Source: Roseicyclus marinus (lineage in GTDB: Bacteria; Pseudomonadota; Alphaproteobacteria; Rhodobacterales; Rhodobacteraceae). Taken from it: a stretch of DNA of 64,000 bases. Numbering within the stretch: position 1 is the stretch's first letter; each line of letters starts with the position of its first letter. The stretch spans positions 933,001 to 997,000 of the forward strand of contig NZ_AP027266.1 of assembly GCF_036322625.1 (NCBI RefSeq), written 5' to 3'. Under the pieces are notes generated by a model, which did no database searches, had not been told where the DNA came from, and saw only the letters and a program-made list of their open reading frames with translations. Of this stretch, positions 1 through 64,000 are shown piece after piece. Made by a program: the position numbers and the translations under genes.

Positions 1-596
1 GGCACATGCCCCAGCCGCCAGCCCGCGCGAAACCGGTCGAGCCAACGCCGCTCGGCCATGGTCAGGTCCGTCTCGGGCCGGCGCAGCATGTCGTCGACGA
101 TCACCAGAACCCCGCCCGTTCCCAGCGCGGATGCCGCGGCATCCAGAAAGGCGGCAGCGCTTTGCGCATGGACGTGGGATTCGATGGCCATGGCCAGATC
201 CGCATCGCTGCCCCGCACCTCGGTGAAATCGGCCCGGAGAAAGCGGCACCGCGCGCTCAGGTTTCGGCGCGTTGCCTCCGCCTCGGCCTTGGCGCGCTGG
301 ACGGCGCTGATCGTGATGCCGGTCATTTTGGCCTCGGGCCAGAAGGGGGCGAGGTGAAACAGGCTTCCGCCGACCCCGCAGCCAAGGTCGAGAACCCGGC
401 GGGGTGCGCGGCCAAGGTGGCGCTCGGCCTGCATCCGGATGATGTCATTGACATGGGCGGCTGCCTGTGAGGGCGTTGACACCCCATCGGCCCAGAGCGG
501 TCGATGGATCGCAAGTGCCGAGCCGCTGCCCCCTACCGCAAGAAAGCGGCGGGTGTTGGCGTCGTAATACTCCGCGACCCGAGAGCCTGTCATCAT
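1..596 (-). CDS. SAM-dependent class I methyltransferase, 3' end beyond the window
   Basis: An open frame runs leftward from ATG 596 (a second ATG lies at 593) and is still open at base 1, so the C-terminus is missing and about 198 residues are visible. It opens MMTGSRVAEYYDANTRRFL. The SAM-binding motif I (VLDLGCGVGGS, about residues 73-83) is clear, preceded by a helical region with HVNDIIRMQAE. A later acidic stretch (VIVDDMLRRPETD) fits the post-motif II region of small-molecule methyltransferases. It lies 103 bp upstream of the epimerase/sugar-transferase fusion on the same strand, in a polysaccharide setting, but the fold is also common among sterol, quinone and natural-product methyltransferases. 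The substrate cannot be told. The family call is firm; the role is open. Confidence 0.75.
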   Translation of the reverse strand, partial: MMTGSRVAEYYDANTRRFLAVGGSGSALAIHRPLWADGVSTPSQAAAHVNDIIRMQAERHLGRAPRRVLDLGCGVGGSLFHLAPFWPEAKMTGITISAVQRAKAEAEATRRNLSARCRFLRADFTEVRGSDADLAMAIESHVHAQSAAAFLDAAASALGTGGVLVIVDDMLRRPETDLTMAERRWLDRFRAGWRLGHV

Positions 597-699
597 TCCC
601 ACCTGATTGCCGCCGCCCCGATGGGGCGCGCCGTTGGGGGGCAAGATATGCCGATGTCCCGCGAGGCAAGGGAAAACCCGTCGCTCCCGGCCATAGGGG

Positions 700-1917
700 T
701 CAGGCGGAACCTGTCTGCCCGCGCACCCGGTCGCCCTGCCCGCCGCCCCGCGCGGTGCGCAGGATCAGGCGGATATCGGGCAAGATACCCCGCAGCGCCA
801 CGTAATCGGCATCGCGCCGCGCGAGGCGAACAGGATCGCTCATGTCGATCCCCTCGACCTGGGCCAGGCCGCTGATGCCCGGCAGAACGTCGAGCACGCC
901 GCGCTTGCGCCGCTCCTCGACCAGTTCGGTCTGGACGGGCAGGCAGGGGCGGGGGCCGATCAACGCGATCTCGCCGCGCAGGATGTTCCAGACCTGCGGC
1001 AGTTCGTCGATCTTGGTGCGCCTGAGAAAGGCACCGACGCGGGTGACGGAGGCGGCCGAGACCTCATGCGTGCCGGCTTGTGCGGTGCCAAGCTGCATGG
1101 TGCGGAATTTCCAGCAGGTAAAGACCTTGCCATGCCGCCCGACACGCGGTTGCCCGAACAGGCCGGGACCGGGCGAATCACGCCTGACCGCGATCCATGC
1201 CGCCAGAAGCACCCACCAGAACCCCAGAAGGATCGTCAGCGCAAAGGCGTAATCCACAAGCCGCATGGTCGCGCCATAGACGCGGTTGCCCCTCTGCGCC
1301 TCGGTCAGGATCAGGCGATTGTCCTCGCCCGCAGGGGCACCCGAAACCAGATGCGCCGCGATCTTGTCGACCGAGACGGTGGGCCGCAGCGCGGCCAGAG
1401 TGTGGAAGGCAGGGCCGCGCAACACGCGTGGCAGCTTGTTCAGCACCGCGAGCTTGCCCGCGAAGCGGTCGGCCTGCACCGCGGGCAGGTAGAGGATCGA
1501 CACCTCGGTATCCCCGGCCGCGGCAAGAACCGCCTCTGCCCCCCGGCGCTTGCTTTCGGCATAGGGACTGCGATTGCTCGCGTCGAGCGCATCGATCGAG
1601 GAGACATAGACGAAGCGCGCGATCCCCGCCTCTTGCGCGGCGCGCAGTTGCGTCAGGGCCAGATCGACATTCACCGCGTCGAATTCGGCCTGCGGGCCGG
1701 GCCGGTCGTTGTTGCGGGCGGCAAGGTGCACCATGAGGTCGGCCCCGGTTGCATGCTGTGCCATGGCATCCGGGGCGCAGCAGGACAGGCCGGGAAAGAG
1801 CTGTGCCAGCTTCTCCGGGTCCCGGCCGATCAAGACCGGATCGATCCCTGCGGTTTGCAGACGGGGCACGACGTGCCGCCCGACGAAACCCGACGCGCCG
1901 GTGATCACGATCTTCAT
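700..1917 (-). CDS. Hybrid nucleotide-sugar epimerase / undecaprenyl-phosphate sugar transferase
   Basis: This 405-residue protein joins two usually separate enzymes. Residues 1 to about 210 are an extended-SDR Rossmann domain with GASGFVG at 7-13 and the YAESK catalytic Tyr/Lys at 119-123. It is shorter than free-standing epimerases of about 310 residues. One hydrophobic segment (about 219-245) follows, then a bacterial sugar-transferase domain with the family landmarks CWKFRTM (269-274), LRRTKIDELPQVWN (298-311) and GPRPCLPVQ (321-329). The second half should transfer a sugar phosphate from a UDP-sugar to undecaprenyl phosphate at the inner membrane, starting a repeat unit; the first half may prepare or hold that UDP-sugar. 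It overlaps the upstream dehydratase gene by ATGA, suggesting translational coupling. Confidence 0.85.
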   Translation of the reverse strand: MKIVITGASGFVGRHVVPRLQTAGIDPVLIGRDPEKLAQLFPGLSCCAPDAMAQHATGADLMVHLAARNNDRPGPQAEFDAVNVDLALTQLRAAQEAGIARFVYVSSIDALDASNRSPYAESKRRGAEAVLAAAGDTEVSILYLPAVQADRFAGKLAVLNKLPRVLRGPAFHTLAALRPTVSVDKIAAHLVSGAPAGEDNRLILTEAQRGNRVYGATMRLVDYAFALTILLGFWWVLLAAWIAVRRDSPGPGLFGQPRVGRHGKVFTCWKFRTMQLGTAQAGTHEVSAASVTRVGAFLRRTKIDELPQVWNILRGEIALIGPRPCLPVQTELVEERRKRGVLDVLPGISGLAQVEGIDMSDPVRLARRDADYVALRGILPDIRLILRTARGGGQGDRVRGQTGSA

Positions 1918-3887
1918 GCGACATCCGCCGGGTCGAGGGATGCGGCATCCCCCGCAACGGGGTCCGTGCCGGGGGCGGGCGCGTAGCCTGTCCCCGCTTG
2001 CCGCAGCAAGCTTTGCACCGTTTTCAGGTCCTCGTCGGCAGTCGCGCGATCGAGGGCGTCGAGAAGCGGCACAAGCTCAGGCATCGGCAGGAAGCCTTCT
2101 TGTGCGGTCATGATCTTGGGATGCGCCGTTGCGCGGGCATCGGCCCCGATCAGCAATTCCTCGTATAGCTTCTCACCCGGGCGCAGGCCCGTGATCTTGA
2201 TCGTGATGTCGCCCTCGCCCCCGGGGTCCCCCTCAAGGCGCGGACGCAGGCCCGACAGCGACGCCATGCGCTGTGCCAGATCGAGAATGCGGACCGGTTG
2301 ACCCATGTCGAGCAAGAAGACATCGCCGCCCTGCGCCATGGCGCTCGACTGGATCACCAGCTGCGCCGCCTCGGGAATGGACATGAAATAGCGCGTGATC
2401 TCGGGATGGGTCACGGTGATCGGTCCGCCCGCCTCGATCTGGCTGCGGAAAAGCGGGATGACCGATCCCGACGAGCCAAGAACGTTGCCAAAGCGCACCA
2501 TGGAGATACGGGTGCCGGAGGCGGTCTCGGCATAGGCTTGGCAGACCATTTCCGCCAGGCGCTTGGACGCCCCCATGATGTTGGTCGGGCGCACGGCCTT
2601 GTCCGTCGAGATCAGCGTGAAGGATTGGACCTGCGTGGCGATCGCGGCCTCCAGCACTGTTTTCGTGCCGAAGACGTTGTTGCGCATCCCCTCGGCGATG
2701 TTGTCCTCGACCAGGGGCACATGCTTGTAGGCGGCGGCGTGGAACACCGTTCCGACGTTATGCTGCGCCATGGTATCGCGCAGGCGCCGCGCGGATTGGA
2801 CGGATCCCAGAACCGCATGAAGCCGCGTGGGGCGCGGCAAGACCTTGGTCAGCGCCAAGAGCTCCATCTGGATCGTGTAGAGCGCGGGTTCCGAATGCTC
2901 GAACAGGATCAGGTCGCTCGGGCCCTCTCGCAGGATCTGTCGGCACAATTCGCTGCCGATCGATCCGCCTGCACCCGTCACCATCACGACCTTGCCGCGA
3001 ATGTTGGCCGACATCAGGTCGGGAACAGGCGCCACGGGGTCGCGCCCCAGAAGATCCTCCGCCGACACGTCGACGATATCCGATGTGCTGGCGCGACCGG
3101 TGATGATGTCGTCCATGTTGGGGACGGTGCGGACCCTGACGCCGAATTCGGCGAGCTGCTCGATGATCTCGCGCCGCCGCGATCTTTGGGCACGCGGCAT
3201 GGCCAGAAGCGCAAGCTCCACCCCGAAATTCTCGATCAGGCCGGGCATGTCCTGCGGCCCGATCACGCGCAGACCGTTCACCTCGTTGCCATGCAGGGCG
3301 GGGTTGTCATCGACGATGGCGAGCGGCAGGTAATCATTCCCGCGCAGAAGCGAGGCGACAAGTTGTTGTCCCGAGGTGCCGGCCCCGTAGACCAGCACGG
3401 GCGTCAGACCCTGCCGCAATTCGCGGCGGAACAATTCGCGCAGCAAGAACCGCAATCCCCCGACCGAGATCAGCGCGAGCATGGCGTAGATGCCCGGAAC
3501 CGACCGCGGCACCCCAAGCGACAGCCCTTGCGACACGACGAACAAGAAGACCGCCGACACGGCGATCCCGCGCGCGATGGTGACGAAGGCGCGCGACGAG
3601 ATATAGCGGATCACGGCCCGATAGAATCCGGTCACCGCGAACAGCAAGATGGTGACGGGAAGCGTCATCCCAATGGCAATCCAGATGCGTGGGTCGGGCA
3701 GGAAAAAGAAACTGTCGTAGCGCAATCCCATAGCGAGGATGAAGCTGCCCACCAGCAGCACGCAATCCGCCGCCACCTGCAAGATCCGCTTGTTCAGGCG
3801 CGACAGGGACAAAAGCCGCGCCAATCCGCGCTGCGCGGAGGGTTTCCGCAATCGTCGGGTTTGGCGTGTCGGCATCGGATTGATCAC
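1914..3887 (-). CDS. FlaA1/CapD-type nucleotide-sugar 4,6-dehydratase, membrane-anchored
   Basis: A 657-residue polysaccharide-biosynthesis protein of the CapD/WbpM class. The N-terminus has about four membrane segments (roughly residues 38-55, 68-88, 105-125 and 133-150). A first nucleotide-binding fold (VLVYGAGTSG, 164-173) follows, then the SDR catalytic half with VTGAGGSIGSE (303-313), the AAAYKHVPLVE motif and ISTDKAV; WbpM-class enzymes use Met/Thr-Asp-Lys instead of Tyr-Lys. It likely converts UDP-GlcNAc to a 4-keto-6-deoxy sugar for an exported glycan. The first M at 3887 is used; MPTRQT four codons later is equally possible. It is coupled to the sugar-transferase fusion downstream. 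A 284-bp divergent gap separates it from the glycosyltransferase at 4172; I see no convincing named site in that gap. Confidence 0.88.
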   Translation of the reverse strand: MINPMPTRQTRRLRKPSAQRGLARLLSLSRLNKRILQVAADCVLLVGSFILAMGLRYDSFFFLPDPRIWIAIGMTLPVTILLFAVTGFYRAVIRYISSRAFVTIARGIAVSAVFLFVVSQGLSLGVPRSVPGIYAMLALISVGGLRFLLRELFRRELRQGLTPVLVYGAGTSGQQLVASLLRGNDYLPLAIVDDNPALHGNEVNGLRVIGPQDMPGLIENFGVELALLAMPRAQRSRRREIIEQLAEFGVRVRTVPNMDDIITGRASTSDIVDVSAEDLLGRDPVAPVPDLMSANIRGKVVMVTGAGGSIGSELCRQILREGPSDLILFEHSEPALYTIQMELLALTKVLPRPTRLHAVLGSVQSARRLRDTMAQHNVGTVFHAAAYKHVPLVEDNIAEGMRNNVFGTKTVLEAAIATQVQSFTLISTDKAVRPTNIMGASKRLAEMVCQAYAETASGTRISMVRFGNVLGSSGSVIPLFRSQIEAGGPITVTHPEITRYFMSIPEAAQLVIQSSAMAQGGDVFLLDMGQPVRILDLAQRMASLSGLRPRLEGDPGGEGDITIKITGLRPGEKLYEELLIGADARATAHPKIMTAQEGFLPMPELVPLLDALDRATADEDLKTVQSLLRQAGTGYAPAPGTDPVAGDAASLDPADVA

Positions 3888-4171
3888 CCTGATGTCAGCG
3901 AGCGGTCATGTCCGGCACAAGGTCCCGAGACCGATTTGCAAAGACCGACACGATGACTCGAAAGGATATTTTTCGCGCGTCGGATAGCTTGGTAATGCCG
4001 GGAGTTTCGCCGCACCGCAAGGCGAAACGCGGTCGCGGCGCTGCCGTCGCGGCACTTGGCCAAGGGGAGCAAGGCGATAAGGGGCCTCACCGCAACCTTT
4101 GCGCGGTTGTCCTGCCCTCGGGCAGCCCCACATTGACACGCGCAACAGATCCACCCTGCCCGGAGCTCCAG

Positions 4172-5251
4172 ATGACCCGCCCCAAAGCCGCATTTGCCAT
4201 TCCCGGCGATCTCGCGACCTTGACGGGCGGGTATATCTACGACCGCCGCCTCTTGTCGGAACTGCGCGCCGATGGCCGTGACGTGGCCCATGTCGGTCTC
4301 GGGGCTTCCTTTCCCGATCCCACGCCCGCGGATATGGCGGATGCGGCCCGCAGGTTGTCGCGCTTCGGGCCCGATTGCCCGGTGATGATCGACGGGCTGG
4401 CGATGGGGGCGATGGAGCTGTCTGTCCTGACCGGCATGGCGGCACCCATCGTGGCGCTCGTACATCATCCGCTTGCCCATGAAAGCGGCCTTGCCCCCGC
4501 GATGCGCGACCGGCTTTACCGCAGCGAACGCGACAATCTCGCGCTCGCGGCCCATGTCGTTGTGCCAAGCCCGCATACCGCCGCCTTGCTCGTGTCGGAT
4601 TATGGCGTCACGGCCGATCGCATCACCATCGCCCGACCGGGCACCGACCGCCCCATGGGGCGGGTGGCGAAAGCCGATCCGCCCCTGATCCTGTCGGTCG
4701 GCATCCAGGTGCCGCGCAAGGGGCATGACGTGCTGATCCGGGCGCTGGCGCAGCTGCGCGACCTCCGCTGGCAGGCTGTGATCGTGGGATCGGCGCTCGA
4801 TGCCGAACATGCCGCTTTTTTGGCCCGGTTGGTGACCGACCTTGACCTCTCCTCGAAAGTCCGGCTGGTCGGCCGCGTCTCGGGGGAGGAGCTGGCGCGG
4901 CTCTATGGTCAGGCAAGCCTTTTTGCGCTCGCGACCCGCTACGAGGGCTACGGCATCGTCTTTGACGAGGCCATGGTTCACGGCCTGCCCATCGTCACAT
5001 GTGCGACGGGGGCGGTTCCCGATACGGTTGCCCCGCAGGCGGGGCTTTTGGTTCCGCCCGATGATCCCGACGCCTTTGCGCAGGCCCTTGCAACGGTTCT
5101 CGAGGATGACGCCACGCGCGGGCGGATGGCGGATGCTGCGACGGCGGCGGGCGCGGCCCTGCCCGGTTGGGCGGCGACCGCGCGCTCGGTGGGGGAGGTA
5201 TTCGACCGCGTCTCCGCCCGCGCGCAAAAGGCGGTCGCGGCACGGCGTTGA
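4172..5251 (+). CDS. Family 4 glycosyltransferase (GT-B fold)
   Basis: A 359-residue GT4 enzyme. The start is set at ATG 4172 because GGAG sits six bases before it and the protein then begins with a typical N-terminal Rossmann strand (KAAFAIPGDLATLTGGYIYDRRL). The donor-binding half carries ILSVGIQVPRKGHDVLIRAL and the E-x7-E signature region YEGYGIVFDEAMVHGLPIV. It transfers a sugar from an activated donor to an unknown acceptor. On one side is a glycan locus, but it runs away from that locus and toward five genes of pterin/flavin-like chemistry. I infer that it glycosylates the product of that pathway; a role in the exopolysaccharide is the alternative. A 213-bp gap separates it from the next gene, so co-transcription is likely but not certain. 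Confidence 0.85.
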   Translation: MTRPKAAFAIPGDLATLTGGYIYDRRLLSELRADGRDVAHVGLGASFPDPTPADMADAARRLSRFGPDCPVMIDGLAMGAMELSVLTGMAAPIVALVHHPLAHESGLAPAMRDRLYRSERDNLALAAHVVVPSPHTAALLVSDYGVTADRITIARPGTDRPMGRVAKADPPLILSVGIQVPRKGHDVLIRALAQLRDLRWQAVIVGSALDAEHAAFLARLVTDLDLSSKVRLVGRVSGEELARLYGQASLFALATRYEGYGIVFDEAMVHGLPIVTCATGAVPDTVAPQAGLLVPPDDPDAFAQALATVLEDDATRGRMADAATAAGAALPGWAATARSVGEVFDRVSARAQKAVAARR

Positions 5252-5464
5252 ACCCTCGGGGGATCGGGGGCGCCTGCGCGCCCTCGCGAGAATGTGATCC
5301 TGCTGGCCAAGGGGCTCTCGGCCCGCCAGACAAGCCCCGGCGCGGCTTTCTCGAGGTGCAGAACTCCGAACCCTGTCTGCAGGCGATTTCCTCGTGCCAT
5401 CGCGGGCTTGCCGGAACGGCATTCGCCCTAGATTTTCAAATTCGACGGAAAAAACAGGATCACC

Positions 5465-6631
5465 ATGCCGACCAGCCCAGCCGCAAAGGTCGGGTCCGCC
5501 CCTGCTGCGGTCCCGCACCGACCCCCGGAGCCGCCTGCACCCTCGCTCGCGCCGGCAGGTGTCGAGCAGTTGCGCAGGCTTCAGGGCGATCTTGCCGTAG
5601 GCCTGCCGATTGTCCTGCGCCATGACGGGGCCGCGGTTCTGGTGGCGCTCGTCGAATCCCTGACACAGGCGCGTTACAGCGCCATGACGGATCTTGGCAC
5701 GCCCGAACTGGTCGTGACGCGGCGCCGCGCCGTGGCGCTGGGCGCGCAGCCCCCGGGGCAGGGCGACACGTTGCGGTTCCGCCTGCCGCCGGGGGCGGAT
5801 CTTGGCTGGGTTGCCGCCGTCGCGGGCCGATCCGGGCCGCAGGACGGCGACCTGGGGGGCGGATTGCCCATACTTCAGACCGGATCGGCGCTGCATCGGG
5901 CCATGCTCGACATCGCCAAATCCATCCATGTCCTTCCGGCCGCGCTTGCCGTGCCCCTCTCGGTCGAGACCGAGGCCGTCATTGCCGATCTTGGTCTTTC
6001 CACCATGCCGCTTGCGCGTGTCCTGCCGGCGCTCGAGGAGGCGCGCAGCCAGACCTGCGTCAGCTCGGCCCAGCTGCCGATGGATGTCTCCTCCTCCGGG
6101 CATGTACATGTCTTTCGCCCCGATGCCGGTGGGCCGGATCATTACGCCATCGAGGTGGGCACGCCCGACCTGTCGGGCCCGGTCCTTGTGCGGCTCCATT
6201 CCGCCTGTTTCACGGGCGATGTGCTGGGCAGCCTGAAATGCGATTGCGGGCCGCAATTGCGCGCCGCCATGGCCGCGATGGCCGAGGCGGGGGGCGGCGT
6301 GCTGATCTATCTCAACCAGGAGGGGCGGGGGATCGGACTGGCCAACAAAATGCGCGCTTATGCGCTGCAGGATGCGGGTCTCGACACGGTCGAGGCCAAT
6401 CATTGGCTGGGGTTCGAGGATGACCAGCGAGATTTCCGCATCGGGGCGCAGATCCTGGGCCGGATGGGCATCGACCGGGTGCGCCTGATGACGAACAATC
6501 CTGCCAAGATGGCCAGCCTGTCGGCGCTGGGCGTCACGGTGGTGGACCGCGTGCCGCTGCGCGTGGGCAAAACCGCGCAGAACGCCCATTACCTTGCCAC
6601 CAAGGCCGCGAAATCGGGGCATCTGTTGTGA
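5465..6631 (+). CDS. ribA: GTP cyclohydrolase II
   Basis: 388 residues. The C-terminal half is canonical GTP cyclohydrolase II: RLHSACFTGD with zinc cysteines C248, C259 and C261, the catalytic loop NQEGRGIGL (284-292) and TNNPAKM (343-349). It opens the imidazole ring of GTP, giving the diaminopyrimidine ribosyl phosphate plus formate and pyrophosphate. Residues 1-210 form a long proline-rich lead and a divergent domain lacking obvious RibB catalytic motifs, as in other alphaproteobacterial RibA proteins. The start at 5465 follows AGGA. It overlaps the next gene by GTGA. It could be the housekeeping RibA or a pathway-specific copy. No other riboflavin gene is next to it, which favours use in the local pathway, though that cannot be settled from this window. 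Confidence 0.92.
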   Translation: MPTSPAAKVGSAPAAVPHRPPEPPAPSLAPAGVEQLRRLQGDLAVGLPIVLRHDGAAVLVALVESLTQARYSAMTDLGTPELVVTRRRAVALGAQPPGQGDTLRFRLPPGADLGWVAAVAGRSGPQDGDLGGGLPILQTGSALHRAMLDIAKSIHVLPAALAVPLSVETEAVIADLGLSTMPLARVLPALEEARSQTCVSSAQLPMDVSSSGHVHVFRPDAGGPDHYAIEVGTPDLSGPVLVRLHSACFTGDVLGSLKCDCGPQLRAAMAAMAEAGGGVLIYLNQEGRGIGLANKMRAYALQDAGLDTVEANHWLGFEDDQRDFRIGAQILGRMGIDRVRLMTNNPAKMASLSALGVTVVDRVPLRVGKTAQNAHYLATKAAKSGHLL

Positions 6632-7596
6632 CCCATGCGCCTGCCCTTTGGTGTGTCGGTCCGGGTCGGGCCGAACTGCGCCCCGGCGCGCTGGGCGAGG
6701 GCGTGACCGTCGACATGCTTTACACCGGCATCAGCCGGGGCACCGAGCGTCTGGTGTTCGAGGGCCGGGTGCCGGACAGCGAAACGGACCGGATGCGCGG
6801 CCCCGCGATGGAGGGGGATTTCCCCTTTCCGGTCAAATACGGCTATTGCGCCGTGGGCCGCGTGGCCGAGGGCGCGCTGGCCGGGCGCGCGGTCTTTGCG
6901 CTCCATCCCCACCAGGCGCGCTTTCGCCTGCCGCAATCGGCGCTGACACTCCTGCCCGAGGATCTGCCGCCCGGCCGCGCCGTTCTGGCCGCCAACATGG
7001 AAACCGCGCTGACGCTTTTGTGGGACAGCGGCGCGGGGGCAGGGGACCGGATTGCCGTGATCGGTGCGGGCGTTCTGGGGGCCCTGACCGCCTATCTTGC
7101 CGCCCGCCTGCCGGGGGCCGAGGTGACGTTGGTCGATACCAATCATGACCGCGCCGCGCTGGCCGCGCCATTGGGCTGCGGCTTTGCCGCGCCGGACACC
7201 GTGCCAGGGGATTGCGACGTGGTCTTTCACCTCTCGGCCAGTGCCGCGGGTCTTGCCACCGCCATCGCCAGCGCAGGGCCCGAAGCCGTGGTGCTGGAGG
7301 GCAGCTGGTACGGGGCGGGGACCACGCAAGTGCCCCTTGGCGGGGCGTTTCACAGCCGCCGCCTGCGGATTGTCGGCTCGCAGGTGGGTCAGATCCCGCC
7401 TGCGCGCGCGCCCCGCTGGACCCATGCCCGCCGCCTTGCCAAGGCGCTGGAGCTTTTGACCGATCCCGCGCTTGATGTGCTGATCTCGGGCGAAACCGCC
7501 TTTGCCGATCTGCCCGCGCGCTATGGTGCGATCCTGTCGGACCCTGCCACCTTGTGCCACCGCATCCGCTACGATGCCCCCCAAGACGCCCTTTGA
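6628..7596 (+). CDS. MDR-superfamily dehydrogenase, BchC-like, without the usual zinc ligands
   Basis: 322 residues of the medium-chain dehydrogenase/reductase superfamily. It starts with GTG at 6628, overlapping the ribA stop. The N-terminal GroES-like part has GISRGTERLVFEGRVP (34-49) and PVKYGYCAVGRV (68-79). It resembles bacteriochlorophyllide dehydrogenase BchC more than classical alcohol dehydrogenases: the Cys and the GHE triad that hold catalytic zinc are not seen. The cofactor fold is intact (AVIGAGVLGALTAYL, 143-157), followed by an acidic strand end (LVDTN) expected for NAD(H). It probably oxidises or reduces an alcohol/ketone side chain of the pathway intermediate. The substrate is unknown. 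Nine bases separate it from the next gene. Confidence 0.78.
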   Translation: MTHAPALWCVGPGRAELRPGALGEGVTVDMLYTGISRGTERLVFEGRVPDSETDRMRGPAMEGDFPFPVKYGYCAVGRVAEGALAGRAVFALHPHQARFRLPQSALTLLPEDLPPGRAVLAANMETALTLLWDSGAGAGDRIAVIGAGVLGALTAYLAARLPGAEVTLVDTNHDRAALAAPLGCGFAAPDTVPGDCDVVFHLSASAAGLATAIASAGPEAVVLEGSWYGAGTTQVPLGGAFHSRRLRIVGSQVGQIPPARAPRWTHARRLAKALELLTDPALDVLISGETAFADLPARYGAILSDPATLCHRIRYDAPQDAL

Positions 7597-7605
7597 GGAG
7601 AGACC

Positions 7606-8001
7606 ATGTTTGCCGTCGAAGTCCGCGATCACATCATGATCGGCCATTCCCTTCCCTCGCCCGTTTTCGGCCCCGCCCAGGGGCTGCACGGCGCGACCTT
7701 CACGGTCGATGCGGCCTTCTTCACGCAGGATATCGATGATCACGGGCTGGTGGTCGACATCGGCCTCGCGACCGAGGCGCTGGCCGAGACGCTTGCCCCC
7801 CTGCGCTACAAGAACCTCGACGAGGTGCCGGAATTCGCGGGGAAATTCACCACCACCGAATTCCTCTGCGGCCATATCTTTGCCGCCATGGCCGAGCGCG
7901 TGCGCGCCGGAAAGCTCGGCGATGGCGGGCGGGTGCGCAAGCTGCGCATCACGCTGCACGAAAGCCATGTCGCCCGCGCCTGGTACGAGGCGGAGATCTG
8001 A
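7606..8001 (+). CDS. 6-pyruvoyltetrahydropterin synthase/QueD-fold protein with altered active site
   Basis: 131 residues, the normal length for PTPS/6-carboxytetrahydropterin synthase, with GAGGAG upstream of ATG 7606. The fold signature is visible: an N-terminal strand and H14, LHGATF (27-32) where the family has LHGHxY/F, the TTTE segment (82-85) and the C-terminal HESHVARAWYE with the pterin-anchoring Glu (E119). Compared by eye with E. coli QueD, the catalytic Cys position is Ala (A24), the third zinc His is Ala (A30) and the Asp-His pair is replaced by Arg-Tyr (around R67-Y68). It should still bind a pterin- or pyrimidine-like ring but is unlikely to run the textbook reaction. Position in the operon suggests it acts on the product of ribA or the neighbouring dehydrogenase. 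Confidence 0.75.
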   Translation: MFAVEVRDHIMIGHSLPSPVFGPAQGLHGATFTVDAAFFTQDIDDHGLVVDIGLATEALAETLAPLRYKNLDEVPEFAGKFTTTEFLCGHIFAAMAERVRAGKLGDGGRVRKLRITLHESHVARAWYEAEI

Positions 8002-8004
8002 TCC

Positions 8005-8793
8005 ATGGGCTTTTCCGCCGAATGGCTTGCGCTGCGCGACCCCGCCGACCGGGCGGCGCGCGATGCTGTGCTGGCCCGGCGGGCGGCGCGGGCGGCGGGA
8101 CCTGCGCCTCTGATCGTCGATCTGGGCGCTGGCACCGGGGCGACATGGCGGGCGCTTTCGCCGCTTTTGCCCCCGGGCGCGCGCTGGCGCTTTGTCGACA
8201 ATGACCCGGCGCTCTTGTCCATCGCGGCTGCGGCAGCGGGCGAGGGGGCGGAGACCGTGATCGCCGATCTGGCCGATCTCGAGGCTCTGCCGCTAGCCGG
8301 TGCCACGCTTGTCACGGCCTCTGCCCTGCTCGATCTGGTCTCGGCCGATTGGGTGGCGGGGCTGGTCGCGCGGCTCGGGGTGCCGTTTTACGCGGCCCTG
8401 AGCTATGATGGGCGGATGGACTGGACCCCGAAAGATCCGCGCGATGCCGCGATCACGGCGGCCTTCAACCGTCACCAGACGGGGGACAAGGGGCTTGGCC
8501 CCGCTTTGGGTCCGGATGCCGCCGATCACGCCGCCCGCGCCTTCGAGGCGGCGGGCTTCACCGTCACGCTGGCCGACAGCCCCTGGCTGCTTGGCCCCGA
8601 GATGGCCGCCCTTCAGCGTGATCTGTGCGACGGCATCGCGGCGGCTGCCGCTGAAACGGGCCTTGGCGATGCCGCCGATTGGGGCCGGGCGCGGCGCGAG
8701 ACCGCCGCCCTGTCGCGCTGCATGATCGGGCATCTCGACATTCTCGCCCTGCCGCCCGTCCCGCCACCGGAGATTGCCCATGTGCAGCATTGA
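8005..8793 (+). CDS. Class I SAM-dependent methyltransferase
   Basis: 262 residues. The N-terminal third holds the SAM-binding loop VDLGAGTGA (38-46) and an acidic motif II (RFVDNDPALL). A conserved-looking substrate region follows (FYAALSYDGRMDWTPKDPRD). It methylates a small molecule rather than DNA: there is no DPPY-type motif. Only three bases separate it from the PTPS-like gene and its end overlaps the RibD-like gene, so it belongs to the same transcript. By analogy with the toxoflavin pathway, where a methyltransferase acts after GTP cyclohydrolase II and RibD-like enzymes, N- or O-methylation of a pyrimidine or pterin intermediate is a reasonable guess, but nothing in the protein names the acceptor. 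Confidence 0.82.
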   Translation: MGFSAEWLALRDPADRAARDAVLARRAARAAGPAPLIVDLGAGTGATWRALSPLLPPGARWRFVDNDPALLSIAAAAAGEGAETVIADLADLEALPLAGATLVTASALLDLVSADWVAGLVARLGVPFYAALSYDGRMDWTPKDPRDAAITAAFNRHQTGDKGLGPALGPDAADHAARAFEAAGFTVTLADSPWLLGPEMAALQRDLCDGIAAAAAETGLGDAADWGRARRETAALSRCMIGHLDILALPPVPPPEIAHVQH

Positions 8794-9607
8794 CGTGACC
8801 CCCCGCGTCTGGGAGCGCCTCTTGGCCGTGCGCCAGGGGCTTGCCTGCGCCTGCTGCGGGCGGTGGAGCGCGGGCGAACGCGCGGCGCTTGCGCTGTACG
8901 GCCCGCTTGCCCGCCGCGATCTGGGGCCTGTCACCGTGGCGCAGATCGGCCAATCGCTCGACGGGCGCGTGGCCACCGTCACGGGCGATGCGCGCGACGT
9001 GTCGGGGCCCGATGGGCTTGCGCATCTGCACCGCATCCGCGCGCTGGTCGACGGGGTTGTGATCGGTGTGCGCACAGCGCTTCATGATACGCCGCGCCTG
9101 ACCGTGCGGCTCTGCCCCGGCCAGAACCCCGCCCGCATCGTCATCGATCCGCAGGGCCGCTTGCCCGATGATGCGCCGGTGCTCACCGATGACGGGGCGC
9201 GGCGCATCGTGGTTCAGGCGGTGGAAAAGCCCCGTCCCGCAGGCGTCACCGTGATCCGGCTCCGGCCCCGCGACGGGCAGCTTGACCCTGCCGAAATCCT
9301 TGTTGCGCTGCATGCCGAGGGATTCACGTCGCTTCTGGTCGAGGGCGGCTCGATCACCATCGCGCGGTTTCTCGAGGCGGGGCTTCTGACCCGGCTGCAG
9401 GTCGCCATCGCGCCGCTTCTGATCGGGGGCGGCCCGCAGGGTCTGACGCTTCCCAGCCCCACGGCGCGGCTGGCCGAGGCGATCCGCCCCGACATGCGGG
9501 TCTTTTCACTGGGCTCGGATGTCGTTTTCGATTGCGGCCTCACGCCCGAGGCGATGAGCGCCACCGAACCGCTGCATCTGCAATCGGAACGGCTGTCGCG
9601 GGCCTGA
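8780..9607 (+). CDS. RibD C-terminal-domain reductase (dihydrofolate-reductase-like), no deaminase domain
   Basis: 275 residues from ATG 8780, chosen because GGAG lies seven bases before it; an in-frame TTG at 8774 is the alternative. Both overlap the methyltransferase stop. Residues 50-250 match the pyrimidine reductase half of RibD: AQIGQSLDGRVA (54-65), DGVVIGVRTALHDTPRLTVR (91-110), SLLVEGGSITIARFL (184-198) and VAIAPLLIGGG (208-218). It would reduce a ribose or ring carbonyl with NAD(P)H. The cytidine-deaminase-like half of RibD is absent. Instead there is a short N-terminal piece with cysteines C2, C23, C25 and C26, perhaps a metal site. It ends convergent with the importer genes, 26 bp away. 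Confidence 0.82.
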   Translation: MCSIDVTPRVWERLLAVRQGLACACCGRWSAGERAALALYGPLARRDLGPVTVAQIGQSLDGRVATVTGDARDVSGPDGLAHLHRIRALVDGVVIGVRTALHDTPRLTVRLCPGQNPARIVIDPQGRLPDDAPVLTDDGARRIVVQAVEKPRPAGVTVIRLRPRDGQLDPAEILVALHAEGFTSLLVEGGSITIARFLEAGLLTRLQVAIAPLLIGGGPQGLTLPSPTARLAEAIRPDMRVFSLGSDVVFDCGLTPEAMSATEPLHLQSERLSRA

Positions 9608-9633
9608 CCGCGCGTCAGACTTTCGCGCGCGCC

Positions 9634-10491
9634 TCAACCGGGCGACATGCCCCGCAGCCGTTCCGACCGGCGGCGCAACATCTCGACCACGCTCAACAGG
9701 CCGATGGACACGACGACAAGGATCGTCGCCACGGCAAGGATCGTCGGGCTGATCTGTTCGCGCAGGCCGGTGAACATCTGCCACGGCAGCGTCTGCTGCT
9801 GGGCCGAGCCCACGAAGATCACCACCACCACCTCGTCGAAAGACGTGATGAAGGCGAAAAGCCCACCCGAGATCACGCCCGGAAGGATCAGCGGCATCTG
9901 CACCCGGAAAAAGGTCGTGACCGGGTTCGCCCCGAGGCTCGCCGCCGCCCGCGTCAGCGACCGGTCGAACCCCACCAGCGTTGCGGTCACCGTGATGATG
10001 ACAAAGGGAATGCCAAGCGCGGCATGGGCCAGCACCACGCCCCAATAGGTCCCCTGCAACCCGACGCGGGAGTAAAAGAAATACATCCCCGCCGCCGAGA
10101 TGATCAGCGGCACGATCATCGGCGAGATCAGGATGGCCATGATCGCCCCCTTGAAGGGCACATGGCTTTGCGACAGGCCGATGGCGGCCAAGGTGCCAAG
10201 ACTGACCGACAAAAGTGTCGCCACCGGCGCGATAGTCAGCGAATTGCGCAACGCCTGCTGCCAATCGGGATTGGTCAGGAAATCGCGGTAATGGCGCAGG
10301 CTATAGGCCTCGGGGTCGAGCGCCAGCATGCCGGGCGTGAAGGTAAAGAAATTCTCGGCATTGAAGCTGAGGGGGATCACGACAAGGATCGGGGCCATCA
10401 GGAAAAAGAAGATCAGCCCGCAGATCACGCGGAACCCGTAGAACCACAGGCGTTCGCCGGTCGTGGCATAGGGTGGCAGTTTGGTTTCCAT
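9634..10491 (-). CDS. ABC transporter permease, spermidine/putrescine PotC type
   Basis: 285 residues with six predicted membrane spans: VICGLIFFFLMAPILVVIPLSF first, then five in the binding-protein-dependent permease core. The EAA-like coupling loop is visible (DRSLTRAAASLGANPVTTFFRVQMPLILPG, in two pieces around the middle cytoplasmic loop). It forms the inner-membrane pore with the larger permease encoded six bases upstream and is powered by the ATPase at 13475-14560. PotABCD-type importers carry polyamines but many members of this class move opines, betaines or amino-acid derivatives. The catabolic genes behind it suggest an N-methylated or osmolyte-like substrate. It is last in the importer operon. 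Confidence 0.9.
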   Translation of the reverse strand: METKLPPYATTGERLWFYGFRVICGLIFFFLMAPILVVIPLSFNAENFFTFTPGMLALDPEAYSLRHYRDFLTNPDWQQALRNSLTIAPVATLLSVSLGTLAAIGLSQSHVPFKGAIMAILISPMIVPLIISAAGMYFFYSRVGLQGTYWGVVLAHAALGIPFVIITVTATLVGFDRSLTRAAASLGANPVTTFFRVQMPLILPGVISGGLFAFITSFDEVVVVIFVGSAQQQTLPWQMFTGLREQISPTILAVATILVVVSIGLLSVVEMLRRRSERLRGMSPG

Positions 10492-10497
10492 CTTGGC

Positions 10498-12201
10498 TTA
10501 CCCCAGCTTGACGTTGTCGATGCCCACGATCCGGTCGTAGAGCCAGTAAAGAACCAGCACCAAGGCCAACAGGATCGACCCAAGCGCTGCGGCCAGACCC
10601 CAGTTCAGGCTGTCGGAGATGTGAAAGGCGATCCGGTTCGAGATGAAGATGCCGGTGCGGCCGCCCACGATCTCGGGCGTGATGTAATAGCCGATCGACA
10701 GGATGAAGACGAGGATGCAGCCCGCCCCGATCCCCGGCACCGATTGCGGAAAGTAGACGCGCCGGAACGCGGTCCAGTTCGTCGCCCCCAGCGATTTCGC
10801 GGCCCGCATGTAGCTGGGCGGGATCGTCTTCATCACCGAATAGAGCGGCAGGATCATGAAGGGCAAAAGGATATGGGTCATGGCCACGACCGTGCCGACC
10901 TGATTGTTGATCATCGCCAGCCGCGCGTCATCGGCGACCAGGCCCACCCATACGAGCAGGTCGTTGATCACGCCCTCTTGCTGCAACAGCACCTTCCACG
11001 CGCTCGTGCGCACCAGAAGCGAGGTCCAGAACGGCAAGAGGACAAGGATGAGCAGCATGTTCGACGTGCGCAGGGGCAGGTTCGACAGCAGGTAGGCGAT
11101 CGGATAGCCCAGGATCACGCACAGCCCCATGATCGTCAGCGACAGCACCATGGTGCGCTGAAACAGGAGCATGTAGATCCGCTGGTTGTCCTCGACCTGC
11201 TCGATCCCGCCCGGCGTCAGTTGCAGGTCGACGGCGGCAAGAAAATAGCCGGCCGTATAGGGGTCGGAAAAGGTCTGGATCGTGCTCCAGATCGGCATTT
11301 CGGCCCAGCCATCGTCGATATCGGCAAATCGTGCGCGCAGGTCGACGGGCGTGAAGCCCGATACGGCTGCGGCGGCCTCCTGCAGCCGCATCACCTCGGC
11401 ACGGGCGATCTCGGGTCCATCGGTGGCACCGACTTCGGCACCTGCGCTCAGATCGCGGTAAAGCGCCAGAAAGACCGTGTTCCACGGCTCTTCGGTCGTC
11501 GGGCTGTCGGGGTTGCGCGCTTCCGCCTGCAAGGTCAGGGCGAATGATCGGTAGGCATCCGCCGTCTCGGGCAGCATGTCGTCGATGCCCGCAGCCAGCC
11601 GGAACGCCGGTTCGCGCATCTCCGTCTCGGTCGCGGCCCATGCGGCCTGCTCCTCGATCCAGTCGGGATCGGCCATCAGCGAGATCCAGGTCGCGGGCTC
11701 TTCCCAGGCAGGGTCCAGGGCGATGAACTGCTCGGCATAGCCTTCGCCGATATCGTCGATGCCCCGGCCCGAACGACGAAAGATCGAACTCAGCCCCGTT
11801 TCCTCGTAATTCAGGCGCGACCCAAGTCGCGTGTGGATGCGCCGCTCGACCGCTGCATGCAGGTCATAGGCGAGCGCGGCATAGGTATCCTCGGAAGGCA
11901 GATCCTGCGCGTCCCAATCCTCCAGCGCGATCACCGTGCGCGGCAGGGTTTCGGACACGATCTGGTTCTCGACCGACCGGAACAGCATGTCGAGGATCGG
12001 CGCGACGAAGGTCACCAGCAGAAAGATCAGCAGGGGCGCGATCAGCGCCAGCGCCCGGAGCTTTTGTGCCCTCAGCGCCCGGTTCAGGCTCTGTTTCAGC
12101 GGCCTTCCGTCGGCGGCCAGCATCGGGCCGGTCTGGGCCGCGTCATCGCGGCGGGCCTCGGCGGCGGCCTGGCTCAGGTTGCCTGCGGTGGCGTCGCTCA
12201 T
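10498..12201 (-). CDS. ABC transporter permease, PotB type, with large periplasmic insertion
   Basis: 567 residues from ATG 12201 (MSDATAGNLSQ), against roughly 280-420 in most PotB relatives. After one N-terminal membrane span (ALIAPLLIFLLVTFVAPILD, about 52-72) there are some 220 residues rich in Glu, Asp, Ala and Trp with no membrane segment, then the five remaining spans beginning TMVLSLTIMGLCVILGYPIA and a normal EAA loop (YMRAAKSLGATNWTAFRRVYFP). The insertion should sit in the periplasm between spans 1 and 2, where it could meet the binding protein. It pairs with the PotC-type permease. The gene lies between the binding protein (84 bp upstream) and potC (6 bp downstream). Confidence 0.87.
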   Translation of the reverse strand: MSDATAGNLSQAAAEARRDDAAQTGPMLAADGRPLKQSLNRALRAQKLRALALIAPLLIFLLVTFVAPILDMLFRSVENQIVSETLPRTVIALEDWDAQDLPSEDTYAALAYDLHAAVERRIHTRLGSRLNYEETGLSSIFRRSGRGIDDIGEGYAEQFIALDPAWEEPATWISLMADPDWIEEQAAWAATETEMREPAFRLAAGIDDMLPETADAYRSFALTLQAEARNPDSPTTEEPWNTVFLALYRDLSAGAEVGATDGPEIARAEVMRLQEAAAAVSGFTPVDLRARFADIDDGWAEMPIWSTIQTFSDPYTAGYFLAAVDLQLTPGGIEQVEDNQRIYMLLFQRTMVLSLTIMGLCVILGYPIAYLLSNLPLRTSNMLLILVLLPFWTSLLVRTSAWKVLLQQEGVINDLLVWVGLVADDARLAMINNQVGTVVAMTHILLPFMILPLYSVMKTIPPSYMRAAKSLGATNWTAFRRVYFPQSVPGIGAGCILVFILSIGYYITPEIVGGRTGIFISNRIAFHISDSLNWGLAAALGSILLALVLVLYWLYDRIVGIDNVKLG

Positions 12202-12284
12202 GGGGCTATGTCCTCGGGCAGCAGCGGAAAAGGGGATGCCGGGGCGGTCGCGCCGCCCCGGCATGTGTCACGCAAAGGGCGCGT

Positions 12285-13397
12285 TTACTGCGCCAGCCAT
12301 GCCTGGAACCGCGCGTCCAGATCGTCGCGGTAATCGGCCCACCACAGGTAGTTGAACACGATCACGCGCTCGGAATTGGCGGGGTTCGTGGGCATGTGCG
12401 GGGCCATCTCCACGCCCAGCTCGGCATGCGTGCCGACCAGCGGGGCAGAGGATTCACGCGCCGGACCATAGGAGATATAGGCCGCCTGATCCGCCAGACG
12501 CTGCGTGTCGGTCCCGAAATAGAGGAAATCGAGCACGCGGTTCAGACGATCCTCCGGCAGACCCTCGGGGATCACCCAACCGTCGAGGTCAAAGACCTGT
12601 GCATCCCACAGCATCTCGATCGGTTGGTCCTGCTCCACGATGGCCGAGAACAGGCGCCCGTTGTAGGACGAGCCCATCACCGCTTCGCCATCGGCCATGA
12701 ACTGGATCGCTTCGGCGGCCGAGGTCCACCACAGCGTGTCCTCCTTGATCCGGTCGAGCATGGCAAAGGCGCGGTCGATGCCTTCCTCGGTTTCCAGCAC
12801 GTCGTAGATGTCTTCCTGCGCGACACCGTCACACAGAAGCGCCCATTCGAGGTTGTTGATCGGGCGACGTTCCAGCGTGCGCGTGCCGGGGAAATTCTCG
12901 GTGTCGAACAGCGCGCAGACGCTGTCGGGGGTGCGTCCCTCCCACGCGGCCACGTCGGTGCGATAGCCATTGGTCGTCGAATAGACGATCTGCGGGATGA
13001 AGCAGTCCGATACGATCAGATCGCCGAAATCCTCCGATGCGGATGTGCCATCGGGCGCGGGCGCCAGGATCTCGTCGTGGTCGACCTCCATCGCCAGGCC
13101 TTCGTCGCACAGCCGGATGGCATCGGCGGCCACCACGTCGACCAGGTCCCAGGTGACGTTGTTGGCCTCGAACATCGCGCGCATCCGCGCCACGGCCTCG
13201 GGGCTGCTTTCGTCCCAGACGATGGTCACGTCGGGGTTCGCCGCCTGGTAGGGGTCGGTATAGGCGTTGATCTGGCTGGCCTGGTAGGCCCCGCCCCAGC
13301 TGACGAAGGTGACTGTATCAGCCATCTCCTGCGCGTTCGCGGCAGGGGCCAGCAACATCGCGGCGGCCCCGGTTTTCAAAAGGGATTTCAAGGTCAT
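12285..13397 (-). CDS. Extracellular solute-binding protein, PotD/PotF type
   Basis: 370 residues with a classical signal peptide (MTLKSLLKTGAAAMLLAPAANA, likely cut before Gln23). The mature protein opens TVTFVSWGGAYQASQINAYTDPYQ, the usual start of PotD-like binding proteins, and later has VIPEGLPEDRLNRVLDFLYF near the hinge-distal lobe. It should capture the substrate in the periplasm and deliver it to the two permeases. Ligand-contacting residues cannot be read safely by eye: aromatic residues (many Trp/Tyr) are abundant, as in polyamine and betaine binders. It is second in the order ATPase, binding protein, large permease, small permease. Confidence 0.9.
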   Translation of the reverse strand: MTLKSLLKTGAAAMLLAPAANAQEMADTVTFVSWGGAYQASQINAYTDPYQAANPDVTIVWDESSPEAVARMRAMFEANNVTWDLVDVVAADAIRLCDEGLAMEVDHDEILAPAPDGTSASEDFGDLIVSDCFIPQIVYSTTNGYRTDVAAWEGRTPDSVCALFDTENFPGTRTLERRPINNLEWALLCDGVAQEDIYDVLETEEGIDRAFAMLDRIKEDTLWWTSAAEAIQFMADGEAVMGSSYNGRLFSAIVEQDQPIEMLWDAQVFDLDGWVIPEGLPEDRLNRVLDFLYFGTDTQRLADQAAYISYGPARESSAPLVGTHAELGVEMAPHMPTNPANSERVIVFNYLWWADYRDDLDARFQAWLAQ

Positions 13398-13474
13398 CTT
13401 GTCTCACTCTCCTTGGTTGGACTTCGGGTTTGTGATCGAAAGAAAGCCGAAGCGCGGGGCCATGGGCCCCGGTC

Positions 13475-14560
13475 TCAGGCGTCGAGCGCGCGGCAATCTT
13501 GCGGCAGCCAGCCGATCTCGATCCGCTCGCCCGGTTTCAGGCGGCGCTGGTCGGGGGCGTTGCGGGTCTTGATCACGAAATCCTCGTGGCCCGCGACCCG
13601 CAGGCGGGTGCGATAGATGTCGCCCATGTAGATGAACTCGACCACCTCGGCCTTGAGCGTATGGGCATCGGGGGCAAGCCGGTCCTTGTTCATCTCGACC
13701 CGCTCGGGGCGGATCGACACCTTGGTGCGGGCACCGACTTCCGACACGTTGACGGGCAGGGCGTCGATCAATTCGCCATCGTCGAGCCGCACGACGCACA
13801 TGTCCTCGCGCATCTCGGCGACCGTGCCCTCCAGCGTGTTGTTCTCGCCGATGAACTGGGCCACGAAACTGTTCTGCGGCTGTTCGTACAGTACATCGGG
13901 CGCGTCCAGCTGCTGGATGCGGCCATCGTCGAACACCGCGACCCGGTCCGACATGGTCAGCGCCTCGGTCTGGTCATGGGTGACATAGACCACCGTGATG
14001 CCCAGCCTGTGGGCAAGGTTGGTGATCTCGAACTGCATCGTTTCGCGCAGCTGCTTGTCGAGCGCGCCCAAGGGCTCGTCCATCAGAACCAGCTCCGGCT
14101 CGAACACCAGGGCACGCGCCAGCGCGATCCGCTGCTGCTGGCCACCGGACAATTGCGCGGGCCTGCGACCACCGAAATCGCCCATCTGCACCATGTCGAG
14201 CGCGCGCATGACCTTGGCCTCGCGGTCGGACTTGCCGATCTTGCGCACCTCCAGCGGAAAGGCGAGGTTTTCGGCCACGGTCATATGCGGGAACAGCGCG
14301 TAATTCTGGAAAACCATGCCTATCCCGCGCTTGTGGGGCGGGATGTTGTTGATCGGGTTTCCGCCCAGCGTGATCTCGCCATGGGTGGCGGTCTCGAAGC
14401 CTGCCAGCATCATCAGGCAGGTCGTCTTGCCCGAGCCAGAGGGACCCAGCATGGTCAGGAACTCGCCCTTGCCGATCGCGAGGTTCAGATCCTTCACGAC
14501 CAGCGTTTCACCGTCGTAGCTTTTCTGCACGCGGTCGAAAGACACGAACGCGTCTTGCAT
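13475..14560 (-). CDS. ABC transporter ATP-binding protein, PotA type
   Basis: 361 residues from ATG 14560 (MQDAFVSFDRVQKSYDG). It has Walker A GPSGSGKT (39-46), signature LSGGQQQ (138-144), Walker B LVLMDEP (157-163), an H-loop in VVYVTHDQTEAL and a C-terminal TOBE region with RPERVEMNKD. It energises the importer at the cytoplasmic face. Start choice is unsettled: the only good Shine-Dalgarno sequence (AGGGAG) sits 19 bases before ATG 14560 but seven bases before an in-frame TTG at 14572, so translation may begin four codons earlier with TTG. It is first in the importer operon; the upstream A+T-rich gap (14561-14760) must hold the promoter. Confidence 0.92.
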   Translation of the reverse strand: MQDAFVSFDRVQKSYDGETLVVKDLNLAIGKGEFLTMLGPSGSGKTTCLMMLAGFETATHGEITLGGNPINNIPPHKRGIGMVFQNYALFPHMTVAENLAFPLEVRKIGKSDREAKVMRALDMVQMGDFGGRRPAQLSGGQQQRIALARALVFEPELVLMDEPLGALDKQLRETMQFEITNLAHRLGITVVYVTHDQTEALTMSDRVAVFDDGRIQQLDAPDVLYEQPQNSFVAQFIGENNTLEGTVAEMREDMCVVRLDDGELIDALPVNVSEVGARTKVSIRPERVEMNKDRLAPDAHTLKAEVVEFIYMGDIYRTRLRVAGHEDFVIKTRNAPDQRRLKPGERIEIGWLPQDCRALDA

Positions 14561-14681
14561 CTCCGATGGCAAATCCAAACTCCCTGTTTCGCGGCTTGAT
14601 GTCGCTTTTATACAAGTCGTTTTTAGACCATTCTTGACGCTTGCACGCAACCGGCACGGTGGGTTTCGGCCGAGATACACA

Positions 14682-14716
14682 TTCAAGTTATTGTTTTAAT
14701 ATATAAAAAACTTGAA
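14682..14716. promoter_or_regulatory. Inverted repeat upstream of the importer operon, candidate operator
   Basis: TTCAAGTT (14682-14689) and its exact complement AACTTGAA (14709-14716) flank 19 bases of almost pure A/T in an otherwise GC-rich genome. It lies about 120-155 bases upstream of the importer ATPase start, in the only sizeable gap before that operon. The symmetry and base composition fit a dimeric regulator site next to or within the promoter. No clear -35/-10 pair could be fixed. The binding protein is unknown. Confidence 0.4.
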
Positions 14717-14760
14717 ATAAGCATGGCGCGGCATTGGCCATTGCTTGAAAATGAGGCATG

Positions 14761-14798
14761 AAAACGACATGATGCCGACCATTGCGGCATGTCGTTTT
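14761..14798 (-). terminator. Rho-independent terminator after the M24 hydrolase gene
   Basis: Stem arms 14761-14770 and 14789-14798 (AAAACGACAT and its complement) extend inward with GCCG/CGGC after a three-base bulge, closing a seven-base loop. Read on the minus strand the hairpin begins 46 bases after the M24 stop and ends in TTTT. It separates the catabolic genes from the importer operon. Confidence 0.7.
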
Positions 14799-14843
14799 TC
14801 GTGCTGCCTGCGTGCTGGCCGCCTGTCTGCCCGGCGCGCCGCC

Positions 14844-16031
14844 TCAGTCCTTGACGAACAAGGCCCTCGGCACCTGGGCCAGGCATTCGACCCCCGTCTG
14901 CGTGATCAGGATCGATTCCGTGATCTCGAATCCCATGTCCTCGAGCCACAGACCGGTCATGAAATGAAAGGTCATCCCCGGCTCCAGCACGGTCCGGTCA
15001 CCCGTCCGCAGGCTCATGGTCCGCTCGCCCCAATCGGGCGGATAGCTCAACCCGATGCCGTAGCCGGTGCGGTTGTCCTTGGTGATGCCGTGCCGCGCCA
15101 GCACCCCGAAAAACGCCAGCGCGATATCCTCGCAGGTGTTGCCGGGGCGCGCGGCCTCCAGCCCCGCCTCGATCCCCTCCAGCGTCGCGGCCTCGGCGTC
15201 GCGGAAGGCTTGCGTGGGCCGTCCCAGGAACACCGTGCGCGACAGCGGACAATGGTAGCGCCGATAACACCCCGCGATCTCGAAGAACGTGCCTTCCCCG
15301 GCCTGCAACGGCCTGTCGTCCCATGTCAGGTGCGGCGCGCTCGCCTCCCGCCCCGAGGGCAGCAGCGGCACGATGGCCGGATAATCCCCCGCAGGCCCGT
15401 TTCCGCCCCGGATGCCGCTGTCATAGATCTCGGCCACGAGGTCGGATTTCCGCATCCCCACCTCGACCACGTCGAAGATGCGCTGATGCATGCGCTCCAC
15501 GATGAAGGCCGCCTGCCGCATGTAGCCGATCTCGGCCTCCGATTTCACCGCGCGCTGCCAGTTGACCAGCGCGGTGGCATCGACGAACCGCGCCTCGGGC
15601 AGGTTGCGCGTCAGACTGACAAAGGCCGCCGCCGAGAAATAGTAATTGTCCATCTCCACGCCGATGCGCAGCCGCCCCCATCCCCGGTCGCGCAACACGC
15701 CCGACAGGTAATCCATCGGGTGCAGGTCGGGGTTCTGCACGTAGATATCCGGATAGCCGAGGATATGGGTCTCGCGCAGCCACGAGGTCAGCCGCGCGCC
15801 ATTGGCATCCTGCCCGCGCCCGAACCAGATCGGGTCGCCATGCGGCGGCACGATCACGCATTGATGGACGTAAAAGGACCAACCGTCATAGCCCGTCAGC
15901 CAGTTCATGTTCGACGGGTCGGTGACGATCAACAGATCGCATCCCCGCGCGCCCATCGCGCGCCGGGTCTTGTCGAGCCGCGCGGCATATTCCTCGGGCG
16001 TGAACCGGAACATCGGGGCGGTCATGGGCAC
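14844..16031 (-). CDS. M24-family hydrolase, ectoine hydrolase DoeA / creatinase-like
   Basis: 395 residues. The N-terminal creatinase domain includes NMNWLTGYDGWSFYVHQ, a stretch I recognise from DoeA/EutD ectoine hydrolases, and the C-terminal pita-bread domain includes APHLTWDDRPLQAGEGTFFEIAG and ITESILITQTG. The five metal ligands of M24 aminopeptidases are largely missing (EIAGCYRRYHCPLSRT where two Asp are expected; GYGIGLSYPP where His is expected), as in metal-free creatinase and DoeA. It therefore hydrolyses a cyclic amidine or guanidino/amide bond rather than peptides. No DoeB-like deacetylase is nearby, so ectoine itself is not assured. A 275-bp gap without recognisable features separates it from the upstream dehydrogenase. 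Confidence 0.75.
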   Translation of the reverse strand: MPMTAPMFRFTPEEYAARLDKTRRAMGARGCDLLIVTDPSNMNWLTGYDGWSFYVHQCVIVPPHGDPIWFGRGQDANGARLTSWLRETHILGYPDIYVQNPDLHPMDYLSGVLRDRGWGRLRIGVEMDNYYFSAAAFVSLTRNLPEARFVDATALVNWQRAVKSEAEIGYMRQAAFIVERMHQRIFDVVEVGMRKSDLVAEIYDSGIRGGNGPAGDYPAIVPLLPSGREASAPHLTWDDRPLQAGEGTFFEIAGCYRRYHCPLSRTVFLGRPTQAFRDAEAATLEGIEAGLEAARPGNTCEDIALAFFGVLARHGITKDNRTGYGIGLSYPPDWGERTMSLRTGDRTVLEPGMTFHFMTGLWLEDMGFEITESILITQTGVECLAQVPRALFVKD

Positions 16032-16306
16032 CGTCCTTGGCTGTCGATGGTGTGGGGCGGGCCCGCAGACGGTTATCCCGCCCCCTCAGCCTGCCATGCC
16101 ATCGCCCGCGCCCCTGCCGTCATGGCGACCCTCGGGGCCCCCGAAACGACATCTTGCCTGCCCCTGTCCCTTCGGAACCCGGGGTGGCGCTCCCCCCCAA
16201 AGCGGGGCGGTCATGGCTGCGGCCCGAACCCGTCGCAGCCGACCGGGCCTGTCGCCGCCCGGTTGTCGGCGGCGCAAGGGCAGGGCTTCAAGCCGGGTCT
16301 TGTCGC

Positions 16307-17206
16307 TCAGGTCAGCCTTGCCGGGAACCCCTCGGCCCTCAGATCGGTGCCAAGCGCATCTTCCAAGAGCTTGACGATCTGGGTCGATTGCGCCTCGCCG
16401 CCATAGGCGGCCTTGCCCTTGATGAAGGTCTGGTTCGTCATCCCCGCCAGATCCAGCGGCACACCGAATTCGCGGCCGAACCCCATGGCAAAGCCCAGAT
16501 CCTTGAGCGCCAGATCCATGGAAAAGGCGATGTCGTAGCTCCCGTTCAGGATCAGCTGCCCCTCAGTCTCATGCACGAAAGAACTGCCCGAGGAGGCGGC
16601 AATCGCCTCCCACGCGGTCTTGAGGTCAAGGCCGCCACGCTTGGCCAGCATCAGCGCCTCGCCATCGGCCACCAGATGGATGAAGGCCAGCATGTTGGTG
16701 ATCACCTTGATGATCGCCGCACTGCCCAGGGGGCCCATGTGGAACAGCTTGTTGCCGATGACCTCCAGCGCCGGGCGGTGCAGCGCCACCAGATCGGCGT
16801 CGCCGCCTGCCAGCACCGTGATCTCGCCCCGTGCCGCCAGATGGACGCCGCCCGTCACGGGCGCCTCGAGCAGTCGAACACCCGCGGCCTCGGCCACCGC
16901 ACCCAGCCGGATGATGTCGTCGCGCCCGAGGGTCGAATTCTCGATCCATGTGCTGCCCGGTTTCATCCTGGGCAGGATTTCGGCCAGCACCAGCTCCGAC
17001 ACGGCGGGCGAGGGCAGGCAGGTAAAGACATGATCGGTCGCGGCGGCGACTTCCGCCGCACTTGCCGCCACGCTCGCCCCCATCTCGGACAGCCGCAGGG
17101 CAAGGCTCGGGTCGCGGTCGTAGACCGTCACCTGATGGCCCGCGCGGATCAGGCTTGCCGCGATATGCCCGCCCAGATTGCCCAACCCGATATAGCCGTA
17201 ATTCAT
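16307..17206 (-). CDS. NAD(P)-dependent dehydrogenase, 3-hydroxyisobutyrate dehydrogenase family
   Basis: 299 residues from ATG 17206, which overlaps the aldehyde dehydrogenase stop (ATGA). It has the beta-hydroxyacid dehydrogenase layout: dinucleotide fold GYIGLGNLGGHIAASL (4-19), substrate motif region EAPVTGGVHLAARGEITVLAGG, and the catalytic lysine in IIKVITNMLAFIHLVADGEAL. It oxidises a 3-hydroxy acid to the semialdehyde or reduces a tartronate-type aldehyde. Next to an aldehyde dehydrogenase this gives a two-step oxidation of a hydroxyacid side chain, presumably left after removal of the nitrogen group. The exact substrate is unknown. Confidence 0.85.
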   Translation of the reverse strand: MNYGYIGLGNLGGHIAASLIRAGHQVTVYDRDPSLALRLSEMGASVAASAAEVAAATDHVFTCLPSPAVSELVLAEILPRMKPGSTWIENSTLGRDDIIRLGAVAEAAGVRLLEAPVTGGVHLAARGEITVLAGGDADLVALHRPALEVIGNKLFHMGPLGSAAIIKVITNMLAFIHLVADGEALMLAKRGGLDLKTAWEAIAASSGSSFVHETEGQLILNGSYDIAFSMDLALKDLGFAMGFGREFGVPLDLAGMTNQTFIKGKAAYGGEAQSTQIVKLLEDALGTDLRAEGFPARLT

Positions 17207-18630
17207 GATCCGTATCCCACCAGTGCCTTGATTTCGCAAAAGTCGTGAATGCCCCAATCGGCATATTCCCGGCCATTGCCCGATTGCTTGTAGCCGCCGA
17301 AGGGCGCGAAGGTATCCCAGTCGGGGCCGTTGATGTTGACCTGCCCCGCCCGCAGCCGCCGCGCGACATGGCGCGCCGCGTCCGGGGGGCCGCTGACATA
17401 AGCCGCCAGCCCATAGACCGTGTCATTGGCCATGGTGACGGCGTGATCGACGCTCTCGTAGCCGATGATCGACAGCACGGGGCCAAAGATCTCCTCCCGC
17501 GCGATGGTCATCTCATGGGTCACATGGCCAAAGACGGTGGGCCGCACGAACCAGCCGTGATTGATGCCCTCGGGGCGGCCAAGACCGCCCACGGCCAGCA
17601 TCGCGCCCTCGCCGAGGCCCGTCTGGATCAGCCCCTGCACCTTGTCCCATTGCGCGCCCGAGATGAGCGGCCCCATCGTGACCGCTGGATCGGTCGGGTC
17701 GCCGATGATGACGCTCTCGGCGGCCACGCGGGCCGCCTCCATCGCCTCGGCCATCCTGCCCATCGGCACGAACATCCGCGTCGGCGCATCGCAGCTTTGG
17801 CCGGTATTGCCGAAACACGCGAGCGTCCCGGCCGCGACCGCGTCCCCCAGATCGGCACCGGGCAGGATGATATTGGCCGATTTCCCGCCCAGTTCCTGCG
17901 CCACGCGCTTGACCGTCGGGGCGGCCGCCGCAGCCACCGCTACGCCTGCCCGCGTCGATCCGGTGAAGGACACCATGTCGACCTCGGGATGCGCGGCCAA
18001 GACCGCGCCCACATCCGCGCCCGTCCCCTGCACAAGGTTGACCACGCCCGCAGGCACGCCCGCCTCCTCGCACAATTCGGCGAACAAGAGCGCCGAAAGC
18101 GGCGCAAGCTCCGAGGGTTTCAAGACCATCGTGCAGCCTGCCGCCAAGGCCGGGGCGACCTTGCACACGATCTGGTTCATCGGCCAGTTCCACGGCGTGA
18201 TCAGCGCGCAAACGCCGATCCCCTCGCGGATGATGCGGGTCGTGCCGCGCTGCTCCTCCCAATGGAATTCGCGCGCGGTCGTGATCGTCGTTTCCAGGTG
18301 GATCTGCCCGGCCCAGGCCTGCGCGTCCCGCGCGGCGGTGATGGGCGCGCCCATCTCGTCCGACATGGCTTTGGCGATCTCGTCGAAACGGGCGGTATAG
18401 GCGGCCAGCAGCCGTTCCAACAGCGCGATCCGGTCCGCCACGGGCCATGCCGCGAACCCGTCAAACGCCGCCCGCGCCGCCATCACCGCGCGGTGCGCGT
18501 CATCGCCATTGCCCAAGGCCAGATCGCCAAGGCTTGCCCCCGTGGCAGGGTTCTCGACCGCCATCCGCGCGCGGCCCAAGGGGGCGACCCATGCGCCGCC
18601 GACGTAATGCTGGGACAGACGGTGCAACAT
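17203..18630 (-). CDS. NAD(P)-dependent aldehyde dehydrogenase
   Basis: 475 residues from ATG 18630, four bases after the MttB stop. It is complete: PWNWPMNQIVCKVAPALAAG (146-165), NAD-binding FTGSTRAGV (222-230), general-base Glu246 in QELGGKS and nucleophile Cys280 in NTGQSCDAPTR. The family covers betaine-aldehyde, aspartate-semialdehyde (DoeC) and 4-aminobutyraldehyde dehydrogenases. Context within an N-methyl compound regulon makes an amino- or trimethylamino-aldehyde plausible. It is translationally coupled to the hydroxyacid dehydrogenase downstream. Confidence 0.9.
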   Translation of the reverse strand: MLHRLSQHYVGGAWVAPLGRARMAVENPATGASLGDLALGNGDDAHRAVMAARAAFDGFAAWPVADRIALLERLLAAYTARFDEIAKAMSDEMGAPITAARDAQAWAGQIHLETTITTAREFHWEEQRGTTRIIREGIGVCALITPWNWPMNQIVCKVAPALAAGCTMVLKPSELAPLSALLFAELCEEAGVPAGVVNLVQGTGADVGAVLAAHPEVDMVSFTGSTRAGVAVAAAAAPTVKRVAQELGGKSANIILPGADLGDAVAAGTLACFGNTGQSCDAPTRMFVPMGRMAEAMEAARVAAESVIIGDPTDPAVTMGPLISGAQWDKVQGLIQTGLGEGAMLAVGGLGRPEGINHGWFVRPTVFGHVTHEMTIAREEIFGPVLSIIGYESVDHAVTMANDTVYGLAAYVSGPPDAARHVARRLRAGQVNINGPDWDTFAPFGGYKQSGNGREYADWGIHDFCEIKALVGYGS

Positions 18631-18634
18631 GATC

Positions 18635-20227
18635 CTACCGGAAATAGATGTTGAACCGCTTGCGGATCGCCACGTCGATCTCGGGCGAGACCTGGCAGCC
18701 TGCGCTCGCCAGGATCGCGTTCTTGCGCGCAATCGCGGTATCAAGCAGCAGGGGCTGGCCCGCCTCCACCCATTCCTTGGGGCTCATCCGGTTGCCGACC
18801 TTGGGATAGACATATTCCGTCTGCATCAAGCCCAGCGTCTGATCGGTGCCAAGGTAATGGCCCGGTCCGCCCAAACAGACCTGCTTCATCGCCTCGATCG
18901 AGGTGCTGTCCTCGGTCACGTCGATGCCGCGCACCAGCCGCATGGCCTGGCCCAGGATGTCATCGCCCAGAACAAGGCTTTCCAGGCAGAACCCCAAGAG
19001 CGAGGCATGCATGCCCACCGTTTCGTAGCACAGGTTCAGCCCCGAAAGCCCCGCCAGCGCATTGGTGATCCCCTGTTCCCAGCCCGCCTGCATGTCGGGC
19101 AACTTGCTGTCCGAAATCCCCGACGCCGCCCCACCCGGCAGGTCGTAGAACCGGTGCATCTGCGCGCAGCCTGCGGTCAGAAGCGCCTGTTCGGCCGATC
19201 CGCCCGACATCGCCCCCGTGCGCAGATCGCTGACAAAGGGCCAGGTGCCAAAGATCGCAGGCGCCCCCTTCTTGATCGCGTTGACATAGACGACACCGGC
19301 CAGGCATTCGGCCACCGCCTGCACGATGGCCAGCGCAATGGGCGCAGGGGCCGTGGCCCCCGCCTGACCCGCCGACAACAGCAGCATGGGCATGCCCCGG
19401 CGGACGCAATCCTCCATCGTGATGCAGCTTTCCTCGGCGAATTTCATCGGCGGCACGACGAAACAGTTGGAATTGCTGACGAATGGCCGCTCCAGCCATT
19501 TCTCCTCGCCGCCCGCCACCATGTGCAGCATCTCGAAGCAATCGGCGACATGGGCCGGGTCGCTGAAGGATGTGCCGACATGCTTCTTCGTGCCCGCCAA
19601 ACAGGCGTAAAGCGTGTTGAGGTCCATCTCGCGATTGTCCTTCACATCGCGGCAGACCATCGTGCGTTGGTAGAAGTGGATATTGTCGAGGTTATCGACC
19701 AGCCGCGCGCCGTCATACAGATCCTGCGCGGTCGACTCGCGGTAGTCATGGGTGATCGGGTCGACGATATGCACCGCCGCGCCCGCCGTCCCGAAATGCA
19801 CGTTGGTGCCCGACAGGTGCATGTCGTGCTTGGGGTCGCGGGCATGAAGCGTGATGTTGCGCGCGGCCACCGCCAGCATGTCCTCGACCAGCGCGCGGGG
19901 AAAGCGGATGCGCCCGTCATCGCCCCGGATCGCCCCCGCCCCCGTCAGGATCTCCACGCCCGAAGGCGGCGCATCGGCAAGCCCGATCACCTCCAGGGCT
20001 TCCAGCGCGCTTTGATGGATCTTTTCCATCCCCGCGTCGCTCAACGGGCGATACTGGCCCCCGGACATGCCGGGGCGAATGGGGCGCTTGTCCTCGGCCA
20101 GGGGGGCCGCGCGCAGCGCCACTCGCGCCGCCCGCCCGCCTGCGCGCCGCGCCCGCGCGGGTTCGCAGGTTTCGCCGATCCCCGGCAGGGCGGCATCCAC
20201 GATCTGGTTTTCCGGTATCATGCTCAC
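18635..20227 (-). CDS. MttB-family (COG5598) methyltransferase, non-pyrrolysine
   Basis: 530 residues of the trimethylamine methyltransferase family. The open frame has no internal amber codon, so it belongs to the non-pyrrolysine branch that includes glycine-betaine (MtgB), proline-betaine and carnitine demethylases. Features are the AFVSDLRTGAMSGGSAEQALL region and GTDQTLGLMQTEYVYPKVGNR (in two parts near the C-terminus). Characterised members move a methyl group from a quaternary amine to a corrinoid protein. Neither a corrinoid-binding partner nor a methylcorrinoid:THF methyltransferase lies in this window. Its start overlaps the upstream flavoprotein stop (ATGA), placing it between demethylating flavoproteins and dehydrogenases. 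Confidence 0.88.
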   Translation of the reverse strand: MSMIPENQIVDAALPGIGETCEPARARRAGGRAARVALRAAPLAEDKRPIRPGMSGGQYRPLSDAGMEKIHQSALEALEVIGLADAPPSGVEILTGAGAIRGDDGRIRFPRALVEDMLAVAARNITLHARDPKHDMHLSGTNVHFGTAGAAVHIVDPITHDYRESTAQDLYDGARLVDNLDNIHFYQRTMVCRDVKDNREMDLNTLYACLAGTKKHVGTSFSDPAHVADCFEMLHMVAGGEEKWLERPFVSNSNCFVVPPMKFAEESCITMEDCVRRGMPMLLLSAGQAGATAPAPIALAIVQAVAECLAGVVYVNAIKKGAPAIFGTWPFVSDLRTGAMSGGSAEQALLTAGCAQMHRFYDLPGGAASGISDSKLPDMQAGWEQGITNALAGLSGLNLCYETVGMHASLLGFCLESLVLGDDILGQAMRLVRGIDVTEDSTSIEAMKQVCLGGPGHYLGTDQTLGLMQTEYVYPKVGNRMSPKEWVEAGQPLLLDTAIARKNAILASAGCQVSPEIDVAIRKRFNIYFR

Positions 20228-22668
20228 ATCCGCACCCGTTCGGCTTTGGGGTCATAAAGGGGGGTCAGGCTGGCGCGGGCCTTGTGCCGCGCGCCTGCCA
20301 CTTCGATTTCGTAACTGCTGGCCAGGACCTGCTCGGGGCTTTCACCGGGGCACGGGACATAGCCCATCCCGATGGCCCCGCCCAAGGCATGGCCGTAATT
20401 GCCGCTCGTCACCGGGCCCACGATCTTGCCATCGCGCACGATCGCCTCGTTGTGGAACAAAAGCGGCTCTGGGTCTTCGAGCTGGAATTGCAGCATCATC
20501 CGCGCCAGCCCCTGATCTTGCTTGCGCATCACCGCGTCACGCCCGATGAACTCGCCCTTGTCCGTCTTGACCGCAAAGCCAAGACCCGCCTCCAGCACGT
20601 GATCCTCATCCGTGATGTCATGGCCGAAATGGCGATAGGCCTTCTCGATCCGGCAGCTGTCGAGCGTGTGCAGCCCACACAGCTTCAGCCCGTGATCCGC
20701 GCCCGCATCGCGCAGGGCCTCGAAAACATGGGCGGCCATGTCGCTGGAAACGTACAGCTCCCAGCCCAACTCGCCCACGTAGGAAATGCGATGCGCCCGG
20801 GCCAATCCCATCCCGATCTCGATCTCGCGCGCCGTGCCAAAGGCGAAGCCCTTGTGGCTCAGATCATCGGGGCTGACCGCCGACAACAGATCGCGCGCTT
20901 TCGGGCCCATCACGCAAAACACGGCCTCGGCCGCCGTCATGTCGACGATGGCCACCGCATGATCGCCCTGATGGCGGCGCAGCCAGGCCAGATCGCGCTG
21001 CAACGTGGCCCCCGGCACGACCAGCAGATAGGCCGTTTCCGACAGGCGCGTCACCGTCAGATCGCTTTCGATGCCGCCGCGCTCGTTGAGCATCTGGGTA
21101 TAGACGACCCGGCCCTTGGCCACATCGACCTGGTTGGCGCAAAGCCGGTTGAGGAATGTACAGGCGTCCCGCCCCTCCACCCGGATCTTGCCGAAAGAGG
21201 TCATGTCGAACAGGCCCACGCCATTGCGCACCGCCATATGTTCGGCGCGTTGATTGTCGAACCAGTTCTGGCGACCCCAGCCATAGCGATATTCGCGCGC
21301 CTGTCCGGGCAGGGCGAACCAATTGGCTCGTTCCCAGCCCGCAACCTCGCCGAAAACTGCGCCTGCGGCCTTGAGCTGTTCATGCACGGGCGAGCGCCGC
21401 ACACCGCGCGCGGTCTCGACCTGACGATAGGGCCAGTGATCGGCGTAAAGCAGGCCCAGCGTCTCGGTCACGCGTTCCTTCAGATAGCGGCGGTTGCGCT
21501 GGAAGGGTTGGGCGCGGCGGATATCCACCTCCCACAGGTCAAAGGGCGGTTCGCCCTCGGCGATCCAATGGGCCAGCGCCATGCCCGCCCCGCCCGAGGA
21601 CACGATCCCGATGGAATTGTAGCCCGCCGCGATCCAGTAGCCCTTCAGCTCCGGCGCCTCGCCCAGATAGTAGCGATCATCGGGGGTGAAGCTTTCCGGC
21701 CCGTTGAAGAACGTGTGGATGCCCGCCGTCTCGAACATCGGCATGCGCTTGGTCGCCATCTCGAGGATCGGCTCGAAATGCTCGAAATCCTCCGGCAGGG
21801 CGTCGAAACAGAAATCTTCGGGAATGCCGCCCATGCCCCATGGCTTTGCCTTGGGCTCGAAGGCGCCGAGCATCATCTTGCCGGCATCGGATTTGTAATA
21901 GGCGCATTCATCGGGCACCCGCAGAACCGGCAAATGCCCCAGCCCTTCGATGGGCTCGGTGACAAGGTAGAAATGCTCGCAGGCATGCAGCGGCAGCGTC
22001 ACGCCCGATCGGGCCGCCAGATCACGGCCCCACATGCCGCCGCAATTGATCACCACATCGGCGGCGATATGGCCCTGTTCGCTGCCACTGTCCCAATTCA
22101 CCCCGGTCGCGCGTGTGCCATCATCGGTGACACCGGTGACCTTGACCCCTTCGAGGATCGTGGCCCCCGCCATCCGCGCGCCTTTGGCAAGCGCCATGGC
22201 GATATTGGCCGGGTCGCATTGCCCGTCGCCCGGCAGATGCAGCGCGCAGGTGACATCGCCGATCTCGACATGCGGATACATCGCGTGCACCTCGGCCTTG
22301 GTGATCTCGTGCACCTCGACGCCGAAAATGCGGGCGACGGTCGCCTGCCGCAGCAATTCCTCGCGCCGGTCGGCGGTCAGCCCCAGCGAGATCGAGCCCA
22401 CCTGACGCATGCCGGTGGCGACACCCGTCTCCGCCTCGAGCTTGGTGTAAAGCTCGGCGGAATATTTCGCCAGGCGCGTCATGTTCTGGCTGCCGCGCAA
22501 CTGGCCGACCAGCCCCGCGGCATGCCACGTGGTGCCGCAGGTCAGCTGCTTGCGCTCCAGAAGCACGATGTCGCTCCAGCCGAGCTTGGCCAGGTGATAG
22601 GCCACCGAACAGCCCGAGACACCGCCGCCGATGATGACCGCGCGCGCATGGGTGGGGGGTTTTGCCAT
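20224..22668 (-). CDS. Dimethylglycine/sarcosine dehydrogenase-like flavoprotein with GcvT domain (second copy)
   Basis: 814 residues. The N-terminal FAD domain shows VIIGGGVSGCSVAYHL (11-26) and GTTWHAAGLV (45-54), whose His49 corresponds to the covalent FAD histidine in this family. The C-terminal half (from about 430) is a GcvT/aminomethyltransferase-like folate domain with IRVEGRDACTFLNRLCANQVDV and YVGELGWELYV. Such enzymes oxidatively remove an N-methyl group and pass it to tetrahydrofolate as methylene-THF. Four bases separate it from the paralogue upstream and it overlaps MttB downstream. Whether it takes dimethylglycine, sarcosine or another N-methyl amine cannot be decided. Confidence 0.88.
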   Translation of the reverse strand: MAKPPTHARAVIIGGGVSGCSVAYHLAKLGWSDIVLLERKQLTCGTTWHAAGLVGQLRGSQNMTRLAKYSAELYTKLEAETGVATGMRQVGSISLGLTADRREELLRQATVARIFGVEVHEITKAEVHAMYPHVEIGDVTCALHLPGDGQCDPANIAMALAKGARMAGATILEGVKVTGVTDDGTRATGVNWDSGSEQGHIAADVVINCGGMWGRDLAARSGVTLPLHACEHFYLVTEPIEGLGHLPVLRVPDECAYYKSDAGKMMLGAFEPKAKPWGMGGIPEDFCFDALPEDFEHFEPILEMATKRMPMFETAGIHTFFNGPESFTPDDRYYLGEAPELKGYWIAAGYNSIGIVSSGGAGMALAHWIAEGEPPFDLWEVDIRRAQPFQRNRRYLKERVTETLGLLYADHWPYRQVETARGVRRSPVHEQLKAAGAVFGEVAGWERANWFALPGQAREYRYGWGRQNWFDNQRAEHMAVRNGVGLFDMTSFGKIRVEGRDACTFLNRLCANQVDVAKGRVVYTQMLNERGGIESDLTVTRLSETAYLLVVPGATLQRDLAWLRRHQGDHAVAIVDMTAAEAVFCVMGPKARDLLSAVSPDDLSHKGFAFGTAREIEIGMGLARAHRISYVGELGWELYVSSDMAAHVFEALRDAGADHGLKLCGLHTLDSCRIEKAYRHFGHDITDEDHVLEAGLGFAVKTDKGEFIGRDAVMRKQDQGLARMMLQFQLEDPEPLLFHNEAIVRDGKIVGPVTSGNYGHALGGAIGMGYVPCPGESPEQVLASSYEIEVAGARHKARASLTPLYDPKAERVRM

Positions 22669-22672
22669 GATG

Positions 22673-25120
22673 TCAGGCCCTCAACCGGCTGTTGTCGGGG
22701 TCCCAGAGCGGGCCATCAGGCTGCACCACCGCCGCGCAGCGCTGCCCGTAGATATCGACCTCGATCCGTGTGCCGGCCACGGCCAGATCGGCGCGCAGCA
22801 TGCCCAGCGCGACCGAGCCGCCAACCCTGTAGCCCCAGGCCCCGGATGTGGTTTCGCCCACCACCTGGCCCTCATGCCAAAGCGTCGACATGTAGGGCGC
22901 ATCCGCCGCCCCCGCCTCGACGCGCAAGGTGACGAAGCGCTTGGTCACGCCCGCCTGTTTCTCGGCCAGAAGCGCCTGTTTGCCGGGGAAATCCTGCGCC
23001 TTGTCGAAGCGGATGAAGCGATCAAGACCGCCCTGCAACAGGCTGTAATCCGTGGACAGATCACCCTTCCACGCGCGGTAGCCCTTTTCGATGCGCAAGG
23101 AGTTGAGCGCGAACATCCCGAAGGGCTTTGCGCCCTGGTTCAGGATCGCCTCGTAAATGATCGGAATATCGGCATTCGCGGCATGAACCTCCCAGCCCAG
23201 CTCACCGGCAAAGGACACCCGCGCAAGCGCGCAGGGCCGGCCTGTGACGGTCGCGGGTTGATGGCTCAGCCATGGCAGGGTCAGATCGGCCTCGGTGCCC
23301 ACGGCTTCGAACAAGGCGCGCGCGCGCGGGCCCGTGACGATCAACGTCCCGTAGTCGCGGCTGTGATCCTTCAGCGACAGCCCCTCGGGCAGATCGCGGG
23401 CCAACCACTCGAAATCATGCCATTGCGCCACCGCCGCCGTGATCATCGTAAAGGCATCCTCACCATGGCGCAGGATCGACATCTCGGTCAGGATGCGGCC
23501 GCGCCCATCGGGGAAATAGCCAAGGTTCATCCGCCCGATCTTGGGCAAGGCCCCCGCGATCTTGCCCAAAAGCCACTCCGCCGCGCCCGGCCCCGACAGG
23601 TTGAACCGCGAGAACCCCGGCAGGTCGAGAACGCCCACATCGTCGCGCACGGCCTCGCATTCTTGCCGGATGCGCGCCTCCCAGGGGCCGGCGCGGTTCC
23701 AGGTCTGGGTCGCTTCCTCCGACACATCGTCGCCCGGTTGCGCGAACCAATTGGCGCGTTCCCAGCCGCCATAGGCCCCCATCTGCCCGCCCAGCGCCTT
23801 CACCCGTTCATGGATGGGCGACACCTTGCGGTCGGGCGCGGCGGGCCAGCGATGCCAGGGGAAATGCATGGCATATTCGTGGCCATAGACCTCCATCCCC
23901 TTCTGCACGCAATAGTCGTGGTCGGTGTAATCGGTGAACCGGCGCGGGTCGCAGGACCACATGTCCCATTCCGTCGCACCCTCCGTGATCCACTCGGCCA
24001 GAACCTTGCCCGCGCCACCGCCCTGCGCGATCCCAAAGGTAAAGACGCAGGCCTCGAACGCATTGGGCACACCGGGCATCGGCCCGATCAGCGGGTTGCC
24101 ATCGGGCGTATAGGGGATGGGTCCGTTGATGACCCGCGCGAGCCCAGCTTCCGCCAAGAGCGGCACACGCGCCATCGCATCCTCGATCTGGAAGGACAGC
24201 CGCTCCAGATCGTCGGGGTAGAGCTGGAAACTGAAATCCTCCGGCATCGGGTCCGACGGGTCGGCCCAATGCGCCCGGCAGGGCCGCTCATAGGGGCCAA
24301 GGTTGAAGCCGTTCTTCTCCTGCCTCAGGTAATAGGACGTGTCGACATCGCGCAGAAGCGGCAGCTTGTGGCCCGCCGCGGCCGCCCAATCGCGGATCTC
24401 CGGCACCTCGTCGAACACCATGTATTGATGGCTCATCACCATCATCGGCACGGTCCGCCCGCCATAGGGCTTGAACCATTCGCCGACGCGCTGCGCGTAA
24501 TAGCCTGCGGCATTCACCACGATCTCGCAGCGGATGTCGCCCTTTTCGGTCTGTACGATCCACTCGCCGTTTTCGCGACTGACACCCGTGGCCGGGCAGA
24601 ACCGCACGATCGTGGCCCCCAGGTCGCGCGCGCCCTTGGCCAGGGCCTGGGTCAGCTGCGCGGGGTCGATGTCGCCATCGGCCGGGTCGTAAAGCGCGCC
24701 CTTGATGTCATGGGTCTCGATGAAGGGATATTTCGCCTTGATCTCGTCGGGCGACAGGATCTCCAGCGACATCCCCTGATACAGCCCCATGCCCCGTGCG
24801 CGGGCGAATTCCTGCATCCGTTCGTCCGAATGCCCCAACCGGATCGAGCCCGTCACATGGTAGTTCATCGGGTAATCGACCGCCGCGCCAAGCCCGCGGT
24901 AGAGCTCGGTGGAATAGCGCTGCATGTTCATGATCGACCACGAGGTCGAAAAGGTCGGAACATTGCCCGCCGCATGCCAGGTGGATCCTGCGGTCAGCTC
25001 GTTCTTTTCCAGCAGCACGCAATCCGTCCAGCCTGCGCGCGCCAGATGGTAGAGCGCCGATACGCCCACCGCCCCGCCGCCGATGATCACCACGCGGGCA
25101 TGGCTTGGTAGCTCCGACAT
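22673..25120 (-). CDS. Dimethylglycine/sarcosine dehydrogenase-like flavoprotein with GcvT domain (first copy)
   Basis: 815 residues from ATG 25120 (MSELPSHARVVIIGGGAVG). Same architecture as the next gene: FAD fold (11-26), STWHAAGNV with His49, and a C-terminal folate domain including YFPDGRGRILTEMSIL and SFAGELGWEVHAAN. The two paralogues differ substantially, so they probably act on successive N-methyl substrates rather than duplicating one step. It is the first gene of the catabolic operon, and its promoter shares a 105-bp divergent gap with the LysR gene. Electrons would go to an ETF or oxygen; neither partner is in view. Confidence 0.88.
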   Translation of the reverse strand: MSELPSHARVVIIGGGAVGVSALYHLARAGWTDCVLLEKNELTAGSTWHAAGNVPTFSTSWSIMNMQRYSTELYRGLGAAVDYPMNYHVTGSIRLGHSDERMQEFARARGMGLYQGMSLEILSPDEIKAKYPFIETHDIKGALYDPADGDIDPAQLTQALAKGARDLGATIVRFCPATGVSRENGEWIVQTEKGDIRCEIVVNAAGYYAQRVGEWFKPYGGRTVPMMVMSHQYMVFDEVPEIRDWAAAAGHKLPLLRDVDTSYYLRQEKNGFNLGPYERPCRAHWADPSDPMPEDFSFQLYPDDLERLSFQIEDAMARVPLLAEAGLARVINGPIPYTPDGNPLIGPMPGVPNAFEACVFTFGIAQGGGAGKVLAEWITEGATEWDMWSCDPRRFTDYTDHDYCVQKGMEVYGHEYAMHFPWHRWPAAPDRKVSPIHERVKALGGQMGAYGGWERANWFAQPGDDVSEEATQTWNRAGPWEARIRQECEAVRDDVGVLDLPGFSRFNLSGPGAAEWLLGKIAGALPKIGRMNLGYFPDGRGRILTEMSILRHGEDAFTMITAAVAQWHDFEWLARDLPEGLSLKDHSRDYGTLIVTGPRARALFEAVGTEADLTLPWLSHQPATVTGRPCALARVSFAGELGWEVHAANADIPIIYEAILNQGAKPFGMFALNSLRIEKGYRAWKGDLSTDYSLLQGGLDRFIRFDKAQDFPGKQALLAEKQAGVTKRFVTLRVEAGAADAPYMSTLWHEGQVVGETTSGAWGYRVGGSVALGMLRADLAVAGTRIEVDIYGQRCAAVVQPDGPLWDPDNSRLRA

Positions 25121-25197
25121 GCGCACTCCCCCCTTGGACTTTGCGGCGAGTATTCCCGCTGGCACCAAACAGTTCAATTCGTCAGAAGAATGTGTAT

Positions 25198-25216
25198 TGA
25201 TCGAGAAAACCGATCA
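25198..25216. promoter_or_regulatory. Inverted repeat in the LysR/catabolic operon divergent gap, candidate operator
   Basis: TGATCG (25198-25203) and CGATCA (25211-25216) are exact complements around a seven-base A-rich spacer, giving the interrupted T-N11-A type symmetry LysR regulators favour. The right arm runs directly into the LysR Shine-Dalgarno (AGGGG), so binding here would also suit autorepression. A looser TCAAT/ATTGA pair lies just to the left. Binding is inferred, not shown. Confidence 0.4.
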
Positions 25217-25225
25217 GGGGATGCC

Positions 25226-26083
25226 ATGAACCTCGAGCAGATCCATACCTTTCTGGACCTGTGCGAAACGCGCAGCTTCAACCGAACGGCAAGCCGGCTG
25301 GGTGTCACGCAATCGACCATCTCGGGCCGGGTGCAGGCGCTCGAGACGGCGCTGGGCTGCAAGCTTCTCGAACGCAGCCGCGCGGGCACGGAACTGACCA
25401 CCGAGGGTCTTCGCTTCGAGCCGCATGCCCGCGCGATGCGCAATGGCTGGACGGTGGCGACACAGGCGGTCAAGGGCGCGGGCAATGCCGCGATGGCCAT
25501 GCGCATCGGCATCCAGCACGATCTTCTGGGCGATCAGGTGGCCCAATGGGTCAAGGCCGTCCAGGGCGCGGTGCCCGACACCGCCCTTTATGTAGAGGCC
25601 GATTATTCCGCCCAGATGTGCGCCGATGTGCGCGACGGCCAGCTGGATCTGGCGATCCATTACACGCCCAAGCCCCACCCCGACCTGCATTTCGAAACCC
25701 TGGGCGAGGTCGGCTATGTCATGGTCTCGACCGAAGGCGCCGATCTGTCCGATATCCGCCCCGAGAGCTACATCTTGCCCAATTACGCCCCGGCCTTTTC
25801 CACCACCCATGCGGTGCTTTTGCCCACCTTGTCGATGGGGGCCGTGTCAAGCGGCCAGAACGCCGTCATCCGGGGGCTTTTGCTGGCCCTGGGGGGCAGC
25901 ACCTATGTCCTGAGAGAGACGGCGCGCGATCTGGAACGGGCAGGACTTGCAAGGCTTGTGGCCCGTGCGCCCCGGATCGAACAACCGGTCTATGCCGCGA
26001 TCCACCTGCGCAACCGCCACCGGGGCGCGCATCGCCGCATCCTGCGCGCGCTCAGGGCGCATCTCGCCGGTCGGTCTGCCTGA
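25226..26083 (+). CDS. LysR-family transcriptional regulator
   Basis: 285 residues from ATG 25226, which has AGGGG seven bases upstream; an in-frame ATG at 25190 lacks a site. The winged helix is canonical (MNLEQIHTFLDLCETRSFNRTASRLGVTQSTISGRVQALE, residues 1-40 in overlapping pieces) and is followed by a periplasmic-binding-like effector domain with MRIGIQHDLLGDQVAQW. It is transcribed away from the flavoprotein-MttB-dehydrogenase operon, the usual arrangement for a regulator that senses the pathway substrate and switches the divergent promoter. After it comes a 213-bp stretch with no gene before tRNA-Gln. Confidence 0.9.
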   Translation: MNLEQIHTFLDLCETRSFNRTASRLGVTQSTISGRVQALETALGCKLLERSRAGTELTTEGLRFEPHARAMRNGWTVATQAVKGAGNAAMAMRIGIQHDLLGDQVAQWVKAVQGAVPDTALYVEADYSAQMCADVRDGQLDLAIHYTPKPHPDLHFETLGEVGYVMVSTEGADLSDIRPESYILPNYAPAFSTTHAVLLPTLSMGAVSSGQNAVIRGLLLALGGSTYVLRETARDLERAGLARLVARAPRIEQPVYAAIHLRNRHRGAHRRILRALRAHLAGRSA

Positions 26084-26296
26084 GGTGCTGCCCGCCTGCC
26101 GCCCCGCGGGCGACCGACACGGGTCCTTGGGTGACCCCCCGCAGGAACCGCCCCGTCCGGCCGCGACCTGTCTCGCTCCATGCGCCACGCGCCCAGACAC
26201 GGATCAAGAGCATGTCACGACAGACGGCGGCCCTGTGCAGGGCCGTCCGGGGCCAGTCTCGGCCCTCGGTCGTCATCTTCGCGATCTTGGAAGAAC

Positions 26297-26371
26297 TGGC
26301 TGGGGTGGTAGGATTCGAACCTACGGTACACGGTACCAAAAACCGCTGCCTTACCGCTTGGCTACACCCCA
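26297..26371 (-). tRNA. tRNA-Gln (anticodon TTG)
   Basis: On the minus strand the sequence TGGGGTG...CACCCCA forms the acceptor stem, the T-arm contains GGTTCGAATCC, the anticodon loop reads TTTTGGT-like with TTG at the anticodon, and CCA is encoded at 26297-26299. The whole is 75 bases. The gaps on either side (26084-26296 and 26372-26488) hold no further gene that I can see. Confidence 0.92.
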
Positions 26372-26488
26372 ACCGTGCCGCGCTAGTTACTTTGCAAGTG
26401 CGGGGGGATCAAGCCCCGGAATCGACAATTCCCACGCTTTCTCGCAGGGCGTTTCCGGGGCTCGTGATCTTGCCCGCATTGCGGCCTC

Positions 26489-27322
26489 TCACAGCCGGAT
26501 CGGATCGGACTTTGCCAGCCGGTCAAAGCCCATCAGGCTTGCCACCAGCGCGGGCATCTGGTCGAGCGGGATCATGTTCGGCCCGTCGCTCGGCGCGCTG
26601 TCGGGGGCTTCATGCGTCTCGATGAAGACGCCCGCGATGCCCAGCGACACGGCGGCGCGTGCCATCACGGGCGCGAATTCGCGCTGGCCGCCGGAACTGC
26701 CGCCCTGTCCGCCGGGCTGCTGCACCGCATGGGTCGCATCCATGATGACAGGGTAGCCGGTCTTCATCATCTCGGGCAGCGACCGCATGTCGGTGACCAG
26801 CGTGTTGTAGCCGAAACTCGCCCCGCGTTCGGTCAGGAGGATGCGGGTATTGCCGGTCGATTCGATCTTGGCCACGACATTGGGCATGTCCCAAGGCGCC
26901 AGGAACTGGCCCTTCTTGACGTTGATGACCGCCCCCGTTTCGCCAGCGGCCAGCAACAGGTCGGTCTGGCGGCACAAAAAGGCCGGGATCTGCAGGATGT
27001 CGCAGACCTCCGCCACGGCCGCGCATTGCTCGGGCCCATGCACATCGGTCAGTACGGGACAGCCGATTTCGGTCTTCACCGCGTCCAGGACGGCAAGCCC
27101 TTCCTCCATGCCAAGGCCGCGCTTGCCCGACAGGCTGGTGCGGTTCGCCTTGTCATAGCTGCCCTTGAACACATAGGCGGCCCCCACGGCGGCGCAGGCT
27201 TCGGCCATGGTGCGCGCGATCCTCAGCGCATGCTCGCGGCTTTCCAGCTGGCAGGGGCCCGCGATCACGGTCAGGGGCAGGTCGTTGCCGAGGCGTGCGG
27301 CCCCGGCGTCAACAATCTTCAT
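26489..27322 (-). CDS. kdsA: 3-deoxy-8-phosphooctulonate (Kdo-8-P) synthase
   Basis: 277 residues, normal for KdsA. Landmarks are [10 protein letters not shown] (19-28), [19 protein letters not shown] (51-69), [10 protein letters not shown] and [14 protein letters not shown] near the C-terminus. It condenses phosphoenolpyruvate with arabinose 5-phosphate to make Kdo-8-P for lipopolysaccharide and for the Kdo linker of group 2 type capsules. It is 26 bp downstream of the KpsE-like gene, so it is probably co-transcribed with the capsule exporter rather than with the kdsB/kdtA genes, none of which is in view. Confidence 0.95.
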
Positions 27323-27348
27323 GTCTTGGCCTTCCGGGTCTTGTCTGG

Positions 27349-29076
27349 TCAGGAACTCACCTGCTCGCGCAGGATCGTGATGGTCATCGTTACCATCAGG
27401 TAGATGCCCGCGAACACCAGAAACGCAAGAATCGTGTTCTCGAAGGCGCGCGGATAGGCGGCGCGGTCGGGCTGGACCGGGAAAACACCCATCGACAGGT
27501 AGAGCGATTGGCGGTTCGCCTCGATCCGCGCCGATTCCTGGTTCTGCAGGGCCTGCGCCAGCATCATCTGCCGCGTTTCCAGATCGGCTTGCGCGATCAA
27601 CAGCTCCGACTGGATCCGCGCGAGCGACGCGTCGCCGGTCTGTGTTTCGGTCAACCCGCCGCGCAGTTCCGCCAAAAGCGTCTCGAGCCGCGCGATGTTG
27701 TTCTCGGCGATCTGCACGCGCGTGGAATTGGGCCGCGCCGCCGCGAGGATCTCGGCCAGCCGCAGCCGCTCTTGCTGCAATTCCAGCTCGAAGGTGGAGA
27801 TCTGCTGGAAGATCGTCGAAACCTCGGCCTCCGCCGACAGGACGCCGCGCCGCTCCTGCAGCGCCAGAACCCGCGCCTGCGCCTCGGCGACGCGTGTTTC
27901 GGCCTCCTCGTAGCTTTCGCGCGCGCCCGCCATCTGGTCCTCGCGCAGGCGCTGGCTCATCTGGTCGACGCGTTCCTCGGCATAGCGGATCAGCGCCTCG
28001 GAAAAGGCCTGGCTCGTCGCCGGATCGGTCGCCAGCATTTCCATTTTGATAACACCTTCGGTCGGATCGTAACCGATGGTTAACTGGTTGCGGTAGGTCG
28101 CATAGACATCTTCAACCGAAGCCTCGGGGGCCAGGCGCACCAGCGGGTCGATATCCGGGGCCGAGAAATGCTCCCGAAAGCCCAGTTCCTCGTCCAGCCG
28201 CAGCATGGCCTCGCGGCTCTCCAGGTAGCTCTGGACCACGATACTTTCCTGGATCGTGGCAAAGCTGCTCCCCCCCAGAAGCCCGCCCAGACCCCCGGTC
28301 GATCCGGCGCTGCTTTCGGCCTTCTGGATGACGAATTCCGTGTTCGTGGCATAGAGCGGCGTCGCGACAAGGTAGAAATAATAGGCCACCAGCAGCGTCG
28401 GCAGCAGGACGAAAACCGCCAACCGCGATGCCATCAGGGCCAGCCGCTTGCGGCGGCGGCGCGCGATGTCGCGTTGGACCTTCATGATCTCGGCGGCGCG
28501 TTGGTCGGCACTCAGCGGACGGGGCGGCGCCGGTGGGGCAGGGGGCTGCGCGGGGCGTGTCGTGGCAGGCAGGTTCGCCACTGCGGCGGCGGCGATGGGT
28601 GCCGCAGGCCCGCGGCTTTCCTCGACGATCATGTCCAGCGCACCGGCTTGGGCAAAGGGATCGATCCCCCGCGCCCTGAGCAAGCGCACCGCGTCGAAAT
28701 CCGATGTCGGTGCAAGCCCATGTTTTTGGGCGTTTCTGCGGGCCATGCGCAAGTGACGACCGCTCAGCCCCTCGGCCCGGATCGCGGCCAGTTCCTGCGG
28801 TGTTGCAGGGCCCTCCGCGGCTTGGCCCTGGCCGGCCTCGCCCCCTGAGGCGGGGGTCGCACGGGCCTGCCGCTCGGCGGCGGCAGAGCCGGGCAGGGCC
28901 AGATCGCCGAACCCGTCCTCGGGCGTGGCGGGGGCGGCCAGAAGATCCTCCGGCGCGATGGGCTGGGCCGCGACCCGGCGCGCCTGCGGCATGGCTGCGG
29001 GGGCGTGATCAAGCGTCGGTTGCGGGGTGTCGCTGCGGCGGATGCGGAATTTACGCGCCTTGGGTGTCGTAGTCAT
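27349..29076 (-). CDS. kpsE: Capsule polysaccharide export inner-membrane protein, KpsE/CtrB type
   Basis: 575 residues from ATG 29076, larger than typical KpsE at about 380. Residues 1-185 are an Ala/Pro/Arg-rich cytoplasmic extension ending in a short ordered-looking piece ([34 protein letters not shown]). Then come the first membrane span ([25 protein letters not shown]), a periplasmic domain with long coiled coils ([21 protein letters not shown] and following, Glu/Arg/Gln rich) and a second span near the C-terminus ([23 protein letters not shown]). It spans the periplasm to link the ABC exporter to an outer-membrane channel. It overlaps the ATPase gene by 26 bases. Confidence 0.88.
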
Positions 29077-29713
29077 AAAGCTGCTTCGCCTCTTCCAGCG
29101 TATCGAACTCGTACAAATGTCCATCGCGCAGCACCGCGGCCCTGCGCGCGAATTTTTCCAGCGTCTGGGCCTGATGGGACACGATCACCACTGTCGCGTT
29201 TTTCAGGCGCTCTGCAAGAATGCTGCCAGCCTTTCGGTTGAACTCGGCATCCGTCGTTTGCGGCATGCCTTCGTCGATCAGGTAGATGTCGAAATCCAAG
29301 GCCAGCATCAGCGCGAAATTGAACCGCGCCCGCATGCCCGCCGAATAGGTGCCGATGGGCATGTCAAAATATTCCTCGATCCCGCAGACCCAGCGGCAGA
29401 AGGCTTCGACGTAATCGGCATCCAGCCCGTAAAGCTGGGCGATGTAGCGGCTGTTCTCGCAAGCCGAGAGCCTGGGAACCACGCCCCCCATGAAGCCCAG
29501 CGGAAAGGAGATGCGCGCATCGCGGTAGATATGCCCTTCGTCGGGTTTCTCGAGACCGGCCATCATCTTGATCAAGGTGGTCTTGCCCGCGCCATTGGGC
29601 GCAAGGATGCCGAGCGAGGATCCAAGCTCCACCCGGAAGGACGCACGGTCGAGGATGACCTTGCGCCGTTCCCCGGTCCAGAAGGATTTCGAGACTTCGA
29701 CGAACTCCAGCAT
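29051..29713 (-). CDS. kpsT: Capsule polysaccharide export ATP-binding protein, KpsT type
   Basis: 220 residues from ATG 29713, the usual KpsT length. Walker A is GILAPNGAGKTTLIKMMAG, the signature region is the divergent GTYSAGMRARFNFALML characteristic of polysaccharide exporters (no LSGGQ), and Walker B is DIYLIDEGMPQTTD. It drives export of capsule or a related lipid-linked glycan. The matching permease (KpsM) is not adjacent here and may be elsewhere. The 237-bp gap upstream is divergent with the glycosylase-like gene and should carry promoters for both. Confidence 0.9.
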   Translation of the reverse strand: MLEFVEVSKSFWTGERRKVILDRASFRVELGSSLGILAPNGAGKTTLIKMMAGLEKPDEGHIYRDARISFPLGFMGGVVPRLSACENSRYIAQLYGLDADYVEAFCRWVCGIEEYFDMPIGTYSAGMRARFNFALMLALDFDIYLIDEGMPQTTDAEFNRKAGSILAERLKNATVVIVSHQAQTLEKFARRAAVLRDGHLYEFDTLEEAKQLYDYDTQGA

Positions 29714-29950
29714 ACTCGTACAACCGCCCCGTACCGTGCGTTTTTCATATCCGCCCGATCGATCCGACCGGGCAAAAAGGGGCCTTCTGCCCCGCTCCAA
29801 GATACCACCCTTACGGGAGATATGGGGCGGTATTATGGCCAATCTGCCTCAATCGCGCGGGATTGATGACAATTCATGCAGCGATCCAACGGGCCGCCCC
29901 GCCGGGCTGGCGGCTTGGCCTTGGCGGGCGCGACCGCTAGTCTGGGCGGC

Positions 29951-30550
29951 ATGGTTCCCGATCCCGCATTGCAAGACAAGATTGCCGCTTGCAGGCTTTG
30001 TGCCGATCGCTTTGCCGCGAGTGCAACAGCGCATGAACCGCGCCCGGTGCCATGGTTTCGGTCCGGCGCGCGTGTGCTGGTTGCAGGGCAGGCGCCGGGG
30101 ATGCGCGTGCATCTGGCCGGACGGCCCTTTTCCGATCCCTCAGGCGTGCGGCTGCGGGACTGGATGGGGGTTTCGCCCGAGGAATTCTACGACCGCGACC
30201 GGGTTGCCATCGTGCCCATGGCCTTTTGCTTTCCGGGCTATGATGCGCGGGGCAGCGATCTGCCGCCGCCGCCGCTATGTGCCGCGACATGGCGGCAAAC
30301 GGTGCTGGACCAGGTCGGCCCGGTCGCGCTGACATTGCTTGTCGGGGGCGCGGCGCAGGGCTGGCATCTGCCGGGTCGCATGGGCGTGACCGAGCGGGTG
30401 CGCGGCTGGCGTGACCACGCGCCCGCGGTCTTTCCCTTGCCCCATCCCTCGTGGCGCAATACGGGATGGCTGAAGAAAAACCCGTGGTTCGAGGCCGAGC
30501 TCTTGCCCGTCTTGCGCGCCCGGCTGCGCGAGGTGCTGGAGGCCCCATGA
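29951..30550 (+). CDS. Uracil-DNA glycosylase superfamily protein
   Basis: 199 residues from ATG 29951. Motif 1 of the superfamily appears as VLVAGQAPGMRVHLAGRPFSDPSG and motif 2 as PLPHPSWRNTGWLKKNPWF. The N-terminus has a single CRLC pair; the full four-cysteine iron-sulfur set of family 4/5 enzymes is not seen, and the first motif has Gln where family 4 has Glu. Activity on uracil in DNA is therefore uncertain, although the fold call is good. Its stop overlaps the SseB start (ATGA). Confidence 0.78.
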   Translation: MVPDPALQDKIAACRLCADRFAASATAHEPRPVPWFRSGARVLVAGQAPGMRVHLAGRPFSDPSGVRLRDWMGVSPEEFYDRDRVAIVPMAFCFPGYDARGSDLPPPPLCAATWRQTVLDQVGPVALTLLVGGAAQGWHLPGRMGVTERVRGWRDHAPAVFPLPHPSWRNTGWLKKNPWFEAELLPVLRARLREVLEAP

Positions 30551-31335
30551 CGATGACCCCGCTCGATCAGGCCCATGCCGCGATGGAAGCCGCGCCCGCC
30601 GACGATGCCGCGCGGCTGCGGTTCTACGACCGGCTGGCCGGGTCGGAACTGGTGCTGATGCTCGAGGCGGAGCCAGAGGGCGACCGCATCCGCCCCGCGA
30701 TCTTTCCGGTGGAGGAGCAGCGCTTTGTCCTTGTCTTCGACCGCGAGGAACGGCTGACCGCCTTTGCCGAGGGGCCTGCGCCCTATGCCGCGCTCTCGGG
30801 GCGCGCGCTGGCCGCGATGCTGGCGGGGCAGGGGATCGGGCTGGGTGTGAACCTTGGCGTGGCGCCTTCGTCGATCCTGATCGAGGCGGGATCGGTCGAT
30901 TGGCTGGCCGAAACGCTCGCCACGGCCCCCGAAGAGGTCGAGGAACGGCCCGAGGCGCTGTCGCCGCCTGCAGGTCTGCCCGAGGCGCTACTGACCGCGC
31001 TCGATGCACGGCTCGCCACTGCCGAGGGGTTGGCACGCATGGCCTACCTGGTCGGTGCCACCTATGCCGGCGGGCGGCGCGGACATCTCATGGCCTTTGT
31101 CGATGCCGTGCCGGGCGCGGAACCCGCGCTGGCTCGCGCCGTGGGCGATGCCCTGACCTTTTCCGGGGTCGAGGCGGGGACGCTCGATGTGGGCTTTTTC
31201 CGCGTCAGCGATCCGTTTGCCGCGCGGCTGGCACGCGTCGGCCTGCGGTTCGATCTGCCCGAGGCGGCCCCGAGCCCGCAGGTCGCGGGTGCGGCCCCCG
31301 GCATGGACCCCGACCGCCCGCCGCGCCTGCGCTGA
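30547..31335 (+). CDS. SseB-family protein
   Basis: 262 residues from ATG 30547, coupled to the preceding gene. It begins TPLDQAHAAMEAAPADDAARLRFYDRLAGSELVL in the manner of SseB N-terminal domains, with the core PAIFPVEEQRFVLVFDREERLTAF and GLGVNLGVAPSSILIEAGSVDWLAE. The C-terminal 120 residues are Ala/Pro rich, with a second weak domain resembling SseB-C (HLMAFVDAVPGAEPALARAV). SseB was linked to serine-sensitivity in E. coli but has no settled biochemical function. No catalytic motif is visible. Confidence 0.75.
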   Translation: MTMTPLDQAHAAMEAAPADDAARLRFYDRLAGSELVLMLEAEPEGDRIRPAIFPVEEQRFVLVFDREERLTAFAEGPAPYAALSGRALAAMLAGQGIGLGVNLGVAPSSILIEAGSVDWLAETLATAPEEVEERPEALSPPAGLPEALLTALDARLATAEGLARMAYLVGATYAGGRRGHLMAFVDAVPGAEPALARAVGDALTFSGVEAGTLDVGFFRVSDPFAARLARVGLRFDLPEAAPSPQVAGAAPGMDPDRPPRLR

Positions 31336-31385
31336 GGGGCGGCGCGTCTGATCGGCGCTGCGGCCAGCGGCGGGGGCGGGGCCGT

Positions 31386-31407
31386 GCATATTTTTGGAAA
31401 GATGAAG
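31386..31407. repeat. Copy of a recurrent intergenic motif (ATATTTTTGGAAAGATGAAG)
   Basis: Between the convergent SseB and ghrA genes, G-rich DNA is followed by ATATTTTTGGAAAGATGAAG. A diverged copy stands in the gcvH-gcvP gap (50047-50068), also after a GC hairpin and a C/G-rich run. I recognise this short sequence from many Rhodobacteraceae intergenic regions. It may contribute to transcription termination; no function is assigned. Confidence 0.5.
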
Positions 31408-31419
31408 GGGGGGCTGGCC

Positions 31420-32355
31420 TCAATACCCCCGGTCGCGGTCCACGAGATGACGGAAAGGCTCGCCCGCCTCGCCCCGGCGGATGTTTTCGACGATGGTGCG
31501 CGCCGCGGTTTCGGTGCGGGTGGCCGAGGCGATATGGGGTGTCACCGTGACCTGCGGATGGGTCCAATAGGGATGATCGGCGGGCAGGGGTTCGATGCGG
31601 AACGTGTCGAGCGTGGCATGCCCGACCTGGCCCGAGGCGAGGGCCGCGAGCAGCGCCGCATCCTCGATCAGCGGGCCGCGTCCGGGGTTGAGGATCACCG
31701 CGCCCCTGGGCAGGAGTGCAAGGGTTTCGGCATTCAGCGTGTTCTCGGTCGCGGGCGTGTCGGGCAAAAGCAGCACCACGATCTCGGCCTGCGACAGGGC
31801 GCTGCGCAATCCATCGGCACCATGGTGGCAGGTCACGCCCGGCACGGATTTGGGGCTGCGCGACCAGCCATGGGTCTGGAAACCGAGACTGGCGAGCATT
31901 CGGGCGCAGGCCGATCCCAGGACGCCGAGCCCCAGAACGGCAACGCTGCGGTCCCGCGCAAGGGGGGGCGCGTCGCCGCCGCGCCAGATACCGTCCTGTC
32001 CGAGGATATGGCGGTCCATGCCCAGATGATGGCGCAGCACATGGCCCGTGACCCATTCGACCATGCCTTCGGTCAGCCCGTCATCGACCATGCGCGCAAG
32101 CGGCACCTTGAGCGTGGGATTGCCCACCACATCCTCCACCCCGGCCCAGAGGTTCAGGACCGCCTTGAGCCTCGTGTAGGGGGTGAAATCGGTCAGACCG
32201 CTGTTCGGGGCATAGACGATGTAATCGACCTTTGCCGGATCGGCCTCGATCGTCAGGGTGGCATGGCCAAGCCCCACCTCCTCCAGCGCGCGGCGCAACG
32301 GGGGTTCGTAGGCGGTCCACCGCTCGGATTTCGCGGCGAAAAGGATCGTGGGCAT
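31420..32355 (-). CDS. ghrA: Glyoxylate/hydroxypyruvate reductase A
   Basis: 311 residues of the D-2-hydroxyacid dehydrogenase family, GhrA branch (it lacks the catalytic-domain landmarks of the GhrB/PdxB types). The NAD(P) fold is VAVLGLGVLGSACARML. The active-site Arg lies in NPGRGPLIED and the His in TVTPHIASATR, with Glu in DTFRIEPLP. It reduces glyoxylate to glycolate and hydroxypyruvate to glycerate in the cytoplasm. It ends 84 bp from the convergent SseB gene and starts 19 bp after rodA, so it may be the last gene of the long mre operon transcript. Confidence 0.87.
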   Translation of the reverse strand: MPTILFAAKSERWTAYEPPLRRALEEVGLGHATLTIEADPAKVDYIVYAPNSGLTDFTPYTRLKAVLNLWAGVEDVVGNPTLKVPLARMVDDGLTEGMVEWVTGHVLRHHLGMDRHILGQDGIWRGGDAPPLARDRSVAVLGLGVLGSACARMLASLGFQTHGWSRSPKSVPGVTCHHGADGLRSALSQAEIVVLLLPDTPATENTLNAETLALLPRGAVILNPGRGPLIEDAALLAALASGQVGHATLDTFRIEPLPADHPYWTHPQVTVTPHIASATRTETAARTIVENIRRGEAGEPFRHLVDRDRGY

Positions 32356-32374
32356 GGGCTTTGTCCTGTCTGTT

Positions 32375-33514
32375 CTAGCGCGGTCTGTGGATATGGGCGC
32401 TTTGCACCAGACCGAAGGCCACCATCAAGACCAGCATGGCCGATCCACCGTAGCTGACCAGCGGCAAGGGCACGCCCACGACCGGGGCAAGCCCCATGAC
32501 CATGGCCATGTTGATCGCGAAATAGAGGAAGAAGGCCACGGCGATCCCCATGACCAGAAGCGAGGCGTAGCGGTCGCGGTGTTGCAGGGCGGTCACGATG
32601 CAGAAGACGAGGATCAGCAGGTAAAGCGCGAGAAGCGAGGCCGCGCCGACGAAGCCGAATTCCTCGGCAAGCGTGGTGAAGATGAAATCGGTGTGTTTCT
32701 CGGGCAGGAAGTTCAGGCGGCTTTGCGTGCCTTCCATGAAGCCGCGCCCGGTCCAGCCGCCAGACCCCAGCGCGATCTGGCTCTGGGTGATGTGATAACC
32801 CGCACCCAAGGGATCGTTGGTCGGGTCGAGGAACGTGTCGATGCGGCGATACTGGTAATCCTGCAAAAGCTGCCAGCCCGTCCCGCGCGAGGCGAAGACG
32901 GCGGCGACCGCGCCCACGCCGGAGGCGATGACGGCCGCGAAATAGGCCCAGTGAACGCCCGCGACGAACATGACCGCGCCGCCCCCGATCAACAGGAGAA
33001 GCGCCGTGCCGAGGTCGGGCTGCATCAGCGTGAGGAAGGTCGGCAGGCCGATCAGGCCAAGCGGGATCAGCACGTAAAGCGGGCGTGATTTCTTGGACAG
33101 GTCAAGCCAGTCGTAATAGGCGGCCAATACCATCACGAGCGTGATCTTGGTCAGCTCCGAGGGTTGCAGCCGCATGAAACCAAGGTCGATCCAGCGCTGC
33201 GCCCCCATGCCGACCGCCCCGAAGAATTCGACGAAGAGCAAGAGCAGGACGGAAACCCCGTAAGCGAGCGCCGACATGTTGCGCCAGAACCAGATCGGCA
33301 CCATGGCGACGACCAGCATCAAGCCGAAGCCGAGAGCGAACCGTTTCATCTGTGGCTCGGCCCAGCGCGACACTTGCCCGCCCGCCACCGAATAAAGCAT
33401 CAGGAAGCCGACGCAGGCGACCGCCACGATCAGCAGGATCAGCGCCCAGTTCAGGTACAGCACCTTGCGCCAGCCCGTGGGCGTGGTCTTCACGTTGTAT
33501 TCGAGAAAACTCAT
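32375..33514 (-). CDS. rodA: Rod-shape peptidoglycan glycosyltransferase RodA
   Basis: 379 residues from ATG 33514 (MSFLEYNVKTTPTGWRKVL), overlapping the mrdA stop by ATGA. It is a polytopic SEDS protein with about ten membrane spans. Family landmarks are RWIDLGFMRLQPSELTKITLVM, LMQPDLGTALLLLIGG and the periplasmic-loop segment GWTGRGFMEGTQSRLNFLPEKHTDFIF, whose WxxxG/EKHTDFIF part is near-universal. It polymerises lipid II strands in the elongasome together with PBP2, whose gene is immediately upstream. Confidence 0.95.
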   Translation of the reverse strand: MSFLEYNVKTTPTGWRKVLYLNWALILLIVAVACVGFLMLYSVAGGQVSRWAEPQMKRFALGFGLMLVVAMVPIWFWRNMSALAYGVSVLLLLFVEFFGAVGMGAQRWIDLGFMRLQPSELTKITLVMVLAAYYDWLDLSKKSRPLYVLIPLGLIGLPTFLTLMQPDLGTALLLLIGGGAVMFVAGVHWAYFAAVIASGVGAVAAVFASRGTGWQLLQDYQYRRIDTFLDPTNDPLGAGYHITQSQIALGSGGWTGRGFMEGTQSRLNFLPEKHTDFIFTTLAEEFGFVGAASLLALYLLILVFCIVTALQHRDRYASLLVMGIAVAFFLYFAINMAMVMGLAPVVGVPLPLVSYGGSAMLVLMVAFGLVQSAHIHRPR

Positions 33515-35463
33515 GCCTGGCTCCGCACCGTGCGGCCCGTGGGGACGGGCGGCGTGGGCAGGATCGGAAGCTCGCGGTGCAGCTGCTCGATGTCGCGGCG
33601 CTGGCTGGCGGGATAGAGTTCGGGCGGGGGAACCTCGCCCAGTTGTGCGCGCAAGAGGATGTCGCGGGCGATGGGGGCCGCCACCGCCGAGCCGCCGCCG
33701 CCATGTTCCACGATCACGGCACAGGCGTAGCGCGGGTTGGTGTAGGGGGCATAGCCCACGTAAAGCGCATGGTCGCGCCGTTCCCAGGGAAGATCGTCGT
33801 TCGAGATCACGCCCGAGGCCCGTTCGGCGGCCGAGATGTTGCGCACCTGGCTGGTGCCGGTCTTGCCCGCGATCCCGAATTCCGACACCTCGACCCGGCT
33901 GCCGTAGGCAGTGCCCTGCCGATCGTTGTTCACCTGCCACATCCCGCGATGGATGTACTCCAGATGGGCGGGGTCAAACCCCATGTCGCGGGCAGGTTCC
34001 GGCAATTGGGAAATGCCGTCGATCGAGCGGATGATCGCAGGCTGGACAGCCCGTCCGGTGGCCAGACGCGCTGTCATCACCGCCAGGTGCAGGGGCGAGG
34101 ACAGAACGAAACCCTGCCCGATGGAGGCATTCAGCGTATCGCCGACGACCCAGGCAGCGCCGCGGTTCTGCATCTTCCAGGCCATGGTCGGGGCCAATCC
34201 CTCGGCGACACCGGACAGGGGCAGGTTGTGGCGTATCCCGCAGCCGAGCCGCCGCGCCATGGCCGAGATCGCCTCGATCCCCACGCGCTGGGCGATGTCG
34301 TAGAAATAGACGTCGCAGCTTTGGGCCAGAGCCTCGATCAGGTCCATTCGGCCATGGCCGCCGCGCCGCCAGCAATGAAAGCGGCGGTCGCCGACATCCA
34401 TGTGGCCGGGGCAGGACACGGTTTCCTGGATGTCCAGCACACCGGCTTCGAGCGCGGCGAGGGCCACGACCATCTTGTAGGTCGATCCCGGCGGATAGAG
34501 GCCCTGTGTCGCCTTGTTCGCCAAGGGGCGGTAGGGATCGTTGTTCAACGCGTTCCAAGATGCCGTGGAGATGCCGCGCACGAAGAGGTTGGGGTCATAG
34601 GTCGGGGCCGAGGCGAGCGCGAGGATCTCGCCCGTTTCGCAATCCAGCACGACCGAGCCCGCGCTTTCCCCCGACAAGCGCGCTTCGACGTAGTTCTGAA
34701 GCCCGGCGTCGATGGTGAGCTGGACATCGGCGCCCGGTTCGGGCGGGTCGCGGTCCAGTTCGCGCATGATGCGGCCCCCGGCGTTCACCTCGACGCGCTT
34801 GGTTCCGGCGCTGCCCCGCAGCCTGTGTTCCAGACGCGCCTCCACATTGTTCCTTCCGACCTGAAAATCGGGGATCTGGAGAACCGGGTCGGTATCGCCC
34901 GTCTGTTCGAGATAGTAATCCGAGACCGGGCCGACATAGCCCACCACATGGGCGAAATCGCCCCGCATGGGGTAGATGCGGCTCAATCCCACCTCCGGCG
35001 TGACGCCGGGAAGGGCAGGGGCGTTGACGGCAACAGCGCTCAATTCGGCCCAGCTGAGCCGGTCGGCGATGGTGACGGGAACGAAAGGGGGGCGGCGCGC
35101 GATCTCGGCCCGGGCGCGCTCCAGCGCCACCATGTCGAGGTTCACGATCCGTGCAAGTTCGGCCAGCACCGCGTCGACGTCGCCTGCATCCTCGCGCACC
35201 AGCGTGATCCGGTAATTCTGTTCATTGCCGGCCAGAAGCACGCCGCCGCGGTCGAAGATCAGGCCGCGGGCGGGTGGCAGAAGCCGGATGTTGATCCTGT
35301 TTTCCTCGGCCAGCATACGGAAATCATCGGCTCGCTCGACCTGCAGATACCGCATCCGCGCCGCGAGCACGCCCCCGGTCGCAACAAAAAGCCCCCCGAC
35401 CACGAGGCTGCGCCGCCCGATCTGGCGGGCACTGTCCGTGGTTTCCCTCGGGGTGCGTTTCAT
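33511..35463 (-). CDS. mrdA: Penicillin-binding protein 2, elongasome transpeptidase
   Basis: 650 residues. One N-terminal membrane anchor (RRSLVVGGLFVATGGVLAARM) is followed by a PBP dimerisation domain (RGLIFDRGGVLLAGNEQNY, 66-84) and the transpeptidase domain. The nucleophile is Ser327 in GSTYK, SxN appears as SCD in QSCDVYFYD (the PBP2 variant) and the third motif is AGKTGTSQV. It cross-links new peptidoglycan and activates RodA. Five bases separate it from mreD upstream. Confidence 0.95.
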   Translation of the reverse strand: MKRTPRETTDSARQIGRRSLVVGGLFVATGGVLAARMRYLQVERADDFRMLAEENRINIRLLPPARGLIFDRGGVLLAGNEQNYRITLVREDAGDVDAVLAELARIVNLDMVALERARAEIARRPPFVPVTIADRLSWAELSAVAVNAPALPGVTPEVGLSRIYPMRGDFAHVVGYVGPVSDYYLEQTGDTDPVLQIPDFQVGRNNVEARLEHRLRGSAGTKRVEVNAGGRIMRELDRDPPEPGADVQLTIDAGLQNYVEARLSGESAGSVVLDCETGEILALASAPTYDPNLFVRGISTASWNALNNDPYRPLANKATQGLYPPGSTYKMVVALAALEAGVLDIQETVSCPGHMDVGDRRFHCWRRGGHGRMDLIEALAQSCDVYFYDIAQRVGIEAISAMARRLGCGIRHNLPLSGVAEGLAPTMAWKMQNRGAAWVVGDTLNASIGQGFVLSSPLHLAVMTARLATGRAVQPAIIRSIDGISQLPEPARDMGFDPAHLEYIHRGMWQVNNDRQGTAYGSRVEVSEFGIAGKTGTSQVRNISAAERASGVISNDDLPWERRDHALYVGYAPYTNPRYACAVIVEHGGGGSAVAAPIARDILLRAQLGEVPPPELYPASQRRDIEQLHRELPILPTPPVPTGRTVRSQA

Positions 35464-35467
35464 GCGG

Positions 35468-35998
35468 CTAGAGAACCTCGGCTTCGGCTGGGCCTATCTT
35501 ACGCAGGCCGAACAGGAATTTCGAGATGCCCACCACCAGCGGATAGATCGCCGTGGTGACAATCCCGTGAGTGAGCGACAGGCCGAGCGGCGGCAGGTCC
35601 ACCATCAGAACCCACAGGATGATGCGTTCGAGCAAGATCATCGCAAGAACCGCACCGGCAAAGGCCGACCATTCCACGAGAAACGGGAATTCGGTCATCG
35701 TCAGGCGGCGTTGGCGCAGGCTTTCGGAGACGATCAGCACAAGAAGCGTCCACAATCCGGGGGGGCGCTGGAACAGGAAATCGGCCATCAGGAAGACGAT
35801 CAGGATCGATCCGATGGGCACGACGGCAGGCTGGCGCAAGAGCCAGGCCAGCGTCAGGGCCAAAAGAAGATCGGGCCCCGGAAGTCCCCGGTCGTTGAGG
35901 TTGAGCGGCAGGAGCTTGTAGGCGATCACCGTCGCGCACAGGCCCAGGAACAGCGCCCGATAGGCCCAGACATGGCGTGGCGAGGAGAGACCGGTCAT
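35468..35998 (-). CDS. mreD: Rod-shape determining protein MreD
   Basis: 176 residues from ATG 35998, overlapping the mreC stop. It has five or six hydrophobic segments with the LxxxDFLFQRPPGLWTLLVLI and FLVEWSAFAGAVLAMILLERI landmarks expected of MreD. It is an inner-membrane scaffold of the elongasome. Sequence conservation in this family is low, so the call rests on size, membrane pattern and position between mreC and mrdA. Confidence 0.9.
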   Translation of the reverse strand: MTGLSSPRHVWAYRALFLGLCATVIAYKLLPLNLNDRGLPGPDLLLALTLAWLLRQPAVVPIGSILIVFLMADFLFQRPPGLWTLLVLIVSESLRQRRLTMTEFPFLVEWSAFAGAVLAMILLERIILWVLMVDLPPLGLSLTHGIVTTAIYPLVVGISKFLFGLRKIGPAEAEVL

Positions 35999-36948
35999 TC
36001 CAGCACCCCCTCGCGGCTCAGTCGGGCCGCCTGGTCGGGCCGCTGCACCGGCTGGACACCGGGCGGCAGGACGAAGCCTTCGGGCGGGGGCCATGGCGGG
36101 CCGATCAAGCTGCCCGGATCGTCAAGCGAAGTCCCGGGATGGCTGCGCATGACCCGCAGGAACCGCAACCGCGCCAGATCGGCCGCGAGCCTTGCCCGCA
36201 AGCGCCTGTCGGTCGTCTCGACCACTTGGCCGACCAGCAGACCCGGAGGGAACAACCCGTCGTCCCCCGAGGTGATGATGCGGTCGCCCGCCCGGATATC
36301 CTCGGGCGATTCGACGAATTCGAGGATCGGGGCCTGGCTGTTGTCGCCCATCAGCAGGGCCTGTTGTCCCGAGGGCTGGATCGTCACCGGCACCCGGCTG
36401 TTGGCATCCGTCAGCATCAGCACGCGGGACGTGCGTTCGCCCACACCCGAAATCCGACCGACCACGCCCAGGCCATCCATCGTGGCCCACCCATCGAGGA
36501 TGCCGTCGCGCGCGCCCACGTTGATCAGCACCGAGCGGCGGAAGGGGCTTCCCGCATCGGCCATCACGATCCCGGTGACAAAGGTCAGTTCCGGGTTCAG
36601 CTGCACCCGGTTGAGGTCCAGCAGCCGGGCGTTTTCCTGTTCCAGCTGCAACGCCGCCTCGCGCCACGCCCGCATCTGCTGCAATTCGCGGCGCAATTCC
36701 TGGTTCTGTTCGTAAAGACGCGCGTAGCTCTGGAAATCGTCCAGCATCCGCGCAAGGCCCGTCACCGGCGCAAGCGCCCAGTCCATGTTGGGCACGACCG
36801 TGTCGACGATGGCCGCGCGCAGCCGTTCCATCCGGGGGTTGTCGATGCGCCAGACCAACACCAGCGCAAGCAGGAACAGCGCCAGCACCGTCACCAGCAG
36901 GCGCCGGACGGGGCGGGTATGCGCGGCGTCTTGACTGTCGCGGGCCAT
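35995..36948 (-). CDS. mreC: Cell-shape protein MreC
   Basis: 317 residues. It has one membrane span (LLVTVLALFLLALVLVWRI, about 18-36), a coiled-coil stretch (LYEQNQELRRELQQMRAWRE) and the paired beta-barrel domain with VITSGDDGLFPPGLLVGQV, the standard MreC motif. It is periplasmic and binds PBP2 to switch it on. The tail is Pro-rich (IGPPWPPPEGFVLPPGVQ). Its start is 44 bp downstream of mreB. Confidence 0.94.
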   Translation of the reverse strand: MARDSQDAAHTRPVRRLLVTVLALFLLALVLVWRIDNPRMERLRAAIVDTVVPNMDWALAPVTGLARMLDDFQSYARLYEQNQELRRELQQMRAWREAALQLEQENARLLDLNRVQLNPELTFVTGIVMADAGSPFRRSVLINVGARDGILDGWATMDGLGVVGRISGVGERTSRVLMLTDANSRVPVTIQPSGQQALLMGDNSQAPILEFVESPEDIRAGDRIITSGDDGLFPPGLLVGQVVETTDRRLRARLAADLARLRFLRVMRSHPGTSLDDPGSLIGPPWPPPEGFVLPPGVQPVQRPDQAARLSREGVLE

Positions 36949-36992
36949 GTCGCTCCTTCAGGGGCGCGTGCGGGATCTGGCGGGCGGGGTCG

Positions 36993-38264
<1,272 letters not shown>

Positions 38265-39830
38265 TCAGCCCGCGTCCTTGTAGGACACTTCGCGCTTGTC
38301 CGAGCCCAGCTTTTCGCGCCGCACGATCAGCCGGTTGAGCGCATTCACATAGGCTTTCACGCTTGCGACCACCGTATCGGTATCGGCGGATTGGCCCGTG
38401 GCGATCCGTCCACTCTCCTCGATCCGCACGGTCACGGTCGCCTGCGCATCCATGCCCTCGGTCACGGCGCTGACCTGGTAGAGCTGCAGCACCGCTTCGT
38501 TGGGATAAAGCGCCTTGACCGCATTGAAGGCGGCATCGACCGGCCCGTCGCCTTGCGCCGTCGCCTGCCGGTCCTTGTCGCCCACGCGGAGCGTGATGTC
38601 AGCCGATTGCGGGGCTTCCGTTCCGCAGATCACGCGCAGGAATTTCAGCTCGAGATGATCGGCCTGACCCACGGCGGCAGCATCGGTCACCAACGCGATC
38701 AGGTCGTCGTCAAAGACCTCTTTCTTGCGGTCGGCCAATGCCTTGAACCGCACGAACAGGTCATTGAGCTGATTGTCGACCATGTCGAAGCCCAGGTCCT
38801 TGAGCTTGGCGCGCAGCGCGGCCCGGCCCGAATGTTTGCCCAAGGGCAGCGACGTGCCCGACAGGCCCACATCCTCGGGGCGCATGATCTCGAACGTGTC
38901 CTTGGACTTCAGCATTCCGTCCTGATGGATGCCGCTTTCATGGGCAAAGGCGTTCTTGCCGACGATGGCCTTGTTGGGCTGCACCACGAACCCCGAGACG
39001 GTCGAAACCCGGCGCGAGATATGCATGATCTTGGTCGTATCGACGCCCGTGGTGTAGGGCATGATGTCGTGGCGCACCTTGAGCGCCATCACCACTTCTT
39101 CGAGCGCGGTATTGCCCGCGCGCTCGCCCAGACCGTTGATCGTGCATTCGATCTGGCGCGCACCGCCTGCGACAGCGGCCAGCGCATTGGCCGTCGCCAT
39201 GCCCAGGTCGTTGTGGCAATGCGTGGCAAAGACGACGCTGTCGGCCCCCGGCACCTCGGCGATCAGGCGGCGGATCAGGTCGGCGGATTCCATGGGTGCG
39301 GTATAGCCCACCGTGTCGGGGATATTGATGGTCGTGGCCCCGGCCTTGATCGCGATTTCGACCACGCGGGCGAGGTAATCCCATTCCGTCCGCGTCGCAT
39401 CCATCGGCGACCATTGCACGTTGTCGCACAGGTTGCGGGCATGGGTGACCGTGTCGTGGATGCGCTCGGCCATCTCGTCCATCGTCAGGTTCGGGATGGC
39501 GCGATGTTGGGGCGAGGTGCCGATGAAGGTGTGGATGCGGGGGGATTTGGCGTGTTTCACCGCCTCCCAGCAGCGGTCGATATCCTTGAAATTCGCCCGT
39601 GCCAGACCGCAGATCGTGGCGCGTTTGGCCAGTTTCGCGATTTCCGAGACGGCGGCGAAATCCCCTTCGGAGGCGATGGGGAACCCCGCTTCGATGATGT
39701 CGACGCCCATCTCGTCGAGGAGCGCCGCGATCTCCAGCTTTTCCTCGTGGCTCATGGTGGCGCCGGGCGATTGCTCGCCGTCGCGCAGGGTCGTGTCGAA
39801 AATCAGGACGCGATTGGGATCTATGGTCAT
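38265..39830 (-). CDS. leuA: 2-isopropylmalate synthase
   Basis: 521 residues. The catalytic TIM barrel shows VLIFDTTLRDGEQSPGATMS (8-27), the metal-binding HCHNDLGMATAN, GINGLGERAGN-type motif CTINGLGERAGNTALEEV and the HESGIHQDG segment. The C-terminal regulatory domain, which senses leucine, includes DRQATAQGDGPVDAAFNAV. It condenses acetyl-CoA with 2-oxoisovalerate, the first committed step to leucine. The start at 39830 has AAGGAAG upstream. That site can be masked by a leader RNA (see 39835-39937), so translation is probably tied to leucyl-tRNA supply. Confidence 0.96.
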   Translation of the reverse strand: MTIDPNRVLIFDTTLRDGEQSPGATMSHEEKLEIAALLDEMGVDIIEAGFPIASEGDFAAVSEIAKLAKRATICGLARANFKDIDRCWEAVKHAKSPRIHTFIGTSPQHRAIPNLTMDEMAERIHDTVTHARNLCDNVQWSPMDATRTEWDYLARVVEIAIKAGATTINIPDTVGYTAPMESADLIRRLIAEVPGADSVVFATHCHNDLGMATANALAAVAGGARQIECTINGLGERAGNTALEEVVMALKVRHDIMPYTTGVDTTKIMHISRRVSTVSGFVVQPNKAIVGKNAFAHESGIHQDGMLKSKDTFEIMRPEDVGLSGTSLPLGKHSGRAALRAKLKDLGFDMVDNQLNDLFVRFKALADRKKEVFDDDLIALVTDAAAVGQADHLELKFLRVICGTEAPQSADITLRVGDKDRQATAQGDGPVDAAFNAVKALYPNEAVLQLYQVSAVTEGMDAQATVTVRIEESGRIATGQSADTDTVVASVKAYVNALNRLIVRREKLGSDKREVSYKDAG

Positions 39831-39834
39831 GGCA

Positions 39835-39937
39835 GGTCTTCCTTAGCTTGGTGTCTGTGTGATCCGGCGCTGTCCCTCCTCTGAGCGGTCGCGCCGACAG
39901 GCACGCTCAGAGGCGGCTAAGGAGCAGAAGACCAAGC
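39835..39937 (-). promoter_or_regulatory. leuA leader RNA with competing stems covering the ribosome-binding site
   Basis: Several pairings are possible on the minus strand. CCTTAGC (39922-39916) pairs with GCTAAGG (39847-39841), which contains the leuA Shine-Dalgarno. GGTCTTC (39933-39927) pairs with GAAGACC (39841-39835). GCTTGGT (39937-39931) pairs with ACCAAGC (39852-39846). Inside lies a separate ten-base-pair hairpin, 39913-39904 with 39887-39878. The upstream strands of the masking pairs are the leucine codons of the leader peptide and the bases just after them. A ribosome stalled there would cover them and free the leuA site. No U-tract follows, so control of translation initiation is more likely than classical termination. 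Confidence 0.7.
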
Positions 39938-40017
39938 AGGGCAGGCCGCGCCAAAGGCGCGTCAATGCCGCAGGCAAGGGGCGCGGCACGGGTCTTGATA
40001 TGGGCCTGCATGGTCAT
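39907..40017 (-). CDS. leuL: leuA leader peptide (leucine-rich, 36 residues)
   Basis: From ATG 40017 (or ATG 40011, two codons on) the frame reads MTMQAHIKTR, continues through about 16 Ala/Pro-rich residues and ends ALLGLLLLSRL before TGA at 39909-39907. The codons CTG CTT GGT CTT CTG CTC CTT give six leucines in seven positions. The stop lies inside the right-hand arm region of the inner leader hairpin. This layout is typical of amino-acid biosynthesis leader peptides that sense charged tRNA by ribosome stalling. No strong Shine-Dalgarno is visible before either ATG. The product itself is not expected to have a function. Confidence 0.72.
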   Translation of the reverse strand: MTMQAHIKTRAAPLACGIDAPLARPALLGLLLLSRL

Positions 40018-40110
40018 GAGCGCAAAACTTACCCATCCGCGCGTGAATGAAAACCCCCAATCGGGTCAAGGGGATTGACCGATCCATCCCGCGCCATAGC
40101 TGGCCCCGTC

Positions 40111-40776
40111 ATGATCGATGCACTTGTGATAGGGGCTTCGGGCGGCATCGGCCGCGCCGTGGCCGATGAAATGCGTGCCCGGGGCGGCCGCGTGACCACG
40201 CTCTCCCGGGCGGCGGATGGGTTGGACGTGACGGATGCGGACAGCGTCGCGCGCGTGATGGGCGGGCTCGAGGGACCGTTTCAGACAATCTTCATCTCGG
40301 TCGGCATCCTTGCCCCCGATGGGGCCGCACCTGAAAAACAACTCTCCGCCATCGATCCCGCCACGATGGCCCGCGTCTTTGCCGTGAACACGATCGGGGT
40401 TGCTCATCTCATCAGCTATCTGCCGCGCCTGTTGCCCAAGCGCGGGCGCTCGGTCACGGGGGTTCTGACGGCGCGCGTCGGCTCCATCGGGGACAACCGG
40501 ATCGGCGGCTGGCATTCCTATCGTGCCTCCAAGGCGGCGCTGAACCAGATCGTGCATGGCGCGGCCATCGAATTGGGACGCAGCCATCGCGAGGCGGTGA
40601 TCGCAGCGCTGCACCCCGGCACGGTCGCCACCTCCTTTACCCAAGGTTACGATCCCAAGCATGGCAAGGTCACACCCGAGGATGCCGCGCGCAACCTGTG
40701 TGACGTGATGGAGAGCCTGACACAGGCGCAATCGGGCGGTTTCTACGATTATGCCGGAACGGAAATACCATGGTAG
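40111..40776 (+). CDS. Short-chain dehydrogenase/reductase (CsgA-like) next to the photolyase
   Basis: 221 residues from ATG 40111. The dinucleotide motif is VIGASGGIGRAV (5-16). Serine sits in LTARVGSIGDNRIGGW and the catalytic Tyr-x3-Lys in YRASKAALNQ. The protein lacks obvious substrate-specific motifs; similar small SDRs are found beside PhrB-type photolyases in other alphaproteobacteria as I recall. It overlaps the photolyase gene by seven bases, so they are translated together. A role in making or recycling a chromophore or handling redox for the repair enzyme is a guess. Confidence 0.82.
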   Translation: MIDALVIGASGGIGRAVADEMRARGGRVTTLSRAADGLDVTDADSVARVMGGLEGPFQTIFISVGILAPDGAAPEKQLSAIDPATMARVFAVNTIGVAHLISYLPRLLPKRGRSVTGVLTARVGSIGDNRIGGWHSYRASKAALNQIVHGAAIELGRSHREAVIAALHPGTVATSFTQGYDPKHGKVTPEDAARNLCDVMESLTQAQSGGFYDYAGTEIPW

Positions 40777-42299
40777 GTCGCCTGATCCTGATCCTGGGCG
40801 ATCAGCTGTCCGATGATCTTTCGGCGCTCCGCGAAGCCGACCCGGCCCGCGACACGATCGTCATGGCCGAAGTCATGGGAGAGGCGGCATACGTTCCCCA
40901 TCACCCCAAGAAAATCGCCTTTCTCTTTGCCGCGATGCGCAAATTCGCCGCCCGGCTCGAGGGGCAGGGCTGGCGCGTGCTCTACACCCGCCTCGACGAT
41001 CCCGAGAACACGCAAAGCATCCCCGGCGAGCTGATCCGCCGTGCCTCTGAAACCGGCGCGGTCGAGGTTCTGGCCACCGAACCGGGCGAATTCCGTCTCA
41101 TCGCGGCACTCGAGGATTGCCCGATCCCCGTCCATCTCTTTCCCGATGACCGTTTCCTGTGTTCCCACGCCGAATTCGACGCCTGGGCCGAGGGGCGCAA
41201 GGAATTGCGGATGGAATGGTTCTACCGCGAGATGCGGCGCAAGACAGGCCTCTTGATGCAGGGCGACAAGCCCGAGGGGGGCAAGTGGAACTACGACCAC
41301 GACAACCGCAAACCGGCACCGGGTGAGATCACCTTTGACGGCCCGATGCGCTTTGCCCCTGACGAGACGGTCGAAGAGGTTCTGGCGCTTGTCGAGGAAC
41401 GCTTCGCCGGGAATTTCGGCACGCTGCGCCCCTTCTGGTTCGCCACCGACCGGGATGGGGCGGTGGCGGCGCTTGGCCATTTCATCGCCAACGCCCTGCC
41501 GCGCTTTGGCGATTACCAGGATGCGATGCTCGACGAGAACAGGTTCCTCTACCATTCCGTTATCTCGATGTATCTGAACGCCGGGCTTTTGCATTGGCGC
41601 GAGATCTGCGCGGCGGCCGAAGCGGCCTACAGGGCCAATGAGGCGCCGCTGAACGCGGTCGAGGGGTTCATCCGCCAGATCATCGGCTGGCGTGAATACA
41701 TGCGCGGCATCTATTTCCACGAAGGCCCCGGCTACACGTCGATGAACGCGCTGGGCCATGACCGCAAGCTGCCGGATTTCTACTGGACCGGCGATACCGA
41801 CATGCGCTGCCTCTCGCGCGCCATCGAACAGACCCGCGACGAGGCTTATGCCCATCACATCCAGCGCCTGATGATCACCGGCAATTTCGCGCTGCTGGCG
41901 GGCATCGACCCGCACCAGGTGCATGAATGGTACCTGGCCGTCTATGCCGATGCCTTTGAATGGGTCGAGGCCCCGAATGTCATCGGGATGAGCCAGTTCG
42001 CCGATGGCGGGATCGTGGGCTCCAAGCCCTATGTCTCGGGTGGCAACTACATCCACAAAATGTCGGATTATTGCAAGAAATGCGCCTATGAGATTGGGGA
42101 TAAGTCTGGGGATAAAGCGTGTCCCTACAATTATCTGTACTGGGCCTTCCTGTATCGCCACCGCGAAAATTTTGGCCGAAACCCCCGCATGGCGCAGATG
42201 TACCGCACCTGGATGCGGATGTCGGAGGACAAGCGCAAGGCGACGCTCGACAGTGCCGAAGCCTTTCTTGGCCGGCTTGATCGCGGTGCGCGCGTCTAA
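40770..42299 (+). CDS. phrB: Iron-sulfur bacterial cryptochrome/(6-4) photolyase, PhrB/CryB type
   Basis: 509 residues. The N-terminal antenna domain opens LILILGDQLSDDL, and the C-terminal FAD domain carries the FeS-BCP hallmarks: cluster cysteines at 347, 435, 438 and 451 (CLSRAIE; CKKCAYE; KACPYNYLYW), matching the spacing in Agrobacterium PhrB. HHIQRLMITGNFALLAG supplies the conserved helix near FAD. Characterised members repair (6-4) photoproducts or act in blue-light signalling, with 6,7-dimethyl-8-ribityllumazine as antenna. That compound comes from the riboflavin pathway, so GTP cyclohydrolase II feeds it in principle. It is cotranslated with the SDR gene. Confidence 0.94.
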   Translation: MVGRLILILGDQLSDDLSALREADPARDTIVMAEVMGEAAYVPHHPKKIAFLFAAMRKFAARLEGQGWRVLYTRLDDPENTQSIPGELIRRASETGAVEVLATEPGEFRLIAALEDCPIPVHLFPDDRFLCSHAEFDAWAEGRKELRMEWFYREMRRKTGLLMQGDKPEGGKWNYDHDNRKPAPGEITFDGPMRFAPDETVEEVLALVEERFAGNFGTLRPFWFATDRDGAVAALGHFIANALPRFGDYQDAMLDENRFLYHSVISMYLNAGLLHWREICAAAEAAYRANEAPLNAVEGFIRQIIGWREYMRGIYFHEGPGYTSMNALGHDRKLPDFYWTGDTDMRCLSRAIEQTRDEAYAHHIQRLMITGNFALLAGIDPHQVHEWYLAVYADAFEWVEAPNVIGMSQFADGGIVGSKPYVSGGNYIHKMSDYCKKCAYEIGDKSGDKACPYNYLYWAFLYRHRENFGRNPRMAQMYRTWMRMSEDKRKATLDSAEAFLGRLDRGARV

Positions 42300-42400
42300 G
42301 GGCTCTTGACCGGAATCACGGGCAGCATCATCTGCGCAACAGGACGGCGGGGCAGGGGAAGCCCGGCCCGGGCCGTCCCTTTCCGGAGACCAGAGACCCG

Positions 42401-42952
42401 ATGATCGCCGTTCATTCCGTTCGCGATGCCTTCACCGCGGCCGATTGCGCCCGCCTGCTCGACCTGATCGCCGATGCGCCCGCCCGTGACGCGGGGCTGG
42501 TGCGGCAGGCCCGCGACCACAATTTGCGCCGCGCCGATCTGGTCTGGCTCGACGAGGTCGAGGGAAGCTCCTGGGTCATGGACCGGATGATCGAACTGGT
42601 GCGCGTGGCCAATCGCGACGTCTTCGATTTCGACATCACCGATTTCGCCGAAAGCGCGCAGGTCGCGCGATATGGCGCGGAACGGGAGGGGCATTTCGGC
42701 TGGCATTCCGACGTGGGCGAGGGGCGGCTGGCCGAACGGCGCAAGCTGACCATCGTCGTCCAGCTGTCAGAGCCCGGCAGCTACACGGGCGGCGATCTCG
42801 AAGTCATGCCGGGCTCCAACACCATCGCCGCCGACCGCGCGCGGGGGGTGGCGACGCTCTTTCCCTCTTTCGTGCTGCACCGCGTCACGCCAGTCACTTC
42901 GGGCGAACGGCATTCCCTGACCGTCTGGTGTCACGGCGCACCGTTTCGCTAG
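42401..42952 (+). CDS. 2-oxoglutarate/Fe(II) oxygenase, PKHD type
   Basis: 183 residues. The double-stranded beta-helix iron ligands are His102 and Asp104 (GWHSD) and His160 (VLHRVTPV), with Arg170 (GERHSLTVW) placed to bind 2-oxoglutarate. The small size and the HRVTPVTSGERHSLTVW tail match PiuC/prolyl-4-hydroxylase-like enzymes. It hydroxylates an unknown protein or small molecule. It stands alone, 101 bp after the photolyase; that gap shows a GC-rich hairpin-like stretch but no clear terminator. Confidence 0.85.
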   Translation: MIAVHSVRDAFTAADCARLLDLIADAPARDAGLVRQARDHNLRRADLVWLDEVEGSSWVMDRMIELVRVANRDVFDFDITDFAESAQVARYGAEREGHFGWHSDVGEGRLAERRKLTIVVQLSEPGSYTGGDLEVMPGSNTIAADRARGVATLFPSFVLHRVTPVTSGERHSLTVWCHGAPFR

Positions 42953-43043
42953 GGCTTGCCTTGATCCCGTCCTTCCTCACAACTGTGGTGAAAGGTGGTC
43001 GTTTTTGTAGTGCAGATGGTGTTGCGTGATTGAAGAGCATTCG

Positions 43044-43868
43044 ATGCTGTCCAGCATCCATGAGGGAAATGACCGCGCGCTCGCCCGCATGAAGCTGTTT
43101 CGTCAAGAGCTTGCCACGGGCGTGGCCTCACTCGACGATATTCCGACCCTCAAGCAAGCGCATCCCTATCGCGGCATCGTGCCCATTCGTGCGGGTGGCC
43201 ACGACATCGTCATGTTCCATGCACATGACGATATCGTCGTCTGGGAATACCTGTGGCGCGGTGACGATGGGTACGAACCCGAAATGGTTCATAAGTGGAG
43301 CGACTGGTGCCGCAATGCCGAAGGTGAGGTCTGGGACATCGGAGCTTATTCGGGCCTGATGTCCATCCTTGCCGCACTTTCGAACCCGAAGAATACGGTC
43401 CATCTGTTCGAGCCGCTGGACCGGGTGATCGAGCGCGCGAACATCAATGTCAAACTGAACGCGTTGCAGGCACGTATCGCACGTCATGCTGTTGCCTGCT
43501 CGGATGTTGAAGGCGTGGCCGAGATCATCCTGTACCGAGACGCGAATTTTCTCGGAACCGGCAGTTCCATCGAGACAAAGGGCAATTTGAAGCAATTCGG
43601 CACCCGCACGATCCGAACGGTCGCACTCGACAGCTATTTGCCGAAAGCCACGCCACGCGTCGTCAAGGTGGATGTCGAGGGACATGAACTTTCGACGCTC
43701 ATCGGGATGCAACAGATTCTAAGGCGAACTCGGCCCAACATGCTCATCGAAATCTGGTCGAAAAGACGCTCTGACGTCATGACGCTCCTTCATGACCTTG
43801 GCTACAGGCTGGAACGTGTGGAGGATCGTGACCGAGCGGTGAATAACTATTTCGCCACCCCCGTTTGA
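43044..43868 (+). CDS. FkbM-family methyltransferase
   Basis: 274 residues from ATG 43044, which has GAAGAG six bases upstream; an in-frame GTG at 43026 is the alternative. Motif I is WDIGAYSGLMSILAAL and later FkbM landmarks are FEPLDRVIERANINVKLN and VVKVDVEGHELSTLIGM. It O-methylates a sugar, glycan or other small molecule. GC content and codon choice look lower than in the flanking genes, and the stretch before it is relatively A+T-rich, so it may be a recent arrival. No partner glycan gene is adjacent. Confidence 0.82.
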   Translation: MLSSIHEGNDRALARMKLFRQELATGVASLDDIPTLKQAHPYRGIVPIRAGGHDIVMFHAHDDIVVWEYLWRGDDGYEPEMVHKWSDWCRNAEGEVWDIGAYSGLMSILAALSNPKNTVHLFEPLDRVIERANINVKLNALQARIARHAVACSDVEGVAEIILYRDANFLGTGSSIETKGNLKQFGTRTIRTVALDSYLPKATPRVVKVDVEGHELSTLIGMQQILRRTRPNMLIEIWSKRRSDVMTLLHDLGYRLERVEDRDRAVNNYFATPV

Positions 43869-43982
43869 CGAAACGCCTGTGCGCCGCCGAACACTGCTTT
43901 TGCGGCAGCGCGGAATTGAGGGTCCGCGCCTGTCGCGACATCTGTCCCCCACACCGCAATCCGCGAACAGGGAGACACCACC

Positions 43983-44573
43983 ATGTCCCAAGTCAAACTC
44001 GCTATCCTTTTCTATTCGACCTACGGCACCAACCACCAGATGGCCGAAATCGCGGCCGAAGCCGCCCGTGAAGCCGGGGCCGAAGTGCGCCTTTTGCGCG
44101 TGCCCGAAACCGCACCCGCCGAAGTGGTCGCCGGTCAGGACGCCTGGAAAGCCCAAGCCCAGAAAACCGCCGATATTCCCGAAGTCACCCATGCCGACAT
44201 GGAATGGGGGAACGGCTATCTGATCTCGGCCCCGACCCGCTACGGCGTCGTCGCGAGCCAGGTGCGCGCCTTCATCGACACGCTGGGCGGTCTCTGGTTC
44301 GAGGGCAAGCTCGCCAACAAGACCTTCAGCGCCATGACCTCGGCCCAGAACGTCCATGGCGGGCAGGAAACCACCCTGATCTCGCTCTACACCACCGCGA
44401 TGCACTGGGGCGCCATCCTCACGCCTCCGGGCTACACCGACCCGGTGCTGTTCGAGGCCGGCGGCAACCCCTATGGCACCTCGACCCAGGCGGGCGAAGT
44501 GACCGACAAGGTGAAAGCCGCCATCCGTCATCAGGCCAAGCGGCAGGTGGAACTGACCGCGAAACTCGCCTGA
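43983..44573 (+). CDS. wrbA: NAD(P)H:quinone oxidoreductase, WrbA/flavodoxin family
   Basis: 196 residues, the standard WrbA length. The FMN phosphate loop is [12 protein letters not shown] (10-21), followed by [17 protein letters not shown] and [16 protein letters not shown]. The protein forms tetramers in homologues and reduces quinones by two electrons using FMN, limiting redox cycling. ATG 43983 has GGGAG upstream (with GACACC between). A strong terminator follows at 44591. Confidence 0.92.
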
Positions 44574-44590
44574 GCCGTTGCTCCAACGAA

Positions 44591-44619
44591 AAAGGGCCGC
44601 GCAGGTCGCGCGGCCCTTT
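44591..44619 (+). terminator. Rho-independent terminator after wrbA
   Basis: AAAGGGCCGCGC (44591-44602) and GCGCGGCCCTTT (44608-44619) form a 12-bp stem around a five-base loop, 18 bases after the wrbA stop. The T-run is short on the plus strand (CCCTTTC) and the A-run precedes the stem, so it could also stop transcription of the convergent MBL gene. Confidence 0.85.
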
Positions 44620-44641
44620 CCTGTTATCGCGGGTAGAATCC

Positions 44642-45568
44642 TCAGCCCATCAATTGCCCGCTTTCGGGCACCCAGCGGAATTCCGCACCATCGCTGCCCG
44701 GCGCGACATAGCCCAAGGCCGGGAAGGGCATGTGATAGCCCACCGCAGGGATACGGTCGGCGGCGATCATGCCAAGGATCCGGCGGCGGCTTTCGGCGGC
44801 CGCGGCCTTGTCCGCGTCGAACCGCACCTCCCAATCGGGACGCGCGAGCGACCAGACCGGGTGGTTCGCCAGATCGGCAAAGATCACGAGACCCGCGCCC
44901 TCGCTCTCCAGCCGATAGACCATGTGGCCCGGCGTATGGCCAAAGGCCGCCATCCCGGTGATCCCCGTCACCACATCCTGCCCGTCGCCAAGAAAGGTGA
45001 ATTGATCGGCCATCGGGAGCACATTGGCGTTGAAGCCTTCATTGCCCGCGCCCGCCCAATGGTCGAATTCCGCCTGTCCCGTCACGTAGCGCGCATTGGC
45101 GAAGGTGGGCGCGCCATCCGTCATCATGCCGCCGATATGGTCGCCATGCATATGGGTCAGGACCACGATGTCGATCTGGTCGGGCGCATAGCCCGCAGCG
45201 GCCAGCGCCCCGGTCGTGGCTGCCCCGTTCAGGCCCGTGTCGAACAGGATCAACTCCGACCCGGTATTGACCACGGTCGGGGTGAAGTAGAATTGCGCCA
45301 AGTCGGTCGACAGGAAATTCGCCTCGCTCACGGCGGCGAATTCCTCCGGCGAGACATTCATCCCGAAAATCCCCTGTGGCTCCTCGCGCGGCGTGGTGCC
45401 CGCAAGGATCGTCGTCACCTCGAACCCGCCGATCATGAAGCGGCGGTGGCGCGCGAAACTTGCGCCCATCATCGGCGCCTCGGCTGCGGCAGTGCGGGGC
45501 AGGGCGGTCGCGGCCAAGGGCAGGGCCGCACCGGATGCCAAAAGGCTGCGGCGGGTAAGATCTTTCAT
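44642..45568 (-). CDS. MBL-fold metallo-hydrolase, exported, probable Tat substrate
   Basis: 308 residues with an N-terminal twin-arginine-like signal (LTRRSLLASGAALPLAATALPRTAAA split around RRSLLA). The metallo-beta-lactamase metal motif is THMHGDHIGG (HxHxDH), followed by the FGHTPGHMVYRL segment carrying the third metal-site His. It resembles AHL-lactonase/quorum-quenching-type and other periplasmic MBL hydrolases; the substrate is not predictable. It converges on wrbA and stands alone, with 126 bp of gene-free DNA on its upstream side. Confidence 0.85.
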   Translation of the reverse strand: MKDLTRRSLLASGAALPLAATALPRTAAAEAPMMGASFARHRRFMIGGFEVTTILAGTTPREEPQGIFGMNVSPEEFAAVSEANFLSTDLAQFYFTPTVVNTGSELILFDTGLNGAATTGALAAAGYAPDQIDIVVLTHMHGDHIGGMMTDGAPTFANARYVTGQAEFDHWAGAGNEGFNANVLPMADQFTFLGDGQDVVTGITGMAAFGHTPGHMVYRLESEGAGLVIFADLANHPVWSLARPDWEVRFDADKAAAAESRRRILGMIAADRIPAVGYHMPFPALGYVAPGSDGAEFRWVPESGQLMG

Positions 45569-45694
45569 GGGTCAGTGCCTCCCGGTTCTGTGCATGTGCC
45601 TTGCAAGATAACGCGCCGGCGCGTCTTGCCCGTCACGGCTTCGTGACCTGGGCCTTCATGTCCGCACAATCCGCCTGCGCGGGTGCAGGGCGGA

Positions 45695-46111
45695 TCATTC
45701 CCACCATGGATCGATCCGCGCGATATCGGCATCCGACCAGCCGAAATGATGCGCCAATTCATGCACCAGCACATGGCCCACCATCTCGCCCAGGCTCACA
45801 TTGCCCCGATCCGCCCATTCGTCGAGGATCGCGCGCCGGAACAGCCAGATCGTATCCGGCCCCATCGGCTGATCCATCACCGATTTCTCGGTCAGCGGGA
45901 TGCCGTCGTAAAGCCCGGTCAGCTCGAACGGGTCTTCCATCTCCAGCTCCGACAGCATCTCGGGCGTGGCGAAATCCTCGACCCGGATCACGATGCCGAG
46001 AGCTGCTTTCCGCCACGGCTCGGGCAGGGCCTCGAGCGCCTCCATCGCCATGGCTTCGAAGGCGGCTAGATCGGGCGCGATCAGATCGGCAAGGGAGGTG
46101 GCATCACTCAT
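45695..46111 (-). CDS. Small zincin-like metallopeptidase family protein
   Basis: 138 residues from ATG 46111 (MSDATSLADLIAPDLAAFEAMA). The HExxH zinc motif is VHELAHHFGWSD (residues about 121-132), preceded by a conserved ELTGLYDGIPLTEKS segment typical of the small minimal-gluzincin family (COG3824). Substrate and partners are unknown. The reading frame continues open upstream opposite gltX, but that extension is an antisense shadow and is excluded. The 66-bp gap to gltX is divergent. Confidence 0.85.
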   Translation of the reverse strand: MSDATSLADLIAPDLAAFEAMAMEALEALPEPWRKAALGIVIRVEDFATPEMLSELEMEDPFELTGLYDGIPLTEKSVMDQPMGPDTIWLFRRAILDEWADRGNVSLGEMVGHVLVHELAHHFGWSDADIARIDPWWE

Positions 46112-46177
46112 GCCCCCGATATGGACAATTCCGCCCCGATCTGAAAGACCACGCCGCACCTGACCAAAGGCCCTGTC

Positions 46178-47503
46178 ATGACCGTTACCACCCGTTTCGC
46201 GCCCTCGCCCACCGGATATATCCATGTCGGCAACCTGCGCACCGCGCTCTTCAACCACCTGATCGCGAAAAAGGCGGGCGGGCAGTTCATCCTGCGGCTC
46301 GACGACACCGACCCCGAACGGTCGAAACAGGAATATGCCGACGCGATCATGGAAGATCTCGAATGGCTGGGCCTGACCTGGGACCGGGTGGAGCGCCAAT
46401 CCGACCGGCTCGACCGCTACGCCGAAGAGGCCAAGCGCCTGCGCGCGGCGGAAAGGTTCTACGAGGCGTGGGAAACGCCGACCGAACTGGATCTCAAGCG
46501 CAAGAAGCAGCTGAACATGGGCCTGCCCCCGGTCTATGACCGCGCCGCGCTGGCGCTGTCGGATGCCGACAAGGACAAGATGCGCGCCGAACGCGGGCAG
46601 GGGGTTTGGCGCTTCTTGCTCGACCAGAACCGGATCGAATGGACCGACGGCATCCTCGGGCCGCTGTCGATCGATGCGGGCTCGGTCTCGGACCCGGTGC
46701 TGATCCGGGCGGATGGGCAAGTGCTCTATACCTTCGCCTCGGTTGTCGATGACATCGACATGGGCATCACCCATGTGGTGCGCGGGGCCGATCACGTCAC
46801 CAATACAGCGACGCAGATCCAGATCATGGCCGCCCTTGGCGCGGGTCATCCGAATTTCGCGCATCACTCGCTCCTGACCGGCCCCCAGGGGGAGGCGCTG
46901 TCCAAGCGTCTCGGCACGTTGTCTCTGCGCGACCTGCGCGCGCGCGGGGTGGAGCCGATGGCGCTTTTGTCGCTCATGGCGCGTCTGGGATCGTCGCAGC
47001 CCGTTGTCCTCGCCTCCTCCATCGAGGAACTGGCTGACGGGTTCGATTTGTCCCATTTCGGGGCGGCGCCCACGAAATTCGACGAGGCGGACTTGTTCCC
47101 GCTGACCGCGCGCATCCTGCACGACACCTCCTTCGAGGACATGGCCGCAGAGATCGCGGCCCTTGGCGTGCCCGAGACGCTTGCGGCCGATTTCTGGGCC
47201 GTGGCCCGCGAGAACATCACGACCCGCGCCGACCTGCCCGGCTGGTGGCACCTGTTCCGGGATGGTGCCGCGCCCGAGGTCGCCGAGGAAGACCGCGCCT
47301 TCGTGGCCGAAGCCTTGGCGCTCCTGCCCGAGCCCCCTTATGACGCTGGCACCTGGGGCGCCTGGACCGAGGCGGTGAAACAGGCGACGGGCCGCAAGGG
47401 CAAGGGTCTGTTCATGCCGCTGCGCAAGGCGGTTACAGGGCTCGAGAAAGGGCCGGAAATGGCTGATGTGATGCGCCTGTTGCAAAAAAAGCCGACGCTC
47501 TGA
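46178..47503 (+). CDS. gltX: Glutamyl-tRNA synthetase (second-type GltX)
   Basis: 441 residues. The HIGH motif reads YIHVGN (14-19) in TRFAPSPTGYIHVGNLRTALFNH, and the KMSKS counterpart is ALSKR in GPQGEALSKRLGTL, missing the first lysine of KLSKR. Class I GluRS landmarks LDDTDPERS and VVRGADHVTNT are present. It charges tRNA with glutamate. Alphaproteobacteria often have two GltX proteins, one of which can be biased to tRNA-Gln in the amidotransferase route; this copy looks like the shorter, second type. Specificity cannot be read from sequence alone. Confidence 0.92.
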   Translation: MTVTTRFAPSPTGYIHVGNLRTALFNHLIAKKAGGQFILRLDDTDPERSKQEYADAIMEDLEWLGLTWDRVERQSDRLDRYAEEAKRLRAAERFYEAWETPTELDLKRKKQLNMGLPPVYDRAALALSDADKDKMRAERGQGVWRFLLDQNRIEWTDGILGPLSIDAGSVSDPVLIRADGQVLYTFASVVDDIDMGITHVVRGADHVTNTATQIQIMAALGAGHPNFAHHSLLTGPQGEALSKRLGTLSLRDLRARGVEPMALLSLMARLGSSQPVVLASSIEELADGFDLSHFGAAPTKFDEADLFPLTARILHDTSFEDMAAEIAALGVPETLAADFWAVARENITTRADLPGWWHLFRDGAAPEVAEEDRAFVAEALALLPEPPYDAGTWGAWTEAVKQATGRKGKGLFMPLRKAVTGLEKGPEMADVMRLLQKKPTL

Positions 47504-47537
47504 CATCGTTTCCTACGAGCCGCGCGACCACCCTTCG

Positions 47538-47626
47538 GTAGGGTGTGCCTTAAGGCGCACCTAGCGCGAAATGTCGGGCCCCATTCATATGGGACAGCGA
47601 TAGGTGCGCCTGAAGGCGCACCCTAC
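47538..47626. repeat. 26-bp inverted repeat, REP/MITE-like, between convergent genes
   Basis: Left arm 47538-47563 and right arm 47601-47626 are complementary in 24 of 26 positions, with a 37-base spacer. Each arm is itself a small palindrome (core GGTGCGCC...GGCGCACC) ending GTAGGGTG at the outside. The right arm overlaps the last codons and stop of the cyclotransferase-fold gene. It may serve as a bidirectional terminator or be a mobile repeat remnant. Confidence 0.8.
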
Positions 47627-48180
47627 AGAAACCCGACCCCGAGATCCTTGAGCGCCGCATCGACCATCCCGCGTTCCCGGTCACTCGAAACCTGCGCACG
47701 CGGGTATTGCGGCGCGTCCCGGTCGTCGAGCACACCCACCTCCCAACCGCCGGTCGTCTCGAAGAAGCGGCCCACGCCCGCCTCGCCGAACTCGCGCAGA
47801 TAGCCCTGCACCACCACGTCGAGGTAACTGAGCAGGATCGGATGCGCGCCGCCTTCGGCCACGTGCCGGGGCTCGACCTTGTAGATCATCACCTCGGCCG
47901 CGCCGGGCAGGTCATGGGTGACATCGCGGAGCGCATGGCGCGCATAGGCCGCTTCGCGCAGGTCAAGTGCCGCCCAATCCCCGCCCGGAACCGGCGCGAT
48001 CAGCCCCTCGATCTCGACCCCCGGGGCTTCGATTGCGGACAGATAGGCGAGCTTTCGCAGCGATGTGCCGCGCCAAACCCGCGCCCAGCCACGCACGCGG
48101 GCCGGGCGCGCGGGCTCATAGACATGCGTCGCCCGGTTCACGAGGCTGCCATAGCCGAAGAAAAAGGGATCGCGCGCCAT
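47623..48180 (-). CDS. Gamma-glutamylcyclotransferase-fold protein
   Basis: About 185 residues from ATG 48180 (MARDPFFFGYGSLVNR). ATG 48186 and a TTG at 48222 are other in-frame starts. The BtrG/AIG2-like fold is indicated by FGYGSL at the N-terminus and LREAAYARHALRDV, where the Glu in EAAYAR is the likely general acid. It may cyclise gamma-glutamyl compounds to 5-oxoproline or act on related amides. It is divergent from the glycine riboswitch and ends inside the inverted repeat at 47601-47626. Confidence 0.8.
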   Translation of the reverse strand: MARDPFFFGYGSLVNRATHVYEPARPARVRGWARVWRGTSLRKLAYLSAIEAPGVEIEGLIAPVPGGDWAALDLREAAYARHALRDVTHDLPGAAEVMIYKVEPRHVAEGGAHPILLSYLDVVVQGYLREFGEAGVGRFFETTGGWEVGVLDDRDAPQYPRAQVSSDRERGMVDAALKDLGVGFL

Positions 48181-48269
48181 CTCCATGTCGGTTTTGATGG
48201 CCAAAGCGCCGGGGATGCACAAGGCCCCTTGCGGCCTCCGGCAAGCCTGATATTTTCACACCATCGTCA

Positions 48270-48430
48270 CAGGGAGACGCTGACCCGATCTGGTCAGGGC
48301 CGAAGGAGCAACCGCCCCGGTAAACTCTCAGGCAGAAGGACCTGTGACGGAACGAAAACTCTGGAGAGTGATGCGGGAAACCGCATCCGCCGACGGGATA
48401 ACGATCTCAGGCGACAGGACAGAGGGGGCA
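48270..48430 (+). promoter_or_regulatory. Tandem glycine riboswitch upstream of gcvTHP
   Basis: Two aptamers follow one another. The first (about 48273-48353) has GAAGGAGCAA, ACTCTCAGGCAGAAGGAC and closing GTGAC-type pairing. The second (about 48355-48430) starts CTCTGGAGAG, has a small GCGGGAAACCGC hairpin, CGACGGGATAACGATCTCAGG and closes with ACAGAG. These are the hallmark blocks of gcvT-motif glycine sensors; glycine binding turns on the glycine cleavage genes. The gcvT start is about 70 bases downstream. Confidence 0.92.
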
Positions 48431-48500
48431 TCACCGGCACGCGGCCATGGTCACGTGCGAACAGATGCCGGGCCATGCGCCCATACCTCGACGGGGACAT

Positions 48501-49616
48501 ATGGCCGAGACAGCCACCACCGACCTGACCGATCTGCCCCTTGCGGCGCTTCATGCCGAGCTTAGCGCCAAATTCGTCCCCTTCGCGGGCTGGAACATGC
48601 CCGTGCAATATGCCTCGGGCGTGATGGCCGAACACCTGTGGACACGCGCCCATGCGGGGCTGTTCGACGTGACCCATATGGCGCAGGTCCGCCTGCCCAA
48701 GGATGCGCTCGAGGGGCTCGAGGCGCTTGTGCCCGCCGATCTCTTGGGCTTGCCCGAGGGGCGTCAGCGCTACAGCCTGTTCACCAATGCCACGGGCGGC
48801 GTGCTTGACGACCTGATGATCGCGCATCGGGCGGGCGATCTGTTCCTTGTCGTCAATGCCTCGCGCCGCGCCCATGACCTGGCCCATCTTCGCGCCCATC
48901 TGCCGGGCGTGGAGGAGGTGACGGACCGCGCGCTGCTGGCGCTTCAGGGGCCCGAGGCGGAAGCGGCGCTCGCGGCGCTCGTGCCCGGGGTCGCCGCGAT
49001 GAAATTCATGGATGTCGCGGTGCTGGACTGGCAGGGGGTGGCGCTCTGGATCTCGCGGTCGGGCTATACGGGCGAGGACGGATTCGAAATCTCGGTGCCC
49101 GCGGGGCAGGCCGAGGGCTTTGTTCGCGCGCTTCTGGCCGATGAGCGGGTCGCGCCCATCGGTCTGGGGGCGCGCGATTCGCTGCGGCTCGAGGCCGGTC
49201 TGCCGCTCTATGGCCAGGACATGGACGAGACGATTTCCCCCGTAGAAGCCGGTCAGGCCTGGTCGATCGGCAAGGCCCGCCGTGCGGGCGGTGCGCGCGC
49301 GGGCGGCTTTCCCGGTGCCGATGTCATCCTGGATCAGCTTGCCCATGGCGCGCCCCGCCGCCGCGTGGGGCTTGCCCCCGAGGGTCGCGCGCCCATGCGC
49401 GGCGAGGTGATGCTTTACGCCACGCCAGACAGCGCAGAGCCCATCGGGCGCATCTCCTCGGGCGGGTTCGGCCCCAGCCTTGGTGCGCCGATGGCGCTGG
49501 GCCTGATTGATGCCGCCACCCCTGCCGATGCCGTGCTATACGGCGATCTGCGCGGCAAGCGCCTGCCCGCGCGGCAGGTGCCGCTTCCTTTCGTTCCACC
49601 CGGCTACAAGCGTTGA
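48501..49616 (+). CDS. gcvT: Aminomethyltransferase, glycine cleavage T protein
   Basis: 371 residues from ATG 48501 (MAETATTDLTDLPLAALHAEL). Landmarks are VPFAGWNMPVQYASG, FDVTHMAQVRL, VNASRRAHDLAHLRAHL and RSGYTGEDGFEISVP. It accepts the aminomethyl group from lipoyl-GcvH and releases ammonia and methylene-THF. It is first in the gcvT-gcvH-gcvP operon under the glycine riboswitch. One-carbon units from the flavoproteins at 20224-25120 would join the same folate pool. Confidence 0.95.
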   Translation: MAETATTDLTDLPLAALHAELSAKFVPFAGWNMPVQYASGVMAEHLWTRAHAGLFDVTHMAQVRLPKDALEGLEALVPADLLGLPEGRQRYSLFTNATGGVLDDLMIAHRAGDLFLVVNASRRAHDLAHLRAHLPGVEEVTDRALLALQGPEAEAALAALVPGVAAMKFMDVAVLDWQGVALWISRSGYTGEDGFEISVPAGQAEGFVRALLADERVAPIGLGARDSLRLEAGLPLYGQDMDETISPVEAGQAWSIGKARRAGGARAGGFPGADVILDQLAHGAPRRRVGLAPEGRAPMRGEVMLYATPDSAEPIGRISSGGFGPSLGAPMALGLIDAATPADAVLYGDLRGKRLPARQVPLPFVPPGYKR

Positions 49617-49630
49617 GACACGAGGCCCCG

Positions 49631-49993
49631 ATGAAATACACTGAAGACCATGAATGGCTGAGCCTCGACGGCGACATCGTCACCGTCGGCATCACCGAAT
49701 ACGCCGCGACCCAATTGGGCGACGTCGTGTTCGTCGAATTGCCCGAGATCGAGACGCAGGTCGCCAAGGGCGACGAGATCGTCGTGATCGAAAGCGTCAA
49801 GGCGGCCTCCGACATCGTCGCGCCCGTGGATGGCGAGATCGTCGAGATCAACGAGGCCTTGGCCGAGAACCCCGCCCTCGTGAACGAGGATCCGACCGGC
49901 GAGGCCTGGTTCTTCAGGATCAAGATCGAGGATCCGGCCGTGCTCGACGATTTCATGGACGAGGACGAGTACAAGGATCACATCGGGGAATGA
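49631..49993 (+). CDS. gcvH: Glycine cleavage H protein
   Basis: 120 residues from ATG 49631. The lipoylated residue is Lys57 in VVIESVKAASD, and the domain has the expected two-fold beta layout ending in the acidic helix ILDDFMDEDEYKDHIG-like tail (VLDDFMDEDEYKDHI). It shuttles the aminomethyl intermediate between GcvP, GcvT and Lpd. Fourteen bases separate it from gcvT. Confidence 0.96.
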   Translation: MKYTEDHEWLSLDGDIVTVGITEYAATQLGDVVFVELPEIETQVAKGDEIVVIESVKAASDIVAPVDGEIVEINEALAENPALVNEDPTGEAWFFRIKIEDPAVLDDFMDEDEYKDHIGE

Positions 49994-49999
49994 GGCGAT

Positions 50000-50068
50000 C
50001 GGGGGCTCTGCCCCCGCCGCGGCCCCGCGGGGCCGCGTCTCCCCCGGAGTATTTCTGAAGCAAAGATG
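50000..50068. repeat. Double GC hairpin plus recurrent motif between gcvH and gcvP
   Basis: GGGGGCTCTGCCCCC (50001-50015) and the perfect palindrome GCGGCCCCGCGGGGCCGC (50019-50036) precede a C-rich run and GAGTATTTCTGAAGCAAAGATG (50047-50068, close to the copy at 31386-31407). I recognise the whole arrangement from Rhodobacteraceae intergenic DNA. Inside the gcv operon it could set the amount of gcvP relative to gcvTH by partial termination or mRNA processing. Confidence 0.6.
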
Positions 50069-50115
50069 GCGCGGGACAGAGCCCTTGGCTGCCCGCTCTC
50101 GAGAGGACGACCCCG

Positions 50116-52953
50116 ATGCCCTGGACGCCGACCGCCTACGACCCGACCGATTTCGCCAACCGCCGCCATATCGGACCCTCGCCCGCAGAGATGGCCGAGA
50201 TGCTCAAGGTCGTGGGGGCCGCCAGTGTCGATGAGTTGATCGACCAGACGCTGCCGACCTCGATCCGGCAAAAGACGCCGCTGGACTGGGCCCCCATGTC
50301 CGAGGCGGCGCTTCTGGATCACATGCGCGCCATCGCGGCCAAGAACAAGCCGATGGTCCAGATGATCGGGCAGGGCTATTACAACACCCACACGCCCCCC
50401 GCGATCCAGCGCAACGTGCTGGAAAACCCGGCATGGTACACGGCCTACACGCCCTATCAGCCCGAGATCGCGCAGGGCCGTCTCGAGGCCTTGTTGAACT
50501 ACCAGACGATGGTGTCGGACCTGACTGGGCTCGAGGTTGCCAATGCCTCGCTGCTGGACGAGGCGACGGCCTGCGCCGAGGCGATGGTGATGGCCGAGCG
50601 CGTGGCGAAGTCCAAGGCGCGGGCCTTCTTCATCGATGAAAACTGCCACCCCCAGAATATCGCTGTGATGCGGACGCGCGCCGAACCGCTCGGGATCGAG
50701 GTGATCGTGGGCGCGCCCGAGACGCTGGATGCCTCTGCCGTCTTCGGCGCGATCTTCCAGGTGCCGGGCACCTTTGGCGGGTTGACGGACCCGAGCGAAC
50801 AGATCGCGGCGCTCCATGCGGCCAAGGCCATCGGTATCGTCGCGGGCGATCTTCTGGCGCTGACCCTGATCAAGGATCCGGGCTCCATGGGGGCCGATAT
50901 CGCGGTCGGTTCGGCGCAGCGTTTCGGCGTGCCCTTGGGTTATGGCGGCCCGCATGCCGCCTTCATGGCCTGCCGTGACGCGCACAAGCGGGCGATGCCG
51001 GGCCGGATCGTGGGTGTGTCCATCGATGCGCATGGGCGGCAGGCCTATCGCCTGTCGCTCCAGACGCGGGAGCAGCATATCCGCCGCGAAAAGGCCACCT
51101 CCAACGTCTGCACCGCGCAGGCGCTTCTGGCGGTGATGGCGAGCTTTTATGCCGTCTTCCACGGTCCCGAGGGGCTGCGCGCCATCGCGCAGGATGTGCA
51201 TCTGAAAACCGTACGGCTGGCCGAAAGCCTGCGCGCGGGAGGCTATGCGCCGCAGGCGGCGGCGTTTTTCGACACGGTGACGGTGCCCGTGGGCGACCGG
51301 CAAAGCCGGATCATGGCGGCGGCTGTGGCGCGCGGCATCAACCTGCGCGACGTGGGGTCCGACCGGATCGGGATTTCGGTCGACGAGACCACGACCGAGG
51401 CGCATCTCGCGGCCGTCTGTGCCGCCTTCGACGTGGCCTTGGTGTCGCCCCAGACGACCCCCGCCATCCCCGAGGCGATGCAGCGCAGCACGCCCTACCT
51501 GACCCACCCGATCTTCCACATGAACAGGGCCGAGTCCGAGATGATGCGCTACATGCGCCGCCTTTCGGATCGTGACCTTGCGCTCGACCGGGCGATGATC
51601 CCGCTGGGGTCCTGCACGATGAAGCTGAACGCTGCGGTCGAGATGATGCCCGTCACCTGGCCCGAGTTCAATTCCATCCACCCCTTCGCCCCCGCCGACC
51701 AGGCGCAGGGCTATGCCGAAATGCTGGCCGATCTGTCGAACAAGCTCTGCGAGATCACGGGCTATGACGCCATGTCGATGCAGCCCAATTCCGGCGCGCA
51801 GGGCGAATATGCCGGGCTTCTGACCATCGCCGCCTATCACAAGGCGCGGGGCGAGGGGCATCGTCGGATCTGCCTGATCCCTGTCTCGGCCCATGGCACC
51901 AACCCGGCATCGGCCCAGATGTGCGGGATGGAGGTGGTCGTGGTGAAGGCTGCGGCCAACGGCGATGTCGACCTGGAGGATTTCCGCGCCAAGGCGGAGG
52001 CCGCGGGCGACAATCTGGCCGCCTGCATGATCACCTATCCCTCGACCCACGGTGTTTTCGAACGCACCGTGCGCGAGGTCTGCGCGATCACCCACCAGTT
52101 CGGTGGGCAGGTCTATCTGGACGGGGCGAACCTCAACGCCATGGTGGGCCTGTCCCAGCCGGGTGAGATCGGCGCCGATGTGAGCCACCTCAACCTGCAC
52201 AAGACCTTCTGCATTCCGCATGGCGGCGGTGGCCCCGGCATGGGCCCTATCGGGGTCAAGGCGCATCTCGCCCCCTACCTGCCGGGCCATCCCGAGACTG
52301 GGGGGGCAACCGGGCCCGTTTCCGGCGCGCCCTATGGCTCGGCCTCCATCCTGCCGATTTCCTATGCCTATGTCCGGCTCATGGGCGGCGAGGGGCTGAC
52401 ACGGGCGACCAAGGTGGCGATCTTGAATGCCAATTACATCGCCAAGCGGCTGGAAGGGGCGTTTCCCGTTCTGTTCACCGGCAAGAACGGCCGGGTGGCG
52501 CATGAATGCATCCTCGACACCCGCCCCTTTGCCGAGGCCGGCGTGACGGTCGATGACATCGCCAAGCGGCTGATGGATTGTGGTTTCCATGCGCCGACGA
52601 TGAGCTGGCCCGTGGCGGGCACGCTGATGGTGGAACCGACCGAAAGCGAGACCAAGGCCGAGATCGACCGGTTCTGCGACGCGATGCTCGCCATTCGCGC
52701 CGAGATCGCCGAGGTCGAAGCGGGCCGCATGACGATCGAGGAAAGCCCGCTCCGCCACGCGCCCCATACGATGGAAGACCTGATCCGCGACTGGGACCGC
52801 GCCTATAGCCGCGAGCAGGGCTGCTTCCCGCCCGGGGCCTTCCGCGTCGACAAATACTGGCCGCCGGTCAACCGTGTCGACAACGTGCATGGCGACCGGC
52901 ATCTGATCTGCACCTGCCCGCCGCTGGAAAGCTACCAGGAAGCGGCGGAATAG
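50116..52953 (+). CDS. gcvP: Glycine dehydrogenase (decarboxylating), P protein
   Basis: 945 residues, a single-chain P protein. The N-terminal half shows [19 protein letters not shown] and [16 protein letters not shown]; the catalytic C-terminal half has the PLP lysine in [18 protein letters not shown] and the glycine-rich loop around [12 protein letters not shown]. It decarboxylates glycine and loads the aminomethyl group onto GcvH. ATG 50116 follows GAGAGGACGACCCCG. It sits 122 bp after gcvH, beyond the hairpin repeat. Confidence 0.96.
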
Positions 52954-52980
52954 CCGGATCTGTAGCCTTTCCAATCTGAA

Positions 52981-53010
52981 AAGGGCCCGGGCATCGCGCA
53001 CCGGGCCCTT
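52981..53010. terminator. Bidirectional terminator between gcvP and the AraC gene
   Basis: AAGGGCCCGG (52981-52990) and CCGGGCCCTT (53001-53010) form a ten-base-pair stem with a ten-base loop, 27 bases after the gcvP stop and between two convergent genes. Short A and T runs flank the stem, so it can act in both directions. Confidence 0.85.
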
Positions 53011-53111
53011 CCCGTTTCGGGATCGTCAGGACGGAAACCTGGCCATTGCCACGGGTCCGTGGCTCGATGCTTGCGGCGGTTCTGGTGACGGTGCCTGAGG
53101 CCCTTGGCGCG

Positions 53112-54038
53112 CTATGGTTTCGAACGGCGGCGCAGGGTCTGGCTTGGGCTTTCTCCGAATGCTCTGCGATAGGCCCGCGTGAAATTGGCGACATGAGTGT
53201 AGCCCATGTCATAGGCCAGTTGCTTGATCAGGGCACCGTCCGTCAGCGCATCGCGCGCCTTGGCCATGGCGACCCTTTGACGATAGGTGCGCAAGGAAAT
53301 TCCGTAGCAGCTTTCGAACGCGCGCAGCACTTCACGTTGCTGTCGGAGCGGCTGGCATTGCCCCAGGATATTGACAAGATCGATAGACGGATCGTCCGCC
53401 ACGGCCTTGTGCAATGCACGGGCCTGCTCGAGCAGTCCGGCCGCGTGAACTTCGTCCTCGGGCGGGGGGTTTTGAAGGGCGGCCAGCGCCTCCAACAGGA
53501 ACTGAAGGGCGACGGGTTCGCAACGCGACCATTCCAACGGGTCGTGAAGCCCGCTTTCATGCAGTGTCAGGGCCGTCGTGGTCATGGCCGGGGTGATGGA
53601 CAAAGGTCGCAGCCTGACGATCTTGCGGCGTCGGTTCAAGAAATCGCCCAGAAAGGGCGGCGCGCCATCCGGGAAACGTTTCGCAAGATCCGCGCAGCAC
53701 ATCGAGATGCAGACATGGGACAATAATCCGCTTTCTCTGGCGACAAGTCGGAAGCCAGGGGTGTCGTTTCGCAGCAAACAGGCGGTTTGCGGGCGCCATG
53801 CGCCGACAGATCCGTCTCCGAGGTGGATATCCACGAAGCCCGACAAGAAGTAGATCGCATTGACCCGGCATTCGTTTTGCGGATCGGGAAAGGTGATCGT
53901 GGTACCTTGATCGACGGGCAGGCTCGACAGCACGACATCGATCCTGCTGGGAAAGGACATGACCGACACGCCGGGGTGACCGGCGGCGCGCCGGACCGGA
54001 TCGATCAGGAGGTCCAGCCAGCTCAATGCCGCCGACAT
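53112..54038 (-). CDS. AraC-family transcriptional regulator
   Basis: 308 residues. The C-terminal quarter is the double helix-turn-helix: LRTYRQRVAMAKARDALTDG, LIKQLAYDMGYTHVANFTRAYRRAFGESPSQ. The N-terminal 200 residues resemble the AraC-binding-like domain of the RipA/OruR group (a helix-rich cupin-type sensor), with no named ligand. It stands alone, convergent with gcvP. The 263 bp between its start and the insertion sequence (54039-54301) contain no gene I can support; they are unusually A+T-rich for this genome. Confidence 0.88.
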   Translation of the reverse strand: MSAALSWLDLLIDPVRRAAGHPGVSVMSFPSRIDVVLSSLPVDQGTTITFPDPQNECRVNAIYFLSGFVDIHLGDGSVGAWRPQTACLLRNDTPGFRLVARESGLLSHVCISMCCADLAKRFPDGAPPFLGDFLNRRRKIVRLRPLSITPAMTTTALTLHESGLHDPLEWSRCEPVALQFLLEALAALQNPPPEDEVHAAGLLEQARALHKAVADDPSIDLVNILGQCQPLRQQREVLRAFESCYGISLRTYRQRVAMAKARDALTDGALIKQLAYDMGYTHVANFTRAYRRAFGESPSQTLRRRSKP

Positions 54039-54335
54039 CTGTGGTTTCCTTTCATTTTCCCGGCAGGAGGCCTACGGCGGCGGTCCGTGTCCGTGCCGGG
54101 ATGCGCAGGTTCGTCCGAGCCTATACAAGCCCGACTATAGCAAAGTGATTAACGACAGCTTTGCGGGAAAGTTCAGCGGGCGCGGTGACGAATATCACTT
54201 GGTGATAAGTCTGGCCGTCAGGTGACAAGCCTAACTCGTGGCTTGCAAAGGCAAAGTTTCGTATAACACGCCACGGTTGAGGTGATGCGGTCGGGTGGTC
54301 CTGATCAGCCCCACCTGAGTGGTCCAGTTTGAGTG

Positions 54336-55193
54336 TTAGTGCATGACTGGCCTTCGGTCCATCGGGACGATGGTTTCCGGGGCCGGCGGGCGGTAGCCCA
54401 GGGCACTGTGGGGTCGCTTGGTGTTGTAGTGCCTCCTCCATTGTTCGATCAGGATTTGTGCCTCGCGGAGGCTGTAGAAGACTTCGCCGTTGAGCAGTTC
54501 GTCGCGGAACCTGGCGTTGAAGCTCTCGCAGTAGCCGTTCTCCCATGGTGACCCTGGTTCGATGTAGGCTGTCCGGGCGCCGACCGCGCTGATCCAATCG
54601 CGGACGGCTTGGGCCACAAACTCCGGGCCGTTGTCTGACCGGATGTACGCTGGCACGCCCCGCATGATGAACAGGTCGCTCAGCGCATCGATCACGTCAC
54701 CTGAGTTCAGCTTGCGCTTTGTCTTGATCGCCAGACACTCGCGGCTGTGTTCATCCAGGATGTTGAGCGTCCTGAAGACCTTCCCATCCTCCGTGCGGCA
54801 ATGCACGAAATCATAGCTCCAGACGTGGTCCCGATACTCCGGTCGCAGCCGGACGCAAGACCCGTCGTTCAGCCAGAGCCGCCCCTTCTTCGGTTGCTGC
54901 ATTGGCACCTTAAGCCCCTCTCGCCGCCACAGGCGTTCGACGCGTTTGTCGTTCACCTCCCATCCCGCATCTCTCAGCAGGGACGCGATCCGACGATAGC
55001 CGTAGCGACCAAACTGACGCGCCAGCTCGATCATGTCCGCGACCAGTTGCACCTCATCGGCGCGACCCTGCGGCAGCTTCCGCTGCGTGGAGCGGTGTTG
55101 GCCCAGGACGCGACAAGCCCGGCGCTCAGAGATCGCGAACGTGCTGCGAGCATGCTCAATGCAAGCACGGCGACGAGCGGGGCTCAGAAGTTT
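54336..55193 (-). CDS. IS3-family transposase OrfB (DDE integrase-like), made by frameshift
   Basis: Open from 55193 in the -1 frame relative to OrfA, about 285 residues. It includes an HTH_21 region (ARQFGRYGYRRIASLLRDAGW) and the DDE catalytic core: Asp in WSYDFVHCRTEDGK, Asp in IRSDNGPEFVA, Glu in WENGYCESFNARFRDELL. A GGGGAAAC-type slippery run near 55193 would allow a programmed -1 shift to give the OrfAB transposase. The frame is intact, so the element may still be active. Confidence 0.88.
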   Translation of the reverse strand, partial: KLLSPARRRACIEHARSTFAISERRACRVLGQHRSTQRKLPQGRADEVQLVADMIELARQFGRYGYRRIASLLRDAGWEVNDKRVERLWRREGLKVPMQQPKKGRLWLNDGSCVRLRPEYRDHVWSYDFVHCRTEDGKVFRTLNILDEHSRECLAIKTKRKLNSGDVIDALSDLFIMRGVPAYIRSDNGPEFVAQAVRDWISAVGARTAYIEPGSPWENGYCESFNARFRDELLNGEVFYSLREAQILIEQWRRHYNTKRPHSALGYRPPAPETIVPMDRRPVMH

Positions 55194-55462
55194 CCCCGTG
55201 CCGCCTCCGCCAAGATCAACTTGTCCAGCGTCAGATCTGACACGGCTTTCCGTAACCGTTCATTCTCTTTCTGGAGGCGCTTGAGTTCCTTCAGTTGGTC
55301 TGTTCCCATACCGCCGTATTGCTTGCGCCAGCGGTAGTAGGTCTGCTCGGTAATGCGAACCTCGCGGATCGCGTCCACCCGTGCCATGCCTTGCCCGACA
55401 AGCACCTCAACCTGCCGCAGCTTTGTGACAATCTCTTCCGGCTTGTGCCGCTTCGTAGCCAT
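55184..55462 (-). CDS. IS3-family transposase OrfA
   Basis: 92 residues (MATKRHKPEEIVTKLRQVEVLVGQG). A helix-turn-helix of the transposase_8 type (ITEQTYYRWRKQYGGM) is followed by a leucine-zipper stretch (LKELKRLQKENERLRKAVSDL). It binds the ends of the element and, alone, usually regulates transposition. It overlaps OrfB. Confidence 0.9.
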   Translation of the reverse strand: MATKRHKPEEIVTKLRQVEVLVGQGMARVDAIREVRITEQTYYRWRKQYGGMGTDQLKELKRLQKENERLRKAVSDLTLDKLILAEAARGNF

Positions 55463-55519
55463 TCTGATCCTCCGTTTTCCTAAACATAACGGCGGACCAC
55501 TTCATTGGGGGAGGATCAC

Positions 55520-55663
55520 ACCTCCGAGGCGGCGCGCCTCGAGACGGAGCGGACGGCCAATGTCATCGGCGTCATCGAAACGCGGTCCGATATCGCGCGG
55601 AATTGTCTTGAGGCCGCGCGCCTCTTCGGGGCCCTGTCGCGCGCCGAGATCGGGTTGCCCTGA
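55520..55663 (+). pseudogene. 3' stub of a gene truncated at the insertion sequence
   Basis: Immediately after the right end of the element an open frame with no start reads TSEAARLETERTANVIGVIE and continues 27 residues to TGA at 55661-55663, two bases before the ABC gene start. It is rich in Ala, Arg and Glu and looks like an amphipathic helix. It was evidently the end of a gene in the same operon as the type I secretion genes. An outer-membrane TolC-like protein or another secretion component is possible, but the stub is too short to identify. No matching 5' part is visible left of the element. Confidence 0.6.
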
Positions 55664-55665
55664 TC

Positions 55666-57840
55666 ATGCCGGGTGCCGCACCGCCGGATATCGACGCAAA
55701 CGGGACACAGGACCGCAGCTTCGAAAAGGCGGTCCTGGCCTGTCTTGCGGCGCTTGGGCGGCGCTGTGCACCGGGCGATCTTCTGGTGGGTTTGCCCCTC
55801 GGGGATCGTGCCACGCTTGATGTGCATCTTTTGCCGCGCGCGCTGGCCAATATCGGCTTCGAGATGACCCTGCATCGCAAGGTGGTGGTCGCCGATCTGC
55901 GCCCGCCCTGTCTCTTGCTGCTCAAGGATGGCGATCACGTCTTCGTCGCCGAAAAGCGGGACGGGGGCGATACGTTCGTCATCCTCGACCCCCACGGCGA
56001 CCGGCAGGTGGCCGTGTCGCGCGCGACGCTTGCCGCCGAAAGCGGCGGCGAGATGATCTGCCTGGCCGACAGCATCGAGGCGCTGGCCGCCCGTCACGCC
56101 GGCGCGCGCCCCAAGGGACATTGGTTCTGGGGTCATTTCGCCCCCCTGCGCGCGCGCGTCTTCGACGTGATGCTGGCCTCGGCCTTTGCCAATATCCTGG
56201 CCGTCGTCGTCTCGCTCTTTGCCCTGCAGGTCTATGACCGCGTCATCCCCAACCAGAACGAGGCAACGCTTTGGGTGCTGGCAAGCGGGGCGGCGGTCGC
56301 CATCTTCATGGAATTCCTGCTGCGCCTGTCGCGGGCACGGCTGATCGACAAGGTCGGGCGCGACATCGAGATCGCGGCCAACCGCGACCTGTTCGAGCGG
56401 CTGATCAACGTGCGGCTCGACCAGCGGCGAATGCCACCGGGCAGCATGGTCAACACGATGCGCGAATTCGCCTCCGTCAAGGAATTCTTCGCGGTCGCCG
56501 CCGTGGGGGTCCTGACCGATCTGCCCTTCGTGCTGATCTTTCTGGCGGTGATCTATGCCATCGGCGGGCCGATCGTGATCGTCGTGGCGCTTGGCGGCTT
56601 GGCGATGATCGTGCTCAGCCTTGTCTTTCAGCGCCGCATCCATGCCCTGTCGCGCGACATGCTGGGGGGGACCACCACCGCGCTCCGCCTTCTGACCGAG
56701 GCGAGCTACGGCCTCGAGACCCTGCGCAGCCACAACGCCGCCCCGTGGTTCCAGCGCAACTGGGAAGAGGTGATCACGCTCAACGCCCGCCAATCCTCCG
56801 AGCATCGCAAATTGTCCGCCAGCCTGTCCTTTGCCGCGGCCGCCCTGCAGATGCTGACCTATATCGCGGCGGTGACGGCGGGGGTCTACCTGTTCTTCGG
56901 CGGGCTGTTGAGCGTGGGCGGCATCATCGCGGTCTCGATCCTGACCAGCCGGACGCTTGCGCCCATCGTGCAGCTTTCTTCGGTCATCTCGCGCTGGCAG
57001 AACACCACCGCCTCGCTCGACGCGCTCAAGCTCATCGCCACCGCCCCCCAGCAGCGCCCGTCGGACCGCAGCTTCATCCGGCGCCCCGCGATCCAGGGCA
57101 AGATCCGGCTTCTCGATATCCGCACCGCCTATCCCGGCGTCGAACAGCCCCAACTCGTCATTCCCCGTCTGGACATTGAGCCGGGGTCCAGGTGGGCGGT
57201 TCTGGGCGAGAACGGATCGGGCAAATCGCTGTTTTTGCGCATTCTTGCGGGTCTTTATGAACCCACCATCGGCAGCTACATGATCGACGGAATCGAATTG
57301 CGCCAGATCGACCCCGACGATCTGCGCCGCGCGATCGCCTATCTCCCGCAGGACCCGCGCCTGTTCAAGGGAACGCTGCGCGAGAACCTTCTGGTGGGCA
57401 GCACGGTCTTTCCCGATGCCCGCCTGTTCAAGGCGCTGGAATTCGCGGGCCTCGACAAGCTCGTCTCGGCCACCACGCGCGGCCTCGATCTGGAGATACA
57501 GGATGGCGGCGAGGGGCTGTCCGTCGGTCAGCGCGCGGCGGTGGGGCTGGCCCGCGTGCATCTGCACGACCCGGCGCTCGTGCTGCTCGATGAACCCACA
57601 GCCGCCATGGACAGCCGCGCCGAAGCCACGTTCGTCAAACGCTTTTCGCACTGGCTCGACGGGCGGGGCGCCGTGGTCTGCACCCACAGGCTCGCGCTGA
57701 TGGAGGCGGTCGACAACGTCATGATCCTGTCGGGCGGGCGCATGATCGGGCAGGGGCCCAAGGCCGAAATGCTGTCCAAATTCACCACGACCGGCGGGGG
57801 CGAAAATCCCGCCCGCCTGCTCGCGGAGCGGGGGCGATGA
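55666..57840 (+). CDS. Type I secretion ABC transporter with inactive C39-like domain
   Basis: 724 residues. Residues 1-140 resemble the C39 peptidase-like domain of LapB/HlyB-class exporters but have no catalytic Cys at the expected N-terminal position, so they probably bind the substrate only. Six membrane spans follow (about 165-430). The ATPase has Walker A GENGSGKS (about 515-522), signature LSVGQRAAVGLARVH (Val in place of Gly) and Walker B LVLLDEPTAAMD, with H-loop CTHR. It pumps a large protein, such as an RTX adhesin or toxin, through the inner membrane. It overlaps the HlyD gene by ATGA. Confidence 0.88.
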   Translation: MPGAAPPDIDANGTQDRSFEKAVLACLAALGRRCAPGDLLVGLPLGDRATLDVHLLPRALANIGFEMTLHRKVVVADLRPPCLLLLKDGDHVFVAEKRDGGDTFVILDPHGDRQVAVSRATLAAESGGEMICLADSIEALAARHAGARPKGHWFWGHFAPLRARVFDVMLASAFANILAVVVSLFALQVYDRVIPNQNEATLWVLASGAAVAIFMEFLLRLSRARLIDKVGRDIEIAANRDLFERLINVRLDQRRMPPGSMVNTMREFASVKEFFAVAAVGVLTDLPFVLIFLAVIYAIGGPIVIVVALGGLAMIVLSLVFQRRIHALSRDMLGGTTTALRLLTEASYGLETLRSHNAAPWFQRNWEEVITLNARQSSEHRKLSASLSFAAAALQMLTYIAAVTAGVYLFFGGLLSVGGIIAVSILTSRTLAPIVQLSSVISRWQNTTASLDALKLIATAPQQRPSDRSFIRRPAIQGKIRLLDIRTAYPGVEQPQLVIPRLDIEPGSRWAVLGENGSGKSLFLRILAGLYEPTIGSYMIDGIELRQIDPDDLRRAIAYLPQDPRLFKGTLRENLLVGSTVFPDARLFKALEFAGLDKLVSATTRGLDLEIQDGGEGLSVGQRAAVGLARVHLHDPALVLLDEPTAAMDSRAEATFVKRFSHWLDGRGAVVCTHRLALMEAVDNVMILSGGRMIGQGPKAEMLSKFTTTGGGENPARLLAERGR

Positions 57841-59021
57841 GCGCCGCGCGCCCCATCCAGGCCCGCCACGATCCCGTGCCGCGCGCGCGCAGCGTGATCT
57901 ATCTCGTGATCCTCACCATCGCGCTCTTTCTTGGCTGGAGCTATTTCGCCTCCGTCAATGCCGTCGTGCGCGGCCCGGGCCGGATCGAACCGCGCACCGC
58001 CACACAGACCATCCAGAACCTCGAAGGCGGCATCGTCGAGCAGATCCTCGTCTCCGAAGGCGATATCGTGGAGGAGGGGCAGCTTCTGGCCCTGATGGAC
58101 GACACCGCCTTTCGCAGCGGTTTCGACGAATTGTCGGGCCGCGCCGATCTTCTGGAAATGCAGATCCTGCGCCTTGTCGCCGAGGCGGGTCCGGCCGGCG
58201 ACCCCGTTCTGGATTTTCCCCCCGATCTTGTCGCCCGCGCTCCCGATGCCGCGCAGGTCGAACAGGATCTCTTTCGCGCCCGCGTCACGCAATTCCGCGA
58301 AACGCTCACGATCCTCGAAGAAATCCTGGCCGCGCGCAACGCCGAACTGGCCCTGCTCGAACCCATGGCCGAACGCGGGGCCGTCTCGGGCTCCGACCTG
58401 ATCCGGGCGCGTCAGGCGGTGCTGGAAGTGCGCCAGCAGATCACCGAGTTGCGCACCGGCTTCGAGGCCGGGCGGGTTCAGGCGCTGTCCGAGCTTCAGG
58501 GCGAACTGGCACAGATCCGCCAGCAATTGCGCATCCGCGCCGCTCAGGTGGAACGCGCCGAATTGCGCGCGCCGACCCGTGGCGTCGTCAACCGAGTGGT
58601 GGTGCAGACGGCGGGCGGTGTCGTCGCCCCCGGCGGCCCGATTCTCGAAATCCTGCCGCTCGACGATGCGCTCGTGGTCGCCGGTCGCATCGCGCCCAGC
58701 GACATCGGCCCGGTCTTTGTCGGCATGCCCGCCAATGTGAAACTCACCGCCTATGATTACCGCGATTACGGCTCCATCCGGGGCGAGGTGGTCCATGTCA
58801 GCGCCGATACCGTCACCGACCCCGAGACCAATCCCCCCGAACCTTTCTTCGAGATCACCGTCGCGCTCCAATCCCAAAGCCTGACCGGCCCCGAGGGGGA
58901 GGTCTTCGTGCGCCCGGGCATGCTGGCCGATATCGAACTCGACGCCGGGCAACGCACGGTCTTCCACTACCTCTTCAACCCGCTGCTGCGCGCGCGAGAG
59001 GCGTTTTCGGAGCCGGATTGA
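57837..59021 (+). CDS. Type I secretion membrane-fusion (HlyD/LapC family) protein
   Basis: 394 residues. It has one N-terminal span (VIYLVILTIALFLGWSYFA), a lipoyl-like half motif (GPGRIEPRTATQTIQNLEGG), a long alpha-hairpin (FRETLTILEEILAARNAELA through LSELQGELAQIRQQLRIRAAQVERAEL) and the HlyD signature region ELRAPTRGVVNRVVVQTAGGVV. It bridges the ABC protein to an outer-membrane channel across the periplasm. It ends the operon; no substrate gene follows before the tRNA. Confidence 0.9.
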   Translation: MSAARPIQARHDPVPRARSVIYLVILTIALFLGWSYFASVNAVVRGPGRIEPRTATQTIQNLEGGIVEQILVSEGDIVEEGQLLALMDDTAFRSGFDELSGRADLLEMQILRLVAEAGPAGDPVLDFPPDLVARAPDAAQVEQDLFRARVTQFRETLTILEEILAARNAELALLEPMAERGAVSGSDLIRARQAVLEVRQQITELRTGFEAGRVQALSELQGELAQIRQQLRIRAAQVERAELRAPTRGVVNRVVVQTAGGVVAPGGPILEILPLDDALVVAGRIAPSDIGPVFVGMPANVKLTAYDYRDYGSIRGEVVHVSADTVTDPETNPPEPFFEITVALQSQSLTGPEGEVFVRPGMLADIELDAGQRTVFHYLFNPLLRAREAFSEPD

Positions 59022-59141
59022 CCTTCGGCCGGTCCCGTTCGCGCAGGAAACCAGCGCCCGATCACCCAAACCGCGCCAAGGCCAAAGCGAAACGGCCAAG
59101 GCGGCGCCACGGCAAAATATCTGCGATCATTCAGGGAAAAT

Positions 59142-59216
59142 TGGCAGCCCGTAGGGGAATCGAACCCCTCTTTCCAGGTTGAAAACCTGGCGTCCTAACC
59201 GATAGACGAACGGGCC
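59142..59216 (-). tRNA. tRNA-Glu (anticodon TTC)
   Basis: Minus-strand cloverleaf of 75 bases: acceptor GGCCCGT with ACGGGCT, anticodon stem CCAGG/CCTGG around TTTTCAA (anticodon TTC), T-arm GGGGTTCGATTCCCC and encoded CCA at 59142-59144. The 298-bp gap 59022-59319 holds nothing else I can support. Confidence 0.95.
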
Positions 59217-59319
59217 ACGCTTGGCGGTGAGGGGCTTCTAGAAAAACGCGCGGCGGGGTTCAAGGGGATTCTTTGCGCAAGATGCAGGAAAGATGATCCG
59301 CCCCTGAACTGGCCCCCGC

Positions 59320-61062
59320 TCACTCGGCCCAGGCGGCATCCTCCAGCCGCAACTGGACGCTCTGCCGCCCGTTCCAGTGATTGACCTCCACCCGACCCGC
59401 GACATGCAGCGCGCGGCCGCCATGGCCTTGCAGCGCGGCATCAAGACCCTTTCCCGCCGCGTCGAAACAGATCGCGTCGATGGTTCCCGTCCCGTCGCCG
59501 AGCGTCAGTTTCAGATGGCCCTCGCCCACGGGGCGGCTGTGGCGGATGCGCAGCCCCGGCAGGGCGAAACGCGGGGCAGGGGCGGCGGCCCCGAACGGCC
59601 CCGCCTCCTCCAGCCGCTCGATCAGCGCGACGGTGCAGGCATTCGGCATCATCACCCCGTCAATGCGCAGATCGCCCGGTCCACGCGCCCCCGCGCCCTG
59701 TTTGGCCAAGAGCGCCTCGAGCCGCGCCATCGCCGGGTCCAGCTGCGCGCGCGTCAGGCTCAGGCCCGCGGCCATCTTGTGGCCGCCACCCTTTTCGATC
59801 AGCCCCTCGGCGGCCAGCCGCTGGATCGCGGCCCCCAGGTCGACACCCGTGACCGACCGACCCGATCCCTTGCCCTGATCACCCTCGAATCCGATCACCA
59901 CGGCGGGGCGGTTCGTCGCCTCCTTCAGACGCGCCGCGACGATGCCGACGACACCGGGGTGCCAGCCGTCGTCCGCGGCCCAGACCAGCGCCCCCTCCAG
60001 CCCGCGCGCCCCGGCCTGGTCCAGCGCCGCCTCGCGCACGCGGCCCTCGATCTCGCGGCGGTCGGTGTTCAGGTCATCCAGCCGCTTGGCAAGGCTCGCC
60101 GCTTCGGCCGGGTCGAGTGTCGACAGGCAGCGCGCGCCCAGATCGGCAGCCCCGATCCGCCCGCCCGCATTCACGCGGGGGCCAAGCACGAAACCCAGAT
60201 GGTAGCTCGTGGGCGGCCGGTCGAGCCGCGCCATATCGCCAAGCGCGACCAATCCGGGTCGCGCGCGCCGCGCCATCACCTTCAACCCCTGCCTCACAAA
60301 GGCGCGGTTGAGCCCGGTCAGCGGCGCCACATCGGCCACCGTCGCCAGCGCCACAAGGTCTAGCAGCGCGATCAGGTCGGGGGTTTTCTGCCCCGCCTCC
60401 CGCAGGCGGCGGTTCGCCTCCACCAAGAGCAGGAACACCACCCCCGCCGCGCACAGATGGGCAAGGCTGCCATCCTCGTCCTGCCGATTGGGGTTCACCA
60501 CCGCCACGCAGTCGGGCAGGGTCGCGCCCGCAAGGTGATGGTCCAGAACCACCACATCCGCGCCCTTGGCCGCAGCGATGGGCCCATGCGACAGCGTTCC
60601 GCAATCCACGCAGATGATCAGGTCATGCGCCTTGGCCAGTTCGGCCATGGCCGGTTCGTTCGGGCCATAGCCCTCGTCGATCCTGTCGGGGATATAGATC
60701 GTTGCCTGCCGTCCCAGACTGCGCAGCCAATCGATCAAAAGCGCCGCCGAGGCTCCGCCATCCACGTCGTAATCGGCGAAAATGGCGATGCGCTGGCCCT
60801 TTTCTACCGCCGCGATCAACCGGGCGGCGGCGGCATCCATGTCGCGCAAGGACCTTGGATCGGGCATCAGGTCGCGCAGCGCCGGGGCCAGGAAACTTGC
60901 CGCCGCCTCGGGCGTGACGCCGCGCCGCGCCAGAACATGGGCAAGTGCGGGTTCCAGCCCCGCGCGCTGTTCCAGGGCGGCGGCCATGCGCGCCGTTTCG
61001 GCATCCGGCCCGACCCAGCGCCGTCCGGTCAGCGAGGTTTCGATCCCGAGAAAACCAGTCAT
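59320..61062 (-). CDS. recJ: Single-stranded-DNA-specific exonuclease RecJ
   Basis: 580 residues from ATG 61062, which overlaps the upstream hydrolase stop. DHH-phosphoesterase motifs are present: FADYDVDGGASA (95-106), CVDCG (151-155), VVLDHHLAG (171-179). The DHHA1 domain follows with RSVTGVDLGAAIQRLAAEG and GGGHKMAAGLSL, and a C-terminal OB fold ends the protein. It degrades single-stranded DNA 5' to 3' in RecF-pathway recombination and mismatch repair. Confidence 0.95.
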   Translation of the reverse strand: MTGFLGIETSLTGRRWVGPDAETARMAAALEQRAGLEPALAHVLARRGVTPEAAASFLAPALRDLMPDPRSLRDMDAAAARLIAAVEKGQRIAIFADYDVDGGASAALLIDWLRSLGRQATIYIPDRIDEGYGPNEPAMAELAKAHDLIICVDCGTLSHGPIAAAKGADVVVLDHHLAGATLPDCVAVVNPNRQDEDGSLAHLCAAGVVFLLLVEANRRLREAGQKTPDLIALLDLVALATVADVAPLTGLNRAFVRQGLKVMARRARPGLVALGDMARLDRPPTSYHLGFVLGPRVNAGGRIGAADLGARCLSTLDPAEAASLAKRLDDLNTDRREIEGRVREAALDQAGARGLEGALVWAADDGWHPGVVGIVAARLKEATNRPAVVIGFEGDQGKGSGRSVTGVDLGAAIQRLAAEGLIEKGGGHKMAAGLSLTRAQLDPAMARLEALLAKQGAGARGPGDLRIDGVMMPNACTVALIERLEEAGPFGAAAPAPRFALPGLRIRHSRPVGEGHLKLTLGDGTGTIDAICFDAAGKGLDAALQGHGGRALHVAGRVEVNHWNGRQSVQLRLEDAAWAE

Positions 61063-61616
61063 GGACCTTGGGTTAGCACGGCATCCGTGGAAAGGGCAGT
61101 GGCGAACTCGCCATGCAGATGCGCGATGGCGGTCATATGGATCGCCTCGGGCGACAGCGGGTCCAGCCCTTGGGCCCAATCCATCCGGGCATTGCCCGCG
61201 AAACTGGCGCAGGCGTCATGGGCCAGCCGCACCCGGAACCCAAGGTTGGCGGCCATGCGCGTGGTCGTGGACACGCAATGCGGCGTGGTCAGGCCGCAGA
61301 TCACCAGGTCGCTTATGCCCGCCCCGCGCAGATGATCCTCGAGCCCCGTGCCGATGAAGGCGCTGTTGACCGATTTCTCGAAAACGGTTTCGCCCGTGCG
61401 CGGCGCGACCTCGGGCTTGAAGGCGCTGCCGGGGCCGGGGCCAAGCGGGCTGCCCGGCTCCACGCTCACATGGCGGATATGGATGACGGGCGCGCCCGCT
61501 GCTCGCCATGCGGCAAGCAAGCGTGTAGCATTGGCCTCGGCCTGCGGATTGTTCCTCGCGCCCCAAACGGGATGGTCGAACCCCGCCTGGATATCGACGA
61601 GGATCAGCGCGCTCAC
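61059..61616 (-). CDS. Cysteine hydrolase, isochorismatase family
   Basis: 185 residues. The catalytic triad is readable: Asp near the N-terminus (ALILVDIQAGF), Lys in FEKSVNSAF and Cys in TTPHCVSTT, with the cis-peptide region preceding it. Members hydrolyse isochorismate, nicotinamide, carbamoylated amines or peroxyureidoacrylate. The active-site lid here (THALRARSVEPGSPLGPG-like segment VEPGSPLGPGPGS) is not diagnostic, so the substrate is open. It overlaps both recJ and glpX by ATGA, so the three form one unit. Confidence 0.85.
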   Translation of the reverse strand: MSALILVDIQAGFDHPVWGARNNPQAEANATRLLAAWRAAGAPVIHIRHVSVEPGSPLGPGPGSAFKPEVAPRTGETVFEKSVNSAFIGTGLEDHLRGAGISDLVICGLTTPHCVSTTTRMAANLGFRVRLAHDACASFAGNARMDWAQGLDPLSPEAIHMTAIAHLHGEFATALSTDAVLTQGP

Positions 61617-62584
61617 GCCCGTTTCACCGGGTTGCGATAGGTCATGCGCCGCACCGATCCGGTCTTGGAGCGCATCAGGATCGTTTCCGCCGTCAGGAAC
61701 CCCGGTTCGCGCTTGATGCCGGGCAGGATCGAGCCGTCGGTGACGCCCGTGGCGGCAAAGATCACATCCTTGGTCACCATGTCGTCGCGCGTGTAGACGC
61801 GGTCGAAATTGGTGATCCCGGCCTTGCGCGCGCGGGCCTTTTCATCCTCGTTCCGGAACAGGAGCTTGCCGAAAATCTGCCCGCCCATGCATTTCAGCGC
61901 GGCAGCGGCCAGAACCCCCTCGGGCGCGCCGCCCTGGCCCATGTACATGTCGATGCCCGTCACCTGCGGTTCGGCGCAATGGATCACGCCCGCCACATCA
62001 CCATCGGTGATCAGACGGATGGCGCAGCCGGTGGTGCGCAATTCCTCGATCATCGCCTCGTGGCGGGGGCGTTCCAGCACGCAGACGGTGATGTCGGTCG
62101 TGGAACATCCCTGTGCCGCGGCCAGGGCCGAGACGCGTTCGGACGGCGTCATGTCGAGCGTGACAACACCAGGGCGATAGCCCGGGCCGATGGCGAGCTT
62201 TTCCATGTAGACATCGGGCGCATGCAGCATCGAGCCGCGCGGGCCCATGGCGATGACGGTCAGCGCATTGGGCATGTCCTTGGCGGTCAGCGTCGTGCCT
62301 TCGAGCGGGTCGAGCGCGATATCGACCTCGGGCCCCGATCCCATGCCGACCTCTTCCCCGATGTAGAGCATCGGGGCCTCGTCCCGCTCGCCCTCGCCGA
62401 TGACGACGGTGCCGCGGATCTCCAGCTTGTTCAGCTGGTCGCGCATCGCGTTGACGGCGGCCTGGTCGGCGGCCTTTTCATCGCCGCGCCCGATGAAATC
62501 GGCGGATGCCAGCGCCGCCGCCTCCGACACGCGGGCAAGGCCCAGGGACAGCATGCGGTCGTTGAAATCGGCGGTCTGCGACAT
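61613..62584 (-). CDS. glpX: Class II fructose-1,6-bisphosphatase
   Basis: 323 residues from ATG 62584 (MSQTADFNDRMLSL). GlpX landmarks are GRGDEKAADQAAVNAMR, VIGEGERDEAPMLYIGE (metal ligands), DPLEGTTLTAKDMPNAL and ITDGDVAGVIH. It dephosphorylates fructose 1,6-bisphosphate (often also sedoheptulose bisphosphate) in gluconeogenesis and carbon fixation. Placement next to hom and recJ is common in alphaproteobacteria as I recall. A 102-bp gap separates it from hom. Confidence 0.94.
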   Translation of the reverse strand: MSQTADFNDRMLSLGLARVSEAAALASADFIGRGDEKAADQAAVNAMRDQLNKLEIRGTVVIGEGERDEAPMLYIGEEVGMGSGPEVDIALDPLEGTTLTAKDMPNALTVIAMGPRGSMLHAPDVYMEKLAIGPGYRPGVVTLDMTPSERVSALAAAQGCSTTDITVCVLERPRHEAMIEELRTTGCAIRLITDGDVAGVIHCAEPQVTGIDMYMGQGGAPEGVLAAAALKCMGGQIFGKLLFRNEDEKARARKAGITNFDRVYTRDDMVTKDVIFAATGVTDGSILPGIKREPGFLTAETILMRSKTGSVRRMTYRNPVKRA

Positions 62585-62686
62585 GGGGAAAGGGGCCTTG
62601 GTCAATTGCGGTTGACGACGGTCTAACTGCCCCGCCCTCCGGCGTCCAGCATGGGGGCGCTAACGCAAAGGGGCAGGGGCCGCGCC

Positions 62687-63973
62687 TCAGACCTCTTCGA
62701 TCCTGAGCGCCACGGGCGCGCCGGTCAGAACGCCGGTGCCGGGCAGGGCCGCCAGCGCCGTATCGAGATTCGGGCGCGCGGTCTTGTGGGTCACGATCAG
62801 CACGGGGGCATTGGCGCCCGGATGATCATATTGCCGCATCCGGTCGATGGAAATGCCCGCCTCGCCCAGAACCGTCGCCACCTTGGCCAGCGCGCCGGGG
62901 CGGTCGGCCAGTTCCATCCGCAGGTAATAGCAGGCGGGGCTTGCGGCAGAGGCGGGCGGCGCATCGTCCAGCGCCGTCGCGGGCCGCCCGAAGGTCGGCA
63001 CGCGGATGCCGCGCGCGATGTCGCAGACATCCGACATGACGGCGCTGGCCGTCGGCCCTTCGCCCGCGCCAGCGCCCCGCAGCACGATCTGGCCGACGCT
63101 GTCGCCTTCGATCACCACCATGTTGGTTCCGCCCTCGAGCTGGCCCAAGGGCGAGGTCGCGGGCACAAGGCAGGGCGACATGCGCTGTTCAAGGCCCCGG
63201 CCCGTCATCTGCGCCACGCCCAGAAGCTTGATCTTGTAGCCCATATCGGCCGCGCGGCGGATATCCTCGATGGTGATGGACCCGATGCCCTCGAGCGCGA
63301 TGGCGTCGAAATTCACCTTTGATCCAAAGGCGATAGCGGCCAGAAGCGTCAGCTTGTGCGCCGCGTCGATACCGCCCACGTCGAGCGTCGGATCGGCCTC
63401 GAGGTAGCCCAGCCCGTCGGCTTCGGCGAAAGCTTCCTCATAGGTCAGGCCCGCGTTTTCCATCCGGGTCAGGATGTAGTTGCAGGTGCCGTTCATCACG
63501 CCCATCACGCGCCCGATGGCATTGCCTGCCAAGCCTTCGGTCAGGGCCTTGATGACGGGGATGCCGCCCGCGACGGCGGCTTCGAAGCGCAGGACCAGCC
63601 CCTTGGCCTCGGCGGCTTCGGCGAGCGCCTGACCATGCAGCGCGAGCATGGCCTTGTTGGCGGTGACCACGTCCTTGCCGGCGGCGATGGCGGCTTCGGT
63701 CGCGGCCTTGGCCGGGCCGTCGCTGCCGCCCATCAGTTCGACGAAAACATCCACATCCGCGCGGCGCGCAAGGGCCACGGGATCATCTTCCCAGGCGTAG
63801 TGCGACAGGGTCACGCCCCGGTCCTTGTCCCGCGAACGTGCTGAAATCGCGGTGATTTCCACGGGCCGCCCGCAGCGCTGGGCCAAGAGGTTCGCCTGCC
63901 GCTGCACGATCTTGACGACACCCACGCCGACGGTGCCAAGCCCGGCAATACCAAGGCGCAGGGGTTCGGTCAT
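62687..63973 (-). CDS. hom: Homoserine dehydrogenase
   Basis: 428 residues. The NAD(P) fold is LGIAGLGTVGVGVVK (6-20), the catalytic lysine lies in ANKAMLALHG and substrate residues in GGIDAAHKLTLLA. A C-terminal ACT domain (YYLRMELADRPGALAKVATVLGEAGI in two parts) gives threonine feedback. It reduces aspartate semialdehyde to homoserine on the way to threonine and methionine. The bases between 63974 and 64000 contain a good Shine-Dalgarno (GGAGGAACG on the minus strand). Confidence 0.95.
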   Translation of the reverse strand: MTEPLRLGIAGLGTVGVGVVKIVQRQANLLAQRCGRPVEITAISARSRDKDRGVTLSHYAWEDDPVALARRADVDVFVELMGGSDGPAKAATEAAIAAGKDVVTANKAMLALHGQALAEAAEAKGLVLRFEAAVAGGIPVIKALTEGLAGNAIGRVMGVMNGTCNYILTRMENAGLTYEEAFAEADGLGYLEADPTLDVGGIDAAHKLTLLAAIAFGSKVNFDAIALEGIGSITIEDIRRAADMGYKIKLLGVAQMTGRGLEQRMSPCLVPATSPLGQLEGGTNMVVIEGDSVGQIVLRGAGAGEGPTASAVMSDVCDIARGIRVPTFGRPATALDDAPPASAASPACYYLRMELADRPGALAKVATVLGEAGISIDRMRQYDHPGANAPVLIVTHKTARPNLDTALAALPGTGVLTGAPVALRIEEV

Positions 63974-64000
63974 GATCGTTCCTCCGGGGACAGACAGCAG

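What the first reader, a model, noticed from the sequence alone, without database searches (positions are those of the whole stretch)
4172..9607. Six-gene cluster suggesting an undescribed glycosylated, methylated pyrimidine or pterin pathway
A GT4 glycosyltransferase is followed in one direction by GTP cyclohydrolase II, a BchC-like dehydrogenase, a PTPS/QueD homologue, a methyltransferase and a RibD-C reductase, with starts and stops overlapping or within nine bases from ribA onward. Known pathways combine some of these (toxoflavin: GTP cyclohydrolase II, RibD-like and methyltransferase; pterin glycosides: PTPS, reductase and glycosyltransferase). I know of none with all six. No other riboflavin or queuosine gene is present. 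Inference: GTP ring opening, reduction or rearrangement on the PTPS fold, methylation and sugar transfer give a secreted or cofactor-like small molecule.
Basis: partly seen in the sequence, partly recalled or inferred. Interest (0 to 1): 0.78.

Follow-up and report, generated by a model that had tools for sequence, protein, structure and literature searches.

The report
Conserved GTP-to-pteridine-like small-molecule gene cluster
Six neighbouring genes in a bacterium belong to a conserved, patchily inherited pathway that appears to open GTP and turn it into a methylated, sugar-bearing, probably exported small molecule that has not been identified; it matters because it would be a new branch off the riboflavin and pterin pathways.

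Summary
The six genes are real and run on one strand (4172-9607): GT4 glycosyltransferase, GTP cyclohydrolase II, BchC-like dehydrogenase, PTPS homologue, methyltransferase, RibD-C-only reductase. The PTPS is of the PTPS-IV subfamily (invariant FGPAQ; catalytic Cys, one Zn His and the Asp-His pair replaced). Dehydrogenase, PTPS, methyltransferase and RibD-C occur in exactly the same 14 of 148 order-mates and together in 56 of 57 relatives' loci of at least 20 kb: a dedicated accessory unit. RibA and GT4 are less fixed. A riboflavin operon and another RibA lie elsewhere. Relatives add CDP-alcohol phosphotransferase, flippase-like, sulfatase-fold and IMPase genes; this genome holds the first three together 1.07 Mb away. 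Streptomyces-type loci carry a Met-type RibA beside a creatininase-family gene (7 of 7); the Tyr-type loci examined lack it, pointing to the ring-opened pyrimidine APy as entry compound. The F420 role claimed for PTPS-IV is not supported (cofH in 0 of 14 carriers). PTPS-IV beside PF00925 and RibD-C was published in 2017; the full pathway and product I found nowhere. Best reading: GTP -> APy -> ribityl form -> methylated, glycosylated pteridine or pyrimidine, exported via a phospholipid module. Chemistry after APy is inference.

The parts
4172..5251 (+). GT4-family glycosyltransferase (359 aa; the ORF opens at 3908 but homology starts at 4172)
   Evidence: 12 of the 13 relatives in A8 are 40-79% identical, Streptomyces 32%; a GT4 relative of at least 60 bits lies in 53 of 80 PTPS-IV loci; nearest solved structures are Tll1590 and MshA/PimB-type GT4 enzymes, with tetrahydrobiopterin glucosyltransferase 5ze7 a distant hit, 4.5e-11
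5252..5464 (.). 213-base gap where near relatives (L004-L006) carry an inositol-monophosphatase-family gene; no remnant found here
   Evidence: best IMPase relative elsewhere in the genome is 49% identical, C1:2452163
5465..6631 (+). RibA, GTP cyclohydrolase II with Tyr at the product-determining site; a second copy besides a RibA at C1:269456-270547
   Evidence: the other copy is 54% identical
6628..7596 (+). BchC-like medium-chain dehydrogenase (GISRGTE motif; relatives are annotated 'zinc-binding alcohol dehydrogenase')
   Evidence: model pLDDT 90.9 whose nearest folds include polyol dehydrogenases
7606..8001 (+). PTPS-IV subfamily T-fold protein (FGPAQ), degenerate PTPS/QueD catalytic site, conserved C-terminal Glu
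   Evidence: SCO6650, PDB 3d7j, E 1.6e-53
8005..8793 (+). Class I SAM-dependent methyltransferase of a family with no close solved relative
   Evidence: (pLDDT 96.0)
8780..9607 (+). RibD C-terminal-type reductase without deaminase domain; nearest solved relatives are archaeal reductases of the riboflavin pathway

Best explanation
The six genes are the cytoplasmic half of a dedicated, horizontally mobile biosynthetic pathway (the PTPS-IV pathway). RibA opens GTP to 2,5-diamino-6-ribosylamino-4(3H)-pyrimidinone 5'-phosphate (APy). The RibD-C protein, lacking a deaminase partner, reduces the ribosyl to a ribityl chain while the 2-amino group stays, as in archaea. The BchC-like dehydrogenase and the PTPS-IV protein then remodel this intermediate, most simply by oxidising a ribityl hydroxyl to a ketone that condenses with the 5-amino group to close a pterin ring. 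The methyltransferase and GT4 enzyme decorate it. A module found beside the cluster in relatives and 1.07 Mb away in this genome (CDP-alcohol phosphotransferase, flippase-like LPG_synthase_TM protein, sulfatase-fold protein, cytochrome b561) links the product or its sugar to a phospholipid and moves it to the outer face of the membrane. Shown: gene content, conservation, co-occurrence, residue patterns. Inferred: every reaction after APy, and export. My rough odds: dedicated unit 0.97; entry at APy 0.8; reduction before deamination 0.7; membrane module belongs 0.7; product carries a sugar 0.65; intramolecular pterin ring closure 0.25.
For: Same 14 of 148 genomes for PTPS, RibD-C, ADH and MT. 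ADH 57, MT 57, RibD-C 56 of 57 loci of at least 20 kb. RibA: zinc cysteines and Tyr105 equivalent; separate RibA and riboflavin operon. In a 23-row RibA tree the two housekeeping RibAs included fall among the Rhodobacterales cluster RibAs, while Rhizobiales-type and Streptomyces cluster RibAs form distant clades, compatible with repeated recruitment. Met-type RibA with a neighbouring creatininase in 7 of 7 Streptomyces-type loci; no creatininase in the ORFs of L001-L089, which hold 37 of the 40 Tyr loci, nor in L125 or L136. RibD-C profile best hits 6p8c and 2azn, with the RibD Lys replaced by Gln (14 of 15) or His (1 of 15). ADH model nearest to MDR enzymes, several of them polyol dehydrogenases, TarJ among them. 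CDP-AP motif DxxDGxx(A/S)R..G...D...D in 17 of 17. Own-genome CDP-AP, sulfatase-fold, flippase-like and cyt b561 genes in one run. No relative of this genome's RibB domain or RibH in the ORFs of 112 loci and the window other than its own riboflavin operon, so no four-carbon donor of that kind is encoded nearby, which favours intramolecular closure.
Against: The seven Streptomyces-type loci are close kin (creatininases 79-84% identical to that of L094), not seven independent cases, and that enzyme scores nearer MftE and creatininase models than ArfB (141 and 99.7 bits against 37; none above cut-off). Streptomyces-type loci, L099, L132, L134 and L077 show no RibD-C in the stretch held. PTPS-IV also stands without the other genes on a Streptomyces plasmid (L095; the similar L096 lacks the strict motif). 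The dehydrogenase lacks the usual zinc ligands (my reading), which in MDR enzymes often means C=C reduction rather than alcohol oxidation. The GT4 is closer to MshA/PimB than to pteridine glycosyltransferases. The RibA tree has unresolved forks, a long-branch warning and no housekeeping RibA from Rhizobiales or Streptomyces. If pterin is the goal, GTP cyclohydrolase I would be the shorter route.
Confidence: 0.55

Rival explanations
1. The cluster makes a non-pterin analogue: an 8-ribityl lumazine/flavin-like or still monocyclic diaminopyrimidine glycoside, for example an antenna or redox pigment, with PTPS-IV only as binder or condensing enzyme.
For: RibA and RibD-C are riboflavin-branch enzymes; PTPS-IV has lost the PTPS catalytic residues; a photolyase-related DPRP gene lies 31 kb away in the window.
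Against: No relative of this genome's RibB domain or RibH in the cluster loci, and no relative of the DPRP gene in them. A monocyclic product is not touched by this.
Confidence: 0.2
2. The pathway makes a head group for envelope glycans: the small molecule is linked to phospholipid, flipped, and moved by the sulfatase-fold enzyme onto osmoregulated periplasmic glucans (OpgGH).
For: A GT2 family that clusters with a gene annotated mdoH lies in 20 of 89 loci; in this genome opgG (PF04349, 9.1e-148) and an opgH-like gene sit next to the cyt b561, CDP-AP, sulfatase-fold and flippase-like genes. Known OPG substituents are moved by alkaline-phosphatase-superfamily enzymes (recalled).
Against: Actinobacterial loci keep CDP-AP and the flippase-like gene (and L125 the sulfatase-fold gene) in bacteria without periplasmic glucans of this kind (recalled). 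The background rate of opgH in such windows was not measured, and several of the 20 loci share one arrangement by descent.
Confidence: 0.2
3. PTPS-IV works in coenzyme F420 synthesis, as stated from unpublished work for archaea (PMC5041015), and the cluster feeds FO/F420.
For: Statement read in PMC5041015; F420 shares the ribityl-pyrimidine precursor (recalled).
Against: CofH in 1 of 148 genomes and in none of the 14 carriers; the same model rings in 6 of 14 control genomes, over the cut-off in 3.
Confidence: 0.03
4. A toxoflavin-like azapteridine pathway (RibA-like, RibD-like and methyltransferase).
Against: Toxoflavin clusters have no PTPS, MDR dehydrogenase, GT4 or CDP-AP (recalled); ToxC and ToxD were not searched for here.
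Confidence: 0.04
5. Redundant housekeeping genes: extra riboflavin supply plus a QueD for queuosine.
For: Automatic annotation names the PTPS 6-carboxytetrahydropterin synthase in relatives.
Against: CxxxHGH absent, FGPAQ present; 28 bits against a QueD cut-off of 89; separate RibA and riboflavin operon; presence in only 14 of 148 genomes.
Confidence: 0.02

Closest known systems
PTPS-IV gene neighbourhood (cluster-node 62 of the AGeNNT study, PMC5445326; PTPS-IV in PMC5041015)
   Same: FGPAQ signature; neighbours PF00925 and PF01872. This is the same family and part of the same neighbourhood.
   Different: That paper names PF00925 GTP cyclohydrolase I/FolE2 in the passages I read, whereas Pfam calls it GTP cyclohydrolase II. 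The passages read do not give the dehydrogenase, methyltransferase, GT4, CDP-AP, flippase, co-occurrence test or a pathway.
SCO6650/SCO6655 of Streptomyces coelicolor
   Same: SCO6650 (PDB 3d7j) is the closest solved PTPS-IV; SCO6655 is a GTP cyclohydrolase II reported to stop at the formylated product FAPy because of a Met (recalled; only the title seen, in a reference list).
   Different: The window RibA has the canonical Tyr; RibD-C is in the cluster; organism and gene order differ from the Streptomyces-type loci seen. The S. coelicolor locus itself was not fetched by name.
Archaeal riboflavin steps (APy reductase; ArfB deformylase)
   Same: RibD-C without deaminase whose best solved relatives are 6p8c and 2azn; in Streptomyces-type loci a creatininase-family enzyme beside a Met-type RibA takes ArfB's place in the order of steps (inference).
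   Different: Reductase under the TIGR01508 cut-off (97 of 186 bits); Gln, not Asn, at the RibD Lys site; creatininase far under the ArfB cut-off.
Pteridine glycosides and their glycosyltransferases (BGluT, PgtA, CtPGT)
   Same: GT4/GT-B-type transferase beside a PTPS-family protein; glycosylated pterin is the natural analogy (PMC3546692 and PMC5683033, passages read).
   Different: Most biological pterins start from GTP cyclohydrolase I (PMC13259868, passages read); I know of none from GTP cyclohydrolase II. The window GT4 is nearer MshA and PimB.

Membership tests
PTPS-IV subfamily | FGPAQ signature in place of CxxxHGH | tested here: met
   F21-G-P-A-Q25 invariant in 27 of 27; signature named in PMC5445326
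PTPS-I / QueD | CxxxHGH motif, catalytic Cys and Asp-His pair, three Zn His | tested here: not met
   no Cys in the motif, second His of HGH is Ala30, Asp-His is Arg-Tyr when aligned with 1b66; 28 bits against cut-off 89.25
GTP cyclohydrolase II (RibA) | three zinc Cys and Tyr105 for the APy product | tested here: met
   aligned with E. coli 2bz0; NF001591 241.9 bits against 148, TIGR00505 214.6 against 205.85
Bifunctional RibD | N-terminal deaminase domain | tested here: not met
   only RibD_C found, residues 55-222 of 277; the genome's other RibD has both domains
Archaeal APy reductase | reductase of undeaminated APy: family score, and Asn where RibD has Lys | tested here: inconclusive
   best solved relatives 6p8c and 2azn but 97 of 186 bits on TIGR01508; Gln at the site
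BchC | TIGR01202 equivalog score | tested here: not met
   35.3 of 291.25 bits
Pteridine glycosyltransferase | specific kinship with BGluT, PgtA or CtPGT | tested here: inconclusive
   5ze7 is a distant hit (4.5e-11, last of the 60 shown of 69) behind MshA/PimB types
F420 biosynthesis | FO synthase CofH in the same genome | tested here: not met
   0 of 14 carriers
Riboflavin operon | co-located ribB, ribH and bifunctional ribD | tested here: not met
   this genome's riboflavin operon is at C1:2.62-2.63 Mb; no RibB-domain or RibH relative in the cluster loci
Toxoflavin cluster | ToxC and ToxD beside ToxA, ToxB, ToxE | not tested
   no search made

The most novel reading that the evidence does not exclude
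A GTP-cyclohydrolase-I-independent route to pterins: RibA makes APy, RibD-C makes the ribityl chain, the BchC-like dehydrogenase oxidises its C2' hydroxyl to a ketone (together equal to the Amadori step of GTP cyclohydrolase I), and PTPS-IV closes the pterin ring on the 5-amino group. The methylated, glycosylated dihydropterin is attached to a phospholipid by the CDP-alcohol phosphotransferase and flipped out, giving a membrane-anchored, outward-facing redox or light-active pterin that could exchange electrons with the cytochrome b561.
Probability: 0.17. Interest if true: 0.85.

Novelty: new variant of a known kind. Interest (0 to 1): 0.62.

Why it matters
PTPS-IV is a subfamily of hundreds of sequences (561 in the PMC5445326 cluster; 465 confirmed before the limit) with a solved structure and no function established that I could find, annotated as a queuosine enzyme in the records seen. 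A fixed partner set, an entry metabolite deduced from two different enzyme solutions in two phyla, and a phospholipid/flippase module turn an open annotation question into a small number of decisive experiments. If the product is a pterin, it would be the first I know of made from a GTP cyclohydrolase II product, and possibly the first lipid-linked one.

Tried and rejected
F420 role: rejected by cofH absence in all 14 carriers. Queuosine/folate PTPS: rejected by motif and score. Toxoflavin: argued from recall only. IMPase remnant in the 5252-5464 gap: short matches only. A crude FolE motif scan is uninformative and not used, so nearby FolE is untested. Two RibA motif scans missed their target (one search read the wrong column for the switch residue; one search printed nothing); one search is the one used, and L129 and L131, which the motif could not see, were read by eye. 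One search finds only RibAs that fit its motif, so some loci with RibA (for example L005, L060) are not in its 40. Fold search of the methyltransferase gave only distant class I enzymes (10-20% identity in the 50 rows shown), so it does not tell O-, N- or C-methylation. Paper searches showed (by listing) no paper describing the full cluster; led to the papers used. The library holds open-licence papers only. Papers: PMC5445326, PMC5041015, PMC13259868, PMC5683033, PMC3546692, PMC3509567 - passages only; all others listings or recalled. The Met/FAPy result for SCO6655 and the SCO6650 structure paper are recalled; neither text was held.

Rows left out of counts: one search counts the 80 related-loci loci only (not L001-L003, L084-L089) and needs at least 60 bits, so GT4 and FkbM counts may include unrelated members of those large families. 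In one search, 26 of 396 genomes matched; I fetched wide stretches for 9 of them including the centre G148, left G176 (fragment), and took the 16 weak matches (E 1.6e-19 to 6.7e-16) for other PTPS types without checking their surroundings. families: I ran Pfam on a member of those seen in 10 or more loci and on some rarer ones; most families of 6 or fewer loci are unannotated.
Full report
OBSERVATION. The six ORFs are present as described. From ribA to the RibD-C gene they overlap or are separated by 3 to 9 bases; GT4 lies 213 bases upstream. The window is G000:C1:933001-997000 of a 3.55-Mb single-contig genome. The nearest locus fetched is of Roseicyclus marinus (L004; PTPS 98% identical).

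A DEDICATED UNIT. Of these 80, ADH is present in 78, MT in 79, RibD-C in 76, a GT4 relative in 53, IMPase in 52, FkbM methyltransferase in 49, RibA in 40, CDP-alcohol phosphotransferase (CDP-AP) in 38, sulfatase-fold protein in 35, flippase-like LPG_synthase_TM protein in 30, cytochrome b561 in 21; all six window genes together in 26. In the 57 loci of at least 20 kb the first three are 57, 57 and 56. PTPS-MT-RibD-C is the common order in Rhodobacterales, with ADH upstream of PTPS in most and downstream of RibD-C in a second arrangement (L051, L055, L060 and others). ADH-PTPS-GT4-MT is the order in Rhizobiales, Methylosinus, Thiodictyon and several Actinomycetota. Independently of synteny, profiles of PTPS, RibD-C, ADH and MT hit exactly the same 14 of 148 genomes of the order, in 11 of 72 genera, at the cut-offs used. 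The sample was not corrected for phylogeny, but four identical presence lists in a patchy distribution leave little room for chance. In one of the 14 (G140) RibD-C lies 361 kb from PTPS, so co-occurrence is not just linkage.

NOT HOUSEKEEPING. The genome has another RibA (C1:269456, 54% identical) and, at C1:2.62-2.63 Mb, RibH, a RibBA-type protein, a lumazine-binding-domain protein (RibE type) and a RibD with deaminase and reductase domains. The PTPS is the only PF01242 match of the genome.

THE PTPS IS PTPS-IV. Twenty-seven homologues share invariant FGPAQ, HGAT, TTTE and ESH blocks. Against solved PTPS enzymes the second His of HGH is replaced by Ala and the Asp-His pair by another residue and Tyr (Arg-Tyr in the window); the motif has no Cys. 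The closest solved protein is SCO6650 of Streptomyces coelicolor, 3d7j (1.6e-53); its paper is recalled as reporting no zinc, no catalytic triad and no PTPS activity. PTPS-IV is named by FGPAQ in PMC5445326, which also saw PF00925 and RibD_C next to it. PMC5041015 mentions unpublished work tying PTPS-IV to F420 in archaea. CofH is present in 1 of 148 genomes and in none of the 14 carriers, so that role does not carry over.

THE ENTRY COMPOUND. Window RibA aligns with E. coli GTP cyclohydrolase II 2bz0 with its zinc cysteines and with Tyr at chain position 105. Spoonamore et al. 2006 (recalled abstract; title seen) found that SCO6655, with Met there, stops at the formylated FAPy. By motif, Tyr is found in 40 loci (three of them copies of the window gene, two with only a housekeeping RibA: L002 and L089) and Met in one, L094. 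Six more actinobacterial loci (L126-L131) also carry Met. All seven have a creatininase-family gene next to RibA. The ORFs of L001-L089 have none, nor do L125 and L136, whose RibAs have Tyr. The creatininase family contains the archaeal FAPy deformylase ArfB, though this protein scores nearer MftE. Seven related loci are not seven events, but two enzyme solutions leading to one compound, APy, is the simplest reading. In a tree of 23 RibA sequences the two housekeeping RibAs included lie among the Rhodobacterales cluster RibAs in an unresolved fan; the four Rhizobiales-type sequences (three plasmid loci and the order-mate G081) form one clade (100/100) within the larger group, and the Streptomyces ones another (100/99), with a long-branch warning. 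This is compatible with repeated recruitment but does not prove it.

THE REDUCTASE. RibD-C lacks the deaminase domain. Its profile is closest to two archaeal reductases, 6p8c and 2azn (2.3e-39, 1.8e-37), ahead of RibD-type proteins at 3e-29 and weaker. Where the three RibD-type sequences shown carry Lys before the SLDG motif and the two archaeal ones Asn, this family carries Gln in 14 of 15 and His in 1. Reduction of undeaminated APy is the inference.

LATER STEPS. The ADH has a GISRGTE motif in the stretch (residues 24-83) that matches the BchC profile, no recognisable zinc-site residues, and a confident model (pLDDT 90.9) whose nearest solved folds are MDR enzymes, among them idonate, butanediol, sorbitol, xylitol and ribulose-5-phosphate (TarJ) dehydrogenases or reductases, but also acryloyl-CoA and quinone reductases. 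BchC oxidises a secondary alcohol to a ketone (established knowledge, recalled). If the ADH oxidised C2' of the ribityl chain, the ketone would condense with the 5-amino group and give a 6-trihydroxypropyl-7,8-dihydropterin, the skeleton GTP cyclohydrolase I makes through an Amadori shift. No carbon donor is then needed; no relative of this genome's RibB domain or RibH is found in the ORFs of the cluster loci. This is the boldest reading and is untested. The MT (pLDDT 96.0) has no close solved relative. The GT4 is nearest to Tll1590, MshA and PimB types; BH4 glucosyltransferase is a distant relative.

THE MEMBRANE HALF. CDP-AP proteins of 17 clusters keep the catalytic motif, with Ala replaced by Ser in one. 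CDP-AP and a flippase-like protein accompany ADH, PTPS, GT4 and MT in Actinomycetota too. A joined query found CDP-AP (60%) and flippase-like (59%) genes of this genome at C1:2008288 and 2010630 (the stop reported in the first lies past the end of an intact 252-residue ORF). The fetched stretch shows EEP, opgG, opgH-like, cytochrome b561, CDP-AP, sulfatase-fold and flippase-like genes in a row (L146), at L146 5599-9575 for the last four. The cluster IMPase is missing between GT4 and ribA; the best IMPase elsewhere is 49% identical to that of L006, whereas the IMPases of L004-L006 are 78-81% identical to that of L084. Cluster IMPases of the second arrangement are also only about 48-54% identical to L084's, so whether the 49% gene serves the pathway is open. 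An opgH-like family lies in 20 of 89 loci, an unexplained recurring neighbour.

VERDICT.

Noticed in passing
window 40770-42299 (+): Photolyase-related DPRP-family gene (PF04244, 1.3e-80) about 31 kb from the cluster; relatives use a riboflavin-branch lumazine antenna (recalled). No relative of it in the cluster loci held, so no link shown.
   Followed up: partly
L022, L034, L042: Clusters 76-81% identical at PTPS sit in genomes labelled Aquiluna or Micrococcales, whereas Streptomyces plasmid versions are 44-54%. L034 lies on a 748-kb contig of a 1.5-Mb genome; L022 is a 6-kb contig and could be contamination. This suggests recent transfer from alphaproteobacteria.
   Followed up: partly
L138 (G000:C1:2618000-2632000): The RibBA-type protein of the riboflavin operon has a GTP cyclohydrolase II half without the zinc-binding cysteines (my reading), so the separate RibA at C1:269456 is probably the working one.
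   Followed up: partly
L095, L096: PTPS-IV (L095) and a PTPS-IV-like gene without the strict motif (L096) stand alone on Streptomyces plasmids beside cupin, MBL-fold and MEKHLA-domain genes, a different setting for the family.
   Followed up: no
L146 2415-5566 and 20 of 89 cluster loci: Periplasmic-glucan genes (opgG, opgH-like) recur beside the cluster or its membrane half.
   Followed up: partly
PMC5445326, section on PTPS: PF00925 is called GTP cyclohydrolase I/FolE2 there; Pfam describes it as GTP cyclohydrolase II, which changes the inferred pathway from folate to the riboflavin branch.
   Followed up: yes
window 700-3887 (-): Sugar-transferase fusion and a polysaccharide-biosynthesis dehydratase directly upstream, divergent from GT4.
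   Followed up: no
window 54336-55462 (-): IS3-type transposase pair (rve and HTH_Tnp_1 domains).
   Followed up: no
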